Shown here: positions 1 through 32,694 of the stretch, piece after piece
Numbering within the stretch: the first letter of the stretch is position 1
Layout: every line of letters begins with the position of its first letter
NCBI GenBank assembly: GCA_020052955.1
Contig: JAGVOB010000150.1
Location: forward strand, 1-32,694
DNA: 32,694 nt
DNA from: Candidatus Omnitrophota bacterium
GTDB lineage: Bacteria; Omnitrophota; Gorgyraeia; VGKN01
Reading direction: 5' to 3'
Made by a program: the position numbers and the translations under genes
The notes under the pieces: model-generated
The model's database searches: none
What the model was told of the DNA's origin: nothing
Seen by the model: the letters and a program-made list of their open reading frames with translations, nothing else

Positions 1-32
1 CCCGCCGCTTTGCCTTGGCAGGCGGGGATTTT

Positions 33-115
33 GATATGTCATTTTGATATTTAATTTTTGATATTTGAATTTGAGATGATAACTCTATTTAGTAGACAAT
101 ATGGTATACAGACGG
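33..115 (+). repeat. AT-rich repeat (right arm and flank), related to 30685-30770
   Basis: tttgatatgtcattttgatatttaatttttgatatttgaattt...gatgata..ctatttagtagacaat..tatacagac. Confidence 0.8.
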
Positions 116-123
116 TTAATTAG

Positions 124-1182
124 ATGCTAGACAAGACGAAGATAAAGAAGATATTGGTGGTTAGGACAGACAGGATAGGGGATGTAGTTCTATCTACGCC
201 TGTGATAAGAGTACTTAGAGAGAATTTCAAGGATAGTTTTATAGCTATGATGGTCAGCTCCAAGACCAAGGATTTAGTCAGTCAAAATCCGTACTTAGAC
301 GAGGTTATTGTTTATGACAAGGACAATATTCATAAAAGTATATTCTCCTCAATAAAATTTGCCTTTTATCTAAAAAGGAAAAAGATAGATATGGTTTTAA
401 TACTTCATCCGACTAATAGGGTTAATATAATGACGTATCTGGCAGGTATTCCTATAAGAGTGGGCTATGACAGAAAATGCGGGTTTTTATTAACCGATAA
501 AATCCCAGACGAGAAATACCTGGGCTTAAAGCATGAGATAGAATACAGCCTGGATATGTTAAGGCATATCGGTCTGGAGGTCAAAGATGATTTAAAGCAG
601 CTTTTTGTAGCGATAAAGAAAGAGGATATGTTGAGTGTAGAGAAGTTCCTTGCAGCAAATAATATAAAAAAATCCAATATCGTAATTGGTATAAACCCAA
701 GCGCAAGCGACCCAACAAGAAGGTGGATGCCAGAACGTTTTGCAAAGCTTGCGGATAGTTTGATAAAGGATTTTAACGCAAAAGTAATCATAACTACAGA
801 AAGCTCTGACATTGAAGTAGGCAGAACTGTCTCAAACCTTATGCAGAATAAACCCATCCTAGCGCTCGGGAATCTGACGCTGGGGGAGCTTGCGTGTTTA
901 ATGAAGCATTTAAGGATATTTATCTCAAATGATTCAGGCCCTGTCCATATTGCAACCGCTATGGATACGCCGGTTATATCCATATTTGGCAGAAATCAGA
1001 AAGGGCTTAGCCCGGACAGATGGAAACCGCTTGGTAGGGACGATATATACATACATAAGGAGGTAGGATGCTCTGTCTGCCTCGCGCATAACTGCGATAA
1101 AGGTTTTAAATGTTTAGAAGCAATCAGCGTAAACGAGGTATTGGATGCAGTCAGAAGGCTTTCGAAATATATTAGTAGTTAA
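124..1182 (+). CDS. Glycosyltransferase family 9 / heptosyltransferase-like
   Basis: N-term ILVVRTDRIGDVVLSTPVIRVLRE; C-term FISNDSGPVHIATAMDTPVISIFG, typical of GT9 (WaaF/WaaC-like). Confidence 0.87.
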   Translation: MLDKTKIKKILVVRTDRIGDVVLSTPVIRVLRENFKDSFIAMMVSSKTKDLVSQNPYLDEVIVYDKDNIHKSIFSSIKFAFYLKRKKIDMVLILHPTNRVNIMTYLAGIPIRVGYDRKCGFLLTDKIPDEKYLGLKHEIEYSLDMLRHIGLEVKDDLKQLFVAIKKEDMLSVEKFLAANNIKKSNIVIGINPSASDPTRRWMPERFAKLADSLIKDFNAKVIITTESSDIEVGRTVSNLMQNKPILALGNLTLGELACLMKHLRIFISNDSGPVHIATAMDTPVISIFGRNQKGLSPDRWKPLGRDDIYIHKEVGCSVCLAHNCDKGFKCLEAISVNEVLDAVRRLSKYISS

Positions 1183-2239
1183 TCCATATGGGATAGGGGA
1201 TGCTCTTTTTACAACGCCCATTATACGCTCCCTAAAGGAAAATTTCCCATCAAGCGGAATAGATGTTCTGCTTGGCTCAAGGACGAAGGAGGTATTTGAG
1301 TATAATCCTGACGTAGTCGATATAATAGTGTTTGACAAGGGTGAATTTGATAAGGTCGGATTTATTAAAAAGATGGGATTATTGTCTGAGGTATTCAGGA
1401 AATTGAAAAATAAGGGCTATGATTTAATGGTGGATTTATCGAATGCGCCGGAATACGGTTTCTTTGGGAAATTTCTTCTAAGAGTACCTGTAAGGGTTGG
1501 ATTTGATTACAAAAAAAGGGGAAGGTTTTTAACTAAAAAGGTACCACTTAAGGGATTTGAGGGAAAGCATATAGTAGAATTTTACCTTGACCTCTTAAGA
1601 AAGCTGGAAATCACGGTTACGGATAATAATCTGCATATGTATATAACCGATGGCCAGTTAAGATGGGCAGAGGATTTCCTGGTGAAAAATAATATAAAGG
1701 TTTCCGGTATAGTTGTGGGAATAATCCCGGGCGGGGGGGAAAGCTGGGGCAGGGACTCATATCTAAAACGCTGGCCGGCGGAGAATTTTGCAAAGGTTTC
1801 AAAACTGCTAACGGATAAGTTTGATGCGAAGGTTTTGCTTTTCGGCTCAAAGGATGAAACAGGGATATGCAAGGAGATATCGGACTTTTTGGATGGCCGG
1901 GTAGTAGACACGTCCGGAAAGTTGAGCATCTGTGAATTAGCAGCGCTGTTTAAAAAATGCAGTCTTATTATATGTAATGACGGCGGGCCCTTGCATATAG
2001 CAAAGAGCCAGAATGTAAATACTATATCCATATTTGGCCCGGTGGATAGCATGGTATACGGCCCATTCCCAAGGACTGACAGGGATGTAGTTTTAGAAGC
2101 AGCGCTAAATTGCAGGCCATGCTACAAAAATTTTAAAATGTTGGATTGCAAGACAAAAGAATGCCTCAAATCAATATCGCCTGAGATGGTGTTTGAAGAG
2201 GTAAAATCCCTTATCGGAATAAATGGGAAGTGTCCCTGA
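1145..2239 (+). CDS. Glycosyltransferase family 9 / heptosyltransferase-like (tandem paralogue)
   Basis: ILVVNPYGIGDALFTTPIIRSLKENFP and IICNDGGPLHIAKSQNVNTISIFGPVD; overlaps the upstream GT9 end. Confidence 0.87.
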   Translation: MQSEGFRNILVVNPYGIGDALFTTPIIRSLKENFPSSGIDVLLGSRTKEVFEYNPDVVDIIVFDKGEFDKVGFIKKMGLLSEVFRKLKNKGYDLMVDLSNAPEYGFFGKFLLRVPVRVGFDYKKRGRFLTKKVPLKGFEGKHIVEFYLDLLRKLEITVTDNNLHMYITDGQLRWAEDFLVKNNIKVSGIVVGIIPGGGESWGRDSYLKRWPAENFAKVSKLLTDKFDAKVLLFGSKDETGICKEISDFLDGRVVDTSGKLSICELAALFKKCSLIICNDGGPLHIAKSQNVNTISIFGPVDSMVYGPFPRTDRDVVLEAALNCRPCYKNFKMLDCKTKECLKSISPEMVFEEVKSLIGINGKCP

Positions 2240-2246
2240 TAATAAG
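2181..2246 (+). repeat. Direct repeat copy 1 (3' end of GT9 gene and flank)
   Basis: tgagatggtgtttgaagaggtaaaatcccttatcggaataaatgggaagtgtccctgataataa; near-identical segments at 4209-4253 and 5700-5770. Confidence 0.9.
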
Positions 2247-2309
2247 GGGCGTTCTGCGGGCGGCTGGGATCGTCAAAATAGCGTTTTTGAGTGACATGGA
2301 TTGACATGA

Positions 2310-2369
2310 AAATGTCCACTAAATCGAAATGTCTACTGGGGAGTGGACATTTAGCTCCAGTGGACATTT
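2310..2369. repeat. Nested dyad: two AAATGTCYACT boxes facing two AGTGGACATTT boxes
   Basis: Boxes at 2310-2320, 2327-2337, 2342-2352, 2359-2369; 17-bp pitch on each side around a GGGG centre. Confidence 0.85.
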
Positions 2370-2400
2370 GGGATATATATGCCGGTAGCATAAAAATAGG

Positions 2401-2442
2401 TTGACTTTCTGTCAGAAAAAGTGTATATTTTTTCTGACAGAA
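2401..2442 (+). promoter_or_regulatory. Promoter/operator of the AbiEi-AbiEii cassette
   Basis: TTGACT (2401-2406), 17-bp spacer, TATATT (2424-2429); inverted repeat TTCTGTCAGAAAAA (2407-2420) / TTTTTCTGACAGAA (2429-2442). Confidence 0.75.
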
Positions 2443-2456
2443 GAGAGGTGGTATAA

Positions 2457-3056
2457 ATGACGCAAAGTATTTACAATATGATACTTAGCAGGATATACGG
2501 ACGGCATAGGGGTTGGGTATTTACTCCAATTCACTTTCTTGACCTTGGAAGCCGTACGGCTGTAGATCAAACTTTGGGACGTCTGACTAAATCAGGGACT
2601 ATACGTCGTCTGTCTCGAGGATTATACGATTACCCCGCAAAACATCCAGATTTTGGCGACCTTCCGCCTAATCATGATCGTATCGCACAAGCACTGGTGG
2701 GACGAGATAACTTGAAAATTCAGCCTTCCGGCGCATATGCCGCCAATCTGTTAGGATTAACAGAGCAGGTTCCGGCAAAGATTGTTTTTTTCACGGACGG
2801 CCCTAATCGTAAAGTGCAAATTGGGAAGAGGAAGATTGTTTTAAAAAGAACAACGCCGAAAAACATGGCAACAGCCGGACGGATAAGCGGATTAGTTATT
2901 CAAGCCCTGCGTTATTTAAAGCAGGTTAATATAGATTCAACTGTAATTTCAAAACTTAAGAGACGATTGTCTAATAATGATAAAAGCACACTTATGAATG
3001 ATATTCGTTATGCACCAGCATGGATAGGAAATATCTTTAGAAAAATACAAGGGTAA
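2457..3056 (+). CDS. AbiEi-like antitoxin/regulator (DUF6088-like)
   Basis: Winged-helix-like N-terminus (GSRTAVDQTLGRLTKSGTIRRLSRGLYDYPAKHP), directly upstream of an AbiEii-type NTase. Confidence 0.8.
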   Translation: MTQSIYNMILSRIYGRHRGWVFTPIHFLDLGSRTAVDQTLGRLTKSGTIRRLSRGLYDYPAKHPDFGDLPPNHDRIAQALVGRDNLKIQPSGAYAANLLGLTEQVPAKIVFFTDGPNRKVQIGKRKIVLKRTTPKNMATAGRISGLVIQALRYLKQVNIDSTVISKLKRRLSNNDKSTLMNDIRYAPAWIGNIFRKIQG

Positions 3057-3063
3057 GAGGTTT

Positions 3064-4080
3064 ATGGATAATTTTTTGTTATTAAAGGATTTAGATAAAA
3101 AAGTATATTTTGATGTCGTCGCGAATGAATTAGATGTCACGCCTCAACTTATAGAAAAAGATTTCTGGGTGTGCTGGATACTCAAAATACTTTTTTCATT
3201 GCCTGAATCAGGCAATCACTTGACGTTTAAGGGAGGCACGTCGCTTTCTAAGTGTTATAACGTTATCAAGCGGTTTTCTGAAGATGTTGATGTTTCAATC
3301 GAAAGGACTTTTTTAACAAGCCAAGAATCAATTGAGCCCGATAGAAAACAAAGCAGTAAAGAAAATCAGCGAAGGCTGGATCGTTTGAAGCAAGCATGCC
3401 AAGAGAAGATTGCTGATGTAATCATCCCTGAGCTGAAGGACAAAATTGGAGCCGCTTTATCTGACATGGGAAAATGGGAAATCAAACTGGATCCCGATGA
3501 TCCAGACAAACAAACTATTTTATTTACATATCCCAGCATCATAGACAATAGCATGAGTAAGTATATTCAACCTGTTGTAAAGATTGAGCTCGGCGCGCGA
3601 TCGGATCATTGGCCGGTTGAAGTTATGTCTGTCAAACCTTACGTTTCTAATGCGTCCGGTAAGGTGACTATTGAAGGCGCGCAGGTACGTGTTTTGGGGG
3701 CTGAAAGAACCTTTTGGGAAAAAGCGACAATATTGCATGCTATAAGCTACGGCTCAAAGTTACGAACAAGGATGTCTCGTCATTACTACGATGTGGGTGA
3801 GATGGTTGGTTCTCCTATTTATGGTAAAGCCATTCAGAATATTGACCTATTGATAAAAGTCGCAGAACATAAAGCTTTATTTTTCAAAGACAATAAGGCG
3901 CGTTATGATTTAGCAAAGCCCGGTAGTTTGCGATTAATGCCTCAAGATGAGCATATCGTTCAGTTAAATGAGGACTACCGGCAAATGCAGGAAATGTTTT
4001 TTGAGGACCCGCCCACATTTGACCAGATTATAGAAAAATTACGAGGCATAGAAAAAGAGATCAACAGGATTTTATTATGA
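3064..4080 (+). CDS. AbiEii/AbiGii-family nucleotidyltransferase toxin
   Basis: LTFKGGTSLSKCYNVIKRFSEDVDVSIE (GG(T)SL...D.D core); paired with AbiEi-like ORF. Confidence 0.88.
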   Translation: MDNFLLLKDLDKKVYFDVVANELDVTPQLIEKDFWVCWILKILFSLPESGNHLTFKGGTSLSKCYNVIKRFSEDVDVSIERTFLTSQESIEPDRKQSSKENQRRLDRLKQACQEKIADVIIPELKDKIGAALSDMGKWEIKLDPDDPDKQTILFTYPSIIDNSMSKYIQPVVKIELGARSDHWPVEVMSVKPYVSNASGKVTIEGAQVRVLGAERTFWEKATILHAISYGSKLRTRMSRHYYDVGEMVGSPIYGKAIQNIDLLIKVAEHKALFFKDNKARYDLAKPGSLRLMPQDEHIVQLNEDYRQMQEMFFEDPPTFDQIIEKLRGIEKEINRILL

Positions 4081-4208
4081 ATTATTGGCGGACATCGGAT
4101 TATCATTTTTCGCAAAAGGTGGAAAAGAAGGCGAAGTCGAAAAATACCGGCAGATTAAGCCAGAGGATTTGGAAGATTTTCTCAAGACAAGGACGAATAT
4201 AAAGGGAT

Positions 4209-4253
4209 AGGTGAAATCCCTTATCGGAATAAATGGGAAGTGTCCCGAATAAT
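4209..4253 (+). repeat. Direct repeat copy 2 (GT9 3'-end fragment)
   Basis: aggtgaaatcccttatcggaataaatgggaagtgtcccgaataat; no GT9 coding region upstream of it. Confidence 0.9.
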
Positions 4254-4272
4254 TCTAATAATTAATGTCAAT

Positions 4273-4304
4273 TTGTGCATAAAAAAATGTTGTTTTGTGC
4301 ATAA
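4273..4304. promoter_or_regulatory. Two TTGTGCATAA direct repeats with 22-bp pitch
   Basis: 4273-4282 and 4295-4304, upstream of the ATPase gene at 4429. Confidence 0.6.
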
Positions 4305-4428
4305 GTACGTGGTATGCTTATACGAGAAATCCCGAGGCTTTAACGCTTCGAAAATTTAAGCTAAATTTTCTCGCAAGCCACCGAGATATCACTAAATAAA
4401 AACTTATTGTGTTCGAGGAGGCCCGATT

Positions 4429-5649
4429 ATGAAGTATATTCCACGATGGTTGGAGGCAAGGCTTCTAGAAGTACTTAAATCTCACCCAGTAGTCGTTTTA
4501 ACAGGCCCAAGGCAGGTTGGCAAGAGCACGCTTTTAGAGCATGCAGAATTTTTAAAGGATTGGAGATACATAACCTTAGATGATATCGATGCGCTAGAGC
4601 AAGCTAGGGAAGATCCTAAAGGGTTGTTTTGGGAAGATAGGCCTACTATTATTGACGAAGCCCAGCGATGCCCCGAGCTAATGCTTACGGTTAAGTATCT
4701 TGTCGATAAATCCGATCGACGCAGAAACTTCATCCTTTCAGGTTCCGGGAATATATCGTTACGGCAAGCGCCGAGAGAGACATTGGCAGGCAGGGCAAAA
4801 TATTTGCATTTGACTGGGTTTGGTTATAGAGAAATGCACGGACTTCCAGCGCAGGGGCTTCTTGGCCAAATATGGTCCGGCCAAGAGGTTAAAGATTCAA
4901 ATACCAAGCCAACCATAGATCTGGCGCAATCTATATGGCGGGGATGCTTGCCGGGCGTAGTACTTGCTTCAAATGAGAAAATAGCCTTGGAGCGGCTCAG
5001 CAGTTATATTGACACTTATATTCAGCGGGATATACAGGATTTAGTAAAAATCAGGCATCCGCAACATTTTCGCCGTTTGATGGAGGCCTTAGCGCAAGCG
5101 ACAGGCTGGGAATCTGTACAAGATGAGTTATCCAAGGCCTGTGGAGAAACCAGAACAAATGTCAGCAGATACATGAGTTTATTAAAAGATACAAATCTTT
5201 TGTATGAGCTAAAAGGCTATTGCTTAAAGGGCGAAAGAGCATATAAGCAATCAAAATGCTTCTGGTTTGATTCAGGCTCAGCATGTTTCCTCGCTGGTAT
5301 TCGTTCGGCCGCTCAGCTTAAAAAACCTCATGTCAGAGGACGATATTTAGAGAATTTCATCTTGCAGCAGATTTTATCATGGGCTTCTTTGCAGCTGTCA
5401 GCACCTGAGATACTTTACTGGAAACTGAAGGCGCAAGGCGCAGAGGTTGATTTTGTCATCTCTTCAGCTGGCAGGGCCATAGGAATAGAAGTTAAGTCTT
5501 CTAATGAGATCACATTTGGCGATACGAGACCGATGCGTGAATTTCTTAAGTCTCATCCACAGGCTTCAAAAGGCATTATTGTCTATGCAGGGAATAAGAT
5601 TTATCCGGTAGCTACAAATATTTATGCTGTTCCTTGGACAGTTTTCTGA
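4429..5649 (+). CDS. AAA ATPase with DUF4143-type C-terminal domain
   Basis: Walker A VVLTGPRQVGKSTLLEH, Walker B TIIDEAQ, sensor ILSGSGNI; C-term GAEVDFVISSAGRAIGIEVKSS. Confidence 0.9.
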   Translation: MKYIPRWLEARLLEVLKSHPVVVLTGPRQVGKSTLLEHAEFLKDWRYITLDDIDALEQAREDPKGLFWEDRPTIIDEAQRCPELMLTVKYLVDKSDRRRNFILSGSGNISLRQAPRETLAGRAKYLHLTGFGYREMHGLPAQGLLGQIWSGQEVKDSNTKPTIDLAQSIWRGCLPGVVLASNEKIALERLSSYIDTYIQRDIQDLVKIRHPQHFRRLMEALAQATGWESVQDELSKACGETRTNVSRYMSLLKDTNLLYELKGYCLKGERAYKQSKCFWFDSGSACFLAGIRSAAQLKKPHVRGRYLENFILQQILSWASLQLSAPEILYWKLKAQGAEVDFVISSAGRAIGIEVKSSNEITFGDTRPMREFLKSHPQASKGIIVYAGNKIYPVATNIYAVPWTVF

Positions 5650-5699
5650 TTTAAATTTTGGAGCCAATGATTAAATTTGGAATTAGGCAATCATTCGAT

Positions 5700-5770
5700 T
5701 GAGATGGTGCTTGAAGAGGTGAAATCCCTTATCGGAATAAATGGGAAGTGTCCCGGATAATCTGATAATA
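5700..5770 (+). repeat. Direct repeat copy 3 (GT9 3'-end fragment)
   Basis: tgagatggtgcttgaagaggtgaaatcccttatcggaataaatgggaagtgtcccggataatctgataata. Confidence 0.9.
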
Positions 5771-5787
5771 AAAAACGGAGGTTAAAC

Positions 5788-6081
5788 ATGATTACAGTTG
5801 CAAAGATAAAGAAAATACTTGAGAAACACAAGGAAGAGCTTGAGGCAAAATATAACATAAAGGATATAGGTATATTCGGTTCTTACGTGAGGAGAGAAGC
5901 AAGGAAAAAAAGCGATATCGATATCCTGGTTGAGTTTGAAAAGCCCATAGATTTCTTTGATTTTTTGGAATTAGAGGAATACCTTAGCCGAATTCTTAAT
6001 ATAAAGGTGGATTTGGTTATGAAAAAGGTACTAAAACCAAATATTGGGGAAAGTATAATGAGGGAGGTTATTTATGTCTAA
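5788..6081 (+). CDS. MntA-type nucleotidyltransferase antitoxin
   Basis: IGIFGSYVRREARKKSDIDILVEFE (GSx10DxD); overlaps a HEPN gene. Confidence 0.92.
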   Translation: MITVAKIKKILEKHKEELEAKYNIKDIGIFGSYVRREARKKSDIDILVEFEKPIDFFDFLELEEYLSRILNIKVDLVMKKVLKPNIGESIMREVIYV

Positions 6082-6430
6082 AGAAAGAACATACATTGAC
6101 TATGTTAGAGATATAGTAAATGAAATAAATAGAATAGAGAATTTTATTAAGAATTTATCTTATGATGAATTTGTAAAAGACGAAAAGACTATTTATGCAG
6201 TTATAAGGTGTTTTGAGGTTATGGGAGAAGCAGCTAAAAATATACCGAAGCAAATTCGCGATAAGTACTCTATACTTCCATGGAAAAGAATATCAGGAAT
6301 GAGGGATAAGTTGATACATGAGTATTTTGGGGTTGATTATGAGACTTTGTGGCAAACAATTAAGAAAAGGATACCCGAGATTAAACCATCATTAGGCACT
6401 ATATTAAAGGACATGGGAGATAAAAAATAA
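6074..6430 (+). CDS. HepT/DUF86-type HEPN toxin
   Basis: Rx4H motif in GMRDKLIHEYFGVDYETLW; coupled to the MntA gene. Confidence 0.92.
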   Translation: MSKERTYIDYVRDIVNEINRIENFIKNLSYDEFVKDEKTIYAVIRCFEVMGEAAKNIPKQIRDKYSILPWKRISGMRDKLIHEYFGVDYETLWQTIKKRIPEIKPSLGTILKDMGDKK

Positions 6431-6771
6431 TTATGTTTAAGATTTAAAGAACCAAGAAGCATAAGCCCCGGGTTTTTCCGCAGAGGCGCCTGCGGGTTCG
6501 TCTCGCCCACCTAGCTGCGAGGGGCTGGCTAAGAGGGCTCGCCGAGGCGGACAGGCAGGGATATTAAGGAAATTGAAGAGTAGATTGCGGAAATAATGGC
6601 AAAAGAAGCTAAAGCGATAGGCCAGAGGGTCATGGTTTGCCATCCGATAAGCCAGGGGGCAATGGTTTGGCCTCCTTTGGCCAAAGCCATAGGCAAAGCC
6701 ACAGGGACAAGGAACTGGCCTATAGATGGAGGACTAAGAGAGGCAGAAATAAGTCTGTCCCTATTTTCCTT

Positions 6772-6864
6772 ATACAGGCTGAGCTTTCAGAGCAGTTTAA
6801 GAAATCCACAGAGCACAAAGAAGAAATTCACAAAAATCTCAGAGGATTAGGATATAAGATGTAA
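6772..6864 (+). pseudogene. C-terminal remnant of an HsdM-like type I methyltransferase
   Basis: IQAELSEQFKKSTEHKEEIHKNLRGLGYKM-stop resembles the HsdM C-terminus; no methyltransferase core upstream. Confidence 0.5.
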
Positions 6865-7015
6865 AAATCGCTAATGATAAATCAAAGACATGGTGAGGTT
6901 AAAATAGTAATTGAAATATGTTAATTATTATAATATAATAATCACCGTAATACATTATAAATGAATATGTTACAAAATATAGTGTTAAATGTTTTGATAG
7001 GAAAGGGCAAATCTT

Positions 7016-8164
7016 ATGGAGCCTAAATTTAAGTATTTTGAACTAAAATTACTGGAACCTGCTTTTGGTTCTAAGTTAACTGATCTGATTATCGAATTGG
7101 ACTATCTGCGCAAGAAAAAGCTCGGCGGGAGCACTCATCCTCGAACATTTTTTCAGCTTAAAGAAATTTTCCATATTTTGGAAAGTATTGGTTCGGCGCG
7201 CATTGAAGGTAATAGAACAACGATTGCTGAATATATCGAAGCCAGGCTTCACGATGAAGGAACTACCGATGAGAAGATTCGTGAAATCCAGAATATGGAA
7301 AAGGCTATGGACTTCATTGATGAGAATATCCGCAACTATCCAATTAACCGAATGTTAGTCAGCGAACTTCATAAAATGGTTGTTGCAGGTTTGAGCCCTC
7401 AAAGAGAAGGTGACGCCACACCGGGCGAATACAGGATGCAGAATGTGCGGATTGCCAGATCTCAACATATGCCGCCGGACTATACTCAGGTGCCACATTA
7501 TATGGATGAACTATTTGAATTTATTCAGAAAGATACCTCGCCAAAATATGATCTTTTAAAAACCGCTTTGGTTCATCATCGTTTTGTGTGGATTCATCCA
7601 TTTAGAAATGGCAATGGCCGGGCGGTACGGCTTTTTACTTATGCTATGCTGGTTAAGCAAGGATTTAATATTGATGTTGGCCGCATTGTTAATCCTACAG
7701 CCGTTTTCTGTAACGACCGTCAAAAATATTACGATTACCTTGGACAAGCGGATAGCGGAGAAGAACAGGGACTTTTAAATTGGTGTGAATATGTCTTGGG
7801 CGGCCTAAAAGAAGAGATTCAAAAAATTGACCGCTTGCTCAACTATCCTTATCTTTCTAAAGAAATCTTATTGCCAGCTATTGAGTTTTCTTTAGAGCGG
7901 AAAGTTATAACAAATATAGAAGCTAAAATCCTAAAAGTTGCTGTTGGAGAACAGATATTCCAGGCTTCTCATATTAGGAAAATTCTTCCAGATAAAATCC
8001 CTGCTGAGATTTCCAGAATTTTGCGGCGGCTAAAAGAAAAGAAAATGATTGTTTCAGAAAAAGAGAATACGCGCAAATATCTTATGAGTTTTCATAACAA
8101 TTACCTTTTACGGGGTATTATCAAGGCGCTCGGCGAAAACGGATTTCTGCCTGTAAAGGAGTAA
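7016..8164 (+). CDS. Fic-domain protein with N-terminal inhibitory helix and C-terminal winged-helix-like region
   Basis: Fic motif HPFRNGNGR; inhibitory motif SARIEGNRT. Confidence 0.93.
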   Translation: MEPKFKYFELKLLEPAFGSKLTDLIIELDYLRKKKLGGSTHPRTFFQLKEIFHILESIGSARIEGNRTTIAEYIEARLHDEGTTDEKIREIQNMEKAMDFIDENIRNYPINRMLVSELHKMVVAGLSPQREGDATPGEYRMQNVRIARSQHMPPDYTQVPHYMDELFEFIQKDTSPKYDLLKTALVHHRFVWIHPFRNGNGRAVRLFTYAMLVKQGFNIDVGRIVNPTAVFCNDRQKYYDYLGQADSGEEQGLLNWCEYVLGGLKEEIQKIDRLLNYPYLSKEILLPAIEFSLERKVITNIEAKILKVAVGEQIFQASHIRKILPDKIPAEISRILRRLKEKKMIVSEKENTRKYLMSFHNNYLLRGIIKALGENGFLPVKE

Positions 8165-8177
8165 TCATTTCAATTAA

Positions 8178-8554
8178 ATGAGCAAGAATAAATTCTCTAC
8201 CACAAAACGTGGCGGCTCCGCCTCTGGCGGAAAACAAACAGAAACCTGTAGTGAGTCCTTTGGCTTGGTTCGACTTCGCTCACCACAAGTCGCTCAGGAT
8301 AAACTCCGCCGAGGGATAAAAACCTGGCCAGAGGATTTACCCCGTTAGAGATGGCTATTATGCAATATGTTTATGTTTTAAGAAGCACTAAAGATGGTAA
8401 ATGGTATACGGGATGCACTGAAGATAAATCTCTAACGGGGTAAAGGCCAAGAGAGAAACTCTTGAGGTTTGGCGAGCATACCCTAAGCGATACAGAGTTA
8501 TTGGCAATATTACTTAGAACTGGTATAAAGGGTGATAGAAAAAGTAACTTATGA
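8178..8554 (+). pseudogene. radC-like N-terminal remnant, interrupted by a palindromic mini-element
   Basis: IKTWPEDL (8178-8348 frame) then [30 protein letters not shown] from 8444, stop at 8552-8554; no JAB-like catalytic domain follows. Confidence 0.62.
8336..8444. mobile_element. 109-bp mini-element with perfect 17-bp inverted ends, carrying a GIY-YIG N-terminal fragment
   Basis: TTTACCCCGTTAGAGAT (8336-8352) / ATCTCTAACGGGGTAAA (8428-8444); internal ORF 8360-8443 MQYVYVLRSTKDGKWYTGCTEDKSLTG. Confidence 0.65.
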
Positions 8555-11490
8555 TTACAGAATACCACGCAAAATATTTCGCTTATGAATTAACCAAACG
8601 TTGCGCTTCGGACAGTTTAGAAAAATTATCTTCAACGCTTTCGAATGCTCAAGTTGATCTCAATCCCCATCAGGTTGAAGCAGCTCTTTTTGCATTCAGA
8701 TCTCCTCTTTCTAAAGGGGCAATTCTGGCTGATGAAGTTGGCCTTGGGAAGACAATTGAAGCGGCTTTAGTTATTTCCCAAAAATGGGCTGAAAGAAAAA
8801 GAAAGATTCTACTTATTGTTCCATCAAGTTTGCGTAAACAATGGAATGCTGAATTGCAGGAAAAGTTCTTTCTCCCGTCTATTATTCTTGAGACAAAATC
8901 ATTTAATCAATATATCAAGGATGGCAATCTAAATCCTTTTGATCAAGAAGATGTGATTGTTATAAATTCATATCATTTTGCCCGGACAAAATCTTCTTAC
9001 ATCAAACAGACAAAATGGGATTTAGTTGTTATTGATGAAGCGCATCATTTGCGCAATGTTTATAAAACAAGTAATAAGATCGCGCGAGAAATAAAAAGTG
9101 CTTTAAGCAATACCCCAAAAATATTACTTACAGCAACCCCGTTACAGAATTCTTTGCTTGAATTATATGGGCTTGTCAGCGTAATTGATGATCATGTATT
9201 TGGCGATTTAACAAGCTTTAAGGTTAATTATTCTAAAGTTTCAAAAGAGCAAGATGTATTTGAAAGTGAACTTGGCTTAGTCGAACCGAGGCAGGAAATG
9301 TTCACGGACTTACGTAATCGTTTAAAGCCAATTTGCACGCGCACGCTTCGCCGCCAGGTACTCGAATATATAAAATACACAAAGCGTATTCCACTAACGC
9401 AGGACTATATACCGACAGAACAGGAGATTGAACTTTATAATGGCATGTCTGTATATCTTCAGAAACCCAGACTCTTTGCGCTCCCATCAAGTCAGAGACA
9501 GTTAATCACTTTAATTTTACGAAAATTATTAGCATCTTCTTCGTTTGCAATTGCAAGCACGCTCAACAGCATTACATACAGGCTAACAAAGCTTATCGAA
9601 AAAGCCGAGAAGCAGATAGCTGAAAAAGAGTCTGGGATTGAAGGTCTTAGTGAAGATTTTGAAAACTACGATGAGCTTTCTGATGAGTGGAGCGATGAAG
9701 AAGAGGACGATGAAGAGACGACTCAGAAGAAAATAGTTTATACTAAAGAAGATGTTGCCTTGATGAAGCAAGAAAAGGTTGAGCTTGAGAATTATCGCGA
9801 CTTAGCAAAAAAGATTTGGAAAAATTCTAAGGGAGATGCTTTGCTAGTTGCCCTAAAAAAAGGCTTTGAAATGGCGGCAGAGCTGGGTGGTAAGAAGAAG
9901 GCGATTATTTTTACTGAATCACGGATTACTCAGGATTTCCTCTTGCGGCTACTTTCAGAGAACGGATATAAAAATAAAATCGTACTTTTTAACGGCTCAA
10001 ATAATGATGATAAATCTAAGGCGATATATGGGGATTGGTTTAAGAAACATAGAGATACTGACAAGATTACCGGATCGAAAACTGCCGATAAGCGCGCCGC
10101 TATTATAGGTTACTTTAAAGATGAGGCAGAGATTATGATTGCTACTGAAGCAGGCGCCGAAGGTGTTAATCTTCAATTTTGCTCGCTAGTCATCAATTAT
10201 GACCTACCGTGGAATCCCCAGCGCATCGAACAGCGAATTGGCCGTTGCCATAGGTATGGGCAAAAATACGATGTTGTTGTGATTAATTTTGTTAATCGCA
10301 AGAACGCCGCTGATCAGAGGGTCTATGAACTGTTGGATAAAAAATTCAGCCTCTTTAAGGGTGTATTTGGGGCAAGCGATGAAGTATTGGGAAGTATTGA
10401 ATCCGGCGTTGACTTTGAGAAACGCATCGCAGCAATTTATCAATCATGCCGCACGGAAGATGAAATTAATATTGCGTTTGATGTCCTTCAAAATGAAATG
10501 GACGAAAGCATCACAAGTAGTCTAAGAGACACCCGTCAAAAACTTTTAGAGAATTTTGATTCTGAAGTGCATGAAAAGCTGAAAGTTAATATCAAAGAGA
10601 GTCAATCATACCTAGATTGTTATGAGCGTTGGTTATGGGATATAACCCGGTTCTATCTTGGGGACAATGCTGATTTTGCTGAACACGAATATTCTTTTAT
10701 GCTTAAAAGTAATCCTTTTCCTAATAAGGATATCCATCGTGGGCCATACCGCATAGGCAAGAATATTGAAGATGCTCATATTTATCGTCCCGGGCATCCT
10801 TTGGCGCAAAACATTCTTAATGAGGTTAAGAAAAAGCACGTGGATGGAGCGGAATTAGTCTTTGATTATTCTAATAACCCGAGCATTATATCGGTACTAA
10901 AGTCGCTTATAGGAAAGAATGGCATCATGAGAGTGAGTAATTATACTATTGAGGCACTTGAGGCGGAAGACCATGTATTAATTTCTACTTTCGATGAAAA
11001 AGGCGATGCTGTTAAGCAGGATATAGCAAAGAAACTGTTTTCTCTCGTTGGGCAGATACAAAATGATAGAATAGTAATTACTGATGATGAAAAAAAGAAG
11101 CTCGATATTATAGAGCAAGAAACAATAAATCTTATATCTTCTCACAGCGCTGAGCGAAATAGTGAGTTTTTTGACGATGAGGTTGATAAGTTAGACAAAT
11201 GGGCTGACGATATGAAGAAAGCACTTGAGCTTGATTTAAAAAAATTGGATATTGATATCAAAACTGCTAAAACAAATGCGAAGAAAATAGTCGAACTTGA
11301 AGAAAAGATAAAAGTGCAGCGTGAGATAAAGGATATGGAAAAGAAGCGTAATGAAATGCGTAAGAAGCTATATGATGCTCAGGACGAGGTAGATGATAGG
11401 AAAGAAAAATTAATACAGAGAGTAGAAGCCCAGCTTAAGCAAAGAACTTACCTAAAAGAACTTTTTAGTATACGCTGGAAGGTTGTTTAA
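8551..11490 (+). CDS. SNF2-family DEAD/DEAH helicase (RapA/DrmD-like)
   Basis: [14 protein letters not shown] (motif I), DEAHHLRN (II), LTATPLQN (III), [11 protein letters not shown] and [17 protein letters not shown] (V/VI). Confidence 0.93.
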
Positions 11491-11504
11491 ATAAAGGGGA
11501 ACTT

Positions 11505-13223
11505 ATGAGTAATAACAGACAAAAACTTGAACTTACTTGGATCGGGAAAAATAATCCCGAGTATGATATTGCCAATATTGAGCCTCGGATTTTGGAAGAA
11601 AATCCGGATTTGTCATACGGCGATCAGAATACCGAGAATATGATTATCCATGGTGATAACTTGCTTGCTCTCAAGGCGCTCCTGCCAGAATACGAGGGGA
11701 AAATCAAGTGCATCTATATCGATCCGCCATACAATACTGGTAATGCTTTTGAGTACTATGACGATAGCGTTGAGCATTCTACTTGGCTTTCGCTGATGAA
11801 ACCGAGGTTAGAACTCTTGAAAATGCTTTTAAGAGAAGACGGGGCAATATTTATATCGATAAATTATCTGCAACTTGGTTACTTAATTATTTTGTTAGAT
11901 GAAGTATTTGGAAAAATTAATTTTCAAAATATTATTACTATTAAAACGGCTACAACAGCAAGCTTCCGCGCAATTAATTCGTGCCCTGTGAATGTTTCTG
12001 AACAGTTGCTAGTCTACTCAAAAAACAAAGAGTTATTTAAGTCAATTCCTATATATTGGCCAACAGATTATTCAGAAGATTATTCTCATTATATTGAAAA
12101 CGTAGAAGATAAATCAGAAAACTGGAAATTAGTGTCTCTTGATCAAAAAGCAAATGAATATTTTAATGTGGAGGATTGGAAAGGTCTTAAATTAAAGTTC
12201 GGTAGCGAATGGAAGCAAAAACGTTTCGAATTTAAAAAGAAAATCGCATTTAATTCTCCCAATAGAGTAGTTAGTTTAAATACATTACAAAAACCATCAA
12301 AGAAAATACAAGAAATCATCGACAGGTCAAAAAGCACTAAGAATGAAATATTTGAAATAAAAAGAGAGTCGATGAACTCAATATATGTGTTTAATGGAAG
12401 AACGTTAGCTTTTTTTCAGAAAAAGTTTAAACTTATTGATGGTAAAAACATACCTGCAGAAATAATTACAAATATTTGGAATGATATCTCTTTTCTTAGC
12501 CTTGGAAATGAGGGTGGAGTGGATTTCCCGAATAGCAAAAAGCCAGAAAAATTAATCAGCAGAATTTTTCAGTTATTAACAATTGATAATGATCTTGTAT
12601 TGGATAGTTTTCTTGGCTCGGGCACTACCACCGCTGTTGCCCACAAAATGGGACGTAAATATATTGGTATAGAAATGGGAGAGCATGCATATACCCACGT
12701 ACATAAGCGCATGAAAGCTGTCGTAGATGGTACGGATCAAGGTGGCATTAGCAAGGCAGTTGATTGGAAAGGTGGCGGCGGATTTAAGTTTTATGAGTTG
12801 GCTCCAAGCTTTGTAGTGATTGACGAATTCGGTAATCCTGTGATTGATAGCCATTACAACGACACTAAGCTCATTCGCGCAATGTGTAAACTCACGAATT
12901 ATATCTTTTCGCCCAGCCCGAGTGATTACTGGAAGCACGGCAAGGGACAAGGCAATAACAGTATTTATGTAACGACACAAATGCTCTCAGTGGCCATGGT
13001 TCAGCAAATAGTCAGTCATTTGGGCGTAAATGAAACACTACTGATTTGTCCAAAGAAATATGAACCTGGCTGTGAAAAAGTGGATACTCGCATCACTATC
13101 AAAAAAATTCCACAGTCCATTTTGAAAGCCTGTCAATTTGGTAAAAAAGAGTATCTTTTACCCATCAAAGAACGAGCTATTGAAGAGATTGACGAGGAAG
13201 AAGTAACGGATGACGAGGAATAA
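11505..13223 (+). CDS. Type III-like site-specific DNA N6-adenine methyltransferase (Mod)
   Basis: IYIDPPYNTGNAFEYYDDSVEHSTWLSLMKPRL (DPPY) and LDSFLGSGTTTAVAHKMGRKYIGIEM (SAM motif). Confidence 0.92.
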   Translation: MSNNRQKLELTWIGKNNPEYDIANIEPRILEENPDLSYGDQNTENMIIHGDNLLALKALLPEYEGKIKCIYIDPPYNTGNAFEYYDDSVEHSTWLSLMKPRLELLKMLLREDGAIFISINYLQLGYLIILLDEVFGKINFQNIITIKTATTASFRAINSCPVNVSEQLLVYSKNKELFKSIPIYWPTDYSEDYSHYIENVEDKSENWKLVSLDQKANEYFNVEDWKGLKLKFGSEWKQKRFEFKKKIAFNSPNRVVSLNTLQKPSKKIQEIIDRSKSTKNEIFEIKRESMNSIYVFNGRTLAFFQKKFKLIDGKNIPAEIITNIWNDISFLSLGNEGGVDFPNSKKPEKLISRIFQLLTIDNDLVLDSFLGSGTTTAVAHKMGRKYIGIEMGEHAYTHVHKRMKAVVDGTDQGGISKAVDWKGGGGFKFYELAPSFVVIDEFGNPVIDSHYNDTKLIRAMCKLTNYIFSPSPSDYWKHGKGQGNNSIYVTTQMLSVAMVQQIVSHLGVNETLLICPKKYEPGCEKVDTRITIKKIPQSILKACQFGKKEYLLPIKERAIEEIDEEEVTDDEE

Positions 13224-13224
13224 T

Positions 13225-16053
13225 ATGAATAAAACCCAAGCGCTACAGTACATAACTAATGCCATGAGCCTTAGAACTCCTCAAGAAAAGAGTCTGGTGC
13301 TTTTTGCCGATTATTTGGAATCAAATGTGGGTAAAAAAATATTGGCGCGCATGAAACGAGAAAATCGTGGGAATGTGAATGATATTGAGGTGATGACAAA
13401 AGAGTATGGTCAAACGGTGCCTGAGCTATGTCAATTTCAGGCGTTTGAACGAACCTTCCCGGCCTATACTTTTGCTCTTGCTACAGGCGTTGGAAAGACG
13501 CGTCTCATGGGTGCTTTTGTGGCATATCTCTATCTTGTGTATGAAATACAGCATTTTATGCTAGTCGCTCCAGGCAATACTATTTATCGGAAGCTGGTGG
13601 ATGATTTTAGCAAAGCCAACAATCCCAAATATGTATTTAGAGGAATTAAAGAGATAAATATCAATACCACTCGTATAATTACAAAAGATAACTACCAACA
13701 GAATCAAGCTACAGCAAGTCTGTTTGGTAACCAAGTTCAAATCAATATTTTCAATGTTCAACAGTTTGCCCAAAAAGATATTGAGCAGGAGAAGGGGATT
13801 ACTAAGTTCAGCGAGACGCTCGGAGAGTCATATTTTGAGTATCTAAAATCACTTAGTGATTTGGTGGTATTGCTGGATGAATCACACCACTATCACGCAG
13901 ACGCCGCGATGGGATCTCTTGACCGCATAGATCCGTTATTTGGACTTGAGTTTACCGCCACACCGTATATTGTAACAACTGCTACCAGAATAAATACAGA
14001 GCATACTCTTAAGAAAAACATTCTGTATGTGTATAATCTCGGTGATGCAATTCGTGACGGCTATGTAAAAGATCCATGGGTAGGAACGGAAGCAGATGTT
14101 GATTTTGGTCAGTGGGATGCTGAATCTATTGAAACGGATGCCAGAAAATTGCAACTGGCGGCTTTTTTCCATGAGCGCGCTAAAGTGGCATTAAAAGAGT
14201 ATGCTTTAGAGAATAATAAGACGGAAGTTAAGCCGGTTATGTTAGTTGTTGCAAAGGATACTGCGCATGCTAGCCAGCTTCGGGCTTTAATTGACAGCGA
14301 TGATTTTAGAGGGGGCGCCTATAAAGGCAAAGTAATAGAGGTTCACACAAAAACAAAGGGAGAGGAAGCTGATGAGACTATTGAAAAACTGATATCGTTA
14401 GAGCATCCCGATAATATCGTTGAGGTTGTTATTCATGTGAATATGCTCAAAGAAGGCTGGGATGTTACAAATATTTATACTATCGCGCCTATTCGTTCTT
14501 CGGCTTCGGAAATTTTGACTGAACAAACAATTGGCCGTGGTCTTCGCTTGCCATATGGGGAGCGCACAGGCAATAAAAATGTCGACCGCGTTATGATTGT
14601 TGCCCATGATAACTACGCGAAAGTAATTGAAGGCGCGCGTAAATCAAAACTTATCCAACCGTCAAATATTGAAAGTGTTTCAATCCAGGATACAAAATCA
14701 GTTAAAGAAGTGGTTGAAGTTCAATCGGTGTTTGTAGCTAGTATTCAGGAAAAGATTAAAGCTAATTCTGCGATTATGCAGGAGATTGAAGCGCAGGCAG
14801 TAAAGGCAGTAAGCCCTGTGATTTCTGAAGATACCCCGGAAGATGTCAAGGCAGCAACGATACAAAGTAAAACAGATGAAATTGTTGAAAACCTTGCTAA
14901 GCAAGAAGCGTCACGATTAAGTTTTGCGGAATATCACCATCATAAGAAAGTTGACCAAGTGGAACCGGAACCATGGCCCGAAGGCACGCTTTTTAGTAAT
15001 TTAAGCGATCCGGCAAAAAAGGAGCTTGAGAATATTGGACGGGTCTCCGGGCAAACTATAGAAGTGCGAAATATCCCGATTCCACGATTGATGCTTACAC
15101 CTCATTATGGGGAGCTTATTATCGAAGATTTTAATTTAGACACCAAAAGATTAAGTAGGTATGCGACAGAGATTTCCATACTGGAAGAGCGTCTTCAGGG
15201 AAGCCAAGAGAAGGATTTGTTTGGCAATACACAAGAAGGAGCTCGGGAAACCGAAATAACTCGCGTATCAAGCCTTGGCGAGGGGAGAAAACAAAGTCCT
15301 GAAAACACCATTATTTCTGCTCTCATTGAACAGCCGCTACTTGATTATGAAGAGCAGAAAACATTATTGCTCAAGCTTTCAGGTCAGGCGGTTATGCATT
15401 ATAAGTCATTTGTAAGCGATGAAAATTCGCTCAAGATGATGATTGAGAATAACTTTCGCCAAATTGCCAAAGAAATTTATGATCAGATATTGGAACATAA
15501 AAAATTTGTTTCTGATGGATATCTTGAATCAGGTATTCGAGAGCCAAAGCCATATCTTGAGCAATATAATATTTCTCTGGTTCAGAATGAAAAGCCAGTA
15601 ACTTTAGAGTCACAAGTTAATCGTTTTTCAAGAGATAAAATTTATACAGGATTTAGCAAGGCATGTCATTCAATGTATCGTTTTGATTCGTCCGATGAAG
15701 CGCGCATGGCATATCTTCTTGATAAAGATTCTTCTTTAGAAGATTGGCTGCGTCCAGCACCAAATCAGTTTGAGGGGCTCTATTGGCGTGATGAAGCTGG
15801 TAATTCCCAACACCGCTATGAGCCTGATTTCGTGGTTGAATTTAAAAAAGAGATAGTGATGATTGAGGTAAAGCCAGGCATAGAAATTAATACTCCAGAT
15901 GTACAAGAAAAGAAGAAAACGGCTGAGAAATACTGTGAATTAGTTTCAAAGAATATCGGAAGTTTCGGTATAGTAAAGCCATGGAGATACGTGATTGTTA
16001 CAACAGAAAAAATAACTCTAAGCGCCACAGTAACTGGATTATTAGCAAGATAA
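13225..16053 (+). CDS. Type III-like restriction subunit (Res): DEAD helicase with C-terminal PD-(D/E)XK-like nuclease
   Basis: ALATGVGKTRLMGAF, LLDESHHYHAD, EFTATPY, EQTIGRGLRLPYG; C-term YEPDFVVEFKKEIVMIEVKPG. ORF track starts at 13210; the ATG at 13225 just after the mod stop is more likely. Confidence 0.9.
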   Translation: MNKTQALQYITNAMSLRTPQEKSLVLFADYLESNVGKKILARMKRENRGNVNDIEVMTKEYGQTVPELCQFQAFERTFPAYTFALATGVGKTRLMGAFVAYLYLVYEIQHFMLVAPGNTIYRKLVDDFSKANNPKYVFRGIKEININTTRIITKDNYQQNQATASLFGNQVQINIFNVQQFAQKDIEQEKGITKFSETLGESYFEYLKSLSDLVVLLDESHHYHADAAMGSLDRIDPLFGLEFTATPYIVTTATRINTEHTLKKNILYVYNLGDAIRDGYVKDPWVGTEADVDFGQWDAESIETDARKLQLAAFFHERAKVALKEYALENNKTEVKPVMLVVAKDTAHASQLRALIDSDDFRGGAYKGKVIEVHTKTKGEEADETIEKLISLEHPDNIVEVVIHVNMLKEGWDVTNIYTIAPIRSSASEILTEQTIGRGLRLPYGERTGNKNVDRVMIVAHDNYAKVIEGARKSKLIQPSNIESVSIQDTKSVKEVVEVQSVFVASIQEKIKANSAIMQEIEAQAVKAVSPVISEDTPEDVKAATIQSKTDEIVENLAKQEASRLSFAEYHHHKKVDQVEPEPWPEGTLFSNLSDPAKKELENIGRVSGQTIEVRNIPIPRLMLTPHYGELIIEDFNLDTKRLSRYATEISILEERLQGSQEKDLFGNTQEGARETEITRVSSLGEGRKQSPENTIISALIEQPLLDYEEQKTLLLKLSGQAVMHYKSFVSDENSLKMMIENNFRQIAKEIYDQILEHKKFVSDGYLESGIREPKPYLEQYNISLVQNEKPVTLESQVNRFSRDKIYTGFSKACHSMYRFDSSDEARMAYLLDKDSSLEDWLRPAPNQFEGLYWRDEAGNSQHRYEPDFVVEFKKEIVMIEVKPGIEINTPDVQEKKKTAEKYCELVSKNIGSFGIVKPWRYVIVTTEKITLSATVTGLLAR

Positions 16054-16090
16054 AAGATATTTTATCAGCAAACGGAAAAGAAAAACGGGG

Positions 16091-16130
16091 GAAATCAAGG
16101 GACACAATACTAATTGTTTTGACAGAGATA
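16091..16130 (+). repeat. ~40-bp direct repeat, copy 1
   Basis: gaaatcaagggacacaatactaattgttttgacagagata; matches 17053-17093. Confidence 0.8.
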
Positions 16131-16169
16131 GGCAAAATGCAAGAAAAATAGGAGCATTAATTTTAAGTA

Positions 16170-16198
16170 TTGACAATACAAGTTATATCTTGTATACT
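16170..16198 (+). promoter_or_regulatory. Predicted promoter with internal dyad upstream of HigB/HigA cassette
   Basis: TTGACA (16170-16175), 17 bp, TATACT (16193-16198); TACAAG-6-CTTGTA lies in the spacer. Confidence 0.6.
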
Positions 16199-16216
16199 TT
16201 CAGTGGAAATAAAAGT

Positions 16217-16345
16217 ATAGCATATGCTATCAAATATCTATCCCATTGCAAGAGGACCATGGCCTATGGCCATGGGTGAACGGTGGTTCGGGACGTCGCC
16301 CCACGAGGGCGTAAAAGTTTTAGGGGACCACGTGCATGCACGTGG
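16217..16345. repeat. Cluster of perfect palindromes
   Basis: ATAGCATATGCTAT (16217-16230), CCATGGCC-TAT-GGCCATGG (16257-16275), CCACGTGCATGCACGTGG (16328-16345). Confidence 0.85.
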
Positions 16346-16690
16346 GGCTCCAGTTATTTTGTGGATGAAAAGGGCAATAATCTGGTTAAGCAATTTATAA
16401 AATCATTGCCTGTTAAAGAACGCGCAAAAGTATTTGCTTATCTTGTTGAATTGAAAAATCAAGGACATAGCTTGCACAGGCCGATGGTGGATTATTTGAA
16501 AGATGGGATTTACGAACTAAGGCCAAAAGATAATCGGATCTTCTATTTCTTTTTCTTAAAAGATAACGCCGTTTTGGTTCATGCAATCAGGAAGAAAACA
16601 GACAAAATTCCAGAGGGGGATTTGAGATTATGTATAAAAAGGAAGACGCTGGTAGAGGGGTATAAACAAATAGAAAAAATAGAACTGTGA
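16283..16690 (+). CDS. HigB/RelE-superfamily toxin (Gp49-like); N-terminal ~26 codons probably repeat-derived
   Basis: YFVDEKGNNLVKQFIKSLPVKERAKVFAYLVELKNQGHSLHRPMVDYLKDGIYELRPKDNRIFYFF; HTH gene follows. GTG codons at 16283 and 16361 are candidate starts. Confidence 0.85.
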   Translation: MVRDVAPRGRKSFRGPRACTWGSSYFVDEKGNNLVKQFIKSLPVKERAKVFAYLVELKNQGHSLHRPMVDYLKDGIYELRPKDNRIFYFFFLKDNAVLVHAIRKKTDKIPEGDLRLCIKRKTLVEGYKQIEKIEL

Positions 16691-16700
16691 GGTGGTTTAG

Positions 16701-17027
16701 ATGAAAAAAATTAGGTTAGAAAAAATTGATGTTCATTTAAAAGAAGAATTAAAGAACAAAGAATTCAAAAAAGTTTTTGAGATTGAGAGAGCGAAAGTAG
16801 TGTTGGCGCAGAAGATAGCAGAAATAAGACGCGAAGAACATTTAAATCAAGGGGAGCTTGCTAAAAGGCTAAATGTTTCTCAACAGTTTATCTCTCAGAT
16901 AGAGACAGCCCAGGAAAGCAACCTTACTCTAGATACCCTTATAAAGATAGCTAAATCTTTAGGTAGAGGTATTAAAATTTCATTCCCCAGGGTTTCTAAG
17001 CAGGGTTCTTACCTAAGCGTAGCATAG
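16701..17027 (+). CDS. HigA-like XRE-family HTH antitoxin
   Basis: LNQGELAKRLNVSQQFISQIETAQESNLTLDTLIKIAKSLG. Confidence 0.9.
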   Translation: MKKIRLEKIDVHLKEELKNKEFKKVFEIERAKVVLAQKIAEIRREEHLNQGELAKRLNVSQQFISQIETAQESNLTLDTLIKIAKSLGRGIKISFPRVSKQGSYLSVA

Positions 17028-17052
17028 TTATTTTCAAACTAAAATCCCAGCA

Positions 17053-17093
17053 GAAATCAGGGGACACAACACTAATTGTCTTGACAAAAGATA
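17053..17093 (+). repeat. ~40-bp direct repeat, copy 2
   Basis: gaaatcaggggacacaacactaattgtcttgacaaaagata; contains the -35 TTGACA used below. Confidence 0.8.
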
Positions 17094-17151
17094 AAATATA
17101 TTGTATGCTTTAATACAGATAATTGTATGAATATATACAAACTATTGTATG
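17081..17151 (+). promoter_or_regulatory. Promoter plus three TTGTATG boxes at 22-bp pitch, the last containing the start codon
   Basis: TTGACA 17081-17086, TATGCT 17104-17109; TTGTATG at 17101, 17123, 17145. Confidence 0.65.
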
Positions 17152-17733
17152 AAATACAGAATAGATAAAGAAGGCTTATTGGATAGAATCAGCGCTTGGG
17201 ACGCCTTTCTTAAAAGGAAGGTGCATTTGATTGCCTGCGGTGGGACCGCTTTGACGCTTTTAAACGTGAAGCCATCCACTAAGGATATAGATTTAATGGT
17301 GCCAAATTTAGATGAATATGAATATCTGGTAAGTATTTTAAAACAGCTCGGGTATAAATCGGCGAGTGGATGGGGATGGGAAAGAGGTGATGGTTTCATA
17401 TTTGATTTATTTAGAGGTAAATCAATACATACTACAGAATTATTAGAATCGCCGTTGGAGAAAGGAAATCATTTTCTTGTAAAAGAATTCGATAGAATTT
17501 ATTTGGGAGTTTTGAATTATTATGACATTATCATAAGCAAGTTATTCAGGGCTACGGCAATAGATATGGATGATTGCCTTAGTTTATTTAGGGACAAAAA
17601 GAAAAATATGGATTTTAAGCAACTGGAGAGACGTTTTAAAGAAACAGCGTCTTTTGATGTTTCAGAAGATAAAGTGAATAAGAATTTTAAGCATTTCTTG
17701 AAGATTCTAGAGAAAGAAGGTTTTTATCAATGA
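17149..17733 (+). CDS. Nucleotidyltransferase (AbiEii/DUF6036-like), probable toxin/effector
   Basis: LIACGGTALTLLNVKPSTKDIDLMVPNLDEYEYLVSILKQLGY (GG...DIDLM core). Confidence 0.78.
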   Translation: MKYRIDKEGLLDRISAWDAFLKRKVHLIACGGTALTLLNVKPSTKDIDLMVPNLDEYEYLVSILKQLGYKSASGWGWERGDGFIFDLFRGKSIHTTELLESPLEKGNHFLVKEFDRIYLGVLNYYDIIISKLFRATAIDMDDCLSLFRDKKKNMDFKQLERRFKETASFDVSEDKVNKNFKHFLKILEKEGFYQ

Positions 17734-18398
17734 AAAATAGTAATCTTCTCAAAAGGGTCAATGCTTTAGGTTTTTCTCTTTTTGGCGTTGAGGAAGACCA
17801 AAATGCAAATTTAACCCTGGCGGATATGGTAAAATCCGGGGATCTTCGCCTTTGGGAAGGGTTTCCTGTGGTATTGGCAAACAGCGCAGAGAAAGGATGG
17901 TTCAATTATAACAAGGTTAGTTTATATCTAAAAAAGCCTTTAGACAAATCGTATTTAGCTTCGCTTATGGTAATGTCACTTGCACTTTATAAATTTTTTA
18001 ATTTAAAGTTTTCTTGGGCGAATGAATTTTACAAATCCCTTCCAGACAACAGGCAAAAAGAATTCAACGGATTCTTAAAACAACTCAGGAATAACAACGA
18101 TCTTAATGTTGCGGGGCGCGAAATGTCAGCTCAGCGATTAAAGACTGTATTTAACAATTACTTTAGCCAATCACAGACAAAATTGAATGAGTTACTTTCA
18201 GTAAAAGACGAACTGAGCCTTGAATATTCATTATCACAGGTTTTCTCTCCTAAACAAAAAGAACTATTTTTAAAGAAGCTGAAGCGGGAAAAATTGACCA
18301 AAACTGAAAAAGAGTATTTTTCAAGAGTAGTAAAGAAGAAGGCCTTGGCTTTAGCTAATCCGGAATTGCATCGTTTATCTCAGAAATTGCTCGAATAG
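17730..18398 (+). CDS. Uncharacterised protein coupled to the NTase
   Basis: ATGA overlap with upstream stop; 222 aa, no family recognised, Lys-rich C-terminal half. Confidence 0.7.
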   Translation: MKNSNLLKRVNALGFSLFGVEEDQNANLTLADMVKSGDLRLWEGFPVVLANSAEKGWFNYNKVSLYLKKPLDKSYLASLMVMSLALYKFFNLKFSWANEFYKSLPDNRQKEFNGFLKQLRNNNDLNVAGREMSAQRLKTVFNNYFSQSQTKLNELLSVKDELSLEYSLSQVFSPKQKELFLKKLKREKLTKTEKEYFSRVVKKKALALANPELHRLSQKLLE

Positions 18399-18410
18399 TT
18401 AAGTACATTT

Positions 18411-18481
18411 TATACATTCGCGGCCAGAACAATGGCCGCTCAGTATGAGCCATACGGAAACCTGTTATGGAAGGCTTTATT
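18411..18481 (+). repeat. Composite palindromic repeat, copy 1
   Basis: tatacattcgcggccag + aacaatggccgct + cagtatgagccatacggaaacctgttatggaaggctttat; includes GCGGCCA-6-TGGCCGC hairpin. Confidence 0.85.
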
Positions 18482-18543
18482 TTCAGCCAAAACCTGTCCT
18501 TTGAAATATGAGTTTTTAGTCACAATAAGTAGGAGGTAATTAG

Positions 18544-19578
18544 ATGAAGAAGATAATAATAGGTTTAGTAATTCTTGTATTAGCAATAACCGCAATATCC
18601 ATAGGGCTTATCCATTCGCAGAACCAAGCCCAGCTCGCTGCCCAAGAAACTCTGCCCACAGTAGAAGACCTCATTAAAAAGGTGGAGGAGAATGTAGAAA
18701 AGATACAGGACTTAAGGGCAGACGTAAAAGAAATAGAACAGGAGATGAATGTCTCAAAAACAGAATTTTCTGTAAAAGAAGTGCTAAAGACAACAGAATA
18801 TACCTTTCTATTTAAAAAGCCCGATATGATAAAGATAATCCCCAAGTATAAAGACGGAGTTCCGAAGAATAGAGAAGAACTCAATAACTTTTATAAACAG
18901 CATCCGGATTGGACAGAGGACCAGAGATTAGAATACTACTCCGAAGAATATCTTTACCAAAATATAGACCTGATAAGAATTGGCCAGGCAGAATACTATG
19001 TTGATAGAGGAACAAAAAAGCTAACGGACAAGATGCTTGGAGCAGGCCCGATGTCCTATGGAGCATGGAGACACCTTTTAGAGCCATCTCACCTTCATTT
19101 AGTCCATCATCAACTTAGAAAACTCCTTGAACCATTTATGCTGCAAAATTCTCTTAGAGTCACAAAAGATGAAAAGAATCCAGATGTATATATTATTGAA
19201 GGTACCTACAAAAGCACTCCTCTTGATGAAATAGAAAAGACTTCTCCCTATGGTTGGGATTATGATGTTTGGGGACCAGAAGATGCGGATACAGAGATAG
19301 AAATAAAAATAGATTATAAAAAAGGAATTATCCTCAAAGTAGCTTGGTATACAACGGATGATTTCAAACTGTTAAATAACAACACATGGTTTCCTCATAA
19401 ACTTTTATCTTGGAAACCAATAGATGCTGAAGATAAAAACCCAAGGTATATGCAGATTATTACGGAATTCTCCAATGTCGAAATTAACAAAGGCATTCTA
19501 GATGGGGAATTCTCATTTGAGAATACAAGGGGATATGATATTTCAAGATACAGAATAAAACTGTTAAATGAAAAATAA
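18544..19578 (+). CDS. Exported protein, LolA/outer-membrane lipoprotein-sorting-like
   Basis: N-terminal signal/TM segment; TYTFLFKKPDMIKI-like strand pattern and long beta-rich C-terminus. Confidence 0.55.
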   Translation: MKKIIIGLVILVLAITAISIGLIHSQNQAQLAAQETLPTVEDLIKKVEENVEKIQDLRADVKEIEQEMNVSKTEFSVKEVLKTTEYTFLFKKPDMIKIIPKYKDGVPKNREELNNFYKQHPDWTEDQRLEYYSEEYLYQNIDLIRIGQAEYYVDRGTKKLTDKMLGAGPMSYGAWRHLLEPSHLHLVHHQLRKLLEPFMLQNSLRVTKDEKNPDVYIIEGTYKSTPLDEIEKTSPYGWDYDVWGPEDADTEIEIKIDYKKGIILKVAWYTTDDFKLLNNNTWFPHKLLSWKPIDAEDKNPRYMQIITEFSNVEINKGILDGEFSFENTRGYDISRYRIKLLNEK

Positions 19579-20605
19579 ACTTAGCGTAGTTATCTTTTTA
19601 TTATTAGTACTTTCTGGATCAATCTTATCATTCCTATTCGGAGATAATCTTTCTGATAGGCGAGTAATTATTGTTCATGGTATCAGGCAAAACTCACAGG
19701 ATATGGAGCCGATGAGAGATGAATTAATTAAAATGGGAATCCCAAAGGAGAACATAGAACTAATAGACTTACCAAAAAATCAAGGTTTAATTGAGAAGAA
19801 TGCCCAGTATCTTGGAAACTATATAAAAGATACATTTGAGAAATCAGGCAGAAAAAAAGCCATAGTTATAGGTTATTCTATGGGTGGCTTGACAGCAGAT
19901 TTTTTAACAAAAAACCAAGAAGAAAATGTAACCTATAGTTATAAAAAATTGCTGACCAATGTAGAAATACCTGTTTTGCCGGGCTCAATAAAGTTTCCAA
20001 TTGCGGAAAACGTAACGAGAACCATAAAAATGCCTATTCATATGGAACGCTATATAAATGAAGTCGTACTGATAGCCAGCGGCCCATCTAAATTAGCTTT
20101 GATACCTTACGATAAATCATTAGAGAACGAAGATTGGGCAGTGTATCAACAACTTGTGCCAGAAAGTGAATTTTTAAAAGGGCTAAACGATATGAATTCT
20201 AATCCCTTAGTTGTCTATAACACCATAAGTGGGACAGATACAAAATTTACAAAAAAAGATGACGATGTTGTCTCGAATATCTATAGCCAGCGGGAGTATG
20301 CAAGGAATAATTACCCGATAGAAGGAGCAACCCATACTGAGATTTATAAAAATTTAGACGCAATCAAGTTGGCATTTAATGAAATAACCAATGGTGCTCT
20401 TTCAAATAAAGAAATACAAATCCGGTTAGAAGTCAAAAAGGACCAGCTTACCCTGCAAAGAAACATAAAGCGAAATACACTGGTCGGTGTTTTAAAGAAT
20501 GCGCCTTGCGGAGCAAAGACAACAGAGATAATAATCATGCAGGATGAGATAAATTCAATAGACCAGCAGATAGGGGAAATAGAGACACAGTTAAATAGTT
20601 ATTGA
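19568..20605 (+). CDS. Exported alpha/beta-hydrolase (lipase-like)
   Basis: VIIVHGIRQN, nucleophile elbow GYSMGG, C-terminal GATHTEIYK; N-terminal hydrophobic segment. Confidence 0.8.
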   Translation: MKNKLSVVIFLLLVLSGSILSFLFGDNLSDRRVIIVHGIRQNSQDMEPMRDELIKMGIPKENIELIDLPKNQGLIEKNAQYLGNYIKDTFEKSGRKKAIVIGYSMGGLTADFLTKNQEENVTYSYKKLLTNVEIPVLPGSIKFPIAENVTRTIKMPIHMERYINEVVLIASGPSKLALIPYDKSLENEDWAVYQQLVPESEFLKGLNDMNSNPLVVYNTISGTDTKFTKKDDDVVSNIYSQREYARNNYPIEGATHTEIYKNLDAIKLAFNEITNGALSNKEIQIRLEVKKDQLTLQRNIKRNTLVGVLKNAPCGAKTTEIIIMQDEINSIDQQIGEIETQLNSY

Positions 20606-20663
20606 GTTAATTGAGTTAGTAGAGTTGATTGAGTTACTTGAGTTCATTGAGTTTATAGAGTTG
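20601..20663 (+). repeat. 9-bp tandem repeat, 7 units (attgagtta-type)
   Basis: attgagtta attgagtta gtagagttg attgagtta cttgagttc attgagttt atagagttg. Confidence 0.9.
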
Positions 20664-20689
20664 TTTGGGAAATAAAATTATCTTTTATT

Positions 20690-21799
20690 ATGCGTATAGC
20701 GATTGACGCAAAACCGATATTGAAAAAGACAAAGACTGGTATTGGAATATATACCCAGAATATAATTAATGCCTTTTCAGAAATAGGTAAGGAAGACCAA
20801 TTCTTCCTTTATTCAAGATTAAAACCCTTTGACCAAAAAAGAAAACCGCCGGAATTACCGGCAAAAAATTTTTTTAACAGGATAAATTATTTTAAGTTAC
20901 CTATTAGGTTTGTATTGGGCATGGATATCGATGTTTTTTATACCTCAAGTTATGATGTAAAGCCCCCAAAGGGCTCAAGGTTCGTATTGGTCGTCCACGA
21001 TATAATTCCCAAGGCATGGCCATACGGGCACACAGAGGATGTTGTTAGAAATTTTGATAAGAGTATGAAGGTGCTGGATTATGTAGATGCCGTGATAACG
21101 CCTTCAGAGCGCACAAGGGATGATGTTATAAAACATTATAAGATGGATGAAAAAAAAATTTTTGCGATTCATTCGGGCGTGGATAACTTCTATAAAAGAG
21201 TCGAGTTTAGCGAAAAGGAGAAAAAAGAATTTCTTTTGAGGTTTAACTTAAATGATGATTTTCTGTTGTTTGTGGGGACCATAGAGCCGAGAAAGAACCT
21301 TAAAAATCTGCTTTATGCATTTAAGGAGATAGAAGGCCTTATCCCTCATAAACTGGTGATAGCCGGAATGAAGGGCTGGATGTGTGATGAGGTATTTTCG
21401 CTTATAAGGGATTTGGCTTTAGAGAAAAAGGTGGTTATGACCGGCTATGTGGAGAAAGAAGACCTTTTGATGTTTTACAATCTTTGTGGTATATTTATAT
21501 ATCCTTCGTTCTATGAGGGTTTTGGTTTTCCTGTGCTTGAGGCATTCAGGTGTAAAGCCTCTGTCATTACCTCAAACACCTCTTCGCTTAAGGAGATAGG
21601 AGAGGGCGCCTGCCTTCTGATAGACCCGAATGAGCCAAAGGCGATTAAGGAGGCTATGTTAACACTTTTGAACAATAGAGAATTAAGGGACGAACTTATC
21701 GAGAAGGGATATAAAAGGGCCCTGGAATTTAACTGGACGGATACTGCAAGAAATACACTTTCAGTGTTCAGAAAGATTGACACCATTAACTTAAAATGA
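20690..21799 (+). CDS. Glycosyltransferase family 4
   Basis: MRIAIDAKPI..KTGIGIYTQNI, FVGTIEPRKNLKNLLYAF, FIYPSFYEGFGFPVLEAF. Confidence 0.92.
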   Translation: MRIAIDAKPILKKTKTGIGIYTQNIINAFSEIGKEDQFFLYSRLKPFDQKRKPPELPAKNFFNRINYFKLPIRFVLGMDIDVFYTSSYDVKPPKGSRFVLVVHDIIPKAWPYGHTEDVVRNFDKSMKVLDYVDAVITPSERTRDDVIKHYKMDEKKIFAIHSGVDNFYKRVEFSEKEKKEFLLRFNLNDDFLLFVGTIEPRKNLKNLLYAFKEIEGLIPHKLVIAGMKGWMCDEVFSLIRDLALEKKVVMTGYVEKEDLLMFYNLCGIFIYPSFYEGFGFPVLEAFRCKASVITSNTSSLKEIGEGACLLIDPNEPKAIKEAMLTLLNNRELRDELIEKGYKRALEFNWTDTARNTLSVFRKIDTINLK

Positions 21800-22026
21800 A
21801 GACTTATGGGTCCCTGCCTTGCCGGCAGGCAGGCTGTCAAGGTTATGCTCTCGCAAAAACGCTCGTTTTGCCCCAGCGTGGCAAAACTTCGCTCCACGCT
21901 CGGCCTCGCTCCCCTGTACCATACGGTACAGGGACCATGCCCACTAGAGGCCTCACGAGGTTTTGCTCCAAGCACCAACCTTGCCACCCATTATAGGTTA
22001 ACAGAAACAAAAGGTTTTGGAGTCTT

Positions 22027-22848
22027 ATGATGAAGCCAAAGTTTATAATTATAATTCTGTCAATATTATTTTTGGGCTCAGGTTGCGCAACCTCTATGCA
22101 GATAAAAGACAGGTGTGTTGTTTACGATCCGAAAACCCGTTCATATACCGCTGCGGATAAGAAAATTCCCCCTCCGAAAGATATTTTGCGCGTGGGAGAA
22201 ATGCTTAAATATGAGATAAGATGGATGGGTATGACTGCAGGTGAAGCAACCCTCTGGGTAAAGGAAGTGGTAAATTATGAGGGAAGGCAAGCGTATCACG
22301 TTATATCAACGGTTGAGTCGAACAATATAATATCAAAGATATATAAGGTAAGGGATGAGGTGCATACCTATATAGATTGCGAGAATTTCAGCTCTCTCAG
22401 GTTTGAAAAACATATTAGAGAGGGTGGCTATAAATGCGATGAGGCGATGGAATATGACCCGGAATCCGGTATTGCTATTTACAGAAAAGCCGATAAGAAG
22501 CTTGCTATGACGATACCAAAGGATACCCAGGATGCCCTGAGTTGCCTTTTTCTCTATAGGATTCAGGATATAGAGATAGGCAAATCCGCTTTTATGAATG
22601 TAAATACGGATGAGAAGAACTGGAAGCTTGAGATAAAAGCCCTTGAGAGGCAAACTGTGAAGGTATCGAACCAGGGAACGTTCAATAGTTTTGTGGTGGA
22701 GCCGCTGGCAAAGTTTAAGGGTGTATTCATAAGAAAGGGCAAGATGCAGATATGGTTTTCAGCTGATGAAAGGAGACTCCCTCTCGTTGTAAAGTCACAC
22801 GTTCCTGTTATGGGCTCCATAGTGGTTGTCTTGACTAATTTGGAATAG
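22027..22848 (+). CDS. DUF3108-domain lipoprotein
   Basis: Lipobox-like LGSGC; LRVGEMLKYEIRWMGMTAGEATLWVKEV; MQIWFSADERRLPLVVKSHVPVMGSIVVVL. Confidence 0.82.
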   Translation: MMKPKFIIIILSILFLGSGCATSMQIKDRCVVYDPKTRSYTAADKKIPPPKDILRVGEMLKYEIRWMGMTAGEATLWVKEVVNYEGRQAYHVISTVESNNIISKIYKVRDEVHTYIDCENFSSLRFEKHIREGGYKCDEAMEYDPESGIAIYRKADKKLAMTIPKDTQDALSCLFLYRIQDIEIGKSAFMNVNTDEKNWKLEIKALERQTVKVSNQGTFNSFVVEPLAKFKGVFIRKGKMQIWFSADERRLPLVVKSHVPVMGSIVVVLTNLE

Positions 22849-22965
22849 CCTAAATATGTAATGAAACTCTTCTGGGGTTTGTATGGGCCTGCCCTCGGGG
22901 TATACAACTTATTGACATTGGATAGATGGACTGCTATAATCGTCTAAAAAATAAGGAGTTATAAA

Positions 22966-23191
22966 GCTCCGCGGGTTTACACCCGCGGTATCTATATTTA
23001 CCCCGACTCGCCCCTAGAAATTGTTCGCCCTGTGAGCAGGCAATTTCAGGGACTAAGTCCTCGCAATTCTACGAATTGCAGAGGGTAAGATATGGGGAAA
23101 TTCTCTTCGATAATTTCCCCATACTCGTTGGGGTTATCCGCTTCGCATTAATCCACGGCTTTACAGCCATGATCTTCTGCGTAGGCGGATA
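22966..23191. other. Multi-hairpin intergenic element (structured RNA or MITE/REP-like)
   Basis: CCGCGGGT-TTAC-ACCCGCGG (22969-22988); CCCTAGAAATTG..CAATTTCAGGG; CCTCGCAATTC-TAC-GAATTGCAGAGG; TATGGGGAAATT-9-AATTTCCCCATA (23091-23123); TATCCGC..GCGGATA (23135-23191). Confidence 0.8.
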
Positions 23192-23209
23192 AAAAAAGAG
23201 TAACCATAT

Positions 23210-24163
23210 ATGCGCAAATTTGACATAAAAAAGATAAAGACATATTCAATATTAAAAAGGAAGAATAAGGTAAATAAGTATGAGTTTGCAAGGCCGCATA
23301 CAAAAGGAAGCAGCTTAAAAGAATTTTATGGAAGCCTTCCGGATATCCTGGCGGCCAGGGACTTGCGGTGCATTGCGCGTGATATAGTAGATGCCCGCAG
23401 GAGGAAGAAACCCGTTATATTTATGATGGGCGCGCATGTGATAAAATGCGGCCTGAGCCCTGTCGTAATTGACCTGATCAAAAGGGGCATTATAAGCTGT
23501 ATCGCCGTTAACGGGGCGGGAATGATACATGATTTTGAAATAGCGCTTATAGGCTCTACGTCTGAGGATGTAGAATGCGCCCTTAAGGACGGGAGCTTTG
23601 GTATGGCGGATGAGACAGGCCGTTTTATTAACAACGCTATAAAGATAGGAGCAAAGAAAAACATCGGCATGGGAAGGGCAATCGGAGACTTTATTTCCGG
23701 CGAAAAGGATAAATTTTCATACAGAAATTTAAGTATATTATATAACTGCGCTCTTAAGGGTATACCGCTAACCGTCCATGTAGGGATAGGAACAGATATA
23801 ATACATCAGCATCCCAGTTGCGATGGTTCTTCGGTAGGTAAGGCGAGCCTCGCTGATTTTTATCTTCTGGCGGAGGTAGTCTCAAAGCTTGAAGGGGGTG
23901 TAGTTATCAACTTCGGCTCAGCGGTGATATTGCCTGAGGTTTTTTTAAAGGCGCTGAATATTGCAAGAAATCTGGGCTTTAAGGTAAGGGATTTTACAGC
24001 AGCGGATTTTGATATGGTAAGGCATTACAGGCCGGCCCAGAACATAGTGGCAAGGCCCACTGCCCTTGGCGGCAGAGGGTATACTATTACGGGCCACCAC
24101 GAGATAATGCTTCCGCTTTTGGCCGCATTTTTAATAGAGGAGCTATATGGCGATGTTAAATAA
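23210..24163 (+). CDS. Deoxyhypusine synthase-like protein
   Basis: KPVIFMMGAHVIKCGLSPVVIDLI, AVNGAGMIHDFEIALIGSTSEDV, GIPLTVHVGIGTDIIHQHP; embedded in LPS genes. Confidence 0.65.
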   Translation: MRKFDIKKIKTYSILKRKNKVNKYEFARPHTKGSSLKEFYGSLPDILAARDLRCIARDIVDARRRKKPVIFMMGAHVIKCGLSPVVIDLIKRGIISCIAVNGAGMIHDFEIALIGSTSEDVECALKDGSFGMADETGRFINNAIKIGAKKNIGMGRAIGDFISGEKDKFSYRNLSILYNCALKGIPLTVHVGIGTDIIHQHPSCDGSSVGKASLADFYLLAEVVSKLEGGVVINFGSAVILPEVFLKALNIARNLGFKVRDFTAADFDMVRHYRPAQNIVARPTALGGRGYTITGHHEIMLPLLAAFLIEELYGDVK

Positions 24164-25145
24164 AAAGAGATTATTAAAGTATATTTCAAAATTTAAGAAT
24201 TCAAAGATACTGGTACTCGGAGATATTATGCTTGATGAATTTATATGGGGCAATGTCTCCAGGATTTCTCCGGAAGCGCCCGTGCCTGTGGTGTGGGTTA
24301 AATCAGAATCATTCATGCCCGGCGGAGCAAGCAACGTAGCGAATAATCTGCACGCGCTGGGAGGCAAAGCCTGCCTTTGCGGAGTTATCGGCCCTGACAC
24401 AAGAGGAAAGCTTTTAACGGAAGAGTTAAGCAAAAAGGATATAGATATTGAGGGTATTGTAATAGATTCTTCCAGAGCTACTACTATAAAAACAAGAGTC
24501 ATAGCCCACAGTCAGCAGGTTGTGCGGATCGATAAGGAAACCATGTCCCCCATAGAGGATAATATTATCAGTGAGGTCCTTACATATATCAAAGAAAAGA
24601 TTTTGGAGATAGACGCAATAATTATCGAAGACTACGGTAAGGGCATGATTGTGCCGCGCTTATTGAAAGAGGTGGTAAGCCTTTGCAAGAAGCATAAAAA
24701 GATAATAGCGGTTGACCCAAAAGAGGAGCATCTTGATTACTATAAAGGTGTTACAGTAATCACGCCAAACAATAATGAGGCATCAAGGGCAAGCGGTATC
24801 AATATAAAAGATGATGCGACATTAAAAAATGCGGGGAATAAGCTGATTAAGATGTTTGATAGCGAGGCGGTCCTTATAACCCTGGGTGAAAACGGTATGT
24901 GTTTATTCCAGAAGAAAAAGGAGCCTATGCATATACCAACGGTTGCCCGGGAAGTTTATGATGTATGCGGTGCCGGCGATACGGTTATAAGTACGTTTGC
25001 TATTGCATTGACCTGCGGCGCTACAATGGAGGAGGCGGCGTATATCTCAAATTATGCTGCGGGTATTGTTGTTGGAAAGGTGGGGGTGGCGGTTGTTACG
25101 TCCGAGGAGTTGAAGGGGGAAATTATACATTCGCGGCCAGTATAA
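24147..25145 (+). CDS. rfaE1: D-glycero-beta-D-manno-heptose-7-phosphate kinase (RfaE/HldE domain I)
   Basis: ILVLGDIMLDEFIWGNVSRISPEAPVPVVWV, PGGASNVANNLHALGG, VYDVCGAGDTVISTFAIAL. Confidence 0.92.
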   Translation: MAMLNKKRLLKYISKFKNSKILVLGDIMLDEFIWGNVSRISPEAPVPVVWVKSESFMPGGASNVANNLHALGGKACLCGVIGPDTRGKLLTEELSKKDIDIEGIVIDSSRATTIKTRVIAHSQQVVRIDKETMSPIEDNIISEVLTYIKEKILEIDAIIIEDYGKGMIVPRLLKEVVSLCKKHKKIIAVDPKEEHLDYYKGVTVITPNNNEASRASGINIKDDATLKNAGNKLIKMFDSEAVLITLGENGMCLFQKKKEPMHIPTVAREVYDVCGAGDTVISTFAIALTCGATMEEAAYISNYAAGIVVGKVGVAVVTSEELKGEIIHSRPV

Positions 25146-25266
25146 TCCCGAGTCCGGTAAAAGCGGACGAGGGGAACAATAGCCGGTTCCTTCGCAAAAG
25201 CTCAGGACACTGAGCAAGGCGAAGTGCAGTATGAGCCATACAGAAACCTGTTATGGAAGGCTTTAT
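25124..25266 (+). repeat. Composite palindromic repeat, copy 2, with nested hairpin insertion
   Basis: tatacattcgcggccag (25124-25140), cccgagtccg..cggacgagggg (25147-25173), aacaatagccgg, then gcagtatgagccatacagaaacctgttatggaaggctttat (25226-25266). Confidence 0.85.
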
Positions 25267-25286
25267 TGATAGTAAATAATTAAAAT

Positions 25287-25310
25287 AGGGCGTCACAAAA
25301 GTAACGCCCT
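25287..25310. terminator. Hairpin AGGGCGTCAC-AAAA-GTAACGCCCT
   Basis: Ten-bp imperfect stem between rfaE and kdsB; no clean U-tract, so terminator function is tentative. Confidence 0.4.
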
Positions 25311-25434
25311 TGATTACACAGATTAAATATACCAATGAGACAATCGCTGTAATCTATTTTAAAATCGTTGTAATCATTAGGCTCAAACGGCTTTCGTGAC
25401 AGCCTATAAATAATTAAAAATGTCTGGAGGATAA

Positions 25435-26211
25435 ATGAAAGCTATCGGGATAATACCGGCAAGGTTTGCGTCGACGCGCTTTGAGGGCAAGCTTATAAAG
25501 CCGCTATGCGGCAAGCCCGTTATACAGCACGTTTGGGAGAATGCCCTTAAGGCAACGTCACTAGACGATCTTATCATCGCCTGCGATGACGAGAGAATTT
25601 TAAATGTGGTAAAGGATTTCGGGGCAAAAGTCACCATGACATCGAAGGGGCATTCTTCCGGCACGGACCGCATAACGGAGATAGTAAACCCTATAGATGT
25701 AAAAGTTATCGTTAACATACAGGCGGATGAGCCTTTTATACAACCTTCGATGATAGATGAAGTGGCATCTGCACTGTTGGATGAGCCTAAACTTAGCATG
25801 GCGACTCTCAGGAAGAGGATAGTCATTCCGGAGGAGCTTTATGACCCGAACGTAGTAAAGGTAGTCGTAGACAGAAATGAATTTGCTGTCTATTTTTCGA
25901 GGTCTGTAATTCCGTGCCCAAGGGATTGCTTTATAAAAAATCAAGCCGTAAGCAAGGAGTTTCTTAAAAACAATGAGTATTTTAAACATGTTGGGCTTTA
26001 TGCCTATACCAAGGATTTTCTTTTCACATTCAAAAACCTTCCTGAAAGCTGCCTGGAAAAACTTGAAGGCCTCGAGCAGTTAAGGGTCCTTGAAAATGGC
26101 TATAAGATTAAAGTCTTTGAAACAAAATATGAAACCATAGGCATCGATACTCCCGAAGATCTAAATAGGGCTGAAGAGTTTATGCTTAAGATGAACAAGC
26201 AGTCCAAATAA
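25435..26211 (+). CDS. kdsB: 3-deoxy-manno-octulosonate cytidylyltransferase
   Basis: MKAIGIIPARFASTRFEGKLIKPLCGKPVIQHVWE; VNIQADEPFIQP; LEKLEGLEQLRVLENGYKIKV. Confidence 0.95.
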   Translation: MKAIGIIPARFASTRFEGKLIKPLCGKPVIQHVWENALKATSLDDLIIACDDERILNVVKDFGAKVTMTSKGHSSGTDRITEIVNPIDVKVIVNIQADEPFIQPSMIDEVASALLDEPKLSMATLRKRIVIPEELYDPNVVKVVVDRNEFAVYFSRSVIPCPRDCFIKNQAVSKEFLKNNEYFKHVGLYAYTKDFLFTFKNLPESCLEKLEGLEQLRVLENGYKIKVFETKYETIGIDTPEDLNRAEEFMLKMNKQSK

Positions 26212-26245
26212 TAGTATATAATTTGTTAAAACCAGCCAGAAATTG

Positions 26246-27073
26246 ATGTTGTACAGAACTATAAAAGTAGGCGCAATATCCATAGGAAAGACCCACCCCT
26301 TTGTTTTAATCGCAGGTCCATGCGTTATTGAGAGCAAGAGCTCTTGCCTTAAGCATGCCGGGCTACTAAAAGAGCTTACGGATGAGCTAAATATTCCTTT
26401 TATATTTAAATCGAGTTTTGATAAGGCAAATAGGCTTTCTATAGATTCTTTTAGGGGGCCTGGCCTAAGAGAGGGTTTAAGGGTGCTGGGCCTGGTAAAG
26501 GAGCGCTTCGGCATTCCGATATTAAGCGATATCCACTGCGTAAGCCAGGTAAAATTTGCTAAAGAGATACTGGATATAATACAAGTGCCTGCGCTGCTCT
26601 CAAGACAGACAGACCTATTGGTCGCCGTAAGCCGCACAAAAAAGGTGATAAATATAAAGAAGGGGCAGTTTCTCGCCCCGTGGGATATAAAAAACCTGAT
26701 AAAGAAGATAGAGTCAACCGGTAACAAAAATATAATAATAACTGAGCGAGGCAGCTCTTTTGGCTATAACAATCTGGTTAGCGACCTCAGGGCGCTTCCT
26801 ATAATCAGGGATTTTGGTTATCCGGTCATATATGATGCTACGCATAGCGTGCAGATTCCGGGAGGCATGGGAAGTTCTTCCGGAGGCCAGCGTCAGTTTG
26901 TGGTGGGACTTTCAAGGGCGGCTATTTCAATGGGGTGCGACGGTATATTTTTGGAGGTTCATACAAATCCCGATAAGGCGTTGTGCGATGGGCCTAATAT
27001 GATAGACTTGAAGCATCTCCGCAGTCTTTTAATCCAGCTAAAAAAGATAGACTCCATAGTGAAAGGATATTGA
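26246..27073 (+). CDS. kdsA: 3-deoxy-8-phosphooctulonate synthase
   Basis: FVLIAGPCVIES, FKSSFDKANR, ILSDIH, TERGSSFGYNNLVSDLRALPI, YDATHSVQIPGG. ORF track starts at TTG 26243. Confidence 0.95.
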   Translation: MLYRTIKVGAISIGKTHPFVLIAGPCVIESKSSCLKHAGLLKELTDELNIPFIFKSSFDKANRLSIDSFRGPGLREGLRVLGLVKERFGIPILSDIHCVSQVKFAKEILDIIQVPALLSRQTDLLVAVSRTKKVINIKKGQFLAPWDIKNLIKKIESTGNKNIIITERGSSFGYNNLVSDLRALPIIRDFGYPVIYDATHSVQIPGGMGSSSGGQRQFVVGLSRAAISMGCDGIFLEVHTNPDKALCDGPNMIDLKHLRSLLIQLKKIDSIVKGY

Positions 27074-27128
27074 TTGATACATTAGACCCATCCTTTAAAG
27101 GATTAGGATGGTCTATCCTTGCTGGATT

Positions 27129-27167
27129 AGTATGAGCTACACGGAAACCTGTTATGGAAGGCTTTAT
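27129..27167 (+). repeat. Repeat copy 3 (right part only), providing SD of kdsD
   Basis: tagtatgagctacacggaaacctgttatggaaggcttta; GGAAGG precedes ATG at 27166. Confidence 0.85.
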
Positions 27168-28134
27168 GGATAATCTGGTTTTAAAGAAGGCGAAGGAAAT
27201 CTTAAGGATTGAGGCGAATTCAATAAAGGCGCTTATAGGCAGGGTAGGAAGGGAATTCGAACGGGCAGTTGGCCTTTTGTGTGATTGCAGAGGCAGGGTA
27301 ATTGTGACCGGAATGGGAAAACCGGGCATTGTCGCACAGAAGATATCAGCCACGCTCTCATCCACCGGAACGCCCAGCATGTGGCTTCATCCTGCCGAGG
27401 CAATACACGGCGATCTGGGAAAAGTTACAAAGGAAGATGTTGTTATAGCAATTTCAAACAGCGGAGAAACCGAAGAGATTACAAAGTTATTGCCTACCAT
27501 AAAGAAGATAGGCTCCAAGCTTATCTCGCTTACTGGCAATACCAAATCTACACTCGCAAAACTTAGCGATTGTGTTCTGGATGTCTCCGTAAAGGAAGAG
27601 GCCTGTCCGCTTGGGCTTGCCCCTTCGGCAAGCACTACCGCGACTCTTGCAATGGGAGATGCGCTGGCATTAGTGGTTGCATACAGAAAGGGGTTTAAGA
27701 TTGAGGATTTTGCATTCTTCCATCCCGGAGGTAGTCTCGGTAAAAGACTTTTGTTAAGGGTAAAAGATATAATGAGGACAGGAAAGAAAAACCCGGTTGT
27801 AAATACCGACACGTCTGTGAAGAAGGCGCTTTTTGTTATAACTGGTGCGCGCTCCGGCAGCGTCAGCGTGGTAGACGCAAAAGGGAAGCTTGTCGGCATA
27901 TTCACAGACGGTGACCTGCGCAGGCACATAGAGACAAATCCACGCCTACTGGAAGTGAAAATAAAATATGTTATGACAAAGAATCCTGTTACTGTAAAAA
28001 GGGATAGCCTTGCGGCAGAGGCATTCAGGGTTTTGAGAGAAAGAAGGATAGATGAGGTGCCTGTGGTGGACGACGCCAAAAGGCCGGTAGGGCTTCTGGA
28101 TGTACAGGATCTGTTAAAAGAGGGTTTAGTATAG
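27166..28134 (+). CDS. kdsD: D-arabinose-5-phosphate isomerase (KpsF/GutQ, SIS + CBS domains)
   Basis: GRVIVTGMGKPGIVAQKISATLSSTGTPSMWLHPAEAIHGDLG; CBS repeats VGIFTDGDLRRH, IDEVPVVDD. Start could also be 27154. Confidence 0.94.
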   Translation: MDNLVLKKAKEILRIEANSIKALIGRVGREFERAVGLLCDCRGRVIVTGMGKPGIVAQKISATLSSTGTPSMWLHPAEAIHGDLGKVTKEDVVIAISNSGETEEITKLLPTIKKIGSKLISLTGNTKSTLAKLSDCVLDVSVKEEACPLGLAPSASTTATLAMGDALALVVAYRKGFKIEDFAFFHPGGSLGKRLLLRVKDIMRTGKKNPVVNTDTSVKKALFVITGARSGSVSVVDAKGKLVGIFTDGDLRRHIETNPRLLEVKIKYVMTKNPVTVKRDSLAAEAFRVLRERRIDEVPVVDDAKRPVGLLDVQDLLKEGLV

Positions 28135-28140
28135 AGATAA

Positions 28141-28275
28141 TCAATATCAAATATCAAAATTCAAATAACAAAATAAATCCAAAATTCAAATGACAAATAA
28201 CAAAACAAAATTTTTGTCATTTAGATATTCTTGTTGTATGCTTATTTTGAATTTTGTGCTTTGATATTTGTCATT
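28141..28275. repeat. AT-rich inverted-repeat element
   Basis: aatatcaaatatcaaaattcaaat... vs ...attttgaattttgtgctttgatatttgtcatt. Confidence 0.75.
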
Positions 28276-28283
28276 ACTAATAT

Positions 28284-28847
28284 ATGGACGATATATTAAA
28301 AGAAAATAGAGATTTAATTGAGCTTTCAAAACTCTATGAAAGAGCTAAAAAGATAAAACTTCTAATGCTTGATGTCGATGGGGTTTTAACGGACGGGGCT
28401 ATCATATATGATAACTTCGGAGATGAGCTTAAGAACTTTAGCGTATATGATGGTTTTGGCTTGGTCCTCTTAAGCAGGGCAGGGATACCCGTCGTAATAG
28501 TGACCGCGAAGGCATCCAAGATCGTAAAAAGGCGCGCAAGGGATATGCGTGTAACAAAAATATATCAGAATGCGAACGATAAGTTAAAAGTTTATATTAA
28601 AGTTTTGAAAAAATTTAGATTGGCAGATGAAGAGGTATGTTTTATTGCGGATGAGCTTATAGACCTTCCTGTGATAAAAAGGGTAGGCCTTGCGGTAGGC
28701 GTCCCGAATGCCGTAGCTGAGATAAGGCAGAGCAGCCACTACATAACCAAAGCAGAAGGCGGAAAAGGTGCGGTAAGAGAGGTAATAGAACTTATATTGA
28801 AGAGCCAGGACAAATGGGATGAATTAACCAAGAGGTATCATAAATAG
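28284..28847 (+). CDS. kdsC: 3-deoxy-D-manno-octulosonate 8-phosphate phosphatase (HAD, KdsC)
   Basis: KLLMLDVDGVLTDGAIIYDNFGDELKNFSVYDGFGLVLLSRAGI; CFIADELIDLPVIKRVGLAVGVPNAV. Confidence 0.94.
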   Translation: MDDILKENRDLIELSKLYERAKKIKLLMLDVDGVLTDGAIIYDNFGDELKNFSVYDGFGLVLLSRAGIPVVIVTAKASKIVKRRARDMRVTKIYQNANDKLKVYIKVLKKFRLADEEVCFIADELIDLPVIKRVGLAVGVPNAVAEIRQSSHYITKAEGGKGAVREVIELILKSQDKWDELTKRYHK

Positions 28848-30539
28848 ATGAAGAAGGTATCCATAGATAAATATTTATTGGAGCTGGGCTTAATAACAGA
28901 ACCTCAACTGGTTAAGGCGCAGGAAGAATCTAAAAAGCAGAATGTGTCTCTCGAGAAAGCATTGATAGACCTCGGTTTTATTAAAGAAGAGGATTTCGCA
29001 AATTTTTTATCCGATAAGACAGGTATACCGTATATAGACTTAACCAATTATCTCATAGACCCCGCAGTCATAAGCCTTATCCCGGAAGAGCTGGCAAGAA
29101 AACACCTTATTATCCCCCTTTTCAGGATCAGGGATACATTGACGGTGGGTATGGTTAACCTCCAGGATGTGTTTGCGCTGGATGAGGTAAGAACAAAAAC
29201 CTCCTTGTTAATTGAGCCCGCTATAGTGACAGGGAAGGCACTTAAAAACGCTCAAGACCAATACTACAGCGTAAAGGGAACCTTTGATGAGGTAGCCGAG
29301 AATATAGGCAAGGGGAAAGTTGCCTCGCAGGATAAAGAAACAGATTTAGAACTTGAGAGGCTTGTGCGGATTACGGGGGAGGCGCCCGTCATAAAGCTGG
29401 TCAACCTTATGATGTTTGACGCCATAAGGGCAAGGGCATCCGATATACACATAGAGCCGGAAGAAAAAGATATGATGGTGCGTTTCAGGATAGACGGCGT
29501 ATTAAAAGTGGTAAAGTCGCCGCCTGAGCACCTGTACGCGCCGATAGTATCCCGCATAAAGGTTATGTCCGACCTTAATATATCCGAAAGAAGGGTTCCT
29601 CAGGACGGAAGATTCCAGATAAAGTTTGAGAACAGGCTTATAGATGTGAGGGTATCTACGGTACCCACCATAAACGGAGAGAATGTTGTTTTGAGGCTTC
29701 TTGACAGGCAGAGTCTTTTCCTTGGCTTGCCGGAGATCGGCTTTTCGGATAACATGCTGTCCGGATACAACGAGCTGATAAGAAGGCCCCACGGCATTAT
29801 TCTGGTGTGCGGCCCCACAGGAAGCGGAAAGACCACCACGCTTTACGCCTCTTTAAGCAGTATAAATTCACCAGAAAAAAATATAATTACGATAGAAGAC
29901 CCTGTTGAGTATAAGCTGCCTCTTATAAGACAGAGCCAGATAAATCCAAAGGCGGGTATAGATTTTGCAAACGGGCTGCGCTCAATTTTGAGACAGGACC
30001 CGGATATAATAATGGTCGGAGAGATACGTGACCTTCCTACCGCTGAGATTGCCATACAGGCCGCTTTGACAGGTCATTTAGTTTTCAGCACCCTCCATAC
30101 AAATGATGCCCCGAGCGCCATAACAAGGCTTATAGATATGGGAGTTGAGCCCTTCCTTATTTCGTCAAGCCTTATAGGTGTCATTTCGCAGAGGCTTATC
30201 AGGCTTATATGCCCGAAGTGCAATGAGGAGTATGTTGTCTCAGGTTCAACCTACAGCAAGCTCGGAATAAATGAAGATATAAAATTAGCAAGGGGAAAAG
30301 GATGTGGCAATTGCCTGGGCACAGGGTATAAGGGTAGAATCGGCATATTTGAGCTTATGATTCCGGATGAGAGAATAAGAAATCTCACCATAAACAAGGC
30401 GCCTTTAGAGGATTTAAGAAAGGCAGCTATTTCCTTTGGTATGACAACCCTCAGAGAGGATGGCATAGATAAAGCAAAGAAGCATTTGACTAGTATAGAA
30501 GAGATAATGAGGGTAACGGTAGCGGATGTAGATATATGA
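28848..30539 (+). CDS. Type II secretion/type IV pilus assembly ATPase GspE/PilB
   Basis: GPTGSGKTTTLYASL, IMVGEIRDLPTAEIAIQAALTGHLVFSTLHTNDAPSAITRL, CxxC..CxxC zinc motif, N-terminal MshEN-like region. Confidence 0.95.
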   Translation: MKKVSIDKYLLELGLITEPQLVKAQEESKKQNVSLEKALIDLGFIKEEDFANFLSDKTGIPYIDLTNYLIDPAVISLIPEELARKHLIIPLFRIRDTLTVGMVNLQDVFALDEVRTKTSLLIEPAIVTGKALKNAQDQYYSVKGTFDEVAENIGKGKVASQDKETDLELERLVRITGEAPVIKLVNLMMFDAIRARASDIHIEPEEKDMMVRFRIDGVLKVVKSPPEHLYAPIVSRIKVMSDLNISERRVPQDGRFQIKFENRLIDVRVSTVPTINGENVVLRLLDRQSLFLGLPEIGFSDNMLSGYNELIRRPHGIILVCGPTGSGKTTTLYASLSSINSPEKNIITIEDPVEYKLPLIRQSQINPKAGIDFANGLRSILRQDPDIIMVGEIRDLPTAEIAIQAALTGHLVFSTLHTNDAPSAITRLIDMGVEPFLISSSLIGVISQRLIRLICPKCNEEYVVSGSTYSKLGINEDIKLARGKGCGNCLGTGYKGRIGIFELMIPDERIRNLTINKAPLEDLRKAAISFGMTTLREDGIDKAKKHLTSIEEIMRVTVADVDI

Positions 30540-30589
30540 AAGTTTGATAAGCTAGCTATATTGTCTTGTCAAATAAATAAGGGTTTAAT

Positions 30590-30775
30590 GCAAAAATCAA
30601 AGTGCAAAAATCAAAATTACAAATCAAAATGCAAAAATTTAAAAACACTCGCGTTACGATGGATTTAAAATTTTGAACTTTACATTGTCATTTTGATATT
30701 TGATTTTTGATATTTGAATTTACAATGATAGTTCCATTTAATAGACAACTCACTATATTGTATGCAGACTTACAG
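30590..30775. repeat. AT-rich inverted-repeat element with right flank shared with window positions 33-115
   Basis: gtcattttgatatttgatttttgatatttgaattt..atgata.tt.catttaatagacaa..atgcagac; same string order at 43-115. Confidence 0.8.
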
Positions 30776-31973
30776 TTATAAGGCCAGGGATAAAAATGGG
30801 AAGTTGATTACTGGCACCATGGAGGCTGACTCCGAGAGAGAGCTTGTCAATAAGCTTAGAGAACAGGACTGCGTTGTAACTGTAATAAGCGAGGATATGA
30901 GGTTTAGCTTACAGGATTTCTCCGGGAGCTTTAAGAGGGTAAGACAGCGCGATATTATATTGTTTACCGCGCAGTTGGCAAGCCTTTCTAATTCCGGGAT
31001 GACGCTTTTAGCCAGCTTAAGGACGCTATCAGGCCATACTGACAACAAAAAACTCCGGGCTATTATAGAGGAGGTGTCAAAGAATATAGAAGGCGGCAGC
31101 AGTTTATCCGAGGCCCTCTCAAAGCACCCAAAGGCATTTAACGGTTTTTTTTGTTCTATGGTCAGGGCGGGCGAGGAGACGGGAAAGCTCGATACGGTTC
31201 TAAAGAGCCTCTCAAGCTTCCAGGAGTGCCAGCTAGAGCTGATAGAGAATGTTAAATCTTCTTTGATATACCCTATAATTTTGATTTTAGTTTCTACCGC
31301 CGTTATAATATTTATAGTCACATCTATTATACCGACATTTGTGAAGATGTTTAAAAGCGCGTCTATAAATCTACCCCTTATTACAACACTCCTTTATAAT
31401 CTCGGCAACTTTCTTATAAATTTCTGGCTTATCCTCTTGTTCGGCATTTCCTCAGCGGTGTTTTTGATAAGGTTTTACATAAGCACACCTAACGGTGCTT
31501 ACAATGCAGACAGCTTCGTATTGAATATGCCGTTTTTCGGAGGCCTATTTCGTAAACTCTCTGTATCAAGATTTGCCAGGACATTTTCTATGCTTGTATC
31601 GAGCGGCGTGCCCATACTCCAGTCGCTTATCATAGTAGAGAATGTCGTGGGGAATAAGGTTATAGCTAATGATATAAGGAAAGCAAGAGAGGCCGTTTCC
31701 GTGGGGTCAAGCATATACGGATCCCTTAAGGACAGCCCTCATTTTCCAAGGGATGCGGTTCAGATGATATCCGCAGGAGAGGAATCCGGGGAGCTGGAGT
31801 TTATGCTGAACAAGGTTGCGGATTTTTACGATATAGATATAACATATAACTTAAAGCGTTTGGTAAGCCTGCTTGAGCCGTTTTTTCTTTTAGTCCTGGG
31901 AGGGGTTGTTATCGTGATAATGGCATCGGTGCTCTTGCCTATATTCGACATGATAAAAATAATAAAGAGATAG
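30762..31973 (+). CDS. Type II secretion/pilus inner-membrane protein GspF/PilC
   Basis: MQTYSYKARDKNGKLITGTMEADSERELVNKLREQ; FCSMVRAGEETGKLDTVL; MISAGEESGELEFMLNKVADFYD. Confidence 0.95.
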   Translation: MQTYSYKARDKNGKLITGTMEADSERELVNKLREQDCVVTVISEDMRFSLQDFSGSFKRVRQRDIILFTAQLASLSNSGMTLLASLRTLSGHTDNKKLRAIIEEVSKNIEGGSSLSEALSKHPKAFNGFFCSMVRAGEETGKLDTVLKSLSSFQECQLELIENVKSSLIYPIILILVSTAVIIFIVTSIIPTFVKMFKSASINLPLITTLLYNLGNFLINFWLILLFGISSAVFLIRFYISTPNGAYNADSFVLNMPFFGGLFRKLSVSRFARTFSMLVSSGVPILQSLIIVENVVGNKVIANDIRKAREAVSVGSSIYGSLKDSPHFPRDAVQMISAGEESGELEFMLNKVADFYDIDITYNLKRLVSLLEPFFLLVLGGVVIVIMASVLLPIFDMIKIIKR

Positions 31974-32041
31974 GGATAAAAGGTTTTTTTAATTTGAAGA
32001 ACTTAACCAGTATTAACAAAGAAGTTAATGTGATAATAGAT

Positions 32042-32080
32042 CCCTCGTCCGCCACAAATTATGGCGGACTCGGGATTAAT
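32042..32080. repeat. REP-like hairpin
   Basis: ccctcgtccgcc-acaaattat-ggcggactcggga; its reverse complement resembles 25147-25173. Confidence 0.75.
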
Positions 32081-32103
32081 CATTAAAAGGAGGGCAAGTA
32101 GCT

Positions 32104-32559
32104 ATGCATAAGCAGCAAAAAACTTCAAAGGGTTTTACGTTAATTGAACTTTTAATAGTAATAGCGGTAATCTCCATCTTGATAGGTATCCTTCTGCCGC
32201 GTTTTAAAGGTATGCAGGATGAGGGAAACATAGCCAAGGCAAAAGGTGAGCTAAGGACCCTACAGACCGCCGTTGAGAGCTATTATATCCACAACACTAA
32301 TGCCTTTCCCGCAGCTCTTACCAATCTTACCAGCGCTACGCCAAATATCGTTAACGCTATTCCCGATGACCCGTTCGCCTCTGCAGGCACCACTTATGTA
32401 TATACAAGGGGCGGCACAAACAATAGGTACTATATTCTTTATTCCGTCGGGTCCGCGGGTAACGGAAGCGCCGCGATATCAGCCACTAATACGGTTACCG
32501 AGACAAACGGCTCAAGCTGTGTTTATGTGTCTAATATCGGCCAGGATGCACAGCCGTAA
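32104..32559 (+). CDS. GspG-like type II secretion pseudopilin
   Basis: GFTLIELLIVIAVISILIGILLPRFKGMQDEGNIAKAKGELRTLQTAVESYY. Confidence 0.93.
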   Translation: MHKQQKTSKGFTLIELLIVIAVISILIGILLPRFKGMQDEGNIAKAKGELRTLQTAVESYYIHNTNAFPAALTNLTSATPNIVNAIPDDPFASAGTTYVYTRGGTNNRYYILYSVGSAGNGSAAISATNTVTETNGSSCVYVSNIGQDAQP

Positions 32560-32694
32560 TTCGTTATCCGAAATCCGTATACCGTTTCCGAAAAAATGTA
32601 TTATTGTAAAGTTAAGTTTACAGAAATAGTAATCAGGCAACGGTTAGGGTAACGATACCCGTTTCGTAGTTAAGGTTAGGGTTACGTCTTTAAA

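Follow-up and report, generated by a model that had tools for sequence, protein, structure and literature searches.

Repeated gene ends at toxin-antitoxin cassettes of an Omnitrophota genome as candidate scars of serial import

It is not settled how single toxin-antitoxin (TA) or defence genes come to occupy chromosomal sites when no mobile element carries them. A case in point is a 32,694-bp stretch of a Candidatus Omnitrophota genome (contig JAGVOB010000150.1; hereafter the window), where the 3' end of a glycosyltransferase gene recurs at the boundaries of stacked cassettes. All features listed between 124 and 8551, and all direct repeats, lie on the plus strand. Two GT9 glycosyltransferase genes open the locus: the first (124–1182; Pfam Glyco_transf_9, 1.7e-30) has an unrepeated 3' end, and the second (1145–2239; Pfam 2.3e-31) is intact and the source of the repeated tail, with alignments to orthologues from the class mostly stopping at residue 350–360 of 364. 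They are followed by an AbiEi antitoxin (DUF6088; 2457–3056; Pfam 5.9e-44, PADLOC AbiEi 2e-72), an AbiEii toxin (3064–4080; Pfam 6.2e-41, PADLOC 7.7e-104), an orphan C-terminal reading frame recognized by translation (4088–4207; no match in Pfam or NCBIfam), a DUF4143 ATPase (AAA_14 plus DUF4143; 4429–5649; Pfam 2e-31, PADLOC candidate PDC-S01 2.6e-97), an MntA-like nucleotidyltransferase antitoxin (5788–6081; Pfam NTP_transf_2 6.9e-16, PADLOC PDC-S09 4e-31) and a HepT-like RNase toxin (6074–6430; Pfam 4.1e-29). The repeat sets the cassette boundaries, with AbiEi/AbiEii between copies 1 and 2, the DUF4143 ATPase between copies 2 and 3 and MntA/HepT after copy 3. Pfam scans of the cassette genes examined detected no transposase or integrase domains.

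The three copies in the window (2182–2243, 4209–4265 and 5700–5772) measure 45–62 bp and join the second GT9 gene's 3' end to roughly 20 bases of intergenic DNA. Copy 1 consists of the GT9 tail, a motif (AATGGGAAGTGTCCC, located by genome motif search at 2222–2236, and at 4232–4246 and 5740–5754 in the other copies) and TGATAAT; copy 2 of 12 GT9 codons, the motif and downstream bases; and copy 3 overlaps a GT9-like frame (5677–5757) without upstream GT9. Identity is 95% over 62 bp between copies 1 and 3, 93% over 57 bp between copies 2 and 3, and 93% over 45 bp between copies 1 and 2. Alignments and gene coordinates thus bear out the initial annotation in that the tail is present threefold and delimits the cassettes, and in that copies 2 and 3 have no glycosyltransferase upstream, as only the final 12–22 GT9 codons are found there and the DNA ahead of them is unrelated. 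The bounds given at that time require adjustment, since copy 2 begins only at 4209 and is devoid of the 'gaagag' part. Likewise, the AbiE module does lie between copies 1 and 2, though not exactly, because the orphan frame at 4088–4207 intervenes, its TAG stop falling just ahead of copy 2. No fourth copy was found behind MntA/HepT.

In the 2.38-Mb genome, searched with up to three mismatches, the exact 33-mer AAATCCCTTATCGGAATAAATGGGAAGTGTCCC occurs at three sites, all of them repeat copies, and a reversed-pattern control had no match. The search across related genomes that the initial annotation proposed gave no match to the 33-mer among 98 other genomes of the class, the nearest of which are related at class level only; together with the empty control this excludes chance as the origin of the GT9 repeat. 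The repeat has no exact counterpart in viral contigs. A structured attachment site or RNA was rejected, as Rfam gave no match and the copies show no significant fold (z-scores between -0.3 and -0.4). None of the remaining GT9 genes in this genome contains the repeated tail, the sole other match being a 22-residue remnant at 5689–5754, and recombination between GT9 paralogues, which had been suggested as a source, is therefore unsupported. The copies might also be what is left of a former tandem series of three GT9 genes, or a product of misassembly, given two GT9 genes in tandem and a metagenome draft of 232 contigs. However, the orphans comprise just the last 12–22 codons behind unrelated DNA, no paralogue has the tail, the longest exact run common to the copies is about 39 bp with distinct flanks on each, and independent loci have the same layout, so that we regard this explanation as very improbable.

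The layout of a gene, a TA or defence cassette and an orphan end of that gene was found at further loci of the same genome, which was sampled by stretches. Only low-copy repeat pairs touching gene ends were kept, as many dispersed intergenic repeat families make blind local direct-repeat counts uninformative here. Contig C22 carries a C1 peptidase gene, a DUF4143 gene, a peptidase tail, MntA/HepT and a second peptidase tail, the orphan tails being 93% alike mutually and 69–74% to the intact gene. A HEPN/MNT pair on C204 has a thpR tail on its far side, C42 contains an orphan nitroreductase tail and a zeta-TA tail, and on C218 a Fic gene is bracketed by the head of trpF and a UDG gene by the region downstream of trpC. 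On C230, 25 bp of the MacB head bracket a YhcG nuclease. Related arrangements are a dnaE head around ~450 bp with no gene inside (C177) and a HEPN-MNT pair within a 31-bp repeat unconnected to a gene end (C5). Among the MntA-like loci examined, roughly half (C230, C88, C99, C81) lack a clear flanking gene-end repeat. Serial accumulation of TA modules beside one gene, its end repeated at each boundary, is thus a recurring pattern, as the initial annotation had surmised for the GT9 locus; the special accumulation site in a lipopolysaccharide locus that it envisaged is unsupported, since the other loci use thpR, C1 peptidase, nitroreductase, trpF and other genes.

Beyond this genome, other members of the class have DUF4143 cassettes bracketed by gene ends, namely those of maf, uvrA, recQ and, for a cassette situated between gap and pgk, gap. 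Direct repeats surround 17/63 DUF4143 genes compared with 27/448 other genes (p 2e-6), and 2/205 genes in randomly chosen stretches from two relatives. A tRNA-like repeat surrounding a DUF4143 gene in L214 is not counted among these cases, because no intact tRNA was found there. Within the window, an orphan 5' end of radC (8444–8551; Pfam UPF0758_N 3.2e-13; residues 1–31 of 218 in TIGR00608) immediately precedes a defence helicase gene at 8551 and represents a further gene-end scar in the same island. A HigBA-like cassette (16283–17027) lies between direct repeats at 16091–16124 and 17053–17086 (29/34 identical), which have one additional relative on contig C17 (L120).

Restored and repeated gene 3' ends between modules of one orientation are the classic picture for integrative elements and CIMEs. 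Gene ends could accordingly be attachment sites of small integrase-less elements that accrete in a CIME-like manner and are mobilised in trans; in favour of this, contig C42 contains a large serine recombinase-like reading frame. Yet the gene and the end involved, head or tail, vary from locus to locus, and the repeats, 25–260 bp long, have no core in common; no integrase domain occurs among the scanned cassette genes, and the motif of the GT9 repeat is missing at C22, C204, C5 and C230. Site-specific integration is, on this evidence, improbable.

The motif itself has a wider distribution. The GT9 repeat is a composite of the tail, confined to this locus, and the dispersed motif AATGGGAAGTGTCCC, and its right half (ATGGGAAGTGTCCC) is dispersed in the same genome as a repeat in its own right. 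There are 15 genome matches to AATGGGAAGTGTCCC at up to one mismatch and 24 at up to two, compared with 3 for the reversed control; the 16-nt form has none in 291 other genomes of the class. Occurrence throughout the genome independent of TA genes, which the initial annotation had named as evidence against its proposal, hence applies to the motif half, often found without TA genes, and not to the local tail half. Because the motif is dispersed and lineage-specific and sits within or beside the repeats at C186, C42, C218 and C177, ATGGGAAGTGTCCC could mark the terminus of a REP- or IS-like element able to mobilise cassettes together with flanking DNA. We judge this slightly less probable still than site-specific integration, as the motif is missing at four of the other loci, its 16-nt form is missing from relatives with the same layout, many copies are cassette-free, and the repeat has no unusual fold. 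Moreover, the flanks of the Y1 transposase (Y1_Tnp) genes lack the motif at all three loci of this possibly incomplete assembly; derivation of the motif from a RAYT or REP element was rejected, as the Y1 transposase loci have other ends. Its presence in or near four loci is left unaccounted for by the import model developed below.

A stronger competitor is local duplication of the target, in which insertion at a staggered break or replicative end-filling duplicates the 25–260 bp between the cuts after which the orphan decays. Long direct repeats of target sequence immediately flank the inserts over this variable range (C186, C22, C204, C42, C218, C177, C230), and the geometry suits all loci. 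The short pairs are also very similar, with trpF heads identical over 40 bp and copies of the GT9, zeta and nitroreductase ends at 91–98%, and long variable target duplications are on record for restriction-modification genes (PMC3874152, PMC3031569). Ku was not found in the genome, which makes classical end joining unlikely. At the long duplicated ends (thpR, C1 peptidase, uvrA), however, most differences between the copies are synonymous and fall on third positions. Over pooled pairs, 102/161 differences fall on third codon positions where a simulation of local duplication and decay gives 73 ± 5.5, and the paired ends differ by 48 amino-acid changes where it gives 92.5, most of the pooled signal coming from three loci. 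Taken singly, thpR, C1 peptidase and uvrA each give a clear synonymous signal, and the simulation rejects local duplication and decay for them; it does so weakly for dnaE and gap. We therefore consider local duplication unlikely as the general explanation, if the least unlikely of the alternatives. Duplication of the target tail, as the initial annotation put it, has the right shape, but the long-end loci carry diverged homologues.

This pattern of substitution points to the long end pairs being homologues of separate origin, which would have diverged as working genes before they met; import, as opposed to local copying, probably brought their ends together. At the GT9 locus import is not favoured over local duplication, since copy 3 has only five differences from the intact gene in 22 codons, mostly non-synonymous. 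Taken together, the sequence comparisons suggest that the cassettes arrived by import next to a homologous gene and not through a transposase, and we lean towards the repeats being scars of serial import of a gene end plus cassette by one-sided homologous recombination. As context for such a mechanism, the genome has ComEC, and Ku was not found. The one-sided step, its order and its extension to the GT9 locus are inferred. Incoming DNA with a homologue of the resident gene and an adjoining TA or defence cassette would enter the cell, and a crossover inside the common gene would anchor one side and leave the resident gene intact. The opposite end would join within the end of the resident gene through illegitimate or very short homology and, for that reason, leave a piece of that end beyond the cassette, where it adjoins the former neighbour gene. 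Repeated rounds at GT9 would yield the order GT9, AbiE, tail, DUF4143, tail, MntA/HepT, the newest cassette being closest to the intact gene.

Serial import has a close parallel in the orphan immunity-gene arrays of type VI secretion in Vibrio cholerae, which have been attributed to homology-facilitated illegitimate recombination and whose copies derive from different strains (PMC5361080). There, too, modules are pushed down serially, the newest next to a conserved anchor and the displaced genes downstream, but the anchor is a secretion gene functionally tied to the module, whereas here the anchors are unrelated housekeeping genes used at either end. Accretion of CIMEs and IMEs, in turn, places integrase-less modules between repeats of a gene's 3' end. 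The present modules likewise stand between repeated gene ends with no integrase seen, but have no constant core, use both 5' and 3' ends and vary in repeat length. Integron arrays hold small cassettes, often TA, between repeats of ~60 bp in the same orientation. The window resembles them in its small TA cassettes, ~60-bp repeats and single orientation; here, however, the repeat is a gene tail that differs per locus and is without a folded attC-like site, and no integron integrase was seen among the genes scanned.

Insertion with long target duplication was reportedly described by the Kobayashi group (Nobusato et al. in 2000, Furuta et al. in 2010) for restriction-modification genes in Helicobacter pylori and others, as relayed in PMC3874152, PMC3031569 and PMC1643837, with direct repeats on the order of 100 bp (PMC3874152). 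In both settings the inserted genes are selfish or defensive and come without a transposase, and the direct repeats of target sequence on either side are long and variable. In contrast, the cassettes here are TA, DUF4143, Fic and HEPN-MNT modules stacked serially at one gene end, the repeats lie at gene ends, and long copies resemble diverged orthologues instead of fresh duplications. On our best reading, serial import offers an explanation for what that group named insertion with long target duplication. More speculatively, and with considerable doubt, an integrase-free pool of TA and DUF4143 cassettes might exist across Omnitrophota, landing with a foreign gene or gene end at the termini of arbitrary housekeeping genes and so exchanging the gene or its end between species, a step that the enriched DUF4143 ATPase might promote.

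Duplicated gene ends are scars from which one can read where a cassette landed, with which polarity and in what order. Testing paired copies by codon position tells import next to a homologous gene apart from duplication of the target, and the test is applicable to defence islands generally as well as to the restriction-modification cases described earlier. Serial import predicts that housekeeping genes adjoining such cassettes would often be partly foreign.

The 3′ end of the second GT9 glycosyltransferase gene (2182–2243) occurs again at 4209–4265 and 5700–5772, and the order that the initial annotation had read around these copies (AbiEi/AbiEii, DUF4143 ATPase, MntA/HepT) matches the gene positions found in the window. 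The window spans one entire contig of a genome that comprises 2.38 Mb on 232 contigs and belongs to Omnitrophota, judging by its GT9 relatives. An exact 33-mer of the repeat occurs in this genome in three places, all of them these copies, and has no match in 98 other genomes of the class. The repeat consists of two parts, the GT9 tail on the left and a dispersed repeat, AATGGGAAGTGTCCC, on the right. The latter has 15 matches in this genome when one mismatch is allowed and 24 when two are, and its 16-nt form has no match in 291 other genomes. As GT9 orthologues mostly cease to align near residue 355, the last codons of the gene (NGKCP) are read from this motif. A genome search using the full-length GT9 protein returned the other GT9 genes, none of which carries the repeated tail, and a single 22-residue remnant in front of MntA. 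Copies 2 and 3 are thus not leftovers of resident GT9 genes beside unrelated cassettes, and the earlier proposal of recombination between paralogous glycosyltransferase gene ends is not supported, given the same absence of the tail.

The same layout was found elsewhere in this genome, in sampled stretches with low-copy direct repeats touching gene ends and in the surroundings of MntA-like and DUF4143 genes. Contig C22 is a near replica of the GT9 locus, with an intact C1 peptidase gene followed by DUF4143, a 41-bp peptidase tail, MntA/HepT and a longer peptidase tail. On C204, intact thpR is followed by a HEPN/MNT pair and, on its far side, a thpR tail of 260 bp. On C42, a nitroreductase tail surrounds a zeta toxin–antitoxin pair and another gene, and within this unit lies a zeta tail copy carrying AATGGGAAGTGTCCC. 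On C218, the initial 40 bp of trpF recur at the far side of a Fic gene, and sequence from downstream of trpC flanks a UDG gene; the dnaE head flanks about 450 bp without a gene on C177, and 25 bp of a MacB head surround a YhcG nuclease on C230. A 31-bp repeat surrounds HEPN-MNT on C5, with no evident link to a gene end, and a 34-bp repeat stands either side of HigBA in the window. Such flanks were present at four of eight MntA-like loci examined. The sampled stretches cover roughly one quarter of the genome and were picked partly for the motif and toxin–antitoxin genes, so that frequencies among them do not estimate those of the whole genome. How many gene-end duplications are counted depends on the thresholds (at least 25–30 bp, about 75% identity), under which old pairs escape, for example the C22 tails and their intact gene.

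At 8360–8551 in the window, the radC 5′ end and a weakly matching GIY-YIG head fragment directly precede the genes for the DrmD-like helicase and type III restriction, and resemble further gene-end scars. The large defence block here (7016–16053) comprises a SoFic-like Fic gene, followed by a DrmD-like SNF2 helicase and a type III methyltransferase and restriction subunit. A short open frame at 6772–6861, ending in HKNLRGLGYKM, resembles a methyltransferase C-terminal end, an identity that Pfam, NCBIfam and PDB searches did not confirm.

Other repeats and mobile genes were also observed. AGTATGAGCCATACGGAAACCTGTTATGG is a dispersed intergenic repeat at 18441, 25227 and 27129 in the window, with at least 14 copies in sampled stretches of the genome. 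GAAACGACACGATTTA repeats adjoin a Y1 transposase gene on C167 and also lie between hisS and aspS on C177; they probably form the ends of this RAYT-like element. Both ends of contig C58 (1–77 and 6347–6423) carry 77-bp inverted copies with TAACCCTAACC-like runs. A large serine recombinase-like frame (C42, 2–1624) overlaps a miaB-like gene about 5 kb before the nitroreductase/zeta locus.

Among 40 stretches around DUF4143 genes from other Omnitrophota, a second copy of the gap tail follows a HATPase gene and DUF4143 and stands in front of pgk. The maf tail and the uvrA head each flank a single DUF4143 gene; the recQ tail flanks DUF4143 in another genome. When flanks were compared against each other, 17 of 63 DUF4143 genes lay between direct repeats, compared with 27 of 448 other genes. 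As the 17 include some dispersed repeats rather than gene ends, this fraction gauges flanking repeats generally. The same test on random stretches of two relatives gave 2 of 205 genes. In genome G100 (contig C13), several copies of an 80-bp intergenic sequence separate small genes and a DUF4143 gene, forming a cassette array with another kind of repeat.

Had the repeats arisen by local duplication, the orphan copy would be free to decay, with differences over all codon positions on its side. This expectation was simulated in 300 runs that allowed the intact copy synonymous changes only and let the orphan copy change neutrally, assuming equal mutation input on both and one transition bias. With all pairs taken together, third positions accounted for 102 of the 161 differences (simulated 73 ± 5.5, maximum 89) and 48 codons carried an amino acid change (simulated 92.5, minimum 79), a pooled result carried mainly by three loci. 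thpR, C1 peptidase and uvrA each lie individually outside the simulations, and dnaE and gap point in the same direction. The thpR pair is gap-free over 260 bp at 20% divergence, and the C22 orphan tails are 93% alike mutually but only 69–74% like the intact gene. Together, these patterns argue that at the thpR, C1 peptidase and uvrA loci both ends evolved within working genes and came together later. The GT9, zeta, nitroreductase and maf pairs have too few differences for this test, those of GT9 being mostly non-synonymous.

Homologous recombination on one side with an illegitimate far end would leave exactly the scar observed. Survivors would be only those outcomes that keep both neighbour genes working, which may explain why the repeats sit at gene ends. 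Such a one-sided route would require no integrase, and Pfam scans of the examined cassette genes revealed none. The genome carries a ComEC gene; a search for Ku gave no match. Judging from C22 and from type VI immunity arrays (PMC5361080), the newest cassette would be the one adjoining the intact gene.

The layout has the same pattern as insertion with long target duplication, a name applied to restriction-modification genes (as cited in PMC3874152, PMC3031569 and PMC1643837). In the papers examined from a search joining that term to toxin–antitoxin systems, it was applied to restriction-modification genes or just cited, and none described a toxin–antitoxin case. Relative to the known restriction-modification cases, what is new here is the other cargo, the stacked arrays, a setting common to several genomes within one class, and evidence bearing on how the repeats arose.
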